Source of the DNA: Kordiimonas pumila
Lineage (GTDB): Bacteria > Pseudomonadota > Alphaproteobacteria > Sphingomonadales > Kordiimonadaceae
NCBI RefSeq assembly: GCF_015240255.1
Contig: NZ_CP061205.1
Coordinates: forward strand, 3,396,501 to 3,460,500
Direction of reading: 5' to 3'
DNA length: 64,000 nt
Below, piece after piece: positions 1-64,000 of the stretch. Numbering within the stretch: position 1 is the stretch's first letter; each line of letters begins with the position of its first letter. A program made the position numbers and the translations under genes. The notes below the pieces were generated by a model. That model made no database searches and was not told the DNA's origin. It saw only the letters and a list, made by a program, of their open reading frames with translations.

Positions 1-305
1 TTATCGCTATTGTTGCCAACAGGCAGTTCAAGCGCGCGCGCACCACTATTTTACCGGGCGACAAGCCCACAAAGCTTGTAACCACTGGCATGTTTCGCCG
101 TTCGCGCAACCCCATGTATATTGCCATGACCGTGGTTCTTGCGGGTTACTGGTCGTGGGTGGGGGGCTATAGCCCGTTCGGCGTGCTGGTGCTGTTTTTG
201 CTTGTTATGCGCTACCGCTTTATCGCGATGGAAGAAAAACATCTTCTGCACACATTTGGGGCAGATTACCAAGCTTACTGCATGCGCACCCGCCGCTGGC
301 TGTAA
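1..305 (+). CDS. isoprenylcysteine carboxyl methyltransferase family protein, 3' part
   Basis: The reading frame is open from the left edge (first full codon at base 3) and ends with TAA at 303-305, so only the last 100 residues are present. The visible part has the family signature of a 'G-x-FRRSRNPMY' stretch, which in ICMT/PEMT-like methyltransferases lies next to the S-adenosylmethionine site. It is followed by hydrophobic segments and a C-terminal 'EEKHLLHTFGADYQAY' motif (conserved E-E and Y). These are integral membrane methyltransferases; the substrate cannot be told from the fragment. It lies 60 bp before ubiD on the same strand. Confidence 0.8.
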   Translation, partial: IAIVANRQFKRARTTILPGDKPTKLVTTGMFRRSRNPMYIAMTVVLAGYWSWVGGYSPFGVLVLFLLVMRYRFIAMEEKHLLHTFGADYQAYCMRTRRWL

Positions 306-365
306 TTTCCCCCAAAGCCGCATTTCACCGTAGCGCACACAGAAAAGCTGCTATATAAGGCGCAT

Positions 366-1874
366 ATGGCTTATAAATCGCTTAGAGATTTTATCGATAT
401 ACTGGAAAAAGAAGGCCGCCTTGTGCGGGTTTCAGAGCCGGTTTCCACGCATCTGGAAATGACCGAGATCGGCACCCGCGTGCTGGCGGCTGGCGGCCCT
501 GCAGTGCTGTTCGAGCATGTGATAAACGAGCGCGGCGAAAAAGCAGACATGCCCGTGCTGATCAACCTGTTCGGCACGGTTGAGCGTGTGGCGTGGGGGA
601 TGAACCGCGAACCGCACGAACTGCGCGCCGTGGGCGAAACGCTGGCGTTTTTGAAGCAGCCAGAACCACCCGCTGGCGTAAAAGACGCGCTTAAAATGCT
701 GCCGCTTGCCAAACAAGTGCTGGCGATGAAACCAAAAACGGTGAAAAAAGCCCCCGTACAGGAAGTGGTGCTAACGGGCGATGATATTGACCTTTTTAAA
801 CTGCCCATTCAAACCTGCTGGCCGGGCGAGCCTGCGCCGCTGATAACATGGCCCTTGGTGGTAACAAAGGGGCCATCTGGCGCACCGGAAGATAAATTTA
901 ATCTGGGCATATACCGCATGCAGCGGGTAAGTAAAAACCAAACGCTGATGCGCTGGTTAAAGCACCGGGGCGGTGCGCAGCAATATGCAAGGTGGAAAGA
1001 CCAGAAACGCGAGCCTGTGCCCGCTGCCGCCGTGATTGGCGCGGACCCCGGCACCATTTTGGCGGCGGTAACGCCCGTGCCAGACACACTGAGCGAATAC
1101 CAATTCGCCGGTTTGCTACGCGGCAAAAAGGTGGAACTGGTAGACTGTAAGACCGTGCCCCTCAAAGTGCCCGCCACCGCAGAGATTGTGATCGAAGGTT
1201 TCGTGAGCCTGGACGATTACCGCGCCGAAGGCCCTTACGGCGACCACACGGGGTATTATAACAGCGTAGAACAGTTCCCGGTGTTTAACGTAACCGCCAT
1301 CACCATGCGGAAAGACCCAATTTACCTTTCCACCTACACCGGCAAGCCGCCTGATGAGCCAAGCGTGCTGGGCGAAGCGCTGAATGAAGTGTTCATCCCG
1401 CTGCTGCAACAGCAGTTCCCCGAAATTGTGGATTTCTGGTTGCCGCCAGAGGGCTGCAGCTACCGCATTGCGGTTGTGAGCATTAAAAAAGCTTACGCGG
1501 GCCACGCCAAACGGGTGATGATGGGCGTGTGGTCGTTCCTACGCCAGTTTGTATATACCAAATTTGTAATTGTGGTGGACGCTGACATTGATTGCCGCGA
1601 CTGGAAAGAAGTGATGTGGGCGATTTCTACCCGGATGGACCCGGTGCGCGACATCGTGACGGTGGAGAACACCCCGATTGATTACCTTGATTTCGCCTCC
1701 CCCGAAAGCGGCCTTGGCGGCAAGCTGGGGCTGGATGCCACCAATAAAATAGGCAACGAAACCCACCGCGAATGGGGCCGCGAGATTTATATGGAAGCGG
1801 ATGTGGTGGATAAGGTGGATGCCCTATGGGACACCCTCGGCATACCGGGTAGCGGCAAGAAGATTTGGAAATAA
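366..1874 (+). CDS. ubiD: UbiD family decarboxylase (4-hydroxy-3-polyprenylbenzoate decarboxylase)
   Basis: The 502-residue protein matches UbiD in length and throughout its sequence. UbiD removes the ring carboxylate from 4-hydroxy-3-polyprenylbenzoate in ubiquinone synthesis, using prenylated FMN made by UbiX. The block [12 protein letters not shown] around residue 288 carries the conserved Glu of the active site, and '[18 protein letters not shown]' is a typical UbiD segment. The start has a good Shine-Dalgarno (AAGGCG, 6 bp before ATG). The last 114 bp are repeated, diverged, at 2526-2639 behind the toxin-antitoxin pair, so the 3' end of this copy may have been replaced during an insertion. 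No ubiX is in the window. Confidence 0.95.
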
Positions 1875-1877
1875 CAC

Positions 1878-2252
1878 CTACAGTGTGTACGGGATACGCA
1901 CACTGACAGAAGCCTGAAAATCTTTTGTATTACGGGTCACAAGCAATGCATTGTTTGCAATTGCCGTTGCTTCAATAATCGCATCAGGCAGCTTTATTTT
2001 TCGCTCTTTCCGCACTGTCACACTTGCCATGGCAACATCTGCGTTTAGCGACAATACAGTGAAGGAAGCTAAAAAATCACTGACAATATCAATATGGTCT
2101 TCTTCAACCCCGACCATCACCTCAATCCATGTTAATGTACTGATACAGCGGGACCCTTTATCCAGGGCTTCTATCTCAGCCTTCGCTGGCTTGATGCCAT
2201 TCAGGTAATCAATGAGGATGCAACTATCAAAAACAACCTTCACTTGCCCCAT
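1878..2252 (-). CDS. vapC: PIN-domain toxin, VapC family
   Basis: This is a 124-residue PIN-domain ribonuclease. The acidic catalytic set is visible: D9 in VVFDSC, E44 in TWIEVMVG, D90 in LPDAIIEA and D111 in RNTKDF. VapC toxins cleave RNA (often tRNA or rRNA) and are neutralised by a co-expressed antitoxin. The gene overlaps the upstream antitoxin gene by 13 bp and ends 3 bp from the converging ubiD stop. A GTG three codons inside (2243) is an alternative start. The pair is wedged between ubiD and a relic of the ubiD 3' end, which suggests acquisition as a unit. Confidence 0.88.
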   Translation of the reverse strand: MGQVKVVFDSCILIDYLNGIKPAKAEIEALDKGSRCISTLTWIEVMVGVEEDHIDIVSDFLASFTVLSLNADVAMASVTVRKERKIKLPDAIIEATAIANNALLVTRNTKDFQASVSVRIPYTL

Positions 2253-2464
2253 TCCTCGCGCAGGGCTTGCTGCACCTGAAGACCATCAACTGGTGCCTTT
2301 TTGTACAAGCCGAACGCCTCCTGATTAACTGATTTGCTGTTTTCATCCAGATACATTCGAACGGCATCACGCATCGCTTTTGCCCGTGAAATATGCTTTC
2401 GATGTGCGAGCTGATCCAGTTCAGCAAGCTCATCATCAGGGATACGTGCTATAATTTGCTGCAT
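2240..2464 (-). CDS. ribbon-helix-helix antitoxin (VapB/CopG-like)
   Basis: This small protein (74 residues) begins MQQIIARIPDDELAELDQLA. It has the beta-strand followed by two helices (SRAKAMRDAVRMYL) of a ribbon-helix-helix DNA-binding domain, then a C-terminal tail that would bind the toxin. ATG at 2464 is preferred over 2470 because AAGGA lies 7 bp upstream of it. It is first in a two-gene operon with the PIN toxin. By analogy with other antitoxins it probably binds its own promoter in the AT-rich region 2470-2515; this is inference. Confidence 0.85.
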   Translation of the reverse strand: MQQIIARIPDDELAELDQLAHRKHISRAKAMRDAVRMYLDENSKSVNQEAFGLYKKAPVDGLQVQQALREEWGK

Positions 2465-2517
2465 GGTCATTTCCTTACTCCTTAAGATATAAATATAGCA
2501 TATCGCTATCGTATATC

Positions 2518-2639
2518 AAAATAAAACCCACCGCGAATGGGGCAAGGAAATTGCGATGGACGCAGATGTGGTGGATAAGGTAGACGCCCTGTGGGACACC
2601 CTCGGCATACCGGGTAGCGGCAAGAAGGTCTGGAAATGA
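2518..2639 (+). pseudogene. relic of the ubiD 3' end (duplicated terminus)
   Basis: In the plus frame this stretch reads ...NKTHREWGKE and ends [14 protein letters not shown], stop TGA at 2637-2639. It duplicates the C-terminus of the intact ubiD that ends at 1874. By hand alignment, 1761-1874 and 2526-2639 differ at 15 of 114 positions (about 87% identical) with no gaps; immediately upstream the relic lacks four codons (IGNE). It has no start or upstream coding sequence. The geometry (intact gene, inserted toxin-antitoxin pair, orphan 3' end) is what integration or recombination at a gene 3' end leaves behind. Confidence 0.85.
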
Positions 2640-3494
2640 TTAGCGGTAAGAGGCTTTAGACTGTTCAACAGTTACATTTTCAAAACCACCTGTCTTTAAC
2701 CAAAACTCTAGATGATTTGAGGGCGTGATATTTTTTGACCCCAAGATTACCTTCTCTAGCATACCGCCAAGTACTGCTCTTCGCTTTATTTTAGGGTATT
2801 GGAAGTTGATATAAGGTACGATTCCAAAGGGTTTTCCCTTCATTCCTATTCTGATTGCCCATATTTCTTCATATAATTCTATAACTGGTACATTTAGACA
2901 AATACGATACTCTTGCTCTTCTTTGAATGCAGGGTTTTTATGAAAATATATATGGGAGAAAAGGCTAGCCCATTGATCGTTAATTAAATCTTTTTCTTTT
3001 TCTGGAGTTAGATTTTTTGAACGACTAAGCTTTTTTATAGTTTTTTCGATATGTTGTTTAATAAACTTATCATGATCACTCTCAGTATATTTAATTTCGC
3101 CATATCGTATATTTAACTTGTGTTGTTCGTTAATAGACTTAATGAAATTCTCCATTTTTTCTTTGTTTAAGCACAGAGCCACGCCTTTGCCATTATCGGC
3201 ATATCCTCGCCACTGGCTTAGTTTCTCTCCTCCTTGAGAAAAACAAGCAGCAAAACCAAGAAAATTATTTCTTGCCGCTAGAATTCTTTCTTTGTGACGC
3301 CGAGATTCACCTGTATTCTTCTTTAGTTCAGCACCTTCCTTGATTAAAAAGTCAGTATATTTGTCTAATATCCATGTGCCTTCTTGATAATCATTGGTTC
3401 CATCCAGAGATGAAAGACGCAATGTGTCACTTTCGATTATATTCATGAATACTTCATTGCTGGTGTAGTGATAGAGAAGACCATCGTCAGTCAT
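2640..3494 (-). CDS. DUF2971 domain-containing protein
   Basis: The 284-residue protein opens with LYHYTSNEVFMNIIESDTL and continues with 'LSSLDGTNDYQEG', the N-terminal pattern of DUF2971. 'FAACFSQGGEKLSQWRGYADNGKGVALC' matches the middle of the family. Function is unknown; such genes are often found in accessory and defence-type islands. The start has a strong ribosome-binding site (GGGGG, 5 bp before ATG). Its base composition is clearly richer in A+T than the genes on either side, and its stop adjoins the ubiD relic directly, both pointing to horizontal acquisition. Confidence 0.8.
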   Translation of the reverse strand: MTDDGLLYHYTSNEVFMNIIESDTLRLSSLDGTNDYQEGTWILDKYTDFLIKEGAELKKNTGESRRHKERILAARNNFLGFAACFSQGGEKLSQWRGYADNGKGVALCLNKEKMENFIKSINEQHKLNIRYGEIKYTESDHDKFIKQHIEKTIKKLSRSKNLTPEKEKDLINDQWASLFSHIYFHKNPAFKEEQEYRICLNVPVIELYEEIWAIRIGMKGKPFGIVPYINFQYPKIKRRAVLGGMLEKVILGSKNITPSNHLEFWLKTGGFENVTVEQSKASYR

Positions 3495-3540
3495 AAATCC
3501 CCCTGATCGTAAACTGTAACTGTAGCTACTATAGCGCCAC

Positions 3541-3645
3541 TCTCATTCAGGCGGGAGTCTATAATATTCGTCACTCGCCTACTTGATCGGCGAGTCTAGG
3601 GTGATTGTCATAATGTATAGATTACCCGGTCAAGCCGGGTAATGA
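3541..3645. repeat. cluster of degenerate palindromic repeats
   Basis: Three stem-forming units lie in a row. The first is a worn copy around 3548-3562 (TTCAGGCGGGAGTCTA). The second is CTCGCC-loop-GGCGAG around 3576-3597. The third is ATTACCCGG-TCAAG-CCGGGTAAT around 3624-3646. Units end in GTCTA- or AATGAC-like flanks, a style of short dispersed palindrome common between genes in many proteobacteria. The rest of the gap 3495-3732 is AT-rich and holds nothing else I can support. Confidence 0.6.
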
Positions 3646-3732
3646 CGCCTAATAAAGTAAGATGCCCGCTTTAAGACAAAAGTAATATATCATGCGGTAT
3701 TATTCTGTCCTCATTACGATAGGGGAAATATC

Positions 3733-3951
3733 ATGAGAAACATGACTAAGGGTATTACGGGGATAATGGTTGCAGGCCTGTTTGCGCTTTCTGGTGCGGC
3801 AATCGCGTTAGACGAAAATGTGTATTATGTTTACTGCCATGATGAGAATAAACAAATAGGGCACGACAGCCACGATGAAGCCGAAGCCCAGCACGAGGCA
3901 GAGCTTCATGCAGAAGAAACCGGCCACCAAACCGAAGTGAAACACCACTAA
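3733..3951 (+). CDS. small secreted histidine-rich protein
   Basis: This is a 72-residue protein with a clear signal peptide (hydrophobic GIMVAGLFALSGAAIA, cleavage likely after AIA or IALD). The mature part of about 45 residues is acidic and rich in His: one Cys and eight His, ending in KHH. AGGGGAAA lies just before the ATG, and a hairpin follows the stop. I do not recognise a family. The composition suggests periplasmic metal binding or buffering, but no neighbour confirms that. Confidence 0.6.
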   Translation: MRNMTKGITGIMVAGLFALSGAAIALDENVYYVYCHDENKQIGHDSHDEAEAQHEAELHAEETGHQTEVKHH

Positions 3952-3962
3952 ACCAGCCTACA

Positions 3963-3993
3963 GCGCCTTTCATCCAGCATGAAGGGCGTTTCC
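3963..3993 (+). terminator. probable rho-independent terminator of the His-rich gene
   Basis: GCGCCTTTCAT and ATGAAGGGCGT form an 11-bp stem (one mismatched pair) with a 5-base loop, followed by TTTCCTT. It lies 12 bp after the stop at 3951. Confidence 0.55.
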
Positions 3994-4101
3994 TTGCCTG
4001 CGTAACCCTTAAAAATCATATCTCCTGCCTTGCCCTTAGCGCCTGTTTGTGGCTTATTGGCGGTCCTATAGTGTTCGCTTTAAAACCCACCGGAATTGTT
4101 T

Positions 4102-5442
4102 ATGCCCCAACGCACCCTTGAGACCCTTCACGATCTTGTAAATGCCGCCCAAAAAGCAGGCGCTGACGCCGCTGACGCTGTGGCGGTAGATGCCCGTTCA
4201 CGTGGGGTTTCGTGGCGCAACGGCCAGATGGAAGATGTAGAAGGTTCAGAGGGCGAAGACATTGGCCTTCGCGTTATGTTTGGCCAAAAGCAGGCCATGG
4301 TTTCCACCAGCGACAGGCGGCCCGCCAACCTGAAAGAGCTAGTCGAGCGCACTGTTGCCATGGCACGCGCTGTACCAGAGGATGAATACTGCGGCCTTGC
4401 GCCCAAGGAAGCGCTGGCCCACGGCCCGTTCCCTGACCTTGACCTTTACGACGATACTGATATATCTGCCGACCAGCTAAAAGAACTGGCGCAAATTGCA
4501 GAAGATGCGGTTTACAGCGTAAAAGGCGTTACCAATTCGGGCGGCGCAGGTGCCAGCGCTGGCAGCTATGCCATTTCGCTTATCACCAGCCACGGTTTTG
4601 AAGGCCACTATCAGGGCAGCAGTTTTTCCATTTCCGCCACGGCGGTTGCTGGCACTGGCACCGCGATGGAACGCGACTATGACTATACGTCAAAGCGCCA
4701 CTTTGCCGACATGGCAAACGCCGCCGATATTGGCAAAAAAGCGGGCGATCTTGCAGTAGGCCGCCTGAACCCCGCAAAAGCAAAAAGCGGGCGCATGCCG
4801 CTTGTGTTTGCGCCCCGTGTGGCAAACAGCCTTTTGGGCCATTTTGTCGGGGCTATTTCCGGCACAGCCGTGGCGCGCGGCACCAGCTTTTTAAAAGATA
4901 AAATGGGCAAGCCTGTTTTTAACCCGGCCATTACAGTAACCGATGACCCGCTGATAAAACGCGGCATTTCAAGCAAAGTGTTTGACGGCGAAGGTGTGGC
5001 AGTTAGCCGCCAGAACCTTGTGGAAAACGGCGTTTTAAAATCGTGGATTTTGAACAGCGCCAGCGCGCGCCAGCTTGGGCTTGCCGTTACCGGCCACGCC
5101 AGCCGGGGTACCTCGTCAGCGCCCGGCATTTCCACCACAAACCTATATATTGCACCGGGCGACCTTAGCCCCAGTGCCTTAATGGCCGACATCAAGGAAG
5201 GCATTTATATTACCGATCTTATCGGCATGGGTGTGAACGGTGTAACAGGTGACTATAGCCGGGGGGCCGCTGGCTTTATGATCAGGGACGGTGTTATCGC
5301 CGAAGCTGTGAGCGAGTTTACAATTGCTGGCAATCTTAAGGAAATGTTCATGGAGCTTCAGGTATCATCTGATCTGGTGATGCAGTATGGTACCAACGCG
5401 CCCACAAGCCGTATTGACGGCATGATGGTGGCTGGCGCATAG
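4102..5442 (+). CDS. pmbA: TldD/PmbA family metalloprotease-like protein (TldE/PmbA)
   Basis: The 446-residue protein is PmbA/TldE over its full length: N-terminal helix with ADAADAVAVDARSRGVSWRNG, a central 'GRMPLVFAPRVANSLLGHF' region, and C-terminal 'TDLIGMGVNGVTGDYSRGAAGF'. TldE pairs with TldD, which carries the metal-binding HExxxH, in a complex that degrades unfolded peptides and matures some modified peptides and gyrase inhibitors. This protein lacks HExxxH, as expected for the TldE half. ATG at 4102 is preferred to the upstream TTG at 4096 because of spacing from CCGGAA. No tldD is in the window. The next gene follows after 80 bp. Confidence 0.92.
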   Translation: MPQRTLETLHDLVNAAQKAGADAADAVAVDARSRGVSWRNGQMEDVEGSEGEDIGLRVMFGQKQAMVSTSDRRPANLKELVERTVAMARAVPEDEYCGLAPKEALAHGPFPDLDLYDDTDISADQLKELAQIAEDAVYSVKGVTNSGGAGASAGSYAISLITSHGFEGHYQGSSFSISATAVAGTGTAMERDYDYTSKRHFADMANAADIGKKAGDLAVGRLNPAKAKSGRMPLVFAPRVANSLLGHFVGAISGTAVARGTSFLKDKMGKPVFNPAITVTDDPLIKRGISSKVFDGEGVAVSRQNLVENGVLKSWILNSASARQLGLAVTGHASRGTSSAPGISTTNLYIAPGDLSPSALMADIKEGIYITDLIGMGVNGVTGDYSRGAAGFMIRDGVIAEAVSEFTIAGNLKEMFMELQVSSDLVMQYGTNAPTSRIDGMMVAGA

Positions 5443-5522
5443 TAGGTTTTAGTGGGAACTGAGGGAAGCGAATGATAACCCGGCGTATATGGGGATGCGC
5501 GCTTTGGATGTAGAGTAAACCC

Positions 5523-6449
5523 GTGGCAAAAAATGCCCAAAACGTGTTTGATGATGATTATAGCCCGTGGTCGCTTGCCGACGATGCCCGCCTTGTACGG
5601 CAGGTAACAGAGGAAGCAGGGCGGATCGCCCTTTCCTATTTCGCCCGTGATGTAAAAGTGTGGGAAAAATCCCCCGGGAACCCTGTGTGCGAAGCCGACA
5701 TGGCTGTTGATGAATTTCTGCGTACCACCCTGATGCAAAACCGGACCGGTTATGGCTGGCTGTCTGAAGAAACCGAAGACCAGCCAGAGCGCCTGCGCTG
5801 TGGCCGCCTGTGGGTGGTGGACCCGATCGACGGTACCCGCGCCTTTATTGCAGGCGGCGATGACTGGGGCATATCGGTGGCATTGGTGCAAGACCAGCGC
5901 CCTGTTGTAGCCGCCTTTTATGCGCCGGTGAAAGACGCATTCTATTTTGCTGAATATGGCCGGGGGGCGCGCAAAAACGGCAAACATATTGAGGTTTCAG
6001 GCGCAGATAACCTGAACACAGCCCGCATGATGGGCGACCCTGAGGCCTTCCGTCATGAGAAATTCTGGCCAAACCCGTGGCCAGAAACCATGCAGGCCGA
6101 AGCCGCAAACAGCATTGCCCTCAGGATATGTCAAATCGCTGATGGCCAGTTTGACTGCTGCGTTACGCTGCGCCCCAAAAATGACTGGGACGTGGCAGCC
6201 GCAGACCTTATCCTGCTGGAAGCAGGCGGCATTTGCACCACTGCCCACGGCAAAAACCTGATCTTCAACCGCGAAAAACCCCTGCATGACCATATTGTTG
6301 CGGTTAGCCCCGCGTTGCAGGCCCCAGTGATGGAACGGGTGAAACCGGCGCTCACGGAATGGCAATGCCGGGTTGAAGATGCAGAAAGGCCTGTGCATAC
6401 CTATAGCCGCAAAAACGCCCTCCGCCACGGCCTGTTCGCCCCGATTTAG
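5523..6449 (+). CDS. inositol monophosphatase family protein (CysQ-like)
   Basis: The 308-residue protein shows all three metal-binding motifs of the Mg-dependent sugar/nucleotide phosphatase family: LSEET at 80-84, DPIDGT at 100-105 and WDVAAADLILLEAGG from 222. The family includes inositol-1-phosphatase and the 3'(2'),5'-bisphosphate nucleotidase CysQ. The N-terminal layout and the long C-terminal tail (MERVKPALTEW onward) look more like the CysQ-like branch, but the substrate is not settled. Start is GTG. It follows pmbA on the same strand and may be co-transcribed. Confidence 0.88.
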   Translation: MAKNAQNVFDDDYSPWSLADDARLVRQVTEEAGRIALSYFARDVKVWEKSPGNPVCEADMAVDEFLRTTLMQNRTGYGWLSEETEDQPERLRCGRLWVVDPIDGTRAFIAGGDDWGISVALVQDQRPVVAAFYAPVKDAFYFAEYGRGARKNGKHIEVSGADNLNTARMMGDPEAFRHEKFWPNPWPETMQAEAANSIALRICQIADGQFDCCVTLRPKNDWDVAAADLILLEAGGICTTAHGKNLIFNREKPLHDHIVAVSPALQAPVMERVKPALTEWQCRVEDAERPVHTYSRKNALRHGLFAPI

Positions 6450-6519
6450 GTGATCATTATTACATCACTCACCACTTCATCCTATTCGTCATGCGACGGT
6501 TAGAACGGCGCATCCAGCC

Positions 6520-7257
6520 TTAAAAATAAAAACGGGTGCCAAAGACAAAGCGGCCTTTTGCGATCTCGCTATCAAGGGACGAATCCTCATAGATCAACGT
6601 CACTTCAAAGCTGTCAACAAACACGGAGAGACCGGCAGACCAGTCGAGCAAATTCGACCGGTCACTGCGCATGTCATAGCCAAGGCGGCTGATGATTGTA
6701 AGCTCAGGAAAGGTTGGAACCGGAATTTCAAGATCGGTATAGGCATAAAGGCTATCTACATCTGGTGTGTTCCAGCGGCCTTCAGGCGCGTATGCAAGGC
6801 CGGTGCGAATGAAGGCAAGGCCAAAGTCACGCGCCATGCTGGCTTTAAACTCTGGGTAATAGTCAGATCCGTTGCCGTGAATGCCGTCAAGCTCTGCCGA
6901 GAAATCATAAATATAATCACCCTGGTCCATGCTGTAACCCGCGAAAAATTCTGTTTTGGTATCCCCGCCCATCTGATCATCAATCAGGGCAGCATCTACC
7001 CCGCCGTAAAAGCCGCTATCGTGAAATACAGAAATGGAACCCCGAACGGAAGCGTCGAGATCAGACATTGAGATACCCCGGTCGCGGTAGTCGCTTGTTA
7101 CGCCTACGTAACCATCTATTTCAAAACTGTTATCTGCCGCATATGTAGCGGTGCCAAATGGCAGCGCCAAAAGTGGCACAACAACGCACAAATATGGCAC
7201 ACTGTGCCGGCACTGTGCCTGCTGTTGCTGTGTGCTATTTCCTCGCCTGAAGATCAT
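6520..7257 (-). CDS. TorF family putative porin
   Basis: The 245-residue protein has an N-terminal signal peptide (hydrophobic YLCVVVPLLALPFG, cleavage near TYAADN). The mature part begins 'FEIDGYVGVTSDYRDRGISMS', the hallmark of the TorF family of predicted outer-membrane porins. Alternating hydrophobic strands and a terminal FVFGTRFYF (aromatic last residue) fit an outer-membrane barrel recognised by the Bam complex. AAGGA lies 7 bp before the ATG. It follows the M23 peptidase gene on the same strand with a 54-bp gap. Confidence 0.85.
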   Translation of the reverse strand: MIFRRGNSTQQQQAQCRHSVPYLCVVVPLLALPFGTATYAADNSFEIDGYVGVTSDYRDRGISMSDLDASVRGSISVFHDSGFYGGVDAALIDDQMGGDTKTEFFAGYSMDQGDYIYDFSAELDGIHGNGSDYYPEFKASMARDFGLAFIRTGLAYAPEGRWNTPDVDSLYAYTDLEIPVPTFPELTIISRLGYDMRSDRSNLLDWSAGLSVFVDSFEVTLIYEDSSLDSEIAKGRFVFGTRFYF

Positions 7258-7311
7258 CTTTATTTCCTTGTCCGGGCCTGTTTTCCGCCCTTATTACAGC
7301 ATAATGAGTTG

Positions 7312-8133
7312 TTATTTTTTATCAGCCTCTGACAGCAGCAAATAGGGATCAAGCCGCACACTCCCCCAATTCACCCGCCAGTCAACATGAGGGCCGCTGG
7401 CCCTTCCCGTTGCGCCGATCGTGCCAATTGGGTCGCCCTGATGTAGCGTTTCACCTTCTTTTACGTCAACCGAATTCATATGAAACAGCGTTGATGTTAC
7501 ACCGTAGCCGTGATCAATAATAACAATGCCGCCCTCCAGCAAAAAACCAGGGTCCGCAAGGCGCACTGTGCCACCCGCTGGCGCATAAATAGGCTCTCCC
7601 ACTTTGGCTGCAATATCAAGCCCGTAATGGGGGTTTTTTGGCTCGCCGTTCAGAATACGCTGGCTGCCATAAAAGCCGGAAAACCGGCCCTTTGCGGGCC
7701 TTATAAAGCCTTCTGTCCAGAAAGTATCGCCTGTGGTTTCTGCCCTCGCCTTGGCCACACGCCCGGTTTCCACCTTGCGCTGTGCCGCCCACTCTGGCGG
7801 CGGGTTTACCGTTTTAGGCGGCAAGCCTTTCACCCGTTCTATATCAAAAGTACGCTGCTCTACTTTCAGAATTTTCTCCGTGCGCTTACCTGCCCTGCTG
7901 ATGATAATCAGCCTTGCCTCAGGGCCGGCGTCGCGGCCAAAACCAAAAACAAATTGCCCCTCTGGCCCCACTTTAACGGGGTTGCCATCAAGCAATATTA
8001 CGGCGCCCTGCTCTGCTATGCCCCACACCATGCCGCCCTGTGCTACGCTGCCTTGCAACTCTGTAGCAGCCACAGCATATGCAGCACATGTCACTGTAAA
8101 CAATAATAAAAATGCAGTTTCTAAAGCTTTCAT
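7312..8133 (-). CDS. M23 family metallopeptidase (LytM domain)
   Basis: The 273-residue secreted protein has a signal peptide (FLLLFTVTCAAYAVAA). Its C-terminal half is an M23/LytM domain: HYGLDIAAKVGEPIYAPAGG (first metal His and Asp), DHGYGVTSTLFHMN, and SGPHVDWRVN with the last metal His. All Zn ligands H-x3-D, H and H-x-H-like positions appear present; the last motif reads PHVDWR, with D where active enzymes usually have H, so activity should be checked. These proteins cut peptidoglycan cross-links or activate amidases. It lies between xseA and torF on the same strand. Confidence 0.85.
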   Translation of the reverse strand: MKALETAFLLLFTVTCAAYAVAATELQGSVAQGGMVWGIAEQGAVILLDGNPVKVGPEGQFVFGFGRDAGPEARLIIISRAGKRTEKILKVEQRTFDIERVKGLPPKTVNPPPEWAAQRKVETGRVAKARAETTGDTFWTEGFIRPAKGRFSGFYGSQRILNGEPKNPHYGLDIAAKVGEPIYAPAGGTVRLADPGFLLEGGIVIIDHGYGVTSTLFHMNSVDVKEGETLHQGDPIGTIGATGRASGPHVDWRVNWGSVRLDPYLLLSEADKK

Positions 8134-8185
8134 TCTAGCATTCCATCAAGAGAAGGCGGCAAAAGTTTGGCGCACATAAAAATAA

Positions 8186-9640
8186 TTACAGCAGGCTGCC
8201 TTGCAGCATATCAGTTTGTTTTTTATCTGCTTTTTTAGGCGGTGTTTTTTTAGCGGGCGCCTGCGAAGAAGGCGGCACCACACCGCCGCCTTCCACCACC
8301 TGAACCTGGCGGCTATCATCCGCAAATCGCAGCTTTAACATGTCCCCCGCTGATAAGGCCTGCGCCTTTGAAACCGGTGTTCCGTTTGCGTCCTCAACCA
8401 GTGCAAAGCCACGGTCCAATACCCGCTCATACGACAGGCTATCCAGCATACGCCCCGTGCCCTCAAGCCTTGAAGACAAATCAGCAAGTCGGCGTGTATA
8501 CAAGGGCTGCAAGCGCTTGCCGTTTACTTCTAACTGATTGCTTCTGAATGATAAAAGCTGCGATAACCGCCCGGCACTCAGCCCACCAAGAAGCCGGTTC
8601 AGCCGAATGGATTTTGCCTGTGCAATACTAATAAGGCCGCGCGGTAGGCGCTCAGCAAGTTCATCGAAACGCTGACTTAGAAGCCCCAGCATATCCCGTG
8701 GTTTGGGAAGCCCCCGCGCCAACCCTTTAAGGCGCTCGCTGCGATCCCTGATCATAATATTTTTCTGGCCCACCAGCCTGCGACCATAGTCTGCAACTGT
8801 GTAGACAAGCTCTTCCCTAACAGGAACCGCCATTTCTGCCGCACCCGTGGGTGTCGGCGCCCGCAGGTCTGAGGCGTAATCAATAAGGGTGGTGTCGGTT
8901 TCGTGGCCAACCGCAGAGATAAGTGGAATAACACTATTGCTTGCAGCCCGCACCACCACTTCTTCATTAAACGACCACAGGTCCTCGATCGAACCACCAC
9001 CACGCGCAACAATCAGTACATCTGGACGCGGTATAGGGCTTTCTGCTGTTAAAGCGTTAAAGCCTTCAATGGCTTTTGCAATCTGGTTTGCGGCCCCTTC
9101 GCCCTGCACAAGTACAGGCCACACAATAACCCTGCGTGGGAACCTGTCTGCAAGGCGGTGTAATATATCGCGGATAACAGCGCCGGTCGGCGATGTAATA
9201 ACACCAATAACACCCGGAATATAGGGAATGGGCTTTTTACGGGCAGGGTCAAACAAACCTTCCGCCGCCAGTTTTTTCTTGCGCTCTTCAAGCAGCGCCA
9301 TAAGCGCGCCAGCGCCCGCTGGCTCCATTTTGTCAACAACCATCTGGTATTTTGACCGCGCCGGATATGTCGTAAGTTTGCCGGTGCAAACCACTTCAAG
9401 CCCGTCTTCCGGTACAAAAGAAAGCTGCGATGCACTACCACGCCAGCACACGCCGTCAATCACGGCCTGATCATCTTTGAGTGCAAAATAAACATGGCCA
9501 GAAGCAGCCCGCTTAACCCCAGAAAGCTCCGCCCGCACCCGCACATAGCCAAACTGGTCTTCAACCGACCGCTTGAGCGCGCCTGAAATTTCGGAAACCG
9601 TATATTCATATTCATTTGAGCCAAGGGCCGTATCTGACAT
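8186..9640 (-). CDS. xseA: exodeoxyribonuclease VII large subunit
   Basis: The 484-residue protein is XseA: an N-terminal OB-fold (VSEISGALKRSVEDQFG, then SGHVYFALKDD), the catalytic domain with 'GVITSPTGAVIRDILHRLADRFP', 'VARGGGSIEDLWSFNEE' and 'SAVGHETDTTLIDYASDLRAPTP', then a coiled-coil region and a Lys-rich tail. With XseB it degrades single-stranded DNA from both ends. xseB is not nearby. It is divergent from purD with 113 bp between the starts. Confidence 0.95.
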   Translation of the reverse strand: MSDTALGSNEYEYTVSEISGALKRSVEDQFGYVRVRAELSGVKRAASGHVYFALKDDQAVIDGVCWRGSASQLSFVPEDGLEVVCTGKLTTYPARSKYQMVVDKMEPAGAGALMALLEERKKKLAAEGLFDPARKKPIPYIPGVIGVITSPTGAVIRDILHRLADRFPRRVIVWPVLVQGEGAANQIAKAIEGFNALTAESPIPRPDVLIVARGGGSIEDLWSFNEEVVVRAASNSVIPLISAVGHETDTTLIDYASDLRAPTPTGAAEMAVPVREELVYTVADYGRRLVGQKNIMIRDRSERLKGLARGLPKPRDMLGLLSQRFDELAERLPRGLISIAQAKSIRLNRLLGGLSAGRLSQLLSFRSNQLEVNGKRLQPLYTRRLADLSSRLEGTGRMLDSLSYERVLDRGFALVEDANGTPVSKAQALSAGDMLKLRFADDSRQVQVVEGGGVVPPSSQAPAKKTPPKKADKKQTDMLQGSLL

Positions 9641-9753
9641 ATCTTTCTTACTTCTTGATGCTGGTTATGGATTTCAAGTCTTGCCACATTAGATGGCTAT
9701 GATACAAGGGGCCCGCCAACAAGCAACCGTCGTCTTGAAGGGAAGTCATAAAA

Positions 9754-11037
9754 ATGAATATACTTGTGATCGGGTCTGGTGGCCGTGAGCATGCTCTGTG
9801 CTGGAAAATTGCCGAAAGTCCTTTACTGCAAACCCTATACTGTTCACCCGGCAACGGCGGCACAGTGGAAGTGGCGATTAACACCCCGCTTGATACATCT
9901 GATCATAGTGAAGTTATTTCATTCTGCAAAGATCATGAAATTGAATTTGTGGTAGTTGGCCCTGAAGGTCCGCTTGTTGCAGGTCTGGTTGATGACCTAA
10001 CTGCGGCTGGCATCTTGGCTTTTGGGCCAACAGCAGGGGCTGCACGCCTTGAGGGTTCAAAAGGCTTTACCAAGGATATTTGCGCTAAATATAATATCCC
10101 GACAGCAAGTTATGGCCGTTTCAAAGATGCTGCCAGCGCCAAAAACTATATCACCAAAGAAGGCGCACCAATTGTTATTAAGGCTGACGGTCTTGCCGCT
10201 GGCAAAGGCGTTATTTTAGCGCAAACCCTAGAGGAAGCTCTTGCCGCTGTTGATTATATTTTTGACGGCGCGTTTGGCAGTGCTGGCGCTGAAGTGGTTG
10301 TTGAAGAATTCTTGACCGGCGAAGAAGCCAGCTTTTTTGCTCTCTGCGACGGCACCGCAACCCTCGCCCTTGCTACTGCCCAAGACCATAAAGCCGTAGG
10401 TGAAGGTGACACTGGTCCAAACACTGGCGGCATGGGTGCTTACTCCCCCGCCCCTGTTATGACAGATACACTCTGCAAAGAAGTGATGGACACCATTATT
10501 GCACCAACCGTGCAAGCCATGACCGATATGGGACACCCCTATCGCGGCGTGTTTTTTGCCGGCCTCATGATCACAGCAGATGGCCCAAAACTGATTGAAT
10601 ACAACTGCCGCTTTGGTGACCCTGAATGTCAGGTTCTGATGATGCGGCTGAAAAGTGATATCGTGCCCTTGCTAGTAGCCACTGCAAAGGGCGAGCTTGC
10701 AGGCGTTTCTGCTGAATGGGATGAAAAAGCTGCCTTAACTGTTGTAATGGCAGCAAAAGGTTATCCTGCTAGTTATGAAAAAGGAAGCGAGATCAAAGGC
10801 TTGGTTGCTGCGTCTGGTGACGCTGACGTCCGCATTTTCCATGCAGGCACCAAACAGGAAAACGGCCATATTCAAGCCGCTGGAGGCCGAGTACTCAATG
10901 TAACCGCGCTTGGTGCCACCGTGACAAAAGCACAGGAAAAAGCATACAAGGCTGTTGATAGTATCGACTGGTCTGATGGGTTTTGCCGCAGGGATATTGG
11001 CTGGCGTGCTATCAACCGCGAAAAAGCGACTACTTAA
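9754..11037 (+). CDS. purD: phosphoribosylamine--glycine ligase
   Basis: The 427-residue protein is GAR synthetase, the second step of de novo purine synthesis (phosphoribosylamine + glycine + ATP). It has [19 protein letters not shown] at the N-terminus, '[17 protein letters not shown]', an ATP-grasp core with '[16 protein letters not shown]', and '[14 protein letters not shown]'. Length and motifs are normal. GAAGGGAAG lies upstream of the ATG. It is transcribed away from xseA. Confidence 0.96.
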
Positions 11038-11099
11038 GCAAAAAACCTAAAGGATTACTCTGGCACGGGACACCCTCGCACCCTGTGCTGGAGACAGCT

Positions 11100-11143
11100 T
11101 TACTGTATTAAAAATAAGTGACTTTTATTCATTTATACAGTAA
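11100..11143. promoter_or_regulatory. inverted repeat upstream of the RND pump genes
   Basis: TTACTGTAT at 11100-11108 and ATACAGTAA at 11135-11143 are perfect inverted 9-mers separated by 26 bp of AT-rich sequence. A second small hairpin, CAGGC-AAAA-GCCTG, lies at 11192-11205 just before the first pump gene. The long repeat could be a paired operator site for a regulator encoded elsewhere, or a long stem behind purD; no run of T follows it, so I favour a regulatory site. Confidence 0.4.
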
Positions 11144-11228
11144 GAGGGTAAATACAAACACGACAGGCGTAAGCCAATAACTAAAAAAACACAGGCAAAA
11201 GCCTGATAATAAAATGCGAGGATATATC

Positions 11229-12416
11229 GTGAGCAAGATTGTGAAGTTTGTAGTACCTGCCGTGGTGCTGCTGGCTAGCATAGGGTCTGTAATAGCCCTT
11301 GATGCAGCTAAATCACCCCCTGAAAAAACAGAGATTGAAGAAAGACCTACATCGCTTTATGTCGATACGGTTAAGACAGAAGACGTACGTTTAACCGTTA
11401 CCACACAGGGCGAAGTGAAAGCCAAAACAGAAATAGCCCTGATGCCACAGGTTTCCGGCAGGATTGTTTCTATTTCTGAATCATTTGCTGAAGGTGCTGG
11501 TTTTGGGTCCAATGCAACCCTTATCAAAATTGATGATGCTGATTATAATCTGGCGCTTGCAACAGCAGAAGCCCGCGTCGCTCAAACGGCTGTTGTTCTT
11601 GAAAAAGAAATGGCAGATGCCCGGATAAAGCGCAAACAGTGGGATGAATGGGTAAAAGACGGGCAACCAACGCCCCTTGCCCTGAACGCGCCACAAGTTG
11701 CAGAAGCTCAGGCACAAAAACGTGCTGCTGAAGCTGATCTTGAAACCGCAAAGCTAAACCTTTCCCGTACAAATGTTAGTGTACCTTTCCACGGCAAAGT
11801 TCTTGAACGTAGTGTAGGCTTAGGCCAGATTGTAACACCCAGCACTGAACTGGGCCGCGTATTTGCCACTGATGTTGTTGAGGTTCGGCTACCCCTCACC
11901 GATACACAGCTTGCGGAAATTGACTTGCCTATTGGCTTTGTCTCAAACGGCACAAATGCCCCAGAAGTTACTTTTAGCAGCACAGTACATAATAAATCAT
12001 ATAGCTGGGTTGGGCACATCGTGCGGGTAAATGCTGCAATCGACCGCCAAACCCGACTGATATATGCGGTTGCAGAAGTGCAGGACCCCTACGGCCAAGC
12101 AGCTGACATGGGCAAACCTCTTGCCGTTGGCATGTTTGTGAAAGCCACCATTAAAAGCGCAATACCAACCAAAACCATGGTTATGCCACGTCTCGCCTTA
12201 AGAGGGGACGACCGGATTTATGTTGTGAAAGACAACAAGTTAGAAATCCGCACCGTAGATGTAATTTCAACATCAGACGACAATGTTTATGTCTCCAGTG
12301 GTGTTGCTGAAGGCGAAATGGTTGTGACCTCGGCTGTCCGTGCCGCATACAGCGGTATGCCTGTTAGCACTATTACCCGCGCCGCGGGTAATACCCTCTC
12401 TGACACAGACCGTTAG
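11229..12416 (+). CDS. RND efflux periplasmic adaptor (HlyD/membrane fusion protein)
   Basis: The 395-residue protein has one N-terminal membrane anchor (FVVPAVVLLASIGSVIAL). The usual adaptor order follows: lipoyl-like half (VTTQGEVKAKTEIALMPQVSG), an alpha-helical hairpin, the second lipoyl half (LSRTNVSVPFHGKVLERSV), a beta-barrel and a membrane-proximal domain. GTG at 11229 is preferred over ATG at 11214 because GAGG lies 7 bp upstream. It precedes the permease gene by 11 bp, so the two form an operon. No outer-membrane TolC partner is in the window. Confidence 0.88.
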   Translation: MSKIVKFVVPAVVLLASIGSVIALDAAKSPPEKTEIEERPTSLYVDTVKTEDVRLTVTTQGEVKAKTEIALMPQVSGRIVSISESFAEGAGFGSNATLIKIDDADYNLALATAEARVAQTAVVLEKEMADARIKRKQWDEWVKDGQPTPLALNAPQVAEAQAQKRAAEADLETAKLNLSRTNVSVPFHGKVLERSVGLGQIVTPSTELGRVFATDVVEVRLPLTDTQLAEIDLPIGFVSNGTNAPEVTFSSTVHNKSYSWVGHIVRVNAAIDRQTRLIYAVAEVQDPYGQAADMGKPLAVGMFVKATIKSAIPTKTMVMPRLALRGDDRIYVVKDNKLEIRTVDVISTSDDNVYVSSGVAEGEMVVTSAVRAAYSGMPVSTITRAAGNTLSDTDR

Positions 12417-12427
12417 GGAGAAACAGC

Positions 12428-15400
12428 ATGAACAAGACAATTGAATGGTGGGCACGCAATAAAGTAGCCGCCAACCTGCTGATGATTGGTATTTTTCTGT
12501 CCGGTGTGTTTGGCTTTATGGCCATGGAGCGGGAAGTATTTCCAACAGTTCGCTTTCCAGGGCTTGCCATTACAGTAACATGGCCTGGCGCCAGCCCACA
12601 GGATGTAGAAGAACAAATTGTTTCCCGCATTGAAGAATCCATGCAGGATCTCGATAATATCGACTGGATCAGGTCTACATCATCCGAGGGTTTTGGACAA
12701 ATTATTGTCCTTGCGCTACGGGATGCAGATTTCACCCAGTTCATGAACGATGTTAAAATTCGTGTTGATTCCATATCGAGTTTTCCGCGAGATATAGAGC
12801 CACCTATTGTAAAACAGTTTGTGCAGCGCGAAGAGTTTATCAGGGTTGCTGTTTATGGTGATGTAAGTGAACGCGAACTGAAACAGACATCCGAAACACT
12901 TAGGCGCGAAGTAGCACAACTACCTGCAATTTCACTGGTGGAAACCTTTGGTACGCGTAACGAAGAAGTTTCTGTTGAAGTATCAGAAGATGCACTCCGC
13001 CGCTATAACCTTACTTTTTCAGAAGTATCCCGTGCCATTGCCAATAACTCGCTTAATTCATCTGGCGGCACCATCGAAACAGATAGCGGCGACCTGACAC
13101 TTACCGCCAGAAATCTGGCTGATACACAGCATGACTTTGAAAATATCATCATTCGACAAACCGCAGACGGCGGCATTGTGCGCGTGCGTGATGTAGCGAC
13201 AGTGATCGACGGCTTTGAGGATGTTGACTTACTTGCCAGCCTGAACGGCAAACCAGCTGTACTCTTGCAAGTTCTAAGCACCGAGAAAATGGACGTTGTT
13301 AAAGCCTCTGAATCCATTCACAAATGGATTGAGGAACGATCAAAAACACTGCCTGCCGGTATTCAAATGACCTTGTGGACTGATCAGGCAAACGAGTTTA
13401 ACAGCCGTATGTCAACAATAAGCAGTTCGGCGCTGCAAGGGCTTGTGCTGGTGCTTATTGTCCTCCTTTTAACACTGCGCCCTAAAGTCGCCTTCTGGGT
13501 TACGATGGGCATTGCTACAGCTTATGCTGGTGCCTTTGTGTTCCTCCCTGCGCTTGATGTTTCGCTAAATATGCTATCAACCTTTGCGTTCCTGCTGGTG
13601 CTTGGGATTGTTGTGGATGATGCCATTGTTATTGGCGAAAGCATCCATACAGAAAGCCAAAGAACTGGTGGCGGCATAACGGCAGCTGTATTTGGTGCTC
13701 AGATTGTTGCCAAACCTGTTATTTACGCTGTTCTAACCACCATCATTGCCTTCACGCCGTGGGTGTTTATGAACAACGAGTCCACAGAATTTACACGGCA
13801 TATTACATGGGTGGTTATCACCGCGCTTTCTTTTTCTTTGATTGAATCACTCCTGATTTTGCCAGCACACCTTTCAAAAATGAAACCGCGGGAACATGTT
13901 GGTCGATTTGGCAAATTTCAGAAAAAAATTGCAACCAGCATTACTGACTTTGCCCAGTATAAATACCGCAAAATTGGTACGGCTGCTGTAGAAAACAAAT
14001 ATCTGACAACATCCATATTTGTCTTTATTTTCATGTTTGGCTTTGGCCTGTTTTCGTCTGGTTACGTGAAAAGCAATTTTCAACCGTCCTTCGAAAGTGA
14101 AGAAATCTCCATAAATGTAACGATGCCTGAAGGCTCGCCTTACTGGCGTGCGCTTGAGATATTACAACAGCTTCAAGTCGCCGAGCAAAAACTGATCGAG
14201 CAGGAAGACCAGTTAACAGGCGGGAAAAGCAAACTGGTTGAAAACTGGTACACACGGGCGCGAAAAGACAGTGTCATTGCCATTGTGAAGCTTGCCCCGG
14301 CAGAGAACCGCAGTATAGGCGCGAAAGAAGCTGCCCTTAAGCTGCGTGACCTTATTGGTGATATTCCTGACGCCAAAGAAGTGTCCGTTACCTACGAGAA
14401 TGGTAATAACGACCCAGACTTTGAACTTTCTGTTCGACACTCTGACCTTACTATTCTGAGGCAAGCAGTTGCTGATCTTGAAGAAAAGCTGCGTACCTAT
14501 GATGCCCTTTATGACATTAGAAACAATCTAGATGCCGCATCAGAAGAAATCCGTATAAGCATGAAGCCGGGCGCAGAAAAGCTGGGCCTCACGCTTGCAG
14601 ATGTATCCTTGCAAGTTCGCCAAGCTTACTACGGCGACGAAGTGCAGCGCCTGCCTCGTGAAGGGCAGGACGTAAAGGTGAAGGTGCGGTACCCCAAAGA
14701 AACACGGCAATCTATTGAAAGTCTTGAAAACTTCCGGGTGCGTACCGCAGATGGCAACGAAGTACCGCTTAAAACTGTCGCAGAACTAACCTATGCCCCC
14801 GGCATTAAAAACATTCACCACTGGCAAATGTACCGGGCTGCACGGGTGAGTGCGGACATGAAAGATAGTGTTCGCGGTAATATTATGGAAGACCTCAATA
14901 AAAACTTCTTCCCGGAATGGGAGAAAAAATATCCCGGTATCCAGCGTGGCTCCATTGGTCAGGCCGAGGGCGAAGCTGAATTCCAACAACAGCTTGTGAA
15001 CCTGTATCTGGTAGCCATATTTGTTATGTATATGCTGCTTGCGACCGCCTTTAAAAGCTATTGGCAACCACTTGCCATTATGGTGGCCATGCCGTTTGCT
15101 TTTATTGGGGCTATATACGGCCACTATGTTGGTGATATGACCATGTCCGTATTTAGTTATTTTGGTATTGCCGCTGCAGCTGGTGTTGTGGTCAACGATA
15201 ACCTTGTTCTGGTTGATTTTAGTAACAAACTTAGGGAACGCGGCCTTAACCCTGTTGAGGCGATTGTAGAGGCGGGCGTTGCTCGGTTCAGGCCTATTCT
15301 GCTAACATCGGTTACAACCTTTATCGGTTTAACGCCTATGATGCTTGAACAGTCTATTCAAGCGGCCTTCCTAAAACCTGTGGTCATGTCCCTTTCCGCA

Positions 15401-15556
15401 GGGGTTGTGATTGCGTTTTTTGTTACTCTTCTACTCGTGCCTGCGCTTTATGCCATTGGCTATGATCTAACTATCCTGAAAGAACACCTCAAAATCAGGC
15501 TTCTACAGGCAGTAAAAAAAGATCAACCAAAGGATATTCCATCACAAGCGGAATAA
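12428..15556 (+). CDS. RND efflux permease (AcrB/HAE1-like)
   Basis: The 1042-residue protein has the RND layout: TM1 near residue 15, a large periplasmic loop, TM2-6 around 335-500, a second periplasmic loop (about 555-850) and TM8-12 at the end. The proton-relay aspartates are present as D397-D398 in GIVVDDAIVIGES. 'WPGASPQDVEEQIVSRIEE' is typical of the family. Start has AGGGAG. Substrates cannot be predicted: it is as diverged from AcrB as from MdtBC types. A terminator-like stem follows the gene. Confidence 0.92.
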   Translation: MNKTIEWWARNKVAANLLMIGIFLSGVFGFMAMEREVFPTVRFPGLAITVTWPGASPQDVEEQIVSRIEESMQDLDNIDWIRSTSSEGFGQIIVLALRDADFTQFMNDVKIRVDSISSFPRDIEPPIVKQFVQREEFIRVAVYGDVSERELKQTSETLRREVAQLPAISLVETFGTRNEEVSVEVSEDALRRYNLTFSEVSRAIANNSLNSSGGTIETDSGDLTLTARNLADTQHDFENIIIRQTADGGIVRVRDVATVIDGFEDVDLLASLNGKPAVLLQVLSTEKMDVVKASESIHKWIEERSKTLPAGIQMTLWTDQANEFNSRMSTISSSALQGLVLVLIVLLLTLRPKVAFWVTMGIATAYAGAFVFLPALDVSLNMLSTFAFLLVLGIVVDDAIVIGESIHTESQRTGGGITAAVFGAQIVAKPVIYAVLTTIIAFTPWVFMNNESTEFTRHITWVVITALSFSLIESLLILPAHLSKMKPREHVGRFGKFQKKIATSITDFAQYKYRKIGTAAVENKYLTTSIFVFIFMFGFGLFSSGYVKSNFQPSFESEEISINVTMPEGSPYWRALEILQQLQVAEQKLIEQEDQLTGGKSKLVENWYTRARKDSVIAIVKLAPAENRSIGAKEAALKLRDLIGDIPDAKEVSVTYENGNNDPDFELSVRHSDLTILRQAVADLEEKLRTYDALYDIRNNLDAASEEIRISMKPGAEKLGLTLADVSLQVRQAYYGDEVQRLPREGQDVKVKVRYPKETRQSIESLENFRVRTADGNEVPLKTVAELTYAPGIKNIHHWQMYRAARVSADMKDSVRGNIMEDLNKNFFPEWEKKYPGIQRGSIGQAEGEAEFQQQLVNLYLVAIFVMYMLLATAFKSYWQPLAIMVAMPFAFIGAIYGHYVGDMTMSVFSYFGIAAAAGVVVNDNLVLVDFSNKLRERGLNPVEAIVEAGVARFRPILLTSVTTFIGLTPMMLEQSIQAAFLKPVVMSLSAGVVIAFFVTLLLVPALYAIGYDLTILKEHLKIRLLQAVKKDQPKDIPSQAE

Positions 15557-15576
15557 GAACTTTTGAAAAGATAAAA

Positions 15577-15607
15577 GAGCCACGGGAAATATTTCTGTGG
15601 CCCTTTT
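15577..15607 (+). terminator. terminator of the RND operon
   Basis: AGAGCCACGG and CTGTGGCCCT pair around a GAAATATTT-like loop, followed by TTTTT at 15604-15608. It lies 20 bp after the permease stop and immediately before the converging ggt stop, so it may serve both strands. Confidence 0.7.
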
Positions 15608-15614
15608 TATGTCC

Positions 15615-17354
15615 TTAGTAAGCCGCCGCGAATGAACCAGGCCTGCGCGGGTCAGCCGCACCAGCGAGCAAGCCTTCTGGTGTTACCATGATCGACTGTG
15701 CAGCCCCAATGATATGAGCATTGCTGTCAAAAGGCTCTGTGGAAAGATGATGGCCCATTTTTGCCAGCAACCGCCGTGTATCAAGTGAGAAGCCCGCCTC
15801 CATAAAAATCTGGTCCGGGAACCACTGATGATGAAACCGCGGCATGTTGGTTGCTGCCTGAATATTCATATCAAACTCTACCGCATTCATAATAACATTG
15901 AGAACAGTGGTAATAATCTGTGACCCACCCGGGCTGCCTGTTGCGATATAGGGCTTGCCGTCTTTGAACACAAATGTTGGTGTCATGCTGCTCAGCGGTC
16001 GCTTGCCTGCTTCTATCGCGTTAGCTTCACCACCGAGCAAACCAAATGCGTTTGGCACACCGGCTTTTGCGGAAAAATCATCCATTTCATTATTTAGCAG
16101 GAAGCCTGCCCCCGCCACAGACTTGCTGTTACCGTATGTAAAATTCAGGGTATAGGTGTTTGCAACCATGTTACCAAACCTGTCCGCCACAGAAAAATGC
16201 GTGGTGTCATGGCTTTCATAAAGCAAGTCTGGGTCTGGCCCAATGTCAGCAGACGGCGTTGCTGTATCAGGGTTAATTTTAGCGCGGATTGCAGCCGCAT
16301 ATTTTTTAGAGGTTAGTTCTGCAACAGGCACCTTGAAAAAATCAGGATCACCAAGATATTTTGATCTATCTGCATAGGCATATTTCATGGTTTCAACCAT
16401 ACGGTGGATATAGGCCGCACTATTATGCCCCATCGAGCGCAGATCCCAGCCTTCCAGCACATTCAGCATCTGGATAACATGCACCCCGCCAGACGAAGGT
16501 GGCGGCATGGTAACGACTTTCACATTCCGAAACGTGCCTGAAACAGGTTCCCGGAAACGCACTTCATAGTTTTCCAAATCTTCATGGGTGATCAGGCCGC
16601 CACCTGTTTCCATTGTGGTGACAATTTTATCTGCAACGGCGCCTTTATAAAAACCATCAGAACCCTTTTGAGCGATAGTTTTCAGCGTCTCTGCCAGATC
16701 TACCTGCCTGAATATATCTCCCGCCACATAAGCGCTGCCATCAGGCTTGAAAAAATAACCCTTGCTAGCACTGTCTGCTAATAAGCGCTTACCGTAGCGG
16801 GAAAGCGATTCTGCAAGCTCCCACGGCACGGCAAAACCTTGTTCGGCTAATCTAATCGCAGGTGCCATCACTTCAGGGAGCGTAAGCACACCATACTGTT
16901 TTTGCGCCTCAACAAGGCCCATAACAGTACCCGGCACGCCGCTTGACTTCAGGCTAAAGCGTGACAGTTTATTATCAACCGCACCATTTGCATCTAAATA
17001 CATATCACGGCTGGCAGCTTTTGGGGCCATCTCGCGGTAATCAAGCGCAATGACTTTATCTTCGGCTTTCAGGTAAATCATCATAAAGCCACCACCACCA
17101 AGGTTGCCTGCCTGTGGGTGCGTAACAGCAAGGGCAAAGCCTGTAGCGACTGCGGCATCAACGGCATTGCCGCCAGCTTTTAATATTTCAAGACCAGCTT
17201 CGCTTGCGTAGGTTTCTTGGCTTACAACAATGCCATTTCGCGCCAGTGTGGGGTGAAACTGTGTATTATAGGTAATAAGGGGGGTCTGTGCTTCGGCTGC
17301 AAAAGACAGCGGCAACAGCACAAAAAACACAAAAATTCTCTTCACGAATGTCAT
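15615..17354 (-). CDS. ggt: gamma-glutamyltransferase
   Basis: The 579-residue precursor has a signal peptide (RIFVFFVLLPLSFAAEAQ), an N-terminal large-subunit region with 'ASEAGLEILKAGGNAVDAAVATGFAL', and the self-cleavage site before T385 in the motif DTTHFSV. That Thr becomes the nucleophile of the small subunit. GS-binding 'GSPGGSQIITTVLNV' is present. The enzyme acts in the periplasm on glutathione and gamma-glutamyl compounds. The frame is open 16 codons further up (17402), but starting at 17354 gives a clean signal peptide. Confidence 0.93.
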   Translation of the reverse strand: MTFVKRIFVFFVLLPLSFAAEAQTPLITYNTQFHPTLARNGIVVSQETYASEAGLEILKAGGNAVDAAVATGFALAVTHPQAGNLGGGGFMMIYLKAEDKVIALDYREMAPKAASRDMYLDANGAVDNKLSRFSLKSSGVPGTVMGLVEAQKQYGVLTLPEVMAPAIRLAEQGFAVPWELAESLSRYGKRLLADSASKGYFFKPDGSAYVAGDIFRQVDLAETLKTIAQKGSDGFYKGAVADKIVTTMETGGGLITHEDLENYEVRFREPVSGTFRNVKVVTMPPPSSGGVHVIQMLNVLEGWDLRSMGHNSAAYIHRMVETMKYAYADRSKYLGDPDFFKVPVAELTSKKYAAAIRAKINPDTATPSADIGPDPDLLYESHDTTHFSVADRFGNMVANTYTLNFTYGNSKSVAGAGFLLNNEMDDFSAKAGVPNAFGLLGGEANAIEAGKRPLSSMTPTFVFKDGKPYIATGSPGGSQIITTVLNVIMNAVEFDMNIQAATNMPRFHHQWFPDQIFMEAGFSLDTRRLLAKMGHHLSTEPFDSNAHIIGAAQSIMVTPEGLLAGAADPRRPGSFAAAY

Positions 17355-17486
17355 AAAAAAAAGTCCCACAGTCAGATTATATCCTCTAGCGTATCTGATC
17401 ATACTATGGGCTTAGTCAGCAAAAAAGAAAACCCCACACACAGCAAGGCTTCCTAATCACTGGCTTTAGATCACCTGACCCGATGT

Positions 17487-17951
17487 TTATTCAGGGGCAT
17501 CTACAAGGTTTGGAAAGTTTTTATCGGCTGATTTTATAAAGGCGGGAATATCCTGCTCCCACTTGGCTTTTACATCGTCATTATAATTAAGATAGAGCTT
17601 ACCATCCACAATTTTCCAAACAGTTGGATCACCTGATGCAGTATAGCCTTGGCTTACAGCCCATGCACAGTAGCCGCCATACTGCGGCGCATATTGTTCG
17701 GGGTGCGCAAGAAAAAGCGCCTTATTTTCTGCGTTTACAAAACGCCACTGCGCGCCCTTATAGTCAGTACTGAACTTTTTATTACCCTTTATCGGCTGGC
17801 CTTCTGTAAAATACACAACGGTATCATAACCACCCACAGCGACATTACTGAATGTGCCTGTATAAACCGGGTCATCACCAGCCTGCGCAAAAGAGCCAAA
17901 AGCCAGCATCATAAAAATAATAGCACAAATGCGGATACTAAGTTTTTTCAT
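17487..17951 (-). CDS. secreted YHS domain protein
   Basis: This is a 154-residue protein with a signal peptide (IRICAIIFMMLAFGSFAQA). A YHS domain follows: 'NVAVGGYDTVVYFTEGQPIKG', 'YKGAQWRFVNAENKALFLAHPEQYAPQYGGYCAWAVSQG', and 'KIVDGKLYLNYN'. The domain is small, probably binds metal, and also occurs in copper and P-type ATPase proteins. Whole proteins of this type are common and uncharacterised in alphaproteobacteria. Strong Shine-Dalgarno GAGGAA before the ATG. It stands alone. Confidence 0.85.
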   Translation of the reverse strand: MKKLSIRICAIIFMMLAFGSFAQAGDDPVYTGTFSNVAVGGYDTVVYFTEGQPIKGNKKFSTDYKGAQWRFVNAENKALFLAHPEQYAPQYGGYCAWAVSQGYTASGDPTVWKIVDGKLYLNYNDDVKAKWEQDIPAFIKSADKNFPNLVDAPE

Positions 17952-18053
17952 GGCATGTTCCTCTTAGCCTAGAGGGTATCAGTACCATACGGTGTACAGG
18001 TAGGCGCCTCACATATGGGTCAATTTTATGTGTAATTGCCTTAAAGGCCAAGG

Positions 18054-19226
18054 CTACTCAGCTAAAAGTGCACTTAAAACCGCATCCGTATCTTCACCGA
18101 GCATGGGCGGTGCTTTTTTATATTCTATAGGTGTTGCCGAATACCGAATAGGGTTAGCAACCCCCGGCAATGTACGGCCAAGGCTATCTTTATGCGCTAG
18201 TTGTATGCCGCGGGCTTTTACCTGCTCGTTATCAAACACACGGTCAAGCGTGTTGATAGGGCCGCACGGCACATTCACTTTTTCAAGCATTGTCACCCAT
18301 TCATCTGTCGTGCGACCAGCAATAACCCCCGCAAGAACAGGGACCAGATCACCCCTATTTGCAACCCGGCCCGGGTTTGTACTGAAGCGCGCGTCAGCCG
18401 CTATACCCGGTAAGCCCGCCGCATCACAAAACCGCTTGAACTGGCCGTCATTACCAACTGCCAAAATCATGTGGCCGTCTTTGGTTTCAAAGCTTTGGTA
18501 CGGCACAATAGCCGGGTGGCTATTGCCTTGCCTCTTTGGTGCCGTCCCCGATACAAGGTAGCTTAAGCTTTGGTTTGCAAGGACAGCAACCTGTGTATCA
18601 AGAAGGGCCATATCAATATGCTGACCTTCACCGGTTTTTTCCCGGTGATGCAAAGCCCCTAAAATGCCAATGGTGCTATAAAGGCCAGTAAACAAATCAA
18701 CCACCGCAACACCAGCGCGCTGCGGGCCACCACCGGGCTTATCGTCTGCTTCGCCTGTCACGCTCATAAGGCCACCAAGACCCTGTATCATCAGATCATA
18801 GCCCGGCCTGTCTTTATACGGCCCCGTTTGACCAAAACCAGTGATAGAACAATAAATCAAGCCTACGTTAAGCGCCTTCAGGCTCTCATAATCAAGGCCG
18901 TATTTCTTCAATCCACCAACCTTGAAGTTCTCAACAACAATATCAGACTTTGCTGCCAGCTTTTTGATAATGCTCTGCCCCTCTGGGCTTGCCATATCAA
19001 CCGCAACAGACTGTTTGCCGCGGTTTGCGCTCATATAGTAGGCTGCAAGGGCTTCATCGCCTTCACCAAAAAAGGGCGGCCCCCATGTGCGGGTATCATC
19101 GCCCTCGTTCGGGCGTTCAATCTTGATAACCTCAGCCCCCAGGTCAGCAAGACACTGGGTAGACCAAGGCCCTGCCAAAATGCGACTAAGATCAAGAACA
19201 CGGATACCAGTAAGGGGGCCAGCCAC
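18054..19226 (-). CDS. CaiB/BaiF family (class III) CoA-transferase
   Basis: The 390-residue protein begins 'AGPLTGIRVLDLSRILAGPW', has 'SANRGKQSVAVDMASPEGQ' and the catalytic Asp region 'RPGYDLMIQGLGGLMSVTG', all typical of class III CoA-transferases. Because it directly follows glutaryl-CoA dehydrogenase in one operon, transfer of CoA to glutarate (as in succinate-glutarate CoA-transferase, SUGCT-like) is the likely reaction; this is inference from context. GTG at 19226 is chosen because AAGGGG lies 6 bp upstream, right after the gcdH stop; the longer frame to 19268 would overlap gcdH. Confidence 0.88.
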   Translation of the reverse strand: MAGPLTGIRVLDLSRILAGPWSTQCLADLGAEVIKIERPNEGDDTRTWGPPFFGEGDEALAAYYMSANRGKQSVAVDMASPEGQSIIKKLAAKSDIVVENFKVGGLKKYGLDYESLKALNVGLIYCSITGFGQTGPYKDRPGYDLMIQGLGGLMSVTGEADDKPGGGPQRAGVAVVDLFTGLYSTIGILGALHHREKTGEGQHIDMALLDTQVAVLANQSLSYLVSGTAPKRQGNSHPAIVPYQSFETKDGHMILAVGNDGQFKRFCDAAGLPGIAADARFSTNPGRVANRGDLVPVLAGVIAGRTTDEWVTMLEKVNVPCGPINTLDRVFDNEQVKARGIQLAHKDSLGRTLPGVANPIRYSATPIEYKKAPPMLGEDTDAVLSALLAE

Positions 19227-19236
19227 TCTATACCCC

Positions 19237-20415
19237 TTACATAAAGGCCTGAAGGCCGGTTTGTGCACGGCCTAAAATAAGCGTATGCACATCATATGTG
19301 CCTTCATAGGTATTAACTGTCTCAAGGTTTACCATATGACGGATCACATGGAACTCGTCTGCAATACCATTACCGCCGTGCATATCACGCGCCATGCGGG
19401 CAATATCAAGCGATTTGCCGCAGCTATTGCGCTTGATCAGCGATATGTTTTCTGGTGCTGACTTACCTTCATCCAGCAGCCGCCCAACACGCAGGCATGC
19501 TTGCAAGCCCAGCGTTATCTCGGTCATCATGTCTGCAAGTTTCTTTTGTACCAACTGGGTCTGGGCCAGTGGTTTACCAAACTGCTTACGGTCCATTGTA
19601 TATTGCCGTGCTGCATGCCAGCAGAACTCAGCCGCACCAAGCGCACCCCATGCAATACCAAAACGTGCTTTATTCAGGCACCCAAACGGGCCACCAAGGC
19701 CGCTTGCATTCGGGAGTAGGTTTTCTTCCGGAACAATAACATTATCAAGTACAATTTCGCCCGTAATCGAAGCACGCAGAGACATTTTACCTTCAATTTT
19801 TGGTGTAGAGAAACCTTCCATCCCGCGTTCAACAATAAAGCCGCGAATTTTGCCGTCGAGCTTTGCCCAAACAACAGCCACATCCGCGATTGGGCTATTG
19901 GTGATCCACATTTTATTGCCTGTTAACTTATAGCCGCCATCAACCTTTTCGGCGCGCGTACGCATGCCGCCGGGGTCAGAACCATGGTCAGGCTCTGTCA
20001 GGCCAAAACAACCAACAAACTCGCCAGAAGCCAGCTTTGGCAGGTATTTCATACGCTGTTCTTCACTGCCGTATGCATAAATAGGGTGCATTACAAGGGA
20101 AGACTGCACACTCATGGCAGACCGGTAGCCGCTGTCAACACGCTCAACCTCGCGGGCAATCAGGCCGTACGACACATGGTTTACACCAGACCCGCCGTAT
20201 TGCTCAGGTAAGGTTGCCCCAAGCAGGCCCATCTCGCCCAGCTCAGTCATAATCGCACGGTCAAAATTTTCTGTGCGGTTTGCCATCAAAATACGCGGCA
20301 TCAACTTTGCCTGACAGTAATCACGCGCGCTATCGCGGATCAGGCGTTCTTCTTCTGTAAGCTGATCTTCAAGAAGAAAGGGGTCTTCCCAATTAAATGC
20401 TGGTTTGGCTGACAT
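19237..20415 (-). CDS. gcdH: glutaryl-CoA dehydrogenase
   Basis: The 392-residue acyl-CoA dehydrogenase matches GcdH closely: '[21 protein letters not shown]', '[17 protein letters not shown]', '[18 protein letters not shown]', and the catalytic Glu in '[22 protein letters not shown]'. It oxidises and decarboxylates glutaryl-CoA to crotonyl-CoA in lysine, tryptophan and glutarate breakdown, passing electrons to ETF. GAGGACC lies before the ATG. It is divergent from a LysR regulator, the usual arrangement for a gcdH operon. Confidence 0.95.
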
Positions 20416-20452
20416 GGCTTGGTCCTCATATCTTTATAAATTACATTTATGC

Positions 20453-20479
20453 ATGTATAATACATATTTCAGCGAAATA
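20453..20479. promoter_or_regulatory. candidate LysR binding sites between gcdH and its regulator
   Basis: Two inverted repeats touch each other in the divergent intergenic region: ATGTAT-A-ATACAT (20453-20465) and TATTTC-AGC-GAAATA (20465-20479). Both have the size and T-to-A dyad form of LysR recognition sites. The position, about 40-60 bp before gcdH, fits control of the catabolic operon by the adjacent LysR protein. Confidence 0.5.
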
Positions 20480-20550
20480 AAGTGCTGATTTCCACTCATA
20501 ATATGATAAAAAATCATGTATTTAAAAATTATTGGTGGTATAAAAGCCAT

Positions 20551-21411
20551 ATGAAAAGACAAATCCCATCACTGACAGCCCTTGAGTGCTTTGAAAATGT
20601 TATGCGGCACGGCCTTGTGACCCGCGCGGCAGACGAACTGAACCTGACACAAAGCGCGGTTAGCCGCCAAATCGGCAATCTGGAAGCTTTTATCAGGCAG
20701 CCACTTTTCAAGCGCGAGCGCAAGCGCCTAGTGCCCACCGAGGCCGCTAAAGAATTTAGCACAACCCTGTCCCCCATCATGGACAAGCTTGAAAAAGAAA
20801 CCATGCGCCTAATGAGCTGGGGCGCGGAAGACCGCATACTGACCCTTGGCTTGCTACCCACCTTTGGATCGCGCTGGTTAATCCCGCGCCTTGGTGGTTT
20901 CACCGCCAAAAACCCTGATATTCAGCTAAATATTGTTACCGGGCTAAGCCTTGAGGATTTCATCGCCGCCAATACGGATGTCTTTATTTTATACGGCACC
21001 GGCATATGGAAAGGCTATGAAAGCCAAAGAATTGTCGACGAAGAAATTGTCCCCGTTATTATGCCAGAGCTATATCAAAGCCCCGAAATTATGGACTATG
21101 AACATCTTCAAATGGCAACCCGGCCAAAAGCATGGCAAGTGTGGCTGCATGCAAATGGCCGCGGCGAGCGGGCACAAAAGCTAGGGCCCAAATTTGAAAA
21201 CTTCACCATGATGATCGAAGCTGTTCGCTCTGGTCTTGGTGTGGCCGTTCTACCCAATATGTATGTGGAGTCTGACCTTAAATCAGGCCGGCTACTAGCC
21301 CCGTTCGGGGCACCAGTTGCCAGTAAAAACGGCTATTACCTCGCCTACCCAGACCACTTAAGCGGCAGCAACAAAGTGCAGGCGTTCAAAAACTGGCTAA
21401 CACCTGAATAA
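20551..21411 (+). CDS. LysR family transcriptional regulator
   Basis: The 286-residue protein starts MKRQIPSLTALECFENVMRH. It has the winged-helix domain (VTRAADELNLTQSAVSRQIGNLEAFI) and a LysR substrate-binding domain (ILTLGLLPTFGSRWLIPRLGGF). The style of the effector domain resembles GcvA/GcdR-type regulators. The frame is open to 20482, but homologues begin at the Met chosen here. It is divergent from gcdH, so activation of glutaryl-CoA metabolism is the likely role. Confidence 0.88.
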   Translation: MKRQIPSLTALECFENVMRHGLVTRAADELNLTQSAVSRQIGNLEAFIRQPLFKRERKRLVPTEAAKEFSTTLSPIMDKLEKETMRLMSWGAEDRILTLGLLPTFGSRWLIPRLGGFTAKNPDIQLNIVTGLSLEDFIAANTDVFILYGTGIWKGYESQRIVDEEIVPVIMPELYQSPEIMDYEHLQMATRPKAWQVWLHANGRGERAQKLGPKFENFTMMIEAVRSGLGVAVLPNMYVESDLKSGRLLAPFGAPVASKNGYYLAYPDHLSGSNKVQAFKNWLTPE

Positions 21412-21441
21412 AAGCAATAATGTATATATTTCATGAATATG

Positions 21442-21495
21442 TTGACCTTTTTTCTGGTATAACCCTATAATAATTTCGAAATTATTATAGGGTTA
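21442..21495 (+). promoter_or_regulatory. promoter with a 36-bp perfect palindrome over the -10 box
   Basis: TTGACC at 21442-21447 and TATAAT at 21466-21471 have 18-bp spacing, an excellent sigma70-type promoter for the esterase gene at 21519. The -10 lies in the left arm of a perfect palindrome, 21460-21495, with no loop: left arm TAACCCTATAATAATTTC, right arm its exact complement. A repressor on this site would cover the -10 and transcription start. Confidence 0.75.
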
Positions 21496-21518
21496 ACGCT
21501 TCTATTAAAGGCTACATT

Positions 21519-22721
21519 ATGTCCCTGACCGTTATAAAAAAATTAGCATTTTTTGTGTTTATCTGCTTGGCTTTAACGCCAGTGAAAGCTGAAATCGCCT
21601 TAGCCTCTCAATCGGTTATTCCAAACACGGAAACCTACCCCCTGACATCCAAGATCACCGGTAGAACATACCAGATTTTTATCTCAACACCACTTCAACC
21701 CGCGCCGGTAGGTGGTTATCCAGTTATTTACCTGACCGATGCCAACGCCTATTTTGGCACTATGGTTGAAACCATGCGGCACTTTGTTCGCGGCGGTAAA
21801 GACAGAACCGAAGCCGTGGTTGTCGGTATTGGGTACCCAGAGGGCACCAATATTGGCAAAGCCCGCTCTTTTGACCTAACCATTCAACTAGCTGATAGCC
21901 CGGTCCCTGAAGGCTTTGGCGGTGCCAGCGGTTTTTTACATTTCATACTGGATGAACTAAAACCACAAATAGAAGATCGTTTTACTCTGAACAAACAGAG
22001 CCAAACGCTATTTGGGCATTCCTTTGGCGGCCTCTTTACCCTCAATGCCCTGATAAACCAGCCTGATGCGTTTCAAACTTATTTGATCGCTAGTCCGTCC
22101 ATCTGGTGGGGGGACCGCTTTATGTTCCGCAATAAAAACTTCCTCAGCAGGCTTAGCCCTAAACTAGAGACGACAGGTGCCACAGCGCGCGTTCTCTTAA
22201 CTGTCGGCGCCCTAGAGCAGCCAAAAGAGCCAGAGGCAGCACCACCCGCCTCAACAGGCAGACCTGCGCTGCCTGGCGTTATTGGTCGCACTCAGGTGGA
22301 TGATCTTGTCAAAATGGCAGGCATGCTAAAAGAAACCCCCGGCATTTATGCTGAAAAAATTATTTTTGAAGGCGAAAACCACGGCAGTGTTGTACCCGCC
22401 GCTATCAGCAGAGGAATTACCTTTGCTCTCTCACCAGATGCCACCCAGCCTGAGCCTGCACCTGTAACCGCCAAAAGATATAACGATTACCCCATGCCCG
22501 TGCCCACGGCAGAAGAGTATGTCGCCATGACACCAAACGAGCGCTTTACCCACCGCACAGCCCTGCGCAGTTGGGCTGATAAAGACATGCAAGCACGGTA
22601 TGTTAACGAGTTCAAATACAATATGGATGCGGCCCTGTGGTTTGATGACCATTATGCCCTGCATGCAGAAAAGGTCACCATGGACAATGAGAACGGCTCA
22701 ACCCCCAAAGAAGCCCACTAG
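21519..22721 (+). CDS. secreted alpha/beta hydrolase (esterase D/IroE-like)
   Basis: The 400-residue protein has a signal peptide (FFVFICLALTPVKAE) and a putative-esterase domain: 'GGYPVIYLTDANAYFGTM', the nucleophile elbow GHSFGG, 'IASPSIWWGD', and a late His in 'FEGENHGSVVP'. The family includes siderophore esterases and feruloyl or S-formylglutathione esterases; the substrate is unknown. A C-terminal extension of about 100 residues (from VTAKRYNDYP) is not typical of the domain. It is controlled by the palindromic promoter just upstream. Its TAG stop overlaps the converging TRIC-gene stop in a shared CTAG. Confidence 0.83.
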   Translation: MSLTVIKKLAFFVFICLALTPVKAEIALASQSVIPNTETYPLTSKITGRTYQIFISTPLQPAPVGGYPVIYLTDANAYFGTMVETMRHFVRGGKDRTEAVVVGIGYPEGTNIGKARSFDLTIQLADSPVPEGFGGASGFLHFILDELKPQIEDRFTLNKQSQTLFGHSFGGLFTLNALINQPDAFQTYLIASPSIWWGDRFMFRNKNFLSRLSPKLETTGATARVLLTVGALEQPKEPEAAPPASTGRPALPGVIGRTQVDDLVKMAGMLKETPGIYAEKIIFEGENHGSVVPAAISRGITFALSPDATQPEPAPVTAKRYNDYPMPVPTAEEYVAMTPNERFTHRTALRSWADKDMQARYVNEFKYNMDAALWFDDHYALHAEKVTMDNENGSTPKEAH

Positions 22722-23329
22722 CGCAGGGCTTTAGGCAAGCGCCAACCTTTTAAAATTGCCATAGCACGCGTTGTAAAGGCTGTTGCTATGGCAGCCCACA
22801 AGGCAATGGGGCCAGCGTATCCCAAATAATCCATCAGGCAGTAAACACCTGCTCCAAAAAAAGCGGCTGTCGCGTAAAAATACTCATCAACACGCATAAC
22901 AAGCGGAATTTCATTGCAGATTACATCGCGGATAACACCGCCGGCCACGCCTGTGGTAACACCTAGCATAATCGCCACCATCGGACTGCCTGATACAACA
23001 AGTGCCTTTTCTGCGCCCACCACACAGAAAAGCGCAAGCCCCGCAGCGTCAGCCCAAATAAGCCAGCGCATACGGCTTTCAAGATGGCGCGCAAACAAGA
23101 AGGTTAAGCCCGCAGCAATAAGAGCCACCCATATGGAATGTGTACTCACAATCCAGAACACAGGCTGATCAAGCACAAGGTCGCGGATAGTACCGCCGCC
23201 AACCGCAGGCATAAGCGCCAACACTATAATACCAAAAAGGTCCATGCCTTTCCGAACCGCAGCAAGCGCGCCTGAAATTGCAAAAACAAAAACCCCCGCC
23301 ATATCAAAGTAAAACAGTAAATCATGCAT
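22718..23329 (-). CDS. TRIC family cation channel protein (UPF0126/YicG-like)
   Basis: The 203-residue membrane protein has about seven hydrophobic segments and two copies of the TRIC/UPF0126 unit: 'DMAGVFVFAISGALAAVRKGMDLFG' with 'VGGGTIRDLVLDQ', then 'DAAGLALFCVVGAEKALV' with 'TGVAGGVIRDVICNEIP'. The two GG-x-IRD motifs are diagnostic. Bacterial members form trimeric monovalent cation channels; physiological role is unclear. ATG at 23329 has AAAGGG upstream and is preferred to 23350. Confidence 0.9.
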   Translation of the reverse strand: MHDLLFYFDMAGVFVFAISGALAAVRKGMDLFGIIVLALMPAVGGGTIRDLVLDQPVFWIVSTHSIWVALIAAGLTFLFARHLESRMRWLIWADAAGLALFCVVGAEKALVVSGSPMVAIMLGVTTGVAGGVIRDVICNEIPLVMRVDEYFYATAAFFGAGVYCLMDYLGYAGPIALWAAIATAFTTRAMAILKGWRLPKALR

Positions 23330-23361
23330 AGCTGGCCCTTTCTGAAACACGCATACTCAGT

Positions 23362-24819
23362 TTAACGCGCCGCGTCCAGTATTGCATCAAGGTTCAGATG
23401 TTGTTCAAGAGCATCCGCAAAAGCATCCAGCGATTTTTCAACGCGGGCACGGTGGTTTACCGCCCCGCCTTTCACACCCAGCAGTGCCAAAAAATTGCTT
23501 CTGAAGGCACCGTCATCAAAGAGGCTATGCAAATATGTTCCCCAAATAGGCTTATCTGCATGACTGTGGCCAATCACCCGTTGTCCTGCCTTCATAAAAA
23601 TAGGCGTGCCCGCTTTCGCGAAGCTTTCCCCCGTGTGAATTTCATATCCCATAGTGGCACCCAGATTTGGCACACGTGCCACTGTGCCCGTAATAATTTT
23701 CTCAGGCCTTAGTATCGTTTCCATATCAAGATACCCAAGACCTTCCTCCCTGTCTGCTGGGCCTTCAACACCGTCAGGGTCTGTAACCACTGTGCCCAGC
23801 ATCTGGTAACCACCGCATATACCAAGAAGCGCGCCGCCCGCCCGCACATGGGCTGCTATATCAGTTGCCCAGCCTTCCGCCTTTAGGAAACGAAGGTCTG
23901 CAATAGTTGCTTTGCTACCCGGCAAAACAATAAGCCTAGCATCCCGCGGCAAGGGGGTGCCGGGCGGGCAAAACACAAGCTCAACCCCAGCTTCAGCCTT
24001 TAAGGGGTCCAGATCATCAAAGTTTGCAATACGCGGCAAAAGCGGCACAGCTATCTTGAGGTTTTTTCCTGCTTCGCCTTGGTGCATGTCTTCAAGCACA
24101 ACAGCATCTTCAGCGGGAAGTTCACGCACAACCCGTAAAAACGGAACAATACCAAATGACTGCCAGCCGGTATCGGCCACAATACGGGTTATACCGCCAT
24201 CAAACAGGCTCATATCACCCCTGAATTGATTAATAATAACACCTTTAATCAAGGCGCGCTCTTCAGGTGGCAGCAGAGCATGAGTGCCAACAATAGAGGC
24301 AATAACGCCGCCCCGGTTAATATCCCCCACTAAAATGACCGGTACTTTGTGGGGTACAGCAAAACCCATATTGGCAATATCACCCGCCCTTAGGTTCACT
24401 TCTGCCGGGCTACCAGCCCCCTCCACTAGTATAAGGTCAGCATCATTTTTTAGCCTGTTAAAGCTTTCACTAACCGCAGACAACAACTGGGGCTTAAGCC
24501 GCTGGTATGCACCAGCCTCTGCCCTGCCAAACACTTTACCATGCACAATAATCTGTGCACCAGTTTCAGATTCGGGCTTTAAAAGCACCGGGTTCATATG
24601 AATGGATGGCTCTGCCCCAGCCGCCAAAGCCTGTAGCCACTGGGCACGGCCAATTTCACCGCCTTCGAGCGTTACGGCCGCGTTGTTCGACATATTTTGT
24701 GGCTTAAATGGTAGCACCTTCAAACCGCGCCGAGTATAGGCGCGGGCAAGCCCCGCAACCAGCACAGATTTACCAACATCAGAGCCTGTACCCTGCACCA
24801 TAATACTGCGTGCAGACAT
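23362..24819 (-). CDS. cobQ: cobyric acid synthase
   Basis: The 485-residue protein is CobQ: N-terminal ATP-binding domain (SIMVQGTGSDVGKSVLVAGLARAY), 'FKPQNMSNNAAVT', and a C-terminal class I glutamine amidotransferase domain with the nucleophile Cys in LLGICGGYQMLG and 'GTYLHSLFDDGAF'. It amidates adenosyl-cobyrinate a,c-diamide at four side chains. It is the last gene of the riboswitch-controlled btu cluster; its ATG overlaps the stop of the ATPase gene by one base. No other cob gene is in the window. Confidence 0.95.
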   Translation of the reverse strand: MSARSIMVQGTGSDVGKSVLVAGLARAYTRRGLKVLPFKPQNMSNNAAVTLEGGEIGRAQWLQALAAGAEPSIHMNPVLLKPESETGAQIIVHGKVFGRAEAGAYQRLKPQLLSAVSESFNRLKNDADLILVEGAGSPAEVNLRAGDIANMGFAVPHKVPVILVGDINRGGVIASIVGTHALLPPEERALIKGVIINQFRGDMSLFDGGITRIVADTGWQSFGIVPFLRVVRELPAEDAVVLEDMHQGEAGKNLKIAVPLLPRIANFDDLDPLKAEAGVELVFCPPGTPLPRDARLIVLPGSKATIADLRFLKAEGWATDIAAHVRAGGALLGICGGYQMLGTVVTDPDGVEGPADREEGLGYLDMETILRPEKIITGTVARVPNLGATMGYEIHTGESFAKAGTPIFMKAGQRVIGHSHADKPIWGTYLHSLFDDGAFRSNFLALLGVKGGAVNHRARVEKSLDAFADALEQHLNLDAILDAAR

Positions 24820-25598
24820 TAGCTATCAATCCGGGCTATAGGGGCGATCATATCAACACCACCAGCTTTCCAGCGAGACACACTCACATGAAAAGCCTTC
24901 TGAATGTTTGCATCAGTGAGCACATGACCGGGTGTGCCTGCCGCCAGCACACGGCCTTCACAAATAAGAATAAGCCGGTCACAGGTACGAGCAGCAAGCG
25001 CCAAATCGTGCATAACCACAACGGCACCAACCCCATTTGATGCTTGTTCTTTTAAAATTTCCATAACCTGAAGCTGATGTGCTGGATCAAGAGATGCCGT
25101 TGGCTCGTCTGCCAGCAGGAAATAAGCATTTACAGCAATAGCACGGGCCAGCAAAACGCGGGCGCGCTCGCCGCCAGAAAGCGTTGTTACCAGCCGGTCC
25201 CGCAGCTTCCAACAGTCGGTTACCCGCATTGCTTTTTCAATAGCGGCTGTATCGTCAGCTGTTATATTTTGCCACGGGCTGATGTGGGGGATACGGCCTA
25301 GAGCAACCGTACGCTCTGCTGTCAGCGGCCAGTGCACCGGCGCCCCTTGTGGTACGTAAGCAACCTTGCAGGCCCTGTCTTTGGCATTCATCCCTTCAAG
25401 AAGCTGCCCGTCCAGAAAAACAGTACCGCCAACAAGAGGAAGTAACCCAAGTGCTGCCTTTAAAACTGTGGTTTTGCCAGCACCGTTCGGGCCAATAAGC
25501 CCCACTACCTCGCCAGGCTTAACAGCGAAACTCACCCCGGAAAGAACAGCCATCCCTTCCAGCGTGGCACTGATATTTTTAAGCTCAAGCCCCGTCAC
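24819..25598 (-). CDS. btuD: cobalamin ABC transporter ATP-binding protein
   Basis: The 259-residue ATPase has Walker A GPNGAGKTT, Q-loop VPQG, signature LSGGE, Walker B LLADEP and switch His in VVVMHDLALA. It belongs to the FecE/BtuD/HmuV class. Its position between the FecCD-type permease gene (4-bp overlap) and cobQ, behind a B12 riboswitch, assigns it to corrinoid uptake. Confidence 0.92.
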   Translation of the reverse strand: MTGLELKNISATLEGMAVLSGVSFAVKPGEVVGLIGPNGAGKTTVLKAALGLLPLVGGTVFLDGQLLEGMNAKDRACKVAYVPQGAPVHWPLTAERTVALGRIPHISPWQNITADDTAAIEKAMRVTDCWKLRDRLVTTLSGGERARVLLARAIAVNAYFLLADEPTASLDPAHQLQVMEILKEQASNGVGAVVVMHDLALAARTCDRLILICEGRVLAAGTPGHVLTDANIQKAFHVSVSRWKAGGVDMIAPIARIDS

Positions 25599-26602
25599 CG
25601 CATGCTCTCCCGCGTTTTAAAAACGATATAGATAAACATCGGTGCACCGATAAGGGCGGTTACCACCCCAAGCCTAAGCTGGCCGTGACCAATGGGCAGA
25701 CGTGTTAAAATATCGGCAAGGAGCATAATAAAAGCACCAACAAAGGCGCTTGGCAGTAAAATTTTGCGTGGTTCATAGCCAATAACTGCACGCACAAAGT
25801 GTGGCACCACAAGGCCAATAAAACCCACAGAACCACAAACGGCTACTGTCGCCCCCACTGATAAAGCCGTGCCCATAACAATACGCCAGCGCAGGCGAGC
25901 AACATCAATCCCCAGTGTTGCAGCAGCTTCTGAACCAAGCGACAAGGCATTCAAGCCTTGCCCCGAACCCAGCATCATAACCCAGCCTGCAAGAATGAAA
26001 GGGCTAGCCAGAATCAGGTCTTCATACGTACGGTTTTCAAGGGATCCTAACATCCAGAGCACCATTTCCTGCACACTCATAGGTGTTGGGGCAAAGTTCA
26101 TAACAAGCGACACCCCCGCCATAGCAAGGCTTGATATACCCATGCCAGCCAGTATCAGTGTTAAAACACTACTATCTCTTGCTGCCAATATTACCAGAAC
26201 AAAGGTAGCAAAAAGCGCCCCTGTCATGGCAAAAACAGGCACCATAAAAAGGCTAACGGCTGAAAAACCAAAATAAATGGCAATAACAGCCCCAAGGCTT
26301 GCAGATGATGTAACACCAATTACGCCCGGGTCAGCAAGCGGGTTACGCAGCAATCCCTGCAAAGCAGCGCCCGTATAACCAAGTGTTGCACCGGTTAAAA
26401 TAGCAAGCGCCACACGCGGCATTCTTAGGTCTTGTACAATAAGCACCAGACCTTCATCGCCGCGCCCCAAAAGCGCCCGCAGGAATTCCGCCGCCGTTAA
26501 GGAAATTTGCCCGTACATGCCAGACACAAAAGCCGCCACCACCAAAAGACAAGCTAATGCACCATGAAACAACCAAGGCTTGCGGGTGAACATTGTTATC
26601 AT
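25595..26602 (-). CDS. btuC: cobalamin ABC transporter permease (FecCD family)
   Basis: The 335-residue protein has about ten membrane segments and the FecCD signatures 'RMPRVALAILTGATLGYTGAALQGLLRNPLADPGVIGV' (shortened here to its key part RMPRVALAI ... NPLADP) and 'CGSVGFIGLVVPHFVR'. It overlaps its neighbours on both sides by 4 bp (ATPase downstream, binding protein upstream), showing tight translational coupling. Context assigns it to vitamin B12 import across the inner membrane. Confidence 0.92.
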   Translation of the reverse strand: MITMFTRKPWLFHGALACLLVVAAFVSGMYGQISLTAAEFLRALLGRGDEGLVLIVQDLRMPRVALAILTGATLGYTGAALQGLLRNPLADPGVIGVTSSASLGAVIAIYFGFSAVSLFMVPVFAMTGALFATFVLVILAARDSSVLTLILAGMGISSLAMAGVSLVMNFAPTPMSVQEMVLWMLGSLENRTYEDLILASPFILAGWVMMLGSGQGLNALSLGSEAAATLGIDVARLRWRIVMGTALSVGATVAVCGSVGFIGLVVPHFVRAVIGYEPRKILLPSAFVGAFIMLLADILTRLPIGHGQLRLGVVTALIGAPMFIYIVFKTRESMR

Positions 26603-27489
26603 GGCGCTGCCTTTGTAGTGATGCCAAGCCCTATAGCCTGCTCTCTAATATATTCTGCCGCATCAATCGCAAAAACACCACTGCATGTTAGATACCGGCT
26701 TGGAACATGAATGATGGGCAAGTCACCCATCAAATGCTTGTAAACACTGTGCCTGCTACTGCTCCAGCTTGAAACATGAATATCGGCATCATGGAAAAAC
26801 GTGGCCACCACAAAATCAGGCGGGCTCACCACCATTTTCTCTAGTGGCAGTGGCACCCAACCCTTGATGCCTGCCTCTGCAGCCACCGTATCAAACCCTG
26901 CAAGCTTGATAATGTCATCAATGTAGGTACCCTCACCTGCCGTGAACCCGCCCGGTGTCATATAAACAGCTTTCTGGCTATATCGCTCTGCATCCATAAG
27001 CGCTTGATAGCGCTTTCTGTAGTTTTGCTGTAGTTCACCCGCGCGGGTTTCTGCCCCAAGCAAGCGGCCAACATCCATCAGCACACCAAGGCTTTCATCA
27101 AGCGAGCCTGCATAAGGCGGCATATATGCTGCTATACCAACCTGATTAAGAACAGCCACAGCCCTTGGGCCGCCTCTGTATGTTAACAACACTAAATCAG
27201 GTTTTATGGAAATCGCCTCTTCAAGGCTCCCCCCCACAACTGGCAAACCATACGCCGCCTCTTCATAAAAAGAGCGGTTATCGGCAGCCTCAAAAGATAC
27301 AGCCTGAATATCAGTGCGGTCAGCAAGCGCCAAAACAAATTGGTCGGCACAGCGATCAAGCGAAACAAATCCGCCCGCATAAAGCGGCCCAGTGATAAGG
27401 CATATAGAAAGAATGGAGGCGGCAAACCGCCCCCATATCCCTTTAGAAGGGTAAAAGTGCTTATGCAGCGCAGAAGCGCCCATCACCAT
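26599..27489 (-). CDS. btuF: periplasmic cobalamin-binding protein (BtuF-like)
   Basis: The 296-residue protein has a signal sequence (FAASILSICLITGPLYAGG). Its two-lobe class III binding-protein fold begins 'FVSLDRCADQFVLALADR', followed by 'VVGGSLEEAISIKPDLVLL'. It would deliver corrinoids from the outer-membrane receptor to the BtuCD pump. It starts 6 bp after the stop of the TonB receptor gene, so all five genes form one operon. Confidence 0.88.
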   Translation of the reverse strand: MVMGASALHKHFYPSKGIWGRFAASILSICLITGPLYAGGFVSLDRCADQFVLALADRTDIQAVSFEAADNRSFYEEAAYGLPVVGGSLEEAISIKPDLVLLTYRGGPRAVAVLNQVGIAAYMPPYAGSLDESLGVLMDVGRLLGAETRAGELQQNYRKRYQALMDAERYSQKAVYMTPGGFTAGEGTYIDDIIKLAGFDTVAAEAGIKGWVPLPLEKMVVSPPDFVVATFFHDADIHVSSWSSSRHSVYKHLMGDLPIIHVPSRYLTCSGVFAIDAAEYIREQAIGLGITTKAAP

Positions 27490-27495
27490 CCCCTA

Positions 27496-29379
27496 TCAGA
27501 AGTTAGCACGTACACCAAAATAGCTGGCAATCCCGGGTGTACCATAGCCTAGAATTTGCTGATACTCTTCATCTAGCAGATTGTTGACCCGGCCATATAG
27601 CTCAATACTATCTGTCACCTTATAGGCCGCAGTTAGGTCTAGCCTTATCCAGCTGTCATTCGTGCGGTTGCCTGTATCCAGCTCATTGCCGTTATATGTA
27701 GCAGAAACCTGTGTAGACAGGCGGTCTGTTACATCCCAGTCAATCACGGCGTAAGCCTGATGCTTTGGCCTTCTAATAAGGCGCAGGTCCGTATCCCTGT
27801 CTTTGCTTGAAGCATATGTATAATTCGCAGCAAAAGTAACCGCACTGCTCAGAGCGGCATCAACAGAAAGCTCCACACCTTTTGACCGTGCACGGTCTAC
27901 GTTATCGTAGCCAATGGTGCTGGTATAAATGATCAGATCATCTGTTTTCTGGTCAAAATAGGTTGCAGCAAATTTCACTGTGCCGTCTAGCACCGTTTGC
28001 TCAACCCCTGCTTCCCAAGACTTTGCCCGTTCAGGCAACAAATTCACGTTCGGCTCTGTTTGCGCAACTGGATAGCAGTAAGTGCATATATAAGATAGCT
28101 GGTACAGGCTTGGTGCCTTAAAGCCCTCACCCCAGTTAGCAAATACCCGTGTGCCAATTTCAGCAAAATTATAGGATGCCCGCAGTTGCCCGTTTGTGCT
28201 GGAGCCAAAATCAGAATGATCATCAAGCCTAAGGCCCGCTGACAGTGATAAGCCGCCCTCTTCATAGGCCACAACACCAAAGACACTGTTGATATCCACT
28301 GTATTTGCCTGATCAGCAGGTTCTTTCAGCTTAATGTTTTCATGTTGCGCACCTGCTGTCAGTGACCATGCCTCTGTAAAGCTGTAAACGCCCAGATAAT
28401 CAAGGTTCAGGCGCTCGCCTTTGCCGGGATATGTGCCATATGCAGAAATGCTCTGCCGGGACAGGGCCGAATACTCGACAGACACCGTGTTATTAAACCG
28501 GCCATCCAGAAGGTCTGCCACCAGTTTACCACCCACCAGATATTCTTCTGACAAGGCTCTGTCTGGTCCGTCTGCAGGTTCATATGCACCAGAGGCCGGG
28601 TTAAAGGCAGAACTATCAACATCTGCGTGGCTATCTGTATAGCTACCAAACACTTCTGCCGTCACAAGGTCAGACAGGGCCGCATGCACGCGCGCGCGCA
28701 GCGTATAGCTGTTGTAGCCATCTTTTTCTGTGTTACCCGCAGCTTCATCTGCCACAGAAATACCGTCTGTTTCTACCGCGCTGCCAGACAAGACAAAGCC
28801 CAGCTTTTCACTACCTCCGCGCAGCGTAGCCCCACCGCGGAACGTATCAAAAGCGCCGTATTCGCCAAAAACGTTACCAGAAAAACCATCACCGTTTGCA
28901 CGTTTGGTGATGATGTTCACCACACCGCCAATGGCATCAGAACCATAAAGCACAGACTGCGGGCCTTTCAGCACTTCTATGCGTTCAATCGTGGCGGGGT
29001 CCAGCGTACCAAAGTTAAAACCGCCGCCGGGGGCAGACACATCATTCACCTGCACACCGTCGATCAGCACCACAGTTTGGTCGGTTGCGTTACCGCGAAT
29101 ACTAACAGTTGCCTGCGTGCCAAAACCACCATTCTGGTTAATCGATACACCCGGCAGGGTTTGAATGGCATCAAGCGCAAAGCTATATTGCCCGCGTGTA
29201 AGAGCTTCCTCGCTCATCACAGAAATACTGGCACCAACATCACTGATGTTTTGTTCGCGGCGCGATGCTGTTACAACAACTTCTTCCAAAGCAGCCTCGG
29301 CATATATAGCGCTTGAAGCTGTGAAAGTGGTGGAAGCCAATAGCAATATTTTTAATGTATCAGACATAATAAGTTTCAT
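27496..29379 (-). CDS. btuB: TonB-dependent vitamin B12 receptor
   Basis: The 627-residue protein has a signal peptide, a TonB box-like segment (LEEVVVTASRREQ), a plug domain ('SIRGNATDQTVVLIDGVQVND', 'IERIEVLKGPQSVLYGSDAIGGVVNIITK') and a 22-strand barrel ending in FGVRANF. The size and plug fit BtuB, and the cobalamin riboswitch upstream confirms the substrate class. Translation could start at 29379 or at the Met four codons inside. Confidence 0.93.
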   Translation of the reverse strand: MKLIMSDTLKILLLASTTFTASSAIYAEAALEEVVVTASRREQNISDVGASISVMSEEALTRGQYSFALDAIQTLPGVSINQNGGFGTQATVSIRGNATDQTVVLIDGVQVNDVSAPGGGFNFGTLDPATIERIEVLKGPQSVLYGSDAIGGVVNIITKRANGDGFSGNVFGEYGAFDTFRGGATLRGGSEKLGFVLSGSAVETDGISVADEAAGNTEKDGYNSYTLRARVHAALSDLVTAEVFGSYTDSHADVDSSAFNPASGAYEPADGPDRALSEEYLVGGKLVADLLDGRFNNTVSVEYSALSRQSISAYGTYPGKGERLNLDYLGVYSFTEAWSLTAGAQHENIKLKEPADQANTVDINSVFGVVAYEEGGLSLSAGLRLDDHSDFGSSTNGQLRASYNFAEIGTRVFANWGEGFKAPSLYQLSYICTYCYPVAQTEPNVNLLPERAKSWEAGVEQTVLDGTVKFAATYFDQKTDDLIIYTSTIGYDNVDRARSKGVELSVDAALSSAVTFAANYTYASSKDRDTDLRLIRRPKHQAYAVIDWDVTDRLSTQVSATYNGNELDTGNRTNDSWIRLDLTAAYKVTDSIELYGRVNNLLDEEYQQILGYGTPGIASYFGVRANF

Positions 29380-29432
29380 CCAACTGAGCCTAAAAGGCCG
29401 TCTTTTATAAAACTGTGGGGAGTTTGTCTGAT

Positions 29433-29495
29433 AAGGCCGGAACGGCCTTCTCCTTACAATCTCCGTGCACAGCGGCGATTGTCGCCGACACGGAG
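29433..29495 (-). promoter_or_regulatory. two stem-loops between the B12 riboswitch and btuB
   Basis: In the btuB leader, CTCCGTG...CACGGAG with an inner CGGCGA-TTG-TCGCCG stem spans 29461-29495, and AAGGCCG-GAA-CGGCCTT spans 29433-29449 (plus-strand letters). They lie about 40-100 bases after the aptamer on the transcript and about 55-115 bases before the start. They are the likely expression platform or a processing site. No U-run follows either stem, so simple rho-independent termination is not obvious. Confidence 0.5.
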
Positions 29496-29534
29496 GTCCG
29501 CTTCTGAGTGGTTAACCCGACCATCAGAAAGGCG

Positions 29535-29697
29535 ACTAGACGGCAGGTCTCCTGGCTTGTGGATCGATGTGCCTGGCATCCTTCCCGGTGATGTACACCA
29601 GTGGATAAATTGCCACGCACTCCTCACATACAGTTGCGGGTACAGCCACGGTTTTTAACCGTGTTCCCTCTTAGCGACTGGCATACACCAGCCGAAC
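29535..29697 (-). promoter_or_regulatory. cobalamin riboswitch
   Basis: On the minus strand this reads as a classic AdoCbl-type aptamer: AGAGGGAACACGGT near its 5' end, GCTGTACCCGCAACTGT in the core, a region with paired arms, and the B12-box form GCCAGGAGACCTGCC near the 3' end (29543-29557). It precedes btuB by about 155 bases and would shut the btuB-F-C-D-cobQ operon when adenosylcobalamin is plentiful. The rest of the gene-free stretch 29380-29794 (29700-29794) shows no other structure I can support. Confidence 0.95.
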
Positions 29698-29794
29698 CAT
29701 CTGGGGTGGCTATAATACATGTGAAGGGTGGAGGCAAGAGACACTTCGTTGCACTCAAAAATATCGCTTCCACAAAACATGTGACAACAAGATA

Positions 29795-30433
29795 CTACAT
29801 ATGGGGCTCTATAACCCAAACACTTTCCTCTGCAGCACATTTTCCTTTGAGGCCACCTTGCACTTGCTCCCTCGCAAGAAGCCTAAGCTTGTATGCGCTA
29901 CCGTAATGCTGCCTGACTTCTTCATCCGGCACGGAAAACGGAGGCCCTGCCATCTGGCTTTGGTCATATGTGTAAGTGATAGCCAGTTGCGGGGCTGTAT
30001 GTGTTATCATACATAAATGCTTTGTGTAGTGCGCCCGAACGGTTGCTGGCAAAGCCACAAGGGCTGCCCGGTCGTAGACAGCATCAACCTGCCCTAGCAG
30101 CTCTGCTGACAGGGCGAAAATATCCCCAACAAAAATATCAATATTTTCTGCACTGTATGTGGTCAGGGTACCATCTACCACATGCGGGGTTACGCCAAGT
30201 TCATCAAAAAGCTGCTTTACAGCCAGTTCACTTAGCTCTGCACCAACAACAGTGTAATTTCGGGAAAGGAGCCAGGCGATATCGCGTGTTTTACCACAAA
30301 GTGGCACAAAAACCCGCGCTGCCACAGGCAACGCTAGAGCGTTAAAGTGTTTTACAAGCTGCTCATTTGCCTGTCCTTCATGAAATGCAATATCGTTTTT
30401 TTGCCATTTATCTAACCAAAATTCATTTTCCAT
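29795..30433 (-). CDS. tpm: thiopurine S-methyltransferase family protein
   Basis: The 212-residue protein begins ENEFWLDKWQKNDIAFHEGQ, continues with 'RVFVPLCGKTRDIAWLLSRNYTVVGAELSELAVKQLF', and has 'VYDRAALVALPATVRAHY', all standard for bacterial TPMT. It uses S-adenosylmethionine. Bacterial TPMTs methylate selenite and tellurite species, and thiopurines in vitro. ATG at 30433 has AAAGG 7 bp upstream. It is divergent from a MerR regulator with CueR-like cysteines, so metal- or metalloid-responsive expression is likely. Confidence 0.92.
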   Translation of the reverse strand: MENEFWLDKWQKNDIAFHEGQANEQLVKHFNALALPVAARVFVPLCGKTRDIAWLLSRNYTVVGAELSELAVKQLFDELGVTPHVVDGTLTTYSAENIDIFVGDIFALSAELLGQVDAVYDRAALVALPATVRAHYTKHLCMITHTAPQLAITYTYDQSQMAGPPFSVPDEEVRQHYGSAYKLRLLAREQVQGGLKGKCAAEESVWVIEPHM

Positions 30434-30473
30434 CACGTAACCTTTCCGTGTTGATCTTTTCTGTGTTTGCACT

Positions 30474-30504
30474 AGTTTACAAGTTCAAGTTAACTTGAGG
30501 TCAA
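30474..30504 (-). promoter_or_regulatory. MerR-type promoter of tpm with a palindromic operator in a 19-bp spacer
   Basis: On the minus strand, -35 TTGACC (30499-30504) and -10 TAAACT (30474-30479) are separated by 19 bp, the over-long spacing typical of MerR-activated promoters. The spacer contains the perfect palindrome TCAAGTTAACTTGA (30485-30498). It would drive tpm, whose start is 41 bp downstream. It also sits 7-26 bp before merR, so MerR binding should repress its own gene. Confidence 0.75.
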
Positions 30505-30510
30505 GAGAAA

Positions 30511-30948
30511 ATGGTTAGTACAGCGGTTATTGATATTAGTGAGGTTTCCAAACTATCCGGATTACCCGCTTCAACACTGCGATTTTATGAAGAGAAAAGG
30601 CTCATACATTCGATCGGACGACGGGGTCTGCGACGGCTTTTTCCAGCCACTATTATGGAAAGGCTGGCGCTTATTACATTAGGGCGCAAGGCCGGTTTTT
30701 CGCTAGATGATATCGCCCGCATGTTTGCTCCTGACGGCACGCCCAAAATTAACAGAGAGCAATTGGTTGCCAAAGCTCATGAACTGGACCGCACAATCAA
30801 ACAGCTTGAAACAATGAGGGATGGTTTGCAGCATGCTGCACTGTGCACGGCCCCAAGCCACATGGAATGCCCAAAATTCCAGCGCTTACTCAAGGCCGCT
30901 AGCAAAAAAAGCACATATGCCCCTCAAAAGAACCTTGAAAAGTTCTAG
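30511..30948 (+). CDS. MerR family regulator with C-X7-C effector motif
   Basis: This 145-residue regulator has the MerR winged helix (ISEVSKLSGLPASTLRFYEEKRL), a dimerisation helix (about 80-110) and a C-terminal loop with C112 and C120 (CTAPSHMEC). The C-X7-C spacing and position equal those of CueR, which binds Cu(I)/Ag(I)/Au(I). Other MerR groups also carry paired cysteines here, so the effector is open. It is divergent from tpm across a MerR-type promoter. Confidence 0.85.
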   Translation: MVSTAVIDISEVSKLSGLPASTLRFYEEKRLIHSIGRRGLRRLFPATIMERLALITLGRKAGFSLDDIARMFAPDGTPKINREQLVAKAHELDRTIKQLETMRDGLQHAALCTAPSHMECPKFQRLLKAASKKSTYAPQKNLEKF

Positions 30949-30981
30949 CCATCTACCTTAGCTACTTAAAAATACAAAGCC

Positions 30982-31647
30982 TTACAAGCTTATTAGCGGG
31001 TTAAAGCCATTAAGGCGGTACCATCCTGCAATCGAAAAACGATCTCGGTTTGTAGGCAATACTTCATGTGGGAAGTCTTCGCTCAGAAACACAGCAATAG
31101 TGCCAAAAGTGGGTGCAATGCGCATAAGCTCGGTTGTGCCCTCAGGGTCATATAACACCAGTTCGCCGCCATCACCCGGCATCCAGTCAGGGTTTAAGTA
31201 TACAACAACCGAAACAACCCTGTTTGCTTCCCCTTTAAAGGCATCCTGGTGTTGAGCATAAAAGCCACCTTCAGGATAATGTGCATAATGGCTTTCAAAG
31301 GAAAAAAGGCCTAAAAATAAATGCTTATTCAAATAAGCTTGCAAATTTTCTGCCCAGTCAAGCCATGCTTTTCCAGCTACAGAAGCACCTGTTATCCAGC
31401 ATATCTGATCGCGGCGAATGTCAGAGTCTACGGTATGGTTTGCGGCGCGGCCAACACCTGCCTCCCTAAACTTAACCGGTGGCATCTCGCCCACTTGCTG
31501 CCATAACAATGCAGAAAGCGCAGACGGTAGCGCACCAGGCTGGCAGCTATAGCCCTTATCCTGAATATCATCAGCAATTGATGCAAACAACAGGCACGCG
31601 TCGCCAGTGTCAAGCGCGCCCGTGCCCTCAAGAAAAAAATGCTCCAT
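30982..31647 (-). CDS. 2OG-Fe(II) oxygenase family protein
   Basis: The 221-residue protein has the jelly-roll oxygenase signature. H133 and D135 in YAQHQDAF, H194 in FPHEVLP and R203 in RFSIAGW supply the iron and 2-oxoglutarate ligands. Surrounding 'VVSVVVYLNPDW...GGELVLYD' is typical of prolyl-4-hydroxylase-like SM-20/EGL-9 members. AGGG precedes the ATG. The substrate is unknown; bacterial relatives hydroxylate proteins such as EF-Tu or act on small molecules. It converges with merR. Confidence 0.85.
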   Translation of the reverse strand: MEHFFLEGTGALDTGDACLLFASIADDIQDKGYSCQPGALPSALSALLWQQVGEMPPVKFREAGVGRAANHTVDSDIRRDQICWITGASVAGKAWLDWAENLQAYLNKHLFLGLFSFESHYAHYPEGGFYAQHQDAFKGEANRVVSVVVYLNPDWMPGDGGELVLYDPEGTTELMRIAPTFGTIAVFLSEDFPHEVLPTNRDRFSIAGWYRLNGFNPLISL

Positions 31648-31703
31648 TTTACCCTAAGAAACCCCAAAACAGCGCACGGAAGACCATGCGGCTGGCATAT
31701 CAC

Positions 31704-31724
31704 TGGTTCCAAGCTATGGAACCA
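31704..31724. promoter_or_regulatory. short inverted repeat upstream of the oxygenase gene
   Basis: TGGTTCC and GGAACCA are perfect inverted 7-mers separated by AAGCTAT. The site is 57 bp before the oxygenase start and after the binding-protein gene. It could be an operator or a weak terminator; no T-run follows. Confidence 0.35.
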
Positions 31725-31777
31725 TGTTACCGCCTTAATCGCATATAGAAACAGGCTGGTCTATTATTCTTTACTCG

Positions 31778-32662
31778 CTAATCATGAAAATTATGCCAGT
31801 ACTGGTCGGGTATAGCCTGTACCTTTTCACTTAGCAGCGGGTTCGCAAGCTCAAAAACATGTTTTGGATGATCGCCAACAAGTTTTTGCGCCTCTTTATA
31901 AAAACCCGCCTTCATGAAAATTTCCATGAATTTACCATTCTCATAAAGGCGCTTTAACCCCTGCTCAATGATAGCGGCTCTTACTGTATCGTCTTTCGCT
32001 AAATAGAAAAAATGGTCAAATTTGTAATATAATAAAATATTCTTCTCTATCACCAGTCGCTCGGCAAGCGGATCATCTTTTAACATATCAAGTTCAACAG
32101 AAACCTCGCTCAGCCCGCGCGGAAAAGCCGTAAAACGGCCATACATAAGCATTGGCCATAAATAGGGGTGGTCACCCGTAAACACTTTAAATCCAGCAGC
32201 TTTCAGTATCTTCGTATCAGGCCAGTATGTACCAGACCCCACATCAATATTCTGAATTATATCATCTAGGCTGGAAATGTTTTTTAAAAGATGCAGGTTT
32301 TCATCCTTAAGCACCATCATACGGTATCCGAGCAAGCCGCGCGTTAAGGGTATATCCACTTGTGCATAAGATTGCTCCCGCTCTATACTATGACCGGTAT
32401 AGAGCACATTGATTATGCCGTTCTCTTTTTTAAGCGATCTAAAAGCGCGCTGCTGAGGTATCTGTTCAGGAAAACGGTAAGTTGTCAGGGTGTGATCGCC
32501 GTCAGCCTCTTTCAGGGCAGCTTCAAGGAGTGTCGGGAAATACTCATCGTCCCCCAAACGCAAGATAAACTCTTCAGCAAACAAACTACCGGGAAAGCAC
32601 AGTAATAGAAGGAACACCCTGATCACCAGCAAACGCACATATACCAACACATGCCCAAGCAT
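31778..32662 (-). CDS. periplasmic substrate-binding-like protein
   Basis: The 294-residue protein has a signal peptide (VIRVFLLLLCFPGSLFAEE). The two-lobe layout resembles family 3 solute-binding proteins: 'LLEAALKEADGDHTLTTYRFPEQIPQQRAFRSLKKENGIINVLYTG' (key part PQQRAFRSL), then 'SLDDIIQNIDVGSGTYWPD' and 'VERLVIEKNILLYYKFDHFFYL'-type segments late on. No transporter genes adjoin it, so it may act as a sensor-type binding protein or be an orphan. AAAGGG precedes the ATG. Specific ligand not predictable. Confidence 0.65.
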   Translation of the reverse strand: MLGHVLVYVRLLVIRVFLLLLCFPGSLFAEEFILRLGDDEYFPTLLEAALKEADGDHTLTTYRFPEQIPQQRAFRSLKKENGIINVLYTGHSIEREQSYAQVDIPLTRGLLGYRMMVLKDENLHLLKNISSLDDIIQNIDVGSGTYWPDTKILKAAGFKVFTGDHPYLWPMLMYGRFTAFPRGLSEVSVELDMLKDDPLAERLVIEKNILLYYKFDHFFYLAKDDTVRAAIIEQGLKRLYENGKFMEIFMKAGFYKEAQKLVGDHPKHVFELANPLLSEKVQAIPDQYWHNFHD

Positions 32663-32801
32663 GATGACCCTTTACTAACGCCACAAACAGATGAAGAAAT
32701 AACCAGTACGATCTTACTTCATTGCAATATTAATGCCTTAAACTCAATAAGGTCGTCAACCTGTTGCTCCATGTGGAAAAGGTAAACCAGCCCGGACAAG
32801 A

Positions 32802-33269
32802 TCATTTTGTTGGCTTAACCGCAATTTTAGTGGTGTTTTTCCATGCGGTGAGAGCAATGGAGGAATTTATTTCGCGTACGCCTTCAATTTGCGACAAGCT
32901 ATTCCAGAAAAAGTCCTCATAAGCCTGTACATCTTTCACGCGGATTTTAAGGAAAAAATCCACGTCGCCCATCAGGGTATGGCACTCGATCACTTCGGGA
33001 AAACTTTTCACCTTGTCAATGAAATGTGGCAAGCTATCGCGGCTGTGAGCCTGCATTTTAACCTGCGCTATCACCATAACGCCAAGCCCAGCCTTTTCCG
33101 GATCCAGAATAATAGTATGGCGTTTGATAACACCATCATCTGTTAGTTTTTGGATGCGCCGCCACACAGCGGACCGGCTTGAAGCCACCTTGTCTGCTAA
33201 ATCATTAAGGGGAATAGTGGCATCATCCTGCAAGATATTCAGGATGCGTGCATCAAGATCGTCTATCAT
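32802..33269 (-). CDS. Lrp/AsnC family transcriptional regulator
   Basis: The 155-residue protein has an N-terminal helix-turn-helix (LNDLADKVASSRSAVWRRIQKL) and a C-terminal RAM/ligand domain (GVMVIAQVKMQAHSRDSLPHF, then VIECHTLMGDVDFFLKIRVKD). Members sense amino acids and control their metabolism or export. It is divergent from a gene for a stand-alone ACT-domain protein (137 bp between starts), which suggests a functional pair. Confidence 0.92.
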   Translation of the reverse strand: MIDDLDARILNILQDDATIPLNDLADKVASSRSAVWRRIQKLTDDGVIKRHTIILDPEKAGLGVMVIAQVKMQAHSRDSLPHFIDKVKSFPEVIECHTLMGDVDFFLKIRVKDVQAYEDFFWNSLSQIEGVREINSSIALTAWKNTTKIAVKPTK

Positions 33270-33406
33270 ACGGTACTTATTTCCACATTAAAACCATAAT
33301 ATGAAATATTTTCTCACATAAACCTTATTTTGTCAAATTATAGGGAACACATTCCACATTATTGCGGCTATTTTCCTGTCAACAAATAACCAAACGGAGA
33401 CGACCC

Positions 33407-33673
33407 ATGGTATTAAGAGGTAAAACCCGGACCAGATTTTCAGTGCAGGCTGATTATGAGGTCAGCACACTTTCGCGCGTTCTTGAGCTTTTTAGCGTTC
33501 GCGGTGTGCCGTATTATAACATGTCCGCGCGCCAAACAGATAATGGCCAGCAATGGATTGAGCTGGATTGCAGCGATGTGGAAGACCAGAATACAAACCT
33601 TTTGATGAATAAAATTCGCCAAATTGTGACCGTAAGGGCTGTGCGCGTTGAAACACTGGTTCTTGCCCACTAA
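33407..33673 (+). CDS. small stand-alone ACT-domain protein (IlvM-like)
   Basis: The 88-residue protein reads FSVQADYEVSTLSRVLELFSVRGVPYYNMSA, then a beta-strand IELDCSD and helix TNLLMNKIRQIVTVRAVRVE, which is the beta-alpha-beta-beta-alpha-beta order of an ACT domain. It resembles IlvM, the small regulatory subunit of acetolactate synthase II. No ilv large-subunit gene is nearby. ATG at 33407 has GGAG 8 bp upstream; the frame stays open to 33362. It is divergent from Lrp/AsnC. Confidence 0.65.
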   Translation: MVLRGKTRTRFSVQADYEVSTLSRVLELFSVRGVPYYNMSARQTDNGQQWIELDCSDVEDQNTNLLMNKIRQIVTVRAVRVETLVLAH

Positions 33674-33727
33674 CTGCCCCGTTAAGAAAATTGAACTGTT
33701 ATTCCGCCTCCCCCCATGCGGAATATA

Positions 33728-33764
33728 AAAAGGCGACCTCGCACAGCCTGCGGTGTCGCCTTTT
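33728..33764 (+). terminator. bidirectional terminator
   Basis: AAAAGGCGAC (33728-33737) and GTCGCCTTTT (33755-33764) form a perfect 10-bp stem with a 17-base loop, T-rich on both strands. It lies between the converging ACT-protein and cytochrome c genes. Confidence 0.85.
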
Positions 33765-33789
33765 AATATATACACCGGTTGGCAGGCTA

Positions 33790-34164
33790 TTAGCCGCCGT
33801 TTGCTTCCAAATAAGCAAGAAGATCGGTAATTTCCTCTGGTTTCCTGAGGCCAACAAACGCCATTTTCGTGCCCTTAACATAGGTACGCGGTGACTGCAG
33901 GTACGCCGCCAAAGTTTCCTCGTTCCAGACAATAGCCGCATCAACCATTGCTTTTGAATATTTATAGCCTTCAACCGTACCGGACGTGCGGCCCATAACA
34001 CCGTGCAAAGAAGGTCCCATCATCATTTGGCCTTCCTCAAGGGAGTGACATGCCTTGCATTTACGAAAAACCCGTTCGCCTTTTTCCACATCACCGTCTG
34101 CCGCTGCGGGCAAAGCAAGATGTGCAACAAAACCAATTGCCACTAACATGCGTGCTAATTTCAT
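33790..34164 (-). CDS. cytochrome c (class I, c2/c550-like)
   Basis: The 124-residue precursor has a signal peptide ending PAAADG. Heme binding is at C36-K-A-C39-H40 and the sixth ligand is M101 in GTKMAFVG. Mature size (about 100 residues) and 'GPSLHGVMGRTSGTVEGYKYSKAM' match soluble mitochondrial-type cytochrome c / c2, an electron carrier between bc1 and terminal oxidases. It could feed the oxidases of this organism. The gene stands alone. Confidence 0.93.
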   Translation of the reverse strand: MKLARMLVAIGFVAHLALPAAADGDVEKGERVFRKCKACHSLEEGQMMMGPSLHGVMGRTSGTVEGYKYSKAMVDAAIVWNEETLAAYLQSPRTYVKGTKMAFVGLRKPEEITDLLAYLEANGG

Positions 34165-34290
34165 CGTCTGTTACCTTTCCAACTCGATAGAGTTATAACA
34201 TGCGCGGCAAGATAAAGACCCTGCACGCAAGCGTCCAGAAAAAACCTTATGTCGCGACAATTCGACACAAGCTACACCCACAAAGAAGAC

Positions 34291-34318
34291 AAAAAAAAGC
34301 CGTAGCAAAGCTACGGCT
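34291..34318 (-). terminator. terminator of the T2SS operon
   Basis: AGCCGTAGC-AAA-GCTACGGCT is a perfect 9-bp stem at 34298-34318. On the minus strand it is followed by a run of eight T (34291-34298). It lies 155 bp past the last gene of the gsp operon. The rest of the gap 34165-34472 holds the presumed cytochrome promoter but no box I can name with confidence. Confidence 0.85.
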
Positions 34319-34472
34319 AAAGAGTTTATGCTGTATAGAAACTCCGGGCATCTTAAGTGGACGGCATACACAGTCAACAGCCTCAAGGCCGCGTCACAAA
34401 AAATTCAAGGATTTGAAATATTTAGGGCTGTTATTCGCCAGTTTTATGACAGTTAACAGTCAATTTAGTGTC

Positions 34473-34967
34473 TTATTTACAACCAATCGCACCAGCAACG
34501 GGCAAAGAGGCTGACCAGCCACTTTTTTCGCGCAGAGTCAAGGTACCAGATGGTACCTTCAAACCTTGCCTCAGGCTCTTATCTTTTTCGGCATGAATAG
34601 CCAGAGTGATTTCCATATCCCCTGACAAAAAAGATTGCTGCTCGTGGAATGACGCGCCAATCAGCTTCTCTTTTGATCGAAGTTTCAGTGCTGCTCGCTG
34701 GCCGTCAAGGATCATAAGTGCGGCATCCTCTGCAGACCGCTGAAAATAAATCAGGGGCGCGTCTTCGCGGCGAAGCCACAAAAACAAGCCACACTCGCCT
34801 GCCTGCAATTTCTGCTGTGCAACAATACCAATACGAGAAAGAACTTCATCGTTTCCCAGCGTTTTAGATTCTGCCGCAGCCATGGAAACACTTTGGCTTG
34901 GTGCTTTTTTTTCAGCCCCACATGCCGCCAAAAACACCATCAAAACCATTGCAACACTATGTTTCAC
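34473..34967 (-). CDS. putative lipoprotein at the end of the T2SS operon
   Basis: The 164-residue protein has a short signal peptide and lipobox LAAC (mature Cys at about residue 16) followed by GAEKK. One domain follows, with two further cysteines (AGECGLFLWLRRED and the last residues GCK) that could form a disulfide. I do not recognise a named family. Start is GTG with GGGGA 6 bp upstream, 9 bp after the gspN stop, so it is the last gene of the gsp operon. Its position makes it a candidate pilotin or accessory lipoprotein; this is inference. Confidence 0.65.
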   Translation of the reverse strand: MKHSVAMVLMVFLAACGAEKKAPSQSVSMAAAESKTLGNDEVLSRIGIVAQQKLQAGECGLFLWLRREDAPLIYFQRSAEDAALMILDGQRAALKLRSKEKLIGASFHEQQSFLSGDMEITLAIHAEKDKSLRQGLKVPSGTLTLREKSGWSASLPVAGAIGCK

Positions 34968-34976
34968 ATCGTTCCC

Positions 34977-35720
34977 CTATGGTTTCAGGCTAAACTGCAG
35001 TGTGCCCTTATACGCCGTGCCGTCATACTGCAAGCCTGCCACTCCGGCAACTGCTCGCATGCCTTCATCTGCCGATATTACTGGTATAACAGTAATATCG
35101 GCAGATGCCATACCTTGTTGATTAACACTAACAGGAATTTCAACCCGCATTCCATCATCGCTACCTGCAAGGTCCAGCTTGATGCCCATATCCGTGCAAA
35201 CACCCATCCCTGAAAGAACAGGCGCATCGCCGCCAAGCTGCCTGAGCATATCTTGCAGAAAAGTGGTTTCAAGCTGGAAACTACCGCTCATACACTCGCC
35301 TGTATCACTAAACACCAGTGTTGTTGCCTGAATATGGGTTGTTGGCAAAAAGCGAACACCATACAAACCAATGGCTTTTGAAAACTGCCCCTGTAGTTCG
35401 TTCACCGAATATGTACCCCCCGATGAAACAAAGGTTGCCATACCGCGCACATCGCGCCCGTTTACAGTTGCCCGTGTTACTAAATCACCAGCCAACAAAG
35501 GCCAAAAGCCTGTTTCCAGCGTGACATTTTCAAGCATAATACCGTTTACGGTCAAAGCACGGGCACGAGCCTGCCATAGGGTGCCTTCAAAAGTGCCAGA
35601 AACCTGAGAAATGTTTGAGAAAACAAAGGATGCAGGCGCCTGCAAGACAACAAAAAACACGAACGCCACAAAACCAAGCAACACCAAAAACCAGTTTTTA
35701 AGAGGTAGAGAACGCATCAT
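34977..35720 (-). CDS. gspN: type II secretion system protein N
   Basis: The 247-residue protein has an N-terminal membrane segment (WFLVLLGFVAFVFFVVLQAPA) and a periplasmic beta-rich domain containing 'VSGTFEGTLWQARARALTVNG' and 'GTAYKGTLQFSL', typical of GspN. Its role in secretion is accessory. It overlaps gspM by 4 bp. Confidence 0.85.
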   Translation of the reverse strand: MMRSLPLKNWFLVLLGFVAFVFFVVLQAPASFVFSNISQVSGTFEGTLWQARARALTVNGIMLENVTLETGFWPLLAGDLVTRATVNGRDVRGMATFVSSGGTYSVNELQGQFSKAIGLYGVRFLPTTHIQATTLVFSDTGECMSGSFQLETTFLQDMLRQLGGDAPVLSGMGVCTDMGIKLDLAGSDDGMRVEIPVSVNQQGMASADITVIPVISADEGMRAVAGVAGLQYDGTAYKGTLQFSLKP

Positions 35721-36199
35721 GCTTCTGGCCCAAACTCAACTTGCGCTCTAACCATACCGTCGACGCTGGTTTTGTTCATGGAAACCTTAACAGGGCTGAT
35801 ACTGTGCTTTGCCTCAAGCGCAGCAAGCCAGCGATAAATATTAGGCGCAGCCGCACTGTCCACCCATATGGCAAGCGCACCTTCTTCCCCCGGTTGAATA
35901 CGGCTAACTTGCACATCAGCATCTCGTGCAGCGAGAGCGATCACAACCCGTGCGGGCTGGTCAGTATCAGCCTTTATTCTTTTAGGTGTAGCTGCTTGCA
36001 GTGCCAAAGCTTGATCTGAGCCGGAGATAATATTTTCATACAGAGTTATAGCACGTTCATAATTTTGCTCTGCCTCCTCCTTGTACAAAGTAACGGGGCG
36101 CACCACAAAAGCATATAGAAGCACAATAAACGCAAGCCCTGCAGCTATCATCAACAACAGCCGTTCGCGGGCTGATAACATATTCCAATACCCTATCAT
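35717..36199 (-). CDS. gspM: type II secretion system protein M
   Basis: The 160-residue protein has 'LSARERLLLMIAAGLAFIVLLYAFVVRPV' (key part ARERLLL then the membrane helix), followed by a coiled-coil and a small ferredoxin-like domain. This is the GspM pattern; GspM pairs with GspL in the inner-membrane platform. It overlaps gspL and gspN by 4 bp each. Confidence 0.88.
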   Translation of the reverse strand: MIGYWNMLSARERLLLMIAAGLAFIVLLYAFVVRPVTLYKEEAEQNYERAITLYENIISGSDQALALQAATPKRIKADTDQPARVVIALAARDADVQVSRIQPGEEGALAIWVDSAAAPNIYRWLAALEAKHSISPVKVSMNKTSVDGMVRAQVEFGPEA

Positions 36200-37323
36200 C
36201 TACTTGCTCCCGCATTAAGGTTAAGGGAAATATCTGTCAGGATAACAGGGCCTTCCTGCCGGCTACTACCTTCTGAAAAAGCGATACCAGATGCGTTCAT
36301 TTTTTGCCTGAATGTATCAGCCTCAGCAAAACTGCTGAAGGCAAGTGTCAAGGTATACTCAGTCCGGCTCTGATCATAGCGCACCCCGTCAAGAGAAGCT
36401 CCCTCCACGCCAGATAGCACCTTAAAAAAGGCCGAAGATACAGATAAAAACTGCCCACCCTGCTTTTCTTCTGCATCCTTGATTTTACTGCGCATTTGCG
36501 CTTCAAGGTTCACAATGCGTTTCACATCAGGAAAAGCCTTTTTAAACTTTTCTTCCGCCGCCTCGTACAAGACTTCTGCCTTGTCGTTGTAGGATTGCGC
36601 CATATAAAATGTACCCGCAGCCCATGTAAAAAAACAAATCATTGCAAGGATGGCAGATCGTTTAAACAAAGGTATAAAAGCAAAAACATTAGTGTGTTTT
36701 GCGTAAGGCCCAGTCAGTATATTTGCCTCAGTCTCTAATGCCTTCGCCAAAAACGTCTTCCAAACCTGCTCTGTCAAGGCGGCTGGCAATATCAGGTCGG
36801 GCACCATAAGAACTGCAAGATCAGGCTCCCCGCAAAAGCCGCTACCATCTGCCATGCGCACCACTACATTTCCTTCAGGGGTTACTGCCACGGCATGCTC
36901 AGCCTGCACAGGCAAAAGGCAATAATCAGGCAAAACCCTGTCGGGTGAAACCCCTATACTATTTGTAAATTCAAGCACGTTATCTAGAAACGACCGCGCA
37001 GCAGCAATGATAAATGCCTTCCCGCTCTCTGGTTGCCCGATAAGGGAAAAGTGAGTATCCATTATGGGTGTTGCACACAGATCAGCCATCAGGTTCGGCA
37101 GGATTTTCTGCAGTTTAGCTGCCCCAAGTACAGGTACATCAACCACCCAACTAGAAAAGGCCGCTCCTTCACATACCACAATGGTTTTATCGGCCTCTAC
37201 CGCCCTTTCTGCGACATCCCCTACAGGCACATCTGCAAGCCACACACCCGCCTCAGAAACAAAACCAGTCCGTTTCAGCTCTCTAGCGGAGGCACCTATT
37301 TCAAGAAGCAAATATTTACTCAT
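36196..37323 (-). CDS. gspL: type II secretion system protein L
   Basis: The 375-residue protein has an N-terminal cytoplasmic actin-like domain, a membrane helix near residue 230 (SAILAMICFFTWAAGTFYMA) and a C-terminal periplasmic domain. GspL links the ATPase GspE to the GspM platform. ATG at 37323 is preferred to 37329 because GAGGGG lies 7 bp upstream. It overlaps gspK by 4 bp. Confidence 0.85.
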   Translation of the reverse strand: MSKYLLLEIGASARELKRTGFVSEAGVWLADVPVGDVAERAVEADKTIVVCEGAAFSSWVVDVPVLGAAKLQKILPNLMADLCATPIMDTHFSLIGQPESGKAFIIAAARSFLDNVLEFTNSIGVSPDRVLPDYCLLPVQAEHAVAVTPEGNVVVRMADGSGFCGEPDLAVLMVPDLILPAALTEQVWKTFLAKALETEANILTGPYAKHTNVFAFIPLFKRSAILAMICFFTWAAGTFYMAQSYNDKAEVLYEAAEEKFKKAFPDVKRIVNLEAQMRSKIKDAEEKQGGQFLSVSSAFFKVLSGVEGASLDGVRYDQSRTEYTLTLAFSSFAEADTFRQKMNASGIAFSEGSSRQEGPVILTDISLNLNAGASR

Positions 37324-38342
37324 TTCCATACCCCTCTGGTACGGGAAAGTACAAGGCTAGTGCCATCATCCTGCATTCCAATTGTAGAAGCCATGACATA
37401 AACTGCATCCTGAAACTGAACTTTTATAGTCGCTAGATAAGCTTGTGGCTTCAGTGTAATGTGCGCCCGTGTTTCCTGTGGAATTATCATACCGTTAAAC
37501 AGTCGTTCTTTCCAAAACGCAGCCACGCTGGCATACCCCGCACTAGGCCGCTCTGATATCAAAACTGCCGCTTCCGAGAGCGATATTTTACCGCCCATCA
37601 AACTAACAAGAAGCGGCGCCTGATAAGGTAGCAAGCTGTTGACCTGCAACGCGCTTGGTGCACTATCAGGACGCACACATAAAAAAGGTTTTATCGCTTC
37701 CAGCACTTCGAGGCTGTAGCCTTTTACCAACCTAAGCTCGCTAATATCAGCCATCAGGGTGTTAGCTGCCCGGTATGGGGCCTTGCCAAGCGCATAATCA
37801 TAATCTTCAGCACCAGCTGGGCTTGGGCGTGTATCTGTATCCAGCCAGTCTTTCAATGTGGCCGTCAAGTGCGCGGCGTGCCCATCCGCAAAGCCTGCAG
37901 CAGCCAGAAGGCTCTGATAGCGTATCATGCCGTCTGTCATATCGTTTGTGGGCACCGTATCTACAGGGTTATAGAGAAGGCTGTTCACGTTAAAACAATT
38001 GCTGGCATCTGCAAGGGTGCCGGTCACACTGCCACCATCAATCGGGTAGGTTAAGGCCTGTGCGCTATTAAGCCCCATGTAATTTTTTATTGCCTGATCC
38101 TGCTGGTTAAGTTTTTCAGCATATATACGAGCTATATTTTCCCCGCCGTATGCATAAAGCCGGGCCTGATCATACATATCGGTGCGTGCCGTTTTCCTGA
38201 TAGAAAAATTCATCGTATCAAATGCCAACACTGCACCCGCACTCATGGCGGACACAATCACCATCACCATCACAAGGGCTGCGCCTTTATCCGACGTGAT
38301 AGCGCCCGTCACAGATTGCAGCGTAAGAAGAAAGCGGTTCAT
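37320..38342 (-). CDS. gspK: type II secretion system minor pseudopilin K
   Basis: The 340-residue protein begins with a leader ending in DKG followed by AALVMVMVIVSAMSAGAV (prepilin cleavage after G) and then a large globular domain with 'FNVNSLLYNP' and 'LKDWLDTDTRPSPAGAEDYDY' (key WLD-x-D). This is the GspK plan of a minor pilin with a helical insert. It caps the pseudopilus with GspI and GspJ. Confidence 0.9.
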   Translation of the reverse strand: MNRFLLTLQSVTGAITSDKGAALVMVMVIVSAMSAGAVLAFDTMNFSIRKTARTDMYDQARLYAYGGENIARIYAEKLNQQDQAIKNYMGLNSAQALTYPIDGGSVTGTLADASNCFNVNSLLYNPVDTVPTNDMTDGMIRYQSLLAAAGFADGHAAHLTATLKDWLDTDTRPSPAGAEDYDYALGKAPYRAANTLMADISELRLVKGYSLEVLEAIKPFLCVRPDSAPSALQVNSLLPYQAPLLVSLMGGKISLSEAAVLISERPSAGYASVAAFWKERLFNGMIIPQETRAHITLKPQAYLATIKVQFQDAVYVMASTIGMQDDGTSLVLSRTRGVWK

Positions 38343-38947
38343 CCACGCACCCCCACAGCTAGTAGTGTATGTACCGTGCCTTTACCGCCTAACTGCAATT
38401 TCAAGTCAACCAAATCTGGCATGTAACTACCTGCAAGAGAGGCAGGTTGCCAATCTTGCAGCCAAACAGTGTCTTTTTGGAACCGTATTTCAAGAGCCTT
38501 CACACCCGTAATAAGCGTTTGATCATGATATACAGAATCTGGTGTTCTATCAGGCTGACTATAGGACCTGCGCACAAGCTGGCCTTCCTTCAGCCAGTAT
38601 TCAACAAGCTCCAGTGAGGGCAATGATGTACCAGCTTCCATCACCATTTTCCCGCCGCGAACAAAGCGCAGTAAAGGCGTATCACTATTACCTTTTTCAC
38701 CGCTTTTAAAAGCTGGTTCAGTACCACCGTACACACCGCGCACTGGGCGCACCAAAACGCTGTCCATGTCTTCTTTTAAAACCTGCTGCACCGCCTGCAG
38801 CCGTGTTGTTAGCGCATCAGCCACAAACAGGCTTGTTTGGCCCTTCTGGTAGTTGGAATATACACCAACGCCCGCGGCACTTACGGCAGCAAAAACCACC
38901 ACCGCAACCAGTGTTTCAATAAGGGAAAAGCCTAGTTCACTTTTCAC
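38339..38947 (-). CDS. gspJ: type II secretion system minor pseudopilin J
   Basis: The 202-residue protein has the prepilin signal SELGFSLIETLVAVVVFAAV (cleavage G|F, conserved Glu at +5) and GspJ segments such as 'LQAVQQVLKEDMDSVLVRPV'. It overlaps gspI and gspK by 4 bp each. It is one of the tip pseudopilins. Confidence 0.9.
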   Translation of the reverse strand: MKSELGFSLIETLVAVVVFAAVSAAGVGVYSNYQKGQTSLFVADALTTRLQAVQQVLKEDMDSVLVRPVRGVYGGTEPAFKSGEKGNSDTPLLRFVRGGKMVMEAGTSLPSLELVEYWLKEGQLVRRSYSQPDRTPDSVYHDQTLITGVKALEIRFQKDTVWLQDWQPASLAGSYMPDLVDLKLQLGGKGTVHTLLAVGVRG

Positions 38948-39312
38948 TCTGCCCTCCTGTAGGCGGTACGCTTGACAAGTGTGTGCCCCCCCTCTGCATC
39001 CAGAACAGCAATATCAATTACCAATATATCATTTTCAGGCATGAGCCGTACCTGTTCGCGCCACATATACCGGCTGCCAAGTTGGTCTTCTTCGCCGCTT
39101 CGGTTGCCGGGTACAGGCAGTGCTGCAGACCCAAGGGCAAGCGCCGTTCTGTTGTCTGCAACAATAGCCGCTAGTGTTTTATCCTGAAGCTGGTGCGTAA
39201 CCCGAAGTGAACCTGCTTGTCCGTCCAGCAAAGCAACGGCTGTCAGCGCCAGAATAGCTGTTGCTACAAGCATTTCAATTAGGGAAAAACCATTATCCGC
39301 CTTCAGGTTCAT
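38944..39312 (-). CDS. gspI: type II secretion system minor pseudopilin I
   Basis: This is a 122-residue pseudopilin with DNGFSLIEMLVATAILALTA (G|F site, Glu+5) and 'VADNRTALALG', typical of GspI. It begins 6 bp after gspG. There is no gspH gene between gspG and gspI, where it usually lies. Confidence 0.9.
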   Translation of the reverse strand: MNLKADNGFSLIEMLVATAILALTAVALLDGQAGSLRVTHQLQDKTLAAIVADNRTALALGSAALPVPGNRSGEEDQLGSRYMWREQVRLMPENDILVIDIAVLDAEGGHTLVKRTAYRRAE

Positions 39313-39317
39313 GCTGT

Positions 39318-39776
39318 TTAGTCCTGTTTCCAGTTGCCAATATCAGCACTCAGGCCTTCACCACCAAGGCGACCATCAGCCCCATACGAGAAAATATCAT
39401 ACGTGCCGTGCTCACCGGGGTAGAGATACTGGTAATCATTGCCCCATGGGTCATTTGGTAGGTCTTTGATAATACCCTCACTTCTAAGCGACGAGCCTTT
39501 AGGAGCCTTTGTCAGCACCTCAACACCTTCTTCAGTAGTAGGATAGCGGCGGGCTTCCATCCGGAACATTTCAACCGCTTGATCAAGGCGGCTAATGTCA
39601 ACACGGGCCTTGTCTACCATAGCACGGTCGCTGCTTGGCATCACATTGATAACAACAACAGTTGTCAGCAGGCCCATAATAACAATTACGACCATCAGTT
39701 CGATTAGGGAAAAACCATCATCTGCACGAGCATTTTTAAGCATCTGCCGCAGTCTTTTCATCATTATGTTTTTCAT
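39318..39776 (-). CDS. gspG: type II secretion system major pseudopilin G
   Basis: The 152-residue protein has the signal ADDGFSLIELMVVIVIMGLL (G|F site, Glu+5) and the GspG body: 'RMEARRYPTTEEGVEVLTKAP', 'LPNDPWGNDYQYLYPGEHGTYDIFSYGADG' (key residues NDPWGN, calcium-site D). It is the main subunit of the pseudopilus. ATG has GGAG upstream; gspF ends 12 bp before it. Confidence 0.95.
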   Translation of the reverse strand: MKNIMMKRLRQMLKNARADDGFSLIELMVVIVIMGLLTTVVVINVMPSSDRAMVDKARVDISRLDQAVEMFRMEARRYPTTEEGVEVLTKAPKGSSLRSEGIIKDLPNDPWGNDYQYLYPGEHGTYDIFSYGADGRLGGEGLSADIGNWKQD

Positions 39777-39788
39777 CTCGTTTCTCCG

Positions 39789-41006
39789 TTACTTCAAAAT
39801 CAGGCTGTTCAATTGCAAGATTGGCAGCATGATAGACATAACAATTGTACCAACAACAACACCCATGAGCACAACGATCATAGGTTCTAAAAGGCTTAAT
39901 GCTTTTTTGGAAAAATCATCAAATTCCCGGTCCAGATAATCTGCAACCCGGCTCAGCATATCTGCAATACGCCCGCTTTTTTCGCCCGCCGCCATCATGT
40001 ATGACAACATGGGAATAAACATGCCAGACTGCCTGATGGCAGCAGATGCGGCCACCCCTTCACGCACTTCGGCAATAATGCTTTCAAGGGCCTTGTGCAT
40101 GGGTGCATTCATCACTGTTGCCTTTGAGGCTGTCATGGCCTCCAGAAGCGGGCTTCCGCCATCTACAAGGGTGCCAACTGACCGCGCAAACCGCGCCGTA
40201 TTAACGGTGCGTATAAGCCTGCCAATAAGCGGTAAGGCCAATAGCACACTATGAATCCTGTATTTAAAATCTGGGCGACGCATCAAAGCAATAAAACCCG
40301 CCACACCGCTGACGGCCACAAGCAACAACACGATACCATAATCAACCATAAAGCCAGACACCGCGACAACGATCTGCGTAAGAAGCGGCAAGGCATGGCC
40401 GTACCCCTCAAACTGGGTTACCACCTTGGGCACTACAAAAACCATCATGGCACAGATCACACCAAACGCCACAACAGACAGAACCGCAGGATATAGCAGC
40501 GCTGTCTGTATTTTAGCACTTATCTCCTCCGACTTTTCCCTGTGGTCCGCAATACGGGAAAGAATACGGCCAATATCACCAGATGCCTCGCCCGCTGCCA
40601 CCATTGACCTGTATAAACTGTCAAATGTTGCGGGTTCCTGCTCTAGTGCCTGTGACAGTCGCATTCCCTCCATCACGCGGGTGCGCACCCGCATCAGCAC
40701 ACGGCGCACAGCAGGCTTTTCCGACTGCCCGGCAATGGTACTAACCGCCTCTTCAACCGGCGCGCCAGCCTCAAGCAATGTTGCAAGCTGGCGGGTAACC
40801 AGTGCCACATCGCGCGAGGATATTTTGTCTGTCATCGCAGCAAAACTAAAGCCCGATTTTTTATCCCGGCCAGACTGTGCAAGCGCCGTGACATAAAGAT
40901 TGCCATCTTTCAACCGTCGGCGCGCCTCGCGTTCACTTTCTGCCGCGATCACACCGGTTTTTTGTTTGCCCCTGCTATCAAGGGCTTTGTAATCAAACGC
41001 CTGCAT
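39789..41006 (-). CDS. gspF: type II secretion system inner membrane protein F
   Basis: The 405-residue protein has two T2SSF domains, each with 'RQLATLLEAGAPVEEA' / 'RSVGTLVDGGSPLLEA', and three membrane helices. It anchors the ATPase complex in the inner membrane. It overlaps gspE by 14 bp. Confidence 0.95.
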   Translation of the reverse strand: MQAFDYKALDSRGKQKTGVIAAESEREARRRLKDGNLYVTALAQSGRDKKSGFSFAAMTDKISSRDVALVTRQLATLLEAGAPVEEAVSTIAGQSEKPAVRRVLMRVRTRVMEGMRLSQALEQEPATFDSLYRSMVAAGEASGDIGRILSRIADHREKSEEISAKIQTALLYPAVLSVVAFGVICAMMVFVVPKVVTQFEGYGHALPLLTQIVVAVSGFMVDYGIVLLLVAVSGVAGFIALMRRPDFKYRIHSVLLALPLIGRLIRTVNTARFARSVGTLVDGGSPLLEAMTASKATVMNAPMHKALESIIAEVREGVAASAAIRQSGMFIPMLSYMMAAGEKSGRIADMLSRVADYLDREFDDFSKKALSLLEPMIVVLMGVVVGTIVMSIMLPILQLNSLILK

Positions 41007-42483
41007 GTGTAGCCCCTGAAACCCTTGAAACCCGCATCACTTCTTCCACGGTCGTGATGCCTTCTTCAACCAGCTGAGCACCAGACTGCGACAGGGTGCC
41101 CCCGTTTTGAAAGGCGTGTTTCTCAATCGCCTGCTCCGAAACGTTTTCCTGTATAAGATGGCGCACTGTGTCATCAACATGCAAAAGCTCATAAATACCG
41201 ATACGGCCTTTATACCCTGTACCATTGCACGCTGGGCACCCTACAGGCTCCGCAAGACGTTTCGTATCCGTAATACTTAAAAGTGTTGCTACATGGGCCG
41301 CGTTACTGTGTGGCTGTTTGCACACGGGGCACAGTTTGCGCACAAGGCGCTGTGCCAACACTCCCTTAACAGTTGATGACATCAAAAACGGCTCTACGCC
41401 CATATCTTTCAAGCGTGTAACAGCGGCAGCAGCGCTGTTTGTATGCACTGTCGAAAGCACAAGGTGGCCGGTCAAGCTAGCCTGAATAGCCATTTCAGCC
41501 GTTTCCATATCGCGGATTTCACCCACCATCACCACATCAGGATCCTGCCGTAAAATTGCGCGCAGGCCAGATGCGAAAGTCATCCCAACCTTAGAGTTTA
41601 CCTGCGTTTGGCTCACCCCCGGTACAGCATATTCAACAGGGTCTTCTACCGTCATAATATTGCGGGTTTGGTCGTTTAGCAGCGACAGGCTGGCATAAAG
41701 CGTGGTTGTTTTACCAGAGCCTGTTGGCCCGGTTACCAGCAAAATACCGTTAGGTTCTGCAAGCAGGTTCTTCATGCCCCTATAAACCGCATCCGGCATA
41801 CCAAGGTCAGGCAGGGTTAAATGCGCCTGCGCTGTATCCAGCAACCGAAGAACCACCCGCTCGCCGTGCCTCGAAGGCAATGTTGAAACCCGCACGTCAA
41901 TTGCTTTTTCGCCGAGTGTCAGGGAAAGCCTGCCATCTTGCGGCAAGCGCTTTTCAGCAATATCAAGCCGTGACATTACCTTGATACGCGAAACAATAAA
42001 CGGTGCCAACCGCGCAGGCAAACTGGCAACTTCTGCCAGAACACCGTCTATGCGCAACCGTACGGAAAGTGTATGTTCAAATGGTTCCAAATGCACATCA
42101 GAGGCACGGGTTTTCACCGCTTCCGCCATCAGGCCATTAATAAGGCGTATAACGGGGGCATCGTCATCATTCGCCAGTAAATCCGCTGTTTGAGGCAACC
42201 CTTCCAAGGCGCTGTCCAGCCCTTCAACCGGCAGGTTATCATGCAACGATGCATCAAAACCATCTGCCGCATAAACGGTTGAAAGATGTGCATCAAATTC
42301 CTGCTGGCTTTTGTGCACAAGCCTAATAGGCTGGCCTATCACACGTCGCACTTCACGGAGATAAGCTATATCAGCCCCTGCCCGCATGGCGACCAGCGCC
42401 GCGCCTTCTTCATAGCCTGCCACGGCAAAACCAAAGTCTTTTGCAAAGCCATATTTTAGAAGTGTGTCTGGTTTTTCTGTCAT
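40993..42483 (-). CDS. gspE: type II secretion system ATPase E
   Basis: The 496-residue secretion ATPase has Walker A GPTGSGKTT, the Asp box 'TVEDPVEYAVPGVSQTQVN', Walker B 'DVVMVGEIRDMETA', a His box and a tetracysteine zinc motif ('LCPVCKQPH...GCPACNGTGYKGR'). It powers pseudopilus assembly from the cytoplasm. Confidence 0.96.
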   Translation of the reverse strand: MTEKPDTLLKYGFAKDFGFAVAGYEEGAALVAMRAGADIAYLREVRRVIGQPIRLVHKSQQEFDAHLSTVYAADGFDASLHDNLPVEGLDSALEGLPQTADLLANDDDAPVIRLINGLMAEAVKTRASDVHLEPFEHTLSVRLRIDGVLAEVASLPARLAPFIVSRIKVMSRLDIAEKRLPQDGRLSLTLGEKAIDVRVSTLPSRHGERVVLRLLDTAQAHLTLPDLGMPDAVYRGMKNLLAEPNGILLVTGPTGSGKTTTLYASLSLLNDQTRNIMTVEDPVEYAVPGVSQTQVNSKVGMTFASGLRAILRQDPDVVMVGEIRDMETAEMAIQASLTGHLVLSTVHTNSAAAAVTRLKDMGVEPFLMSSTVKGVLAQRLVRKLCPVCKQPHSNAAHVATLLSITDTKRLAEPVGCPACNGTGYKGRIGIYELLHVDDTVRHLIQENVSEQAIEKHAFQNGGTLSQSGAQLVEEGITTVEEVMRVSRVSGATHAGV

Positions 42484-42491
42484 GGCTGAAC

Positions 42492-44471
42492 CTAATTGTT
42501 ACCCTGCATATCAGGCGCGGTTCCGCCCATCACTTCCTGTACCAACACATCCAGAGGGATCTGTGATTTAATGCCAGCCTGCTTTGCACGCATATAACCA
42601 TATTTATGGCCTGTGGCGGCTTTCAGGTCGTCGCTGCTACGCAGAATTGTTGGGCGCAAGAAAATCATCAGATTGGTTTTTGCTGATGATTTGCTATCAG
42701 ACCGGAAAGCGTGCCCTAATATGGGAATATCTCCCAACAACGGTATTTTATCAGTACGCGTGCTTTCCGTTTGTTCAATAAGGCCGCCGAGTACAACAAT
42801 TTCGCCGTCTTTCACCCTAACGGTGGTTTGAATTTCGCGCTTATTGGTAATCAACTGTGAAGAGTCTGTGCCCACAGAACCAGCGATAGACGAAATTTCT
42901 TGCCTGATAGCGAGCCGGATTTCATCGCCCTCATTTACTTGCGGAGTTACTTCAAGCTGCACACCAACATCCTTCCGCTCAATAGTGCGGAACGGGTTTG
43001 TATTTGAACTGCCAAGGGCCTCACCTGTTGTAACCGGGATTTCCTGCCCAGAGAGAAAACGTGCAGGCTCGTTATCCATTGTAACAATCGAAGGTGTTGA
43101 AAGGATATTACTGCCGGTATCCTGTTTGAGCGCCGTTAAAACTGCGCCAAAAATAGTGCCGTTATCTGATTGCCCACCAATACCAAGCGCAAAGCCATTT
43201 AAGCCTAGCAGAGAATCAACCGCTGTTGCTTTCAGTAAATCAGACGTTGAGGTACTATCAGAATCGCCATCGCTACTACTGCTATCACCGTCCAGAGCAA
43301 GCGCGCCAGTAACGGCTAAAATATTGGGTGCTGTATTGGAATAGTTAGCAACGGTGAACGGTATATTGCTCCGATCTCCACCTGCGAGAATATACTGCAC
43401 ACCAAGGTTTTTTGCAGCCCCTTCAGATACTTCAACAACGATAGCTTCTACCAGCACCTGCGCGCGCGGCAGGTCCAGCATGTGAATAACACCCGCGACC
43501 TTTTGCTGCATTTCGGAAGATGCATTAATAACCAGCGCATTTGCGCCAGCATACGACGAAATCGTAACATCGCTGTTACCGGGCAATTCTTTACCCGTTG
43601 CATCCTTGCGGGAAAGCGATTTTGTGATCGTTTCCAGCATTGGCAAAAGCTTTTCTGCACTGGCATGCTTCAAGTAAATAACCCGCAGGTCGCCGCGTGA
43701 GGCATTGCTTTTATCCAGTTCTTTCAAAACAGGTAAAAAGCTATCAATAACGTCGCGGGAGCCTTTTAAAATAAGGGTGTTGCTGCTTTCAAGCGGCAAA
43801 GCCGTAAGGGTTAGACGTGCGCTATCTTCAAAGCCCGGCTGTGTTGACAGGCTAAGGGCAATTTCTGCCATTTCTGTGGCGGATGTATTTTCGAGTGTCA
43901 AGGTGCGGATAACAGAAGGGTCTGTATCCATAGAGGCTATCAAGTCAGCAATACGGCGCAGGTTTTCTGCATAATCTGTCATGATAACAAGCTGCATACC
44001 TTTGCGGGCAAACGTGCGGCCATTTTTATCAATGAACGGCTTTGCGGCTGCTTGCACCGCAAGGGGGTCAGCAAATTTAAGAGTAAACACCCGCGTGACC
44101 AACTGGTCACCACGACCACTGGCACCAACAAGCGTAGAATCTTGCCCCGCCACATCATCGGGTACAATTTTAAAGGCGCCACTTGCCGTAGGCACAACAG
44201 TAAAGCCATTCACTCGAAGGGCAGATAGAAACGTCTGAAACACACCTTCCGCCGAAACCTGTTCGCTTGAAACAACGTTCACCTTGCCTTTAACACGCGG
44301 ATCAATAATGAAGGTTCTACCCGTGAGCGCTGCAATATCGTCGATAAACACCCTGATATCGGCATCATTGTAATTCAGCACCTGCCCTTCACTTGCTGCT
44401 TGTACAGCACCAGTTTGGAAACTGCTCATTAACAGACATGACAACAAGGCATATTTCATTGATTTGATCAT
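42492..44471 (-). CDS. gspD: type II secretion system secretin D
   Basis: The protein (about 659 residues) has a signal peptide (SMKYALLSCLLMSSFQ), four N domains ('NYNDADIRVFIDDIAALTGRTFIIDPRVKGKV' for N0; repeated 'VIYLKHASAEKLL' units) and the C-terminal secretin ring ('VPLLGDIPILGHAFRS'-type end). It forms the outer-membrane channel. A serine/aspartate-rich loop near residue 410 (GDSSSSDGDSDSTSTS) is less usual. ATG at 44471 is chosen over an overlapping GTG at 44483. Confidence 0.94.
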   Translation of the reverse strand: MIKSMKYALLSCLLMSSFQTGAVQAASEGQVLNYNDADIRVFIDDIAALTGRTFIIDPRVKGKVNVVSSEQVSAEGVFQTFLSALRVNGFTVVPTASGAFKIVPDDVAGQDSTLVGASGRGDQLVTRVFTLKFADPLAVQAAAKPFIDKNGRTFARKGMQLVIMTDYAENLRRIADLIASMDTDPSVIRTLTLENTSATEMAEIALSLSTQPGFEDSARLTLTALPLESSNTLILKGSRDVIDSFLPVLKELDKSNASRGDLRVIYLKHASAEKLLPMLETITKSLSRKDATGKELPGNSDVTISSYAGANALVINASSEMQQKVAGVIHMLDLPRAQVLVEAIVVEVSEGAAKNLGVQYILAGGDRSNIPFTVANYSNTAPNILAVTGALALDGDSSSSDGDSDSTSTSDLLKATAVDSLLGLNGFALGIGGQSDNGTIFGAVLTALKQDTGSNILSTPSIVTMDNEPARFLSGQEIPVTTGEALGSSNTNPFRTIERKDVGVQLEVTPQVNEGDEIRLAIRQEISSIAGSVGTDSSQLITNKREIQTTVRVKDGEIVVLGGLIEQTESTRTDKIPLLGDIPILGHAFRSDSKSSAKTNLMIFLRPTILRSSDDLKAATGHKYGYMRAKQAGIKSQIPLDVLVQEVMGGTAPDMQGNN

Positions 44472-44476
44472 AAATT

Positions 44477-45352
44477 TCACCACACTACAGGAATGGTTTG
44501 AACGCGTTTTTCACCGCGTCGTTCATATGTAAAAGACACGCGGCGAACGCCGTTTAATTCGTCTGCCAGTTCGGTTAGGCGTTCAAAAGAGACAAGGGCA
44601 ATATCATTAACAGACAAAACAATGTCATCGGGTTCAAGGCTAAGCGCCTGCAAACTGGGATCTGACGCAGCAATACCCACCTGAAAGCCAGCAATACGAC
44701 CACCTGAATAAGCTGGCGTTAGTGCAAGACCTTGCACTAAGCCCGCTAATTCTGCCCCAGCAACGGAGCGCCCATTAGAGGTTGATAAACCTTGTGGCTG
44801 CGGCGTCTTACGCGCAGATGCCGGGTACATATAAACTGTTTCCCGTACACCAGAGCGTGAAATCTCGATCCGGTCATTAAAAATACCGGTTAATGTCACA
44901 CCCGGTTTGATGGCACCACCCAGTTGCACAAGTTGCTGTGGGTCATCACCCACTTTCAAAATAGCGCTACCGCCACCGTTTTTATCTGTCCTTAGACCAA
45001 AGATAGCTATTTTCATGCTGCTTTCTGGCGCGGCCTTGCCGGTAGCTGCTTTTTGCACAATTGTTCTATAAAAAGGATCAAAACCGCTAATGGCAGCAGG
45101 CGCTTTAGAATGCAGAGGCACACCCTTTGCGGCATGCGGCACCACCGGCATTTGCCAGTTTTCTTCTGCCTGATACCCCGTTATCCACCCGGCACTAAAA
45201 TAACCAAGCGCCAAAACCAGTATAATTTCGGTACAAACAACAAGGCCCCTGAGCCACAAGGGAACAGAGGTAAACAGATGTGCAGCTTTAGCTGCGGTCG
45301 ACGTGTCACTTTTGTGATCTCCGCCGGATGTTTCTTTGTTTCTAATCAGCAT
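44477..45352 (-). CDS. gspC: type II secretion system protein C
   Basis: The 291-residue protein has a short cytoplasmic part, one membrane helix (VVCTEIILVLALGYFSAG), the homology region that binds GspD ('FDPFYRTIVQ...IFGLRTDKNGGGSAILKV'), and a C-terminal PDZ domain ('IAGFQVGIAASDPSLQALSLEPDDIVLSVNDIAL'). GspC couples the inner platform to the secretin and helps choose substrates. It is first in the gsp operon. Confidence 0.88.
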   Translation of the reverse strand: MLIRNKETSGGDHKSDTSTAAKAAHLFTSVPLWLRGLVVCTEIILVLALGYFSAGWITGYQAEENWQMPVVPHAAKGVPLHSKAPAAISGFDPFYRTIVQKAATGKAAPESSMKIAIFGLRTDKNGGGSAILKVGDDPQQLVQLGGAIKPGVTLTGIFNDRIEISRSGVRETVYMYPASARKTPQPQGLSTSNGRSVAGAELAGLVQGLALTPAYSGGRIAGFQVGIAASDPSLQALSLEPDDIVLSVNDIALVSFERLTELADELNGVRRVSFTYERRGEKRVQTIPVVW

Positions 45353-45370
45353 TTTTTTTGCTTTATGTGT

Positions 45371-45394
45371 GGTCAGCCGCCTCAGCGACTGACC
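45371..45394 (-). terminator. stem-loop between the TonB receptor and gspC
   Basis: GGTCAGCCGC and GCGACTGACC pair (one G-T pair) around a 4-base loop. It lies in the 62-bp gap between the receptor stop and the gspC start. No U-run follows, so it may attenuate or stabilise rather than fully terminate. Confidence 0.45.
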
Positions 45395-45414
45395 AATATT
45401 GTTAGTAAATAGTT

Positions 45415-48021
45415 CTAGAACTTGTAGGTAACACCAACAGCAAAGGTACGACCAAGGTCATACTGCTCAACAATCTGGCCTTCCTGAGTCCACTCAGCTT
45501 TGTCGCCCAGAATGTTTTCTGCTTCCATTTTCAGCTCAACAATGTTGCTGCCGATTTCAAGCTCTTTGCGGTACACAAAGTTCAGCATCATTGGCGGCAC
45601 TTCATATTCATCCTGAACACCGTTGATGCCAACGCCAGACAGGCGCTTGCCAGTATAGTTCAACACCAAAGCGAGAGATTCACCGCGTTCAACATCTTCC
45701 CAACCAAACTGTAGGTTACCAAGCCAGTCAGACTGACCTTGCATAGAACGCACAAGATTGGTTGCAGTTGATGCAAAACTAGAGCTTGGGTCGATTATGG
45801 TTTCTGAATCGATATACGATCCGTTTGCACGAACATAAACTTCGCGGCTACCAAGCCAATCCCAACCTAACCAGTCCTGAAGTGGCAGGATTTTGTGAAC
45901 CTCAAGTTCCACACCTTTCAGTTCAGCAGAGTCCGCATTGATATAACCTTGAAGCGGGCCTTCACCAAGAATAGTGAATGTCTCTTCAATCGGATTACTG
46001 AACTCTTTGTAGAACAGACCCAGTGTTACAGATTCGCCTGCCGCAAAATACCATTCGAAGCGTGCATCATAGTTATTGATCTCGGTAATTTGCAGGTTCA
46101 AGTTACCGCGAACAGTCCGGCGACGCTCGTCATTGATAAACGGAGCAGATGACAGTTCCCGCATATCAGGACGGGTGATTGTCTGGCTGTAAGCAAGACG
46201 AAGTTGCATGTTATCAACAAATTCATACGTCAGTGTTGCAGATGGCAGCCAGTATTCTGCGTTCTGCGTTACCACCACGGGTGTATCTGTCGTACGGTCT
46301 ACAGTGGAGACAATCTGGGTTGAGTTTTCATACCGCATACCAAAGGCGGCCCGCAGCTTGTCTGTTACCTGAACGTCTGCCCCTAAATAGCCTTGCTTGT
46401 TTTCAAACGAAGCCGTGAAATAATCTGACGGGTCAAATTTTTCCGCCAGTTCAATGCCACCCGGAGCAATGTTTGCTGGGCCAAAGATAATTTCAGGCAC
46501 CAGTTCCCTAAGGTCGAAGTTTGCACCTGCAGGGAAGTCAAAGAAGTAGCGAACCACACCGTAGCTGCGTTCTTTATCTTCGTAAGTAAAGCCACCTTTT
46601 ATATCAACAGCGAAATCACCGATGCTCATTGGCTGGACAAAGTTAAAACCAGCCTCGTATGATTCATCATCAAGAGCACTGTATGATGTTGTATTGGCAT
46701 CAGACCGTGCAAGTGTGCGGAACACATCGTCGTTATCGTCAAAAACATAGGTGATTTCACGGCGCAGTGGTGCATCGCGGTCTGCTCGTGAATAGTTTAC
46801 ACGCCAGTCAAAATCCATATCCTGAAACATGCCATTATCACCAAACAGGGCGAATGTGTGCTCACCAGAAAGCTGGTTGGTTAAAACCTGACTTTCAGTC
46901 CAGTCTATATAGGAAAGCGTCCGCAGTTCATCTTTTTCTGATGCTGTGAAACCTTTCTGGATTAAAGATGTTTTCTTGGATTGACGCAGAACCATACTTG
47001 TAAGGTTCAGAGAGTTGTTTGCGTTAATCTCATACCCGAGGGACAGAATGCCATTCAGGTTAATTTCCATCTCTGTCTGACGCGTGCCACAGTCATCACC
47101 GGCACCGTCATAGCTGTCACACACTTCTGGAGAGAAGCTATAACGCTCAACAAGGCCAGCATTCGAGGTATTGAAACCCTTTTGAAAACCAAACTGGTTT
47201 GTTTGCTCAACATCATAAGTTACAGCTGCAAAAAAGCCCCATGCGCTTTCACTGCCAACATCATAACGGTTACCCCAAAGGAAGTTGAAACTACCACCGG
47301 GCAGGTTCTTTTCCTCATCGATAGACCAGATATTTGGCAAAGCTTCGCCTGCGGCTTCAAGTTCAGCAGGTGTCAGGCTCTCAAGCGTTACATCAGCCAG
47401 AATTTCTTTTGGAATATTCCGCATGGAACCGCCAAAACCCAGTATTTCTGAGCCAGAACCATCGTAGCTAAGGCCTTTTTTGAAGGTAGATGCTGTATTT
47501 ACCTTTGTGCCAACACCCAGTTCGAGCACAAATTCGTCAGGAATGGTTTTGGTTCTAAGGTCGATCACACCACCGCCAAAAGACGCCGGGTATTCAGGCG
47601 AGTAGGTTTTTTGTACCAGAACATTTTCGATCATTGCAGTCGGGAAAATATCCAGTGGCACAACGCGGCGAAGCGGCTCTGGGCTTGGAATGGAAGATCC
47701 ATTTAGAAGTGTTGATGAATACCTGTCACCAAGACCCCGTACAAAGACATATTTGCCGCCAACAACAGAGAGACCCGGCACACGCTGTAAGGCAACAGCT
47801 ACATCGCTGTCACCGGCTTGTGAAAAACTCTCACTATCAAGAATATTGGCAATTTCAGAGGTTGCGCGCTTTTCGTCGGGAATATATCGGCCCTGGACTG
47901 TAATTTCTTCAACGTCATTCCGGTCCTGAGCCGCTGTATCCTGTGCGAAAGCCTGCCCCGGCACCAAAAGAACAGTTGAGGCAAGAAGTGCGCTCTTAAA
48001 TTTATTGTGGTTCATTTTCAT
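45415..48021 (-). CDS. TonB-dependent receptor next to the T2SS operon
   Basis: The protein (about 868 residues) has a signal peptide ending GQAFAQD, a TonB-box region ([10 protein letters not shown]), a plug domain ('[28 protein letters not shown]') and a long barrel ending in [11 protein letters not shown]. The plug sequence and length resemble the large alphaproteobacterial receptors for carbohydrates or other complex nutrients rather than classic siderophore receptors. It follows the duplicated lipoprotein gene in the same direction and precedes gspC. The start could also be 48033. Confidence 0.92.
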
Positions 48022-48056
48022 TACGGCCACCATCAGCTTTCAAAATTTACGAGACA

Positions 48057-48094
48057 GTGCCGCAGTGAAGACCTCTCGTCTTGCACTGCGGCAC
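48057..48094. promoter_or_regulatory. strong hairpin between the lipoprotein and TonB-receptor genes
   Basis: GTGCCGCAGTG and CACTGCGGCAC are perfect 11-bp arms with an inner AAGAC...GTCTT pairing, giving a 38-base stem-loop. It lies in the 75-bp gap between the two co-directional genes. There is no T-run, so it more likely shields or processes the mRNA and sets unequal levels of the two products. Confidence 0.6.
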
Positions 48095-48108
48095 CGCATT
48101 AGGCTTGA

Positions 48109-50985
48109 TTATTGGTTAAGCCAAACTGTCCAGCCGGCAGTCCAGTCGTTTGCAGCATTTTGAACCGCACCAACGTAGGTGGTTGCATCAAAGAAGCTGT
48201 TCACTGCACTTACGTCTGTCGCAGTTACGCCGTTCTCTGTTGCGCCGTTGATGTAGGTTTTGAAGGCTGCACCACCAGAAGTAGCTGTCAGTGTGTCTGC
48301 TGCAACAAGGTTGTTGCTTTGGCCAAGGAACCAGTCTTCCACACTAAACACATCGTCTGCACCGTCGTCTTTGAAGACTGTGGCACATGTCGTGCTCAGA
48401 AGTGTTGATTCCATTGTCAAGTCACCAGTGAGGGTCGTTGCATTGGCACCAGATACAGTGAAGGTAGCAGTTTGGTCGATATCAAGGCAGGCATCGCCAA
48501 AGTCAGCCACTACAATGTTGTAAAGGTTAGCTGCTGTACCTTCGCGGAGAAGGATACCGATGTCGCTTTCACCGCCAGCTTCGCCCGCACCCAGAACTGT
48601 CGCGTTAGCGATCATTGGATGTGCACGAGGCAGGAAGTCGTTACCGTCACCGTAGTTGTCAGCTTCAAAGCCTTGGTCTGTTGCAGGCTGGTTCGGGTTC
48701 TGAATGATCAGAACGTGCTGAACCTTACCACGCCAGCCCTGTGTCCAATCGAGGCTGTCATCGTCAGCGCCGGTTAGAACAAGGTGTTTAGCTTGCGCTG
48801 TACCACCGAAGAACTCAACCGCATCGTCTGCACCGTTGTGAACTTGCAGATAGTCAATCTCAGTTTCAGACCCAACGCCCTGGAACGCAATACCATTCAG
48901 TTCGTCGTCTGCTGTGATTGGGTTACCGGCATATATCACACGAGTGTAGAAAATCTGGCCGCTATCGTCAGTGTCATCAACACCACCGTAAAGGCCGCTG
49001 TCGCCTTCGCCTTCAGCTTCACAAGGTGTACCAACACCGTTACATGTATTGATCGTGGCACGGCCGTTGATCACAATACCACCCCAAAGAGAGGTGTCTG
49101 TGTCAAGATCGCGTGTATCAGGGTCAATCGCTGTAAAGGTTACTGGTGCATCTGCTGTACCGTTTGAGTTCAGTTTTGAACCACGTGTAACAACAAGGTA
49201 AGAAGAAAGGTCAGCACCCATTACCGTTACGCCAGGCTCGACAGTGAGCGTTGCCGCATCGCCAGTTGCAAGTGGGCTAGAAGCGTCTGGGCCCATATCC
49301 ACACCAACAACAACCTTGCCTGAAAGAATATAATCAAGGCCGGCAACCAGTGTCAGGTCTTCCGTGATAGTACCAGATACAACACAGGCACCGTCAGAGT
49401 TTTCAGTTGTAGCTTCTGGACACTCTGGTGTTGGGTTCAGGCCGTATGTCCAGCCTAAAGTCCAGTTATCAGAGGCAGAAGTACTTGCAACCGCACCGAT
49501 ATAGTCTGTTGCAACAAAGAAAGTATCAACCGCACTTACGTCTGTTGCTGTAACAGCTGTTTCCGCAGTGCCATTAATAAAGTTGTTAAAGAGTGATGTT
49601 GCACCCACAACGTTGTTGGACTGGTTAGTGAAATATGCCTCAAGATCAAACGCATCATCTGCGCCGTCATCTTTAAACACAGTCTTACAGTTGCTAGAGA
49701 ACAAGGTAGACTGGATTGTAAGATTACCAGTTAGGTTTGTTGCACTTGAACCAGCGTTAGTGAAAGTTGAAGTCTGGTCAATATCAAGGCAAGCATCACC
49801 GAAGTCAGAAACAACAGTGTTATAGATATTCGCGCCAGTACCTTCACGCAGCAGCATACCAATGTCACTTTCGCCGCCCTTGCTGTAAGAACCAACAATT
49901 GTGAAGTTAGCAAGGCGTGGCTTTGCACGTGGCAAGAAGTCGTTACCATCACCGTAGTTATCAGCTTCAATACCTTGGTCAGATGCAGGCTGCGCCGGGT
50001 TTTGAATGATCACAACATGCTGGGCTTTACCGCGCCAACCTTGTGTCCAGTCAAAGCCATCATCATCAGCGCCCGTAATAACAAGGTGTTTTACTTGTGC
50101 TGTACCACCAAAGAACTCAACGCCGTCATCCGCGCCGTTGTGTACATGCACATAATCGATTTCTGTGCCTGAACCAACGCCCTGGAACGCAATACCGTTC
50201 AGCTCGTCATCAGCGGTGATCGGGTTACCCGCATATTTAACCTGTACATACTTGAATGTACCACTGTCGTCAGTATCATCATCGCCGCCGTAAAGACCAC
50301 TATCGCCTTCACCTTCAGCTTCACAAATTCCAGCACCGTTACAGGTGTTGATGGAAGCACGCCCACTGATAACAATGCCGCCCCACTCTGACGTGAAAGG
50401 CTCCTCAAGGGCCAAGCCGCTGTATGATGCAGCTGGCGTAACACCCAGTTCACTTGCCAAATCAAGATCAAGTGCTGATGTAAAAATAATGGGGGAAGAA
50501 GCAGTACCCGCAGCTTCAATTTTTGAGCCACGAGAAATTACCAGAAGGTCTGTTTTCGAAGGGCCGTAAATTACAGTACCTGGTTCGATTGTAAGTGTCG
50601 CCGGGTCGCCTGCAGCGGCAGTACCGTCTGCACCAACGTCAACACCAATAACCACTTTACCGGAAAGCTGGTAAATATTACCTGAAGTTAGCGTCACGTC
50701 GTTTGTAACAGTACCAGAAAGCGTACAGTGTGTCTGATCGCCTACTGTTGTAGCAGATGTACCTGATGGGCAGTCACCCGCAGATGTTCTCTCGAAACCA
50801 CCACGGTCAATTTTAGACGATGGTTCTGGTTCAGGTTCTGGTTGTGGTTCAGGAGTGCCTGTACCTGGGTTTGGTGCAACTGTGCCTGGCGATGCCAGCT
50901 CAGTGCTATCGTCGCCGCAAGCGACGAGCGCGCAAGCAGCAACCGCTGCCAGTAATGTATTCTTTAGAATCTGAAGTTTTGTCAT
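48109..50985 (-). CDS. large lipoprotein with an internal duplication, T2SS-substrate candidate
   Basis: The 958-residue protein has a lipoprotein signal with lipobox LVAC (Cys at residue 23) and mature start CGDDS, a Pro/Glu-rich spacer (about 40-55), and two homologous halves, residues 72-521 and 522-958. Each half has Cys-x-VSGTIT-like openings, VEPG/IEPG stretches, 'GLYGG-x-DDTDDSG', 'NPITADDELNGIAFQGVGS', 'NYGDGNDFLPRA' and 'DACLDIDQT', which suggests a beta-helix rich in Asp, perhaps calcium-binding. I do not know a characterised family. In Caulobacter the T2SS exports a lipoprotein (ElpS) to the surface or medium, so this protein is a good candidate substrate. ATG at 50985 has GGGGA 7 bp upstream. 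Confidence 0.75.
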   Translation of the reverse strand: MTKLQILKNTLLAAVAACALVACGDDSTELASPGTVAPNPGTGTPEPQPEPEPEPSSKIDRGGFERTSAGDCPSGTSATTVGDQTHCTLSGTVTNDVTLTSGNIYQLSGKVVIGVDVGADGTAAAGDPATLTIEPGTVIYGPSKTDLLVISRGSKIEAAGTASSPIIFTSALDLDLASELGVTPAASYSGLALEEPFTSEWGGIVISGRASINTCNGAGICEAEGEGDSGLYGGDDDTDDSGTFKYVQVKYAGNPITADDELNGIAFQGVGSGTEIDYVHVHNGADDGVEFFGGTAQVKHLVITGADDDGFDWTQGWRGKAQHVVIIQNPAQPASDQGIEADNYGDGNDFLPRAKPRLANFTIVGSYSKGGESDIGMLLREGTGANIYNTVVSDFGDACLDIDQTSTFTNAGSSATNLTGNLTIQSTLFSSNCKTVFKDDGADDAFDLEAYFTNQSNNVVGATSLFNNFINGTAETAVTATDVSAVDTFFVATDYIGAVASTSASDNWTLGWTYGLNPTPECPEATTENSDGACVVSGTITEDLTLVAGLDYILSGKVVVGVDMGPDASSPLATGDAATLTVEPGVTVMGADLSSYLVVTRGSKLNSNGTADAPVTFTAIDPDTRDLDTDTSLWGGIVINGRATINTCNGVGTPCEAEGEGDSGLYGGVDDTDDSGQIFYTRVIYAGNPITADDELNGIAFQGVGSETEIDYLQVHNGADDAVEFFGGTAQAKHLVLTGADDDSLDWTQGWRGKVQHVLIIQNPNQPATDQGFEADNYGDGNDFLPRAHPMIANATVLGAGEAGGESDIGILLREGTAANLYNIVVADFGDACLDIDQTATFTVSGANATTLTGDLTMESTLLSTTCATVFKDDGADDVFSVEDWFLGQSNNLVAADTLTATSGGAAFKTYINGATENGVTATDVSAVNSFFDATTYVGAVQNAANDWTAGWTVWLNQ
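48112..50772 (-). repeat. internal tandem duplication of the lipoprotein gene
   Basis: Repeat 1 covers about 49423-50772 and repeat 2 about 48112-49422. They encode residues 72-521 and 522-958, aligned over nearly their whole length with small indels. Parts are close at the DNA level (for example the segments encoding NPITADDELNGIAFQGVGS), other parts are well diverged, so the duplication is old with some stretches conserved or converted. Confidence 0.8.
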
Positions 50986-51128
50986 TGTTTTCCCCGTACG
51001 GTGCTCAATGGGCCTGGAAATACGTTTATGTTTAAGAGCCAAGCGAACGGACCAGCTAATTAACCAGCCAGCTCCCGATGCACGGGGTAATTAACAATTG
51101 TTTCAGTTTGGTTGCGGTTATTTGCACC

Positions 51129-51151
51129 AATTGTTACAATGTGTAACAATT
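51129..51151. promoter_or_regulatory. 23-bp perfect inverted repeat upstream of the lipoprotein-TonB receptor genes
   Basis: AATTGTTACA (51129-51138) and TGTAACAATT (51142-51151) flank ATG. The site lies about 150 bp before the lipoprotein start in an AT-rich leader and 50 bp after the prepilin peptidase gene. It has the form of an operator for a dimeric regulator. A related but looser TGTAAC/GTTACA pair precedes the Crp/Fnr gene (53240-53261). Confidence 0.6.
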
Positions 51152-51199
51152 TTTCAAGCCATTGTTTTAATTAATAAAATTAAACAAAAACTTTACGAT

Positions 51200-51778
51200 T
51201 TAAAATAAATTCTGGTGCATAAAAACCCACACAAGCCATGTCGAGAGACATAAAAAAGGGCCAAATGGTAAACGACTCTGCATGGTTACAGATTGCCCTC
51301 TCAACTTTTGTATCATAGCAAAGATAAGCGCTGCACATGACGCAAGCAAAAACACCTGCGGCAAAACGGGCCACCCCACCCATGCACCACTACCTGCCAT
51401 AAACTTGGCATCTCCCATACCCAAGCCATGTCGACCACGCACATAATAGTAAGCGATACTCAAAAGCGCCAAAGAACCAAAGCCAGCAATAGCCCCTATA
51501 TAATAATAACTGAAAGACGCTGGGTCGGACAGATAATGCAATATCAGGCCCGATATAACTAAGATGGCATTCCACACATTAGGCAGCCTATATGTATGCC
51601 AGTCACTAACAGCCAGCACCCATAAGATTAAATACAGACTAGCGCTTTCAGCCCAACGGGCGGAAACCATAAGAAGCAAAATGGCGGGAAATAATGCAGC
51701 AAGCGCAAAAAGCGACAGCCACAAGTTTTTCTGCACTATTTGCGGCTCTGGCATCTCTGACATTTCATCTTCCGGCAT
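51200..51778 (-). CDS. gspO: A24 family prepilin peptidase (GspO-like)
   Basis: The 192-residue membrane protein has the two catalytic aspartates of type IV prepilin peptidases, D59 in AVSDWHTYRLPN and D123 in GMGDAKFMAG, and about six membrane helices. It lacks the N-terminal methylase half seen in PilD/GspO of gammaproteobacteria, as is common in short A24 peptidases. It would cleave the leaders of GspG, I, J and K. ATG at 51778 has AAGGG upstream; the longer frame to 51802 is less likely. Confidence 0.9.
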   Translation of the reverse strand: MPEDEMSEMPEPQIVQKNLWLSLFALAALFPAILLLMVSARWAESASLYLILWVLAVSDWHTYRLPNVWNAILVISGLILHYLSDPASFSYYYIGAIAGFGSLALLSIAYYYVRGRHGLGMGDAKFMAGSGAWVGWPVLPQVFLLASCAALIFAMIQKLRGQSVTMQSRLPFGPFLCLSTWLVWVFMHQNLF

Positions 51779-51844
51779 GGTGCACCCTTTTGCTCTCGGC
51801 ACAGTATGCTAATGCCTAGCGACAAATAAAGGTTTTACCATAAA

Positions 51845-51873
51845 AAAAGGCGCACAGAAACTGTGCACCTTTT
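51845..51873 (-). terminator. rho-independent terminator
   Basis: AAAAGGCGCACAG and CTGTGCACCTTTT form a long stem with an AAA loop (one mismatch); on the minus strand the stem is followed by TTTTTTT. It ends the gene at 51905-52270 and insulates the prepilin peptidase gene. Confidence 0.85.
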
Positions 51874-51904
51874 CCTCACCTTCAGCCTTTATTGAAGGCT
51901 GCTA

Positions 51905-52270
51905 TTATTCGCCTAAGCGGTTTAGCGCTGTCATAGCGATTGTTTTCACCCGGCGTGGCTCGCCATTCCTTAAAAGCGCATAAGGATTTTCCTTGTCCGC
52001 CAGAATATCCCGGTAAATAGCAACAGCCTGATCACGCCTGCCTGTTGTACTATATACAAAAGCGAGGTTTAACTTCGCAAAAACCTGATCTTCTTCCGAG
52101 AACTCACCGCCAACAAGGGCAGCCTCTGCGCTGCTCCAATCACCAGTACTGAGTTCTTGTGCAGCATAGCTGGTTGCGGTATCGTCAAACGCAACGCGAA
52201 TCTCTTCTGCTGACACTGTGCTTGCAAAAAAAGCTACACTTATAATTGCACCGATAGATGTATAACGCAT
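51905..52270 (-). CDS. secreted TPR-like protein
   Basis: The 121-residue protein has a signal peptide (IGAIISVAFFASTVSAEE). A helical part follows with a tetratricopeptide-like pair (DQVFAKLNLAFVYSTTGRRDQAVAIYRDILADKENPYALL; A-x-A-x-N-x-A then A-x-x-Y spacing). I do not recognise a specific family. GGAG precedes the ATG by 8 bp. It is divergent from another secreted-protein gene. Confidence 0.65.
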   Translation of the reverse strand: MRYTSIGAIISVAFFASTVSAEEIRVAFDDTATSYAAQELSTGDWSSAEAALVGGEFSEEDQVFAKLNLAFVYSTTGRRDQAVAIYRDILADKENPYALLRNGEPRRVKTIAMTALNRLGE

Positions 52271-52576
52271 ATCGAATCTCCTACGGCAAAACTTTCTATT
52301 ATAGACATGTTTGTTACACTATTATGTACCACATGTAAGAAGGTCCAACCATACGATATTTAAGCCCCTGAAATCGTTAAAGTAATTTTTTTTCATTTTT
52401 TGTTACAAATAAATCCATTTAAAAACATATGGTTATGAAAATTAAACTTGAGTCGCACCCTCTTACGTGAATTTTTTATGACACCCTCACAAAAAAGCAG
52501 AAATGCCGTTCAAGATGTATTAGCAAGGCTCTAAGAAGCCGATTTTAATATTTCTTTAACAGACGCGACATTTAAA
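52271..52576. other. AT-rich divergent intergenic region
   Basis: These 306 bases hold the promoters of two divergent secreted-protein genes. Visible elements are weak: a TATAAT on the minus strand near 52298-52303, a direct ACATGT pair near 52307 and 52334 (both palindromic hexamers), and long A/T runs near 52380-52410. No ORF or RNA gene is evident. Confidence 0.5.
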
Positions 52577-53185
52577 ATGCATACAGTGAGTCATAAAGTC
52601 AGGGTTGTATATTTATCGCTTTCAGTAGCCATACTGATTGCCGCTGGATCACCAGCTGTTTTCGCGGCCATGATGTCGAATAAACTGGTCTCTGTACCAA
52701 ATACCGGACAGTCTAGCAGGCCAGATAATAACGCACATATCCTTGCAACACCTTTTATAGATACACCAGCACACACAAACACGGCATCAGATGCCGCCGC
52801 GCTCAAGTTTATTGAAGCAACCGGCATATATAAAAACCTGTCTTTACTGCTTTTAAACGAAGTCAAAACATCTACTCCGGTGCAGGCCGCTATTCGGCAG
52901 CATGGCTTTGAAACTGTAAAAACAGCTGTTGTACAGGCCATAAGGGTTGCACAAACCACATATGCAGGTGAATGGAACACCATGATGGCCGGTATTTACA
53001 ACCAGCATTTCAATAAAGATGAACTGCGTTCTATCCTTATGGAAAAAGAACAATCCCCTCATTTTGAAAAAATGATCACCCTGCAACCAGTTATTGCAGC
53101 CGCTGTTGCCGTACAGGGAAAAGCTATTTTTGAAGAAGCCCAAAAAACCGTGCTGCAACAAATTTCAACTGATTTTGCCGTCTAA
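52577..53185 (+). CDS. secreted protein of unknown function (DUF2059-like)
   Basis: The 202-residue protein has a signal peptide (VVYLSLSVAILIAAGSPAVFAA) and an all-helical mature part. The segment 'YAGEWNTMMAGIYNQHFNKDELRSILMEKEQSPHFEKM' resembles DUF2059 proteins, where an acidic FT/FN-x-x-EL motif precedes a 'SP' turn. Resemblance is partial and the function of the family is unknown. No clear Shine-Dalgarno precedes the ATG. It is divergent from the TPR-like gene. Confidence 0.55.
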   Translation: MHTVSHKVRVVYLSLSVAILIAAGSPAVFAAMMSNKLVSVPNTGQSSRPDNNAHILATPFIDTPAHTNTASDAAALKFIEATGIYKNLSLLLLNEVKTSTPVQAAIRQHGFETVKTAVVQAIRVAQTTYAGEWNTMMAGIYNQHFNKDELRSILMEKEQSPHFEKMITLQPVIAAAVAVQGKAIFEEAQKTVLQQISTDFAV

Positions 53186-53239
53186 ACCTTCATAGTGTGA
53201 TCTTCTGTCGCATCCCCCTGCGGTCAAACATTTACTAAT

Positions 53240-53261
53240 ATGTAACCACTGGCTGTTACAT
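53240..53261. promoter_or_regulatory. inverted repeat before the Crp/Fnr regulator gene
   Basis: ATGTAAC and GTTACAT are perfect inverted 7-mers with 8 bp between. The site is 30-51 bp before the regulator start, where self-repression would act. Its halves resemble those of the 51129-51151 repeat. Confidence 0.4.
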
Positions 53262-53290
53262 CTGTTTGATAAACGGTAAGGGGATCAGAC

Positions 53291-54034
53291 ATGACAACTT
53301 CTATGATTGAGACAACAAACATCATCTCCAAACATGACATGCTGAAACAGCACTCGCTGTTTCAATCAATGCCGCCTGCCTTATTACAAGCACTCAGTCA
53401 GGCTGCACAAGAAGTTAGCTATGAAAAAGGTAATGTCATTTTCCTGCAGGATGACGCATCAGAATGGTTTTATCTTATCAAGTCTGGTTGGGTGAAACTA
53501 TTCAGAGAAACGTTGGAAGGTAGTGAAGCCGTTCTGGACATGCTGACAAGTGGTCATATTTTTGGGGAAACTGCGATTCTAGACGGCGACATACACACCG
53601 TGAGCGCGGCAGCCGCAGAACATGTAACCCTGCTTCGCTTACCTGCAAGCTTGCTTAAAAAAGCTGTTGGTGAAAGCCATGATGTTGCGCTTGCTATGCT
53701 GGCCTCACTTTCCCGCCAGCGTAAACGCCAAACTCAGGAAATTGAAAGCCTGAATATGCATAATGCACCCCAGCGTATTGGCTGCTTTATGCTACGTCTA
53801 TGCAATCTCAGTAACACTGAGCCATACGAGATGACACTGCCATACGACAAATCTCTCATTGCCGCCCGTCTTGGCATGCAGTGTGAAACATTTTCGCGCG
53901 CTCTCAACAAACTGCGCAAAGAAACAGACATCACCGTTCAGGGGTCAAGTGTGACGATACCTAACCTTGAAACACTGTCTAACTACGCTTGCAATAGCTG
54001 CTCTAACGAGTTTCCGTGCTCAGACCTGCACTAA
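53291..54034 (+). CDS. Crp/Fnr family regulator with a C-terminal cysteine cluster
   Basis: The 247-residue protein has an N-terminal cNMP-type sensor domain (GNVIFLQDDASEWFYLIKSGWVKLF), a dimerisation helix and a winged helix. The recognition helix reads E199-T-F-S-R203, the E-x-x-S-R pattern of FNR that reads TTGAT half-sites. It has no N-terminal FNR cysteine cluster. Instead its last residues carry C234-x2-C237-x5-C243. A C-terminal three-Cys Fe-S cluster is known in Bacillus Fnr, so an oxygen-sensing role is plausible. FNR boxes precede the neighbouring hemN and ompW. It ends 3 bp from a converging stop. Confidence 0.9.
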   Translation: MTTSMIETTNIISKHDMLKQHSLFQSMPPALLQALSQAAQEVSYEKGNVIFLQDDASEWFYLIKSGWVKLFRETLEGSEAVLDMLTSGHIFGETAILDGDIHTVSAAAAEHVTLLRLPASLLKKAVGESHDVALAMLASLSRQRKRQTQEIESLNMHNAPQRIGCFMLRLCNLSNTEPYEMTLPYDKSLIAARLGMQCETFSRALNKLRKETDITVQGSSVTIPNLETLSNYACNSCSNEFPCSDLH

Positions 54035-54037
54035 CGC

Positions 54038-54427
54038 TTATAGACCTGTCTTGTTTTTATTGCGGCTCATCCAGTCCCAATCGATCAGGCTTGGATTTGT
54101 TATATATTTATATGGCTCCGTGAGCACCGCAAGCACATAGTCAAAATGCAGCTTTTTATGATGTTTTGGCAAACAGGCAGCAAGTGCAGGGCCAATAGAG
54201 TTCAAGCGTTTTTGATGAAAAACAACAGCATACACAGCCGTTTCAGACTGGTTACTTGTCGAAAACTCGATCGACATACCTGTTAGGCTTTCTTCTCCTG
54301 CGCGCCAAATCTCCAGAAAAGGAAAACGGTTCTCATTGGCTTCAAGCACATAGTTACACACCCGCACATAATTAGCCAGATACTCTTCCAAACCTGAAAC
54401 ATTTATATTTCCGCGTGCATCAGCCAT
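54038..54427 (-). CDS. hypothetical protein
   Basis: The 129-residue protein is mixed alpha/beta with no signal peptide or membrane segment; key features are 'YLANYVRVCNYVLEANENRFPFLEIW' near the start and 'IDWDWMSRNKNKTGL' at the end. The globular size and 'LEANENRFPFLEIWRAG' opening may be a PAS- or similar fold, but I cannot place it in a family. It converges with the Crp/Fnr gene. ATG at 54427 is preferred to GTG at 54439. Confidence 0.5.
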   Translation of the reverse strand: MADARGNINVSGLEEYLANYVRVCNYVLEANENRFPFLEIWRAGEESLTGMSIEFSTSNQSETAVYAVVFHQKRLNSIGPALAACLPKHHKKLHFDYVLAVLTEPYKYITNPSLIDWDWMSRNKNKTGL

Positions 54428-54483
54428 CCGAGTACCCACCCTTCATAAGACCCTGATAGTAAACAAAAAGAAAATTGGCGTAT

Positions 54484-54497
54484 TTGACAATGATCAA
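54484..54497 (+). promoter_or_regulatory. FNR box of hemN
   Basis: TTGAC-AATG-ATCAA matches the FNR consensus TTGAT-N4-ATCAA at nine of ten positions. Its centre is 65.5 bp before the hemN GTG. A TAGACT at 54520-54525 falls exactly where the -10 of a class II promoter (FNR at -41.5) would lie. Confidence 0.8.
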
Positions 54498-54555
54498 GCG
54501 CCTAAAGGGTAAAGCCGACTAGACTTTCAGGGTAATTAACTAAAAGGATAAGCCG

Positions 54556-55935
54556 GTGCGAGCAAATCATTATAGCGCTTTACTCAAACGCAACCAAAAC
54601 ATACCACGATATACAAGCTACCCAACAGCGCCGCACTTTCATGCAGGCATTAATGGGCAGGTCTATAAAACATGGCTGCAAGACATCGAAGCAGACGCAC
54701 CGCTTTCGCTATATATCCATATACCCTTCTGCAAAAAACTATGTTGGTATTGTGGTTGCCACACCAAAGCCACCGCACTTTATCAGCCGGTCAGCATATA
54801 CCTTGATTATCTTAAAAAAGAGATCACCTTAACGGCAGCCGAGATGCAGGAGTCATCTAAAAGAAAGGTCAGCCATATTCACTTTGGCGGCGGGTCGCCA
54901 AGTTATTTGTCGGCTTCAGACTTTACCAGCCTGATGGACCATATAAACCATGTATTCTCTGTTGATACCGAGGCAGAAATTGCCATAGAACTAGACCCTC
55001 GTGAAATCACAGAAGCCAAAGTGGCGGCCTATAGTAAGGCAGGCGTTAACCGCGCCAGCCTCGGTGTGCAGGATTTCCACATCGATGTGCAAAAAGCCAT
55101 TAACCGCGTGCAGCCCTTAAACACCGTTTACCGCGGCCTTGATTTACTACGACAATACGGCATTAAGGCCTGCAACATGGACTTGCTATACGGCCTGCCT
55201 GTGCAAACATCAAAACACATTCGGGACAATATCGCCTATGCCCTTATGTTAAAACCCAGCCGAATATCCCTGTTTGGTTATGCTCATGTACCATGGATGA
55301 AAAAGCATATGCGGCTTATTGATGAAATGGCCCTGCCCGGTGCCGAAGAGCGGCTTAGGCAATTTGACCTTGCGCGAAATGCGCTTATTGAAGGTGGTTA
55401 CCAGCAAATTGGGCTGGATCACTTTGTACAAAAAAGCGACCCCCTAGCCCTCCAATATCAGACAAAAAAAATACACCGTAATTTCCAAGGCTACACAGCC
55501 GATACAGCAGAAAACCTTCTCGGCTTTGGCGCTTCAGCTATTAGCAGCCTGCCTCAAGGCTATAGCCAGAACAAACCTGACATCAGGGCGTATTACAAAG
55601 CTCTTGATGCTGGCGACCTGCCGGCAACGCGCGGTATAAAACTAACACCGGAAGATCACATAAGGCGGCTTATTATTCAGCATATCATGTGCTACGGGGA
55701 GTTTAGTCTGAAAGATTTCACTGAAAAACGGGATAGCAGATCCAGTTCTCTTGCTCATATTGCCTTTCAGCAGGCTAAAATAATGCTTCAAGAGCTTGCT
55801 GTTGACGGGCTAATCGATTTTTCGGAACAGGACAAAGCCTTCACTGTAAAAATTGCACAAGCAAGCCGGCTTGCGGCATCTGTCTTTGATAGTTACCTAC
55901 AGCCAAAACAGGCTCAGCATTCTCAGATTGCTTAA
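54556..55935 (+). CDS. hemN: oxygen-independent coproporphyrinogen III oxidase
   Basis: The 459-residue radical-SAM enzyme has C59-KKL-C63-WY-C66-G-C68, the Fe-S motif CxxxCxxC plus the extra Cys of true HemN, 'HFGGGSPSYL' and 'ELDPREITEAKV'. It oxidatively decarboxylates coproporphyrinogen III without oxygen for heme. GTG start has AAGGA 7 bp upstream. An FNR box precedes it and a terminator follows. It supports heme supply to the cbb3 oxidase at low oxygen. Confidence 0.95.
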   Translation: MRANHYSALLKRNQNIPRYTSYPTAPHFHAGINGQVYKTWLQDIEADAPLSLYIHIPFCKKLCWYCGCHTKATALYQPVSIYLDYLKKEITLTAAEMQESSKRKVSHIHFGGGSPSYLSASDFTSLMDHINHVFSVDTEAEIAIELDPREITEAKVAAYSKAGVNRASLGVQDFHIDVQKAINRVQPLNTVYRGLDLLRQYGIKACNMDLLYGLPVQTSKHIRDNIAYALMLKPSRISLFGYAHVPWMKKHMRLIDEMALPGAEERLRQFDLARNALIEGGYQQIGLDHFVQKSDPLALQYQTKKIHRNFQGYTADTAENLLGFGASAISSLPQGYSQNKPDIRAYYKALDAGDLPATRGIKLTPEDHIRRLIIQHIMCYGEFSLKDFTEKRDSRSSSLAHIAFQQAKIMLQELAVDGLIDFSEQDKAFTVKIAQASRLAASVFDSYLQPKQAQHSQIA

Positions 55936-55958
55936 ACATCTTCTTACAAAAAACGAAG

Positions 55959-55984
55959 CCCCCACAGGATCAGTCCTATGGGGG
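55959..55984 (-). terminator. terminator between hemN and ompW
   Basis: CCCCCACAGGA-TCAG-TCCTATGGGGG forms an 11-bp stem with one mismatch. On the minus strand it is followed by CTTCGTTTTTT, so it best serves ompW; it may also stop hemN transcripts. Confidence 0.75.
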
Positions 55985-56005
55985 GGTGAGACTAAGGGTT
56001 AACGT

Positions 56006-56632
56006 TTAGAACCGGTATGCGAGACCTAGACCAAAAACCCAAGGGTCCAGATCAACATCAGCTGTAACAGCGCCGCCGTTAATGCTTGCATCTGTATTCA
56101 GGAAAAGCTTTTTCACATCGGCGTTAATAGCCCAGTGATCATCCAGCCCAACATCGACACCAGCCTGCAAGGCATACCCAAAGCCGTTGCTATATTTTAT
56201 ACTGGCCACATCACCCGGATTATTGTTGTAAAAGAACGTGTAATTCAAGCCAGCACCCACATACGGGCGAACCTGCCCTCCCGGGTTAAAATGATACTGC
56301 GCCAAAAAGGTTGGTGGCAGCACCCAAACATGACCTAGGTCCAGATCACCAAGAGCGGTGCCTGTTGCCCCCATAGAGTGTTTGGTGGTCGCCAAAATCA
56401 GCTCAGTGGCAAAATGGTCTGTCCAGAAATAGCTGATATCAAGCTCAGGCATAATTTTACTGTCAGCTGTAACCGCACCACCAATAGAAACTGTACTGCT
56501 TTCATCTGGCGCAACGTCAATAAGGCGCAGACGAACAAGCCAAGGGCTTTTATCTTCTGCAATGGCCGCACCAGCTGCCAACTGAAGCGCCGCCGCACAT
56601 GTAAGAACTTTAAAAAAGGGGGAGATAGACAT
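56006..56632 (-). CDS. ompW: OmpW family outer-membrane protein
   Basis: The 208-residue protein has a signal peptide (VLTCAAALQLAAGAAIAED) and an eight-strand barrel: 'PWLVRLRLIDVAPDE' near the N-terminus, 'DISYFWTDHFATELILATTKH', 'PYVGAGLNYTFFY', and terminal FGLGLAYRF. OmpW is FNR-controlled in enteric bacteria, and an FNR box lies 66 bp upstream here. ATG at 56632 has GAGG 8 bp upstream; the longer frame to 56656 is less likely. Confidence 0.92.
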   Translation of the reverse strand: MSISPFFKVLTCAAALQLAAGAAIAEDKSPWLVRLRLIDVAPDESSTVSIGGAVTADSKIMPELDISYFWTDHFATELILATTKHSMGATGTALGDLDLGHVWVLPPTFLAQYHFNPGGQVRPYVGAGLNYTFFYNNNPGDVASIKYSNGFGYALQAGVDVGLDDHWAINADVKKLFLNTDASINGGAVTADVDLDPWVFGLGLAYRF

Positions 56633-56691
56633 CTGTTTTTCCTCTCTGTTAATCATTGAGGAAAATATGCATTTAAAAAGGGCTTTTAACC

Positions 56692-56705
56692 TTGATAAAA
56701 GTCAA
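56692..56705 (-). promoter_or_regulatory. FNR box of ompW
   Basis: TTGAT-AAAA-GTCAA (plus-strand reading) matches the FNR palindrome at nine of ten positions. Its centre is 66.5 bp before the ompW start, the same spacing as at hemN. CATATT on the minus strand at 56664-56669 fits the expected -10 position. Confidence 0.78.
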
Positions 56706-56734
56706 ATAAAATATTTAATTCAAATACTTATATA

Positions 56735-56878
56735 TTATTCTTCGTCGTCCAGTAAAATTCTGTGAGCCGCCCCTTCAAGGTCGTCATACTGGCCGCTTTT
56801 CATACACCATAAAAATGCTCCCAGCCCTAGAAAGCCAAGCCCTAATGCAATGGGTACCAGATATAAAAGTGCACTCAT
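56735..56878 (-). CDS. ccoS: cbb3 oxidase assembly protein CcoS
   Basis: This 47-residue protein begins MSALLYLVPIALGLGFLG, has one membrane helix followed by WCMKSGQYDDLEGAAHRIL and an acidic end DDEE. The 'SGQ-Y/F-DDLEGAA-x-RIL-D' motif is the CcoS signature. Its ATG overlaps the ccoI stop in ATGA. It is the last gene of the cco cluster and helps insert metal cofactors into the oxidase. Confidence 0.93.
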   Translation of the reverse strand: MSALLYLVPIALGLGFLGLGAFLWCMKSGQYDDLEGAAHRILLDDEE

Positions 56879-59169
56879 GATTTTTTCCTTCCCAAAGTAA
56901 GCCGAAAGGCATTCATGATAACAATCAGCGACGAACCAGACATGGCAGCGGCAGCCACCATAGGGGTAACATATCCCATAACCGCCATTGGTACCGCAAC
57001 AATATTGTAGAGAATCGCAAGAGCAAAGTTCTCTCTGACCAGCGCATTTGAACGACGGGCCACAAGGAGTGTATCATAAACAGGCATTAAACGCTCGCCC
57101 TGAAACACAATATCGGCGGTATTCTGGGTTATATCAACCGCGCTTGACGGTGACATGGATGCATCAGCAGCAGCAAGAGCTGGCGCATCATTCAGGCCGT
57201 CCCCCACCATTAGGACAGACCGGCCTTTTTCTTTCAAGGCTTTAAGCTCTGCGCATTTTTCAGCCGGTGTTACTTCGGCAATAATGCGCTCGATACCCAG
57301 CCTGCCGCCTATAATGCCAGCAACTGCTTTTCTATCGCCAGACAGCAAAATACAGTCAAGCCCTGCCGCTTTGAGGCGGGTAATGGTGTCCACGGCATCA
57401 CTACGTAACTGATCTGCAAAGGTAAAACGCTTTTTGGTCTGACCACCGACCCACAAAAAAAGCTCCAGCACAGTGTCTGTACCACGTGTGCCACTTTCTG
57501 TGCCATCTGTGCCATTTTTTGTGCCGTCTGTGCCACACCATGCTCGGCTGCCAACTCGTACTTCTTGCCCATCATAAAAAGCAGAAAGCCCCTTACCTGG
57601 ATGTTCTTTTACCTCAAGAGTGATCAATTCACCCGTGTAGGCTTCGGCAAGGGCTTTTGAAAGCGGGTGCCTGCTATTGGCGGCAAGAGACGCTGCCAAT
57701 TTCAGCTCAGCAGGACTATAGCCAGCGGGAAGCAGTTCTGGCCTCCCAACAGTAAGCGTACCGGTTTTGTCGAACACAACGGTATCAATACCTGCAAGGC
57801 GTTCCAGCGCATCACCAGATTTTAACAGCACACCATTTTTCAAAAGCACACCACTTGCCAGCACTTGCACAACAGGCACCGCAAGCCCGAGTGCACAAGG
57901 GCAAGTAATGATCAGCACTGTCACAGCGTGCAATAGCGCCACCTGCCAGTCAGCGCTGGCCAGTAACCACCAGCCTGCAAACGTGGCAAAACCCATAATA
58001 TGTACCACAGGCGTATAAAGAGCTGCGGCTTTGTCGGCAATACGGACATATTTAGCGGCGCCTTGTTCAGCAACTTCCATCATACGAACAATGGCGCTAA
58101 GCAAACTGTTTTCGCTGGCCTTTGTCACTTCTATATCGACGGGGGCCGTAAGGTTAAGGGTGCCAGCAAACACGTCTGTGCCAACACCCGCATGAAGCGG
58201 TATGGTTTCGCCGCTAATAAGCGACATATCCATGTCAGTTTCACCTGCTGTTATAATGCCGTCCGCCGGGAAGTTTTCCCCTGCTGTGACAAGCACCTGC
58301 ATACCGCTTTTAAGCTGGCTTATAGGCACCCGCTTTAGGGCACCAGCCTCTTTAACAGCGGCCATACCAGCCAGTTGCGACAACAGCCGGGATGCAGAAG
58401 CCCTTGCTTTTCCTTTTGCCCGCGCATCCAGATACCGGCCAATAAGCAGAAAAAACAGCAACATAACGGCGGAATCAAAATAAACATGATCACCGTGACG
58501 GATCGTTTCTGAAACACTCATGACAGAGGCTAAAATCACAGCAAGGGAAATGGGCACATCCATGTTTGTATGGCCACCCCTGAGCGCCGCAAAGGCAGAC
58601 CTGAAAAAAGGTTGCCCTGAATAAAGCACAATAGGTAAGGCAATAAGGGCAGAAACCCAGTGGAAAAAGTCGCGCGTTGCAAAACCCATGGTTTCAGCTG
58701 TGCTTGACCACAAGCCGACGGAAATAAGCATCAAGTTACCCGCTGCAAAGCCAGAGGCTGCGATAGCTTTAATTAAGGTTTTTTCCGTGTCGGCACCGCT
58801 ATTTTCCTTTTCAGCATCAAAAGAAAACAGCTTGTAACCAAGCTTACTCACTTCGGCGGCTAAAGCGTCACCACGGCTTTTTTCGCCTGTCCATGAAAAG
58901 GCAAGGCGTTCTGTTGTCATGTTAACGCGGGCGGCGGTTACATCAGGCTGCGCAGCAAGGGCATTTTCAATCAACCGGATGCAAGAAGCACAGTGGATAC
59001 CCTCTACTGCCAGCTCTAGCTGGTAGGTCCCATTCCCAAGATCCTGCGCAAGGGCACTATATTGGCCTTCTGCGCTTATACTCTCTCTTGCTGCACAGGC
59101 GGCTTCACAGCCACTACAACAGAAGTCACCCGTTTTACAATCTTTACCGCACTGTTTACACTGTGTCAT
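56875..59169 (-). CDS. ccoI: copper-translocating P-type ATPase CcoI/FixI
   Basis: The 764-residue ATPase has an N-terminal cysteine-rich segment (FCCSGCEAAC), a heavy-metal domain with C60-A-S-C63, membrane helices, the CPC motif at 423-425, the phosphorylation site D467 in DKTGT and 'GDGLNDAPALAAAD' late on. It supplies copper for the cbb3 oxidase. An insertion of short GT-rich repeats lies in the nucleotide-binding domain at about 545-564 (see repeat). It overlaps ccoH and ccoS. Confidence 0.95.
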   Translation of the reverse strand: MTQCKQCGKDCKTGDFCCSGCEAACAARESISAEGQYSALAQDLGNGTYQLELAVEGIHCASCIRLIENALAAQPDVTAARVNMTTERLAFSWTGEKSRGDALAAEVSKLGYKLFSFDAEKENSGADTEKTLIKAIAASGFAAGNLMLISVGLWSSTAETMGFATRDFFHWVSALIALPIVLYSGQPFFRSAFAALRGGHTNMDVPISLAVILASVMSVSETIRHGDHVYFDSAVMLLFFLLIGRYLDARAKGKARASASRLLSQLAGMAAVKEAGALKRVPISQLKSGMQVLVTAGENFPADGIITAGETDMDMSLISGETIPLHAGVGTDVFAGTLNLTAPVDIEVTKASENSLLSAIVRMMEVAEQGAAKYVRIADKAAALYTPVVHIMGFATFAGWWLLASADWQVALLHAVTVLIITCPCALGLAVPVVQVLASGVLLKNGVLLKSGDALERLAGIDTVVFDKTGTLTVGRPELLPAGYSPAELKLAASLAANSRHPLSKALAEAYTGELITLEVKEHPGKGLSAFYDGQEVRVGSRAWCGTDGTKNGTDGTESGTRGTDTVLELFLWVGGQTKKRFTFADQLRSDAVDTITRLKAAGLDCILLSGDRKAVAGIIGGRLGIERIIAEVTPAEKCAELKALKEKGRSVLMVGDGLNDAPALAAADASMSPSSAVDITQNTADIVFQGERLMPVYDTLLVARRSNALVRENFALAILYNIVAVPMAVMGYVTPMVAAAAMSGSSLIVIMNAFRLTLGRKKS
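57478..57537 (-). repeat. in-frame 21-bp minisatellite inside ccoI
   Basis: Units of TGTGCCATC (9) plus TGTGCCATTTTT (12) alternate, giving a 21-bp period over 60 bp. The protein reads GTDGTKN, GTDGTES, GTRGTDT, three heptads. The segment sits between the motif ending in SRAWC and 'LELFLWVGG' in the ATP-binding domain, where homologues are usually short. Confidence 0.8.
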
Positions 59170-59687
59170 TTAACAAGCACTAGCCGTTCAGCCATCTGGA
59201 AAGTCGCGTCTGGCTTTTCCGCAAAAAACCGGACTTCCCACTGGCCAGATAAAGGAAAAACTACATCTGCACTATAAACACCTGCACCACGGGCATCCAG
59301 TGGGAAAGCAAAATCATAGCCAGATTGCGTTGGGCGAAACACGGAAGCCATTACAGCCGCATTTTCAACTGGTTTTCCGGCCTTATCCTGCAAGGTAAAA
59401 ACCATATTCCCCTCTAGGGCAGAGGCAACAGGGTTGAATGTTACGGTGCCGGCCCAGCCTGTGTGGTGCATCTTCTCGGCGGCGGCTATCGTATCGTTAT
59501 AGTCGAGGCCCTTTTGGTAAGCATGCTCTGTTACAACGCCGGTATGGGTTGTAACAGCAATGGCAACAAACCCGGCACTGATCATAATAAGCACCACAAA
59601 AAATGCTACAAAATACCACGGTATCCAACGGTCAGATGGCCGCGGGCCAGATAGAGGCACTTCCGTGTTTTGGCGTGGCTCCTGCAC
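59166..59687 (-). CDS. ccoH: cbb3 oxidase accessory protein CcoH/FixH
   Basis: The 173-residue protein has one N-terminal membrane helix (WYFVAFFVVLIMISAGFVAIAV) and a periplasmic domain with 'YNDTIAAAEKMHHTGWAGTV' and 'RGAGVYSADVVFPLSGQWEVRF', the FixH pattern. It helps the oxidase assemble. It overlaps ccoG by one base and ccoI by 4 bp. Confidence 0.92.
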   Translation of the reverse strand: MQEPRQNTEVPLSGPRPSDRWIPWYFVAFFVVLIMISAGFVAIAVTTHTGVVTEHAYQKGLDYNDTIAAAEKMHHTGWAGTVTFNPVASALEGNMVFTLQDKAGKPVENAAVMASVFRPTQSGYDFAFPLDARGAGVYSADVVFPLSGQWEVRFFAEKPDATFQMAERLVLVK

Positions 59688-61102
59688 TATTGTTTCCCAC
59701 TTACAAAAAGGGTTTCATACTCTTCCCGTGCTTCAGTCTCTTTTTCCTGAAGCACAAACCTAATATCACTTCGTGTTGTTTCTGGCTTTGGCGCAAACGC
59801 AAACACCCGGAAATGCCCAACACTATCAGCAAAAACCAGTAAGGAGCCTGCATCAAGCTCGCCCGCACCTTGTGCTTTAAGTGTGAGACCCGTCAAGCCT
59901 TCTGCGCTCAGGCTAAAAATTCTGTCTTCCTGTGTTTTATTCAAAATTTTAATATCATACCCATTTCGAATATCGCCGTTTGAGAGCTGCACAAACATGG
60001 GGTTTCTATCGTGCAGAACATGTAATTCTGTCTCGCTTCTGTTCAAAAGCCCAAACAGAATAGCGCCGCCAACAACAGTCATAATCGCTATGTAATAAAA
60101 GGTTCGAAGCCTAAACAGGCTAAAATATTCTGGCTTTCCTTCTTTTCGACACTCCTGATTATGAGGCGTGTCATAACGGATAAGATCAGGCGGCAATTCA
60201 AGCTTGTGCATAATGTCATTACAGGCATCAATACAAAGGCCACAAGCAATACATTCCATCTGCAAGCCATCGCGAATATCAATACCAACCGGGCACACCT
60301 GTACACAGGCAGTACAATCGATGCAGTGACCGCGCCCTTCCCAGCTCTCGCCTTTTTTATGCTTGCCGCGCTGTTCACCGCGCAGTTCATCATAACCAAT
60401 AACAAGGGTGTCTTTGTCAAACATGGCTGACTGAAACCGCGCATAAGGGCACATATAGATGCACACCTGCTCGCGAGCAAAACCAGCCATTACATAGGTG
60501 GAAAGTGTTAAGGCAATAATCCAGCCAAGCACAGACCACGGCACATCCAGATGTACTATCTGCTCAATCAGGGTTGGAGCATCATTAAAATAAAACACCC
60601 ATGCACCACCGGTTAGCATGCCAATAACCAACCAGGCACTATGAGTTAGGCCAAGCTTCCAAAGCTTTTCGAAAGACCACGGGGCCTGATAAAGCCTTTG
60701 CCGCTTGGCACGGTCGCCTTGCACAATACGCTCTACCCACACAAACAGGTCTGTCCACACGGTTTGCGGGCACGCATACCCACACCAGACACGGCCCAGC
60801 AAACTGGTTACCAGAAACAACCCAATGGCCGCCAGAATAAGAAGCCCGGTAAGATAGTAAACTTCCTGTGGCCATATCTCGATAAAAAAGAAATAGGCGC
60901 GCCGGGCTGGCATATCGATAAGGATAGCCTGATCAGGCGCATGAGGGCCGCGGTCCCACCTGATAAACGGTGCAAGATAATAAATACCCAGCAATGTTAC
61001 CATAGACAGCCATTTGATCTTGCGAAATTTCCCCCAAACACGTTTGGGGAAAATCCGTTCTTTTTTAACAAATAGTTTTAGGGGGGCCGCAGTGTCAGTC
61101 AT
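59687..61102 (-). CDS. ccoG: cytochrome c oxidase accessory protein CcoG/FixG
   Basis: The 471-residue membrane ferredoxin has 'GRVWCGYACPQTVWTDLFVW', two [4Fe-4S] motifs (CIDCTACVQVCP and CIACGLCIDACN) and a C-terminal Ig-like domain. It acts in copper reduction during cbb3 assembly. It follows ccoP after 9 bp. Confidence 0.95.
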   Translation of the reverse strand: MTDTAAPLKLFVKKERIFPKRVWGKFRKIKWLSMVTLLGIYYLAPFIRWDRGPHAPDQAILIDMPARRAYFFFIEIWPQEVYYLTGLLILAAIGLFLVTSLLGRVWCGYACPQTVWTDLFVWVERIVQGDRAKRQRLYQAPWSFEKLWKLGLTHSAWLVIGMLTGGAWVFYFNDAPTLIEQIVHLDVPWSVLGWIIALTLSTYVMAGFAREQVCIYMCPYARFQSAMFDKDTLVIGYDELRGEQRGKHKKGESWEGRGHCIDCTACVQVCPVGIDIRDGLQMECIACGLCIDACNDIMHKLELPPDLIRYDTPHNQECRKEGKPEYFSLFRLRTFYYIAIMTVVGGAILFGLLNRSETELHVLHDRNPMFVQLSNGDIRNGYDIKILNKTQEDRIFSLSAEGLTGLTLKAQGAGELDAGSLLVFADSVGHFRVFAFAPKPETTRSDIRFVLQEKETEAREEYETLFVSGKQ

Positions 61103-61111
61103 ACTCTGATC

Positions 61112-61984
61112 CTATTCCCCACCGCCAAGTGAATGAACATAAACTGTTAGCTGGCGAATAGTGCTATCGCTTAAGCGGCCATCCCACGCCGGCATAATAC
61201 CGTGTTTTGGGTTTCTTATTTGGGCAACAATATCACTCTTGCTGCCGCCGTACAGCCAGATAGCATCGGCAAGTTTGGGGCCACCCAACTCCTGCACACC
61301 AACACCCGCTGAACCGTGACAAACAGAGCATTGCTCGTCAAAGATAGCTTCACCCGCTTCGGGAAGCGCCTCACCGTGCGCCACCGCATAAACATAATCG
61401 GCCACTGCTTGAATGTCTGCGGTGTCCATAAAGCTGCCAAAAGCAGGCATTTCATTAAACCGGGCTTCATCGTGACCAGACCTGACACCATACCGCAGTG
61501 TCTGTTCAATCGCATCAATATCACCGCCCCACAGCCAATCGTCATCATTCAGGTTCGGGTACCCACTAGCACCCGCACCGCCTGTACCGTGGCACGTAGC
61601 ACAGTTATCACCGAACGCTGCCTTACCGCCTGCAAGCGCAAAAGCATACAGGCTTGGGTCTTCTTTAATCTCGGCATACGACGCCTGATCAAACCGACCT
61701 TGATAAACAGCTTTACGGGCCACAATCTCTGCCTGAGCTTCTTTCAACTGTTTGTACTGGGTCCAGCCCTGTGAGCCTTCTGTACCACCCCGTTCACCAT
61801 CGCCAGACAGCGTTGGCCACGCCGGATAGACAACCCAGTACCCTATGGCCCATATGATGCACAGGTAAAAGACAATCAGCCACCAGCGCGGCATGGGGTT
61901 ATCAAGTTCCTTGATACCGTCCCATTCGTGACCCGTTGTTTGAACGCCAGATATTTTATCAATTTCATTCTGTTTTTTAGTCAT
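61112..61984 (-). CDS. ccoP: cbb3 cytochrome c oxidase subunit III (diheme cytochrome c)
   Basis: The 290-residue protein has one membrane helix (WWLIVFYLCIIWAIGYWV) and two heme-binding sites, C128-A-T-C131-H132 and C219-S-V-C222-H223. Met ligands appear in 'RFNEMPAF' and 'HGIMPAWD'. It carries electrons into subunit CcoO/CcoN. Its ATG overlaps the ccoQ stop in ATGA. Confidence 0.96.
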   Translation of the reverse strand: MTKKQNEIDKISGVQTTGHEWDGIKELDNPMPRWWLIVFYLCIIWAIGYWVVYPAWPTLSGDGERGGTEGSQGWTQYKQLKEAQAEIVARKAVYQGRFDQASYAEIKEDPSLYAFALAGGKAAFGDNCATCHGTGGAGASGYPNLNDDDWLWGGDIDAIEQTLRYGVRSGHDEARFNEMPAFGSFMDTADIQAVADYVYAVAHGEALPEAGEAIFDEQCSVCHGSAGVGVQELGGPKLADAIWLYGGSKSDIVAQIRNPKHGIMPAWDGRLSDSTIRQLTVYVHSLGGGE

Positions 61985-62133
61985 TTGTCATCCTCCGCTA
62001 AAGGGATGAATTTATAAGATTCCATTTGTTCTTTGGCTTTGGGCCGATAAGCCCAGCCTGCTATCAGCAGGAAAACCGTGAAGAAAAATAAAAGGCCTGC
62101 CATGCCAGCATGCTGTGAAAGCCAGTCTATCAT
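61981..62133 (-). CDS. ccoQ: cbb3 oxidase subunit IV CcoQ
   Basis: This 50-residue protein ([19 protein letters not shown]..., ending PLAEDDK) has a single membrane helix and '[19 protein letters not shown]', the usual CcoQ end with R-P and F-x-x-I/L-P. It overlaps ccoO and ccoP in ATGA junctions, showing translational coupling. CcoQ stabilises the oxidase complex. Confidence 0.93.
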
Positions 62134-62864
62134 TTGTCCTCTCCCTGCACTGAAGGCGCTTCATAGTCTTGAAGCTCTGCCATGGTGCCCAGCACTTGCA
62201 GATAAGCAATAAGTGCATCAAGCTCTGTCGTATGGTTTTGGCCGTCAAAGTTACGCATGGTTACCTTGCCGTAACGCTCAGCCAAGCCATCGTGATAATC
62301 GCTTTCGTCTGCTGCCTGAGCATACGCATCGCGGCTCGCGAACTCGATCATCTCGTCTGTGTAGGGCACACCCACCATACGCAGGGCTTTCATATCCTGC
62401 CCTATGTCATCAAGGTTAGCGCCGCGTTCCGCCAAATGGGGGTATGGTGGCATAATGCTTTCTGGCACCAGATCTTGCGGCCTATGCATATGCTGCACAT
62501 GCCAGTCATCAGAATATTTGCCGCCAACACGGGCAAGGTCTGGCCCTGTGCGCTTTGACCCCCACTGGAACGGGTGGTCATACATGCTTTCTGCTGCAAG
62601 CGAATAATGACCGTAACGCTCTACTTCATCCCTGAGCGGGCGAATTTGCTGGCTATGGCAGTTATAACAGCCCTCGCGGACATATACATTCTGCCCAGCA
62701 AGCTCAAGCGGTGTATAAGGCCGCACGCCTTTTACTGGCTCAATCGTTGTTTCCACCCTAAAAAGTGGTACGATTTCGATTAAGCCACCAACAGAGATAG
62801 CTAGCACAATGAAAATAAGCAGCAGGATGGAGTTTTTCTCCAGTTTTTCATGATGTTTAAGCAT
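62130..62864 (-). CDS. ccoO: cbb3 cytochrome c oxidase subunit II (monoheme)
   Basis: The 244-residue protein has an N-terminal membrane helix ([20 protein letters not shown]), heme c motif C66-Y-N-C69-H70 in '[19 protein letters not shown]' and '[18 protein letters not shown]' with a late Met ligand (SIMPPYPHL). Size is normal for CcoO. It overlaps ccoN by 8 bp. Confidence 0.96.
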
Positions 62865-64000
62865 GGGCTTTCTCCCCTACTTTTGTCTTCATAGGCACAG
62901 CGTCACCCTTAACCGTTTTAATCAGGTTATAAGCCATGATCAGCCCGCCTGTGAGGAACAGAATGCCCCCAAGCGCCCTAATGAGATAGAAGGGATGCAT
63001 GGCCATAACAGTTTCAACAAAGCTATATTGCAGGAAGCCAAGTTCATCATAAGAACGCCACATCAGACCCTGCATAATACCGGACACCCACATGGCGGCA
63101 ATATAAAGAACAATACCAATCGTTGCGATCCACAGATGCATATTTACAAGGCGCATGGAATAGAGGCGCTGTTTTTTCCACAGCACTGGCACCATATGGT
63201 ACACAGCCCCAAAGGTAATGAACGCCACCCAGCCAAGCGCACCAGAATGTACGTGACCAATGGTCCAGTCAGTATAATGAGAAAGCGCATTCACTGTCTT
63301 GATAGACATTAAGGGGCCTTCAAACGTGCTCATACCGTAGAATGCGAGGGATATAATCATGAACCTGAGAACCGGGTCTTCGCGCAGTTTATGCCACGCA
63401 CCAGACAGGGTCATCATACCGTTGATCATACCACCCCAAGACGGCATCCACAGCATGATAGAGAAGGTTGCCCCAAGGGTCTGCGCCCAATCAGGCAAGC
63501 TGGTATAATGCAAATGGTGTGGCCCCGCCCAAATATAGATGAAAATCAGGCCCCAAAAATGGAGGATAGACAGCCGGTAACTGTAAACAGGCCGCTCTGC
63601 CCGCTTTGGTACGAAATAATACATAATGCCCAAAAAGCCCGCTGTCAGGAAAAAGCCCACAGCGTTATGGCCGTACCACCACTGAATAAGGGCAGACTGA
63701 ACACCGCCCCACACAGGGTAGCTTTTAGCCCCTGTCAGGGACACCGGCACAGAAATATTATTCACGAGGTGTAGAACAGCAACCGTGACAATAAAGGCGA
63801 GGAAGAACCAGTTACCCACATAAATATGGGGTTCCCTGCGGTTCTTTAGCGTCATCAGAAAAACAATCAGATACGCCACCCACACAAAAGTGAGCCAAAG
63901 GTCTGCGTACCATTCAGGCTCGGCATACTCTTTTGCCTGCGTTACCCCTGTTACATAGCCTAGTGCCGCCAAAACGATGAAAAGCTGGTAACCCCAAAAA
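62857..64000 (-). CDS. ccoN: cbb3 cytochrome c oxidase subunit I, 3' part
   Basis: The frame is open to the right edge, so about 381 C-terminal residues are present; the N-terminus lies outside. '[21 protein letters not shown]' and '[20 protein letters not shown]' carry copper-B ligands, and '[12 protein letters not shown]' the heme ligands. The catalytic subunit reduces oxygen with high affinity and pumps protons. It heads the operon, so its promoter is outside this window. Confidence 0.95.

Follow-up and report, generated by a model that had tools for sequence, protein, structure and literature searches.

What does a protein of the FNR type sense when the cysteines that bind the cluster of FNR are not at its N-terminus? 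Classical FNR has three N-terminal cysteines (C20, C23 and C29 hold the cluster in E. coli) and one more near residue 122. The regulator P0001 of Kordiimonas pumila, encoded in the 64,000-nucleotide stretch of DNA analysed here (the window), has no cysteine N-terminal to residue 165 in its whole 247-residue sequence, and so the N-terminal ligands of FNR are absent from it. Its cysteines are C165, C171, C198, C234, C237 and C243, the last three of which form a tail, C-x2-C-x5-C, with the spacing of the E. coli triad (E. coli numbering as in the preliminary description). Both parts that mark the Crp/Fnr superfamily, a cNMP-type sensor domain and a Crp helix-turn-helix (HTH), are present by fold comparison of the predicted structure and by Pfam, which places cNMP_binding at residues 42-125 and HTH_Crp_2 at 161-231, over the cut-off in each case. 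A preliminary description of this DNA had given the gene, its coordinates, the ETFSR recognition helix, the missing N-terminal cysteines and the C-terminal triad, all correct on direct reading of the sequence, and had likened the triad's spacing to that of E. coli FNR, with which it agrees. It had overlooked C165, which is placed by the structural model in helix 159-170, the first of the DNA-binding domain. In the same model the tail is of fair confidence (block means of 87 and 76), a measure that says nothing on metal. The features are collected in Table 1.

Table 1. Features of the regulator locus (window positions unless a contig is named)
Feature	Position	Strand	Basis or remark
Crp/Fnr-family regulator P0001	53291..54034	+	ATG start, 247 aa
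C165 codon, candidate fourth ligand	53783..53785	+	Cys in 41/41 triad-bearing homologues
Recognition helix ETFSR (199-203), FNR-type E-x2-S-R	53885..53899	+	sequence; E199, S202 and R203 in 41/41 triad-bearing homologues
Tail C234-x2-C237-x5-C243	53990..54019	+	sequence (codons C234 53990-53992, C237 53999-54001, C243 54017-54019, read directly); directly after predicted helix 226-233; invariant in 25/25
133-aa ORF, family unassigned	54038..54439	-	tblastn in 16/20 loci L004-L023 and 4/4 of L033-L036
Perfect FNR-type box TTGACAATGATCAA	54484..54497	.	centre 66 bp ahead of hemN start
hemN, oxygen-independent coproporphyrinogen III oxidase	54556..55935	+	NCBIfam TIGR00538 over cut-off
ompW-type outer membrane protein	56006..56656	-	Pfam OmpW
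Perfect FNR-type box TTGATAAAAGTCAA	56692..56705	.	centre 42 bp ahead of ompW start
ccoI-ccoH-ccoG-ccoP-ccoO-ccoN, cbb3 oxidase and assembly	56875..63972	-	Pfam/NCBIfam for ccoI (heavy-metal ATPase), ccoG, ccoP, ccoO, ccoN; ccoH by position only; ccoN extends past window end
Perfect box upstream of cco operon, outside window	G000:C1:3461599-3461612		

Some match to P0001 was found in 27 of the 29 genomes searched in its family, and 21 of the 29, the source genome counted, carry a triad-bearing homologue. Four further loci came from one scan of named genomes, all of them Alphaproteobacteria or Micavibrio MAGs; the protein of one, L034, is identical to that of genome G251, which belongs with P0001's own genome in the Alphaproteobacteria. 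In the 25 orthologues aligned, P0001 among them, C165, C234, C237 and C243 are invariant, while C171 and C198 are not, and a one-off mutation is ruled out as the origin of the triad. The C-terminal site had been called unusual in a Gram-negative; it is indeed present, but it is clade-wide and not an isolated oddity.

A class-wide search covered 386 genomes, 73 of which had a match at E ≤1e-30; 90 of the 96 matches listed were taken in (30 loci from the search itself and 60 fetched) and six were left out. The homologue set has 121 distinct proteins, with P0001's own locus as L001. The tail triad is present in 41 of them, here called class I, with pair identities that fall to 18%, and every one of the 41 has a cysteine at 165. 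A second group of 15, class II, has four tail cysteines spaced approximately C-x2-C-x7-C-x7-C and never C165, so four cysteines are kept in both classes. Among the other 65, C165 occurs in nine, and where relatives lack tail cysteines, position 165 is for the most part A, S, C, N, G or E. Five columns alone, C165, F201, C234, C237 and C243, combine near-invariance in the 41 with being uncommon in the 65. The nine exceptions are of several kinds: in L057, L058 and L139 the cysteine tail is broken or re-spaced, L106 has no tail yet is placed inside a class I clade, and L092, L115, L128, L134 and L135 have no cysteine tail, the last four being placed in a tail-less group and L092 being unplaced, so that a cysteine at 165 also occurs alone. 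The 65 also include L121, which falls inside class II with one cysteine missing. Read by pattern, two later matches add a triad with a cysteine at 165 (L215) and a cysteine at 165 with a tail of x6 spacing (L203).

Some further relatives are of interest in their own right. L086 (genome G380), one of the 65, has a tail with seven cysteines and no C165, and is a possible further variant. Long class II frames of 522-574 residues with four tail cysteines are found at L024, L026, L027, L030, L031, L032 and L196, and all three that were scanned with Pfam (L024, L026 and L031) have a NIT (nitrate and nitrite sensing) domain at the N-terminus. The two loci examined, L217 and L218, adjoin MFS transporters, possibly NarK-like, and a MoaA-type protein, and L218 has two perfect FNR-type boxes. 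Among 397 Pseudomonadota genomes 23 matched at E ≤1e-44, and none of the seven outside Alphaproteobacteria has the triad. In a search for plasmid relatives 73 records matched, and the one examined, the first of 40 listed and from Methylovirgula, has a CDS that ends ahead of the tail.

How often the tail arose is harder to say. The labels need five changes on the tree for the triad, two for the four-cysteine tail and six for C165, so the conservation is strong but the independent events are few; for co-occurrence of triad and C165 the starred branches give two independent pairs, which is not significant (sign test, p = 1). A second, smaller tree has classes I and II as sisters (support 78, not starred), and this allows a single origin of the cysteine tail with a later swap of the fourth ligand. 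The P0001 group and Bacillus Fnr are not joined in the tree, and a joint clade is not rejected (p-AU 0.299), the Bacillus row being a provisional sequence on a long branch; the Bacillus and CRP rows, both long branches, are paired with each other. The tree thus gives no support to a recent transfer from Bacillus and no ground for rejecting one. We hold it to be evenly balanced whether Alphaproteobacteria evolved their own C-terminal [4Fe-4S] oxygen sensor near the DNR/FtrB branch and apart from Bacillus, the fourth cysteine ligand having changed place between the opening helix of the HTH domain in class I and the tail in class II (where some members are fused to a nitrate-sensing NIT domain), which would be a third way of wiring an iron–sulphur cluster into the Crp/Fnr fold.

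The DNA around the gene bears on what the protein might control. The preliminary description had taken recognition to be of the FNR type, and the E-x2-S-R residues and a respiratory set of FNR boxes at hemN, ompW and the cco operon uphold it. The cco box is 70 bp ahead of a 243-residue membrane protein, TauE/SafE-like by eye, that heads the operon. Other perfect boxes precede genes that resemble, also by eye, uspA (67 bp), hpf (192 bp), a rhodanese gene (117 bp) and pal (120 bp). Genome-wide the exact pattern occurs 17 times and its reversed control 7 times, and 10 of the 17, inside ORFs of more than 150 residues, are probably there by chance. When one mismatch is allowed, the window holds 7 matches where chance predicts 7.36, and only its two perfect boxes were used. 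The window scan, no better than chance, gave just a two-mismatch site ahead of the P0001 gene as an autoregulatory box; in four MAG loci, L033-L036, a perfect box is found just ahead of the regulator.

The boxes recur with the regulator. A set of 26 orthologous loci was chosen (L004-L023, L033-L036, L055 and L056, in which L005/L006 and L033/L034 are near copies), leaving out L001 as the window, L054, whose protein is the same as that of L034, the remoter triad or C165 loci and short fetched loci. A perfect box is present in 25 of the 26, against none for the reversed pattern and a mean of 0.74 loci for shuffles, and there are 32 perfect boxes in all (shuffle mean 0.76, reversed pattern 0). 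Of the remoter triad or C165 loci, L057 and L065 are box-less and L058, L059, L061 and L073 have at least one. Across the genus, 18 of 19 genomes have more boxes than reversed-control sites, though by a small margin in G009, G011, G020 and G023, and G013 has 8 boxes against 9 for the control.

The order regulator, 133-residue ORF, box, hemN is conserved in most loci of the genus. Of 20 family loci of about 3.7 kb each, 15 have hemN beside the regulator, and L022 and L023 carry ccoI instead. In L033-L036 the regulator adjoins ccoN, O, P, G, H and I with a perfect box on both sides. The 133-residue ORF has no Pfam match and no NCBIfam match over the cut-off; an alignment of 11 of its sequences has ten invariant columns. 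Elsewhere in the window a 977-residue protein that by eye has two long similar halves (48109-51042, minus strand) adjoins one that looks like a TonB-dependent receptor (45415-48033).

P0001 is probably a dimeric Crp/Fnr activator with an oxygen-labile [4Fe-4S] cluster in its DNA-binding domain, held by C165, C234, C237 and C243, that switches on cbb3 oxidase, hemN and ompW when oxygen is lacking. Here we infer the type of metal, the response to oxygen, activation and the geometry of the site. C165 would contribute a ligand from helix 159-170 and the other three would come from the tail that follows the final helix. As long as oxygen is absent and the cluster intact, it would fix the tail against the C165 helix and orient the HTH domain for TTGAY-N4-RTCAA, and P0001 bound there would activate these targets. 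Oxygen would destroy the cluster and abolish DNA binding, and the shift between monomer and dimer known from classical FNR would probably play no part in this. Four invariant cysteines, a C-x2-C plus two, would fit zinc equally well, and a structural Zn(Cys)4 site might anchor the tail on the DNA-binding domain with the signal sensed elsewhere, for instance as a ligand in the cNMP-like pocket. Such a zinc site is unlikely, however, on two indirect grounds: the genome's only protein of FNR specificity goes with an oxygen-type target set, and the cluster-bearing Bacillus Fnr (provisional sequence) has two ligands at the aligned C-x2-C.

The choice of signal draws on the rest of the genome, a single contig of 4.04 Mb in which two proteins have a Crp HTH over the cut-off. 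The second is CRP-like and has no N-terminal cysteine triad, so neither of the two is an N-terminal-cysteine FNR, and P0001 is the single FNR-type protein there. Of the 29 family genomes 11 or more carry an FNR with N-terminal C-x2-C-x7-C (five further loci are outside this count), which could read the same boxes, so the C-terminal type accompanies FNR in some species while it seems to be the sole FNR-type regulator in the source genome. That a [4Fe-4S] or heme site senses nitric oxide and not oxygen, as in DNR/NnrR, is quite improbable. It would suit the closest solved sequences to P0001, which are 3FX3/3H3Z and DNR, and Fnr and Dnr of D. shibae have binding sites in common (PMC5398030). The COX1-family proteins of the genome, however, are CcoN and one with CtaD as its best NCBIfam match, and since no NorB-like protein is among these matches, oxygen is favoured over nitric oxide; the predicted targets, cbb3, hemN and ompW, also argue against nitric oxide. 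According to the same paper D. shibae FnrL is an iron–sulphur oxygen sensor that activates cbb3 and usp genes, targets that overlap the set predicted for P0001. A thiol-disulphide switch through the tail cysteines like that of CprK or FixK2, the latter oxidised at Cys183 (PMC12937710), is the least probable, for though C-x2-C pairs could form disulphides, four invariant cysteines, with a fourth in the tail where C165 is missing, exceed what a dithiol needs.

If an oxygen-labile cluster is indeed present, the consequences go beyond this locus. A 2026 review has two types of iron–sulphur FNR, a Gram-negative one with an N-terminal cluster and a monomer-dimer switch and a Gram-positive one with a C-terminal cluster (PMC12937710), and a literature search of listings and abstract openings, with subscription papers mostly outside its reach, found no alphaproteobacterial FNR with C-terminal cysteines described. 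That division would no longer hold with a conserved Gram-negative clade whose site is C-terminal and made of cysteines only; such a clade would also provide a second testable case of cluster control from within the DNA-binding domain, and would explain low-oxygen control in genomes seemingly without FNR.

P0001 may be compared with several known systems. From classical FNR, FnrN and FnrL it differs in having its first cysteine at 165, and its score against NCBIfam NF008365 (classical FNR) is 61.3 bits, below the cut-off of 228; the FNR features found are the E-x2-S-R helix and the neighbouring FNR boxes, to which binding is predicted. DNR, FtrB and 3FX3 (Ruegeria/Silicibacter pomeroyi), and not classical FNR, are nearest by sequence, and because of this the data do not suggest that the cluster simply moved within FNR, as had first been thought. 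Their alignments with P0001 stop short of the cysteine tail, and the match to NCBIfam NF006901 (FtrB), at 96.6 bits, is below the cut-off of 211. Class II proteins, several fused to NIT, share a cysteine-rich C-terminal tail with P0001 but have four cysteines in it and lack C165. The likeness to Bacillus Fnr noted at the outset holds in that Fnr of B. subtilis and B. cereus, whose [4Fe-4S] cluster works with the oligomeric state unaltered, is also a Crp/Fnr protein with C-terminal tail cysteines, there known and in P0001 presumed to be [4Fe-4S] ligands. The Bacillus ligands are C227, C230 and C235 (C-x2-C-x4-C) with D141, according to PMC3520743, whose numbering fits the provisional Bacillus sequence used for alignment. 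In that alignment C234 and C237 fall on C227 and C230, the third tail cysteine comes one residue later (x5 against x4), D141 falls on S153, and C165, 12 positions past the D141 position, falls on a Bacillus serine. The candidate to consider as fourth ligand is very probably C165, and not the residue at the D141 position. As C-x2-C-x4-C and the aspartate, two defining features, are absent, membership of the Bacillus type is not claimed for P0001, though by analogy it may work like Bacillus Fnr.
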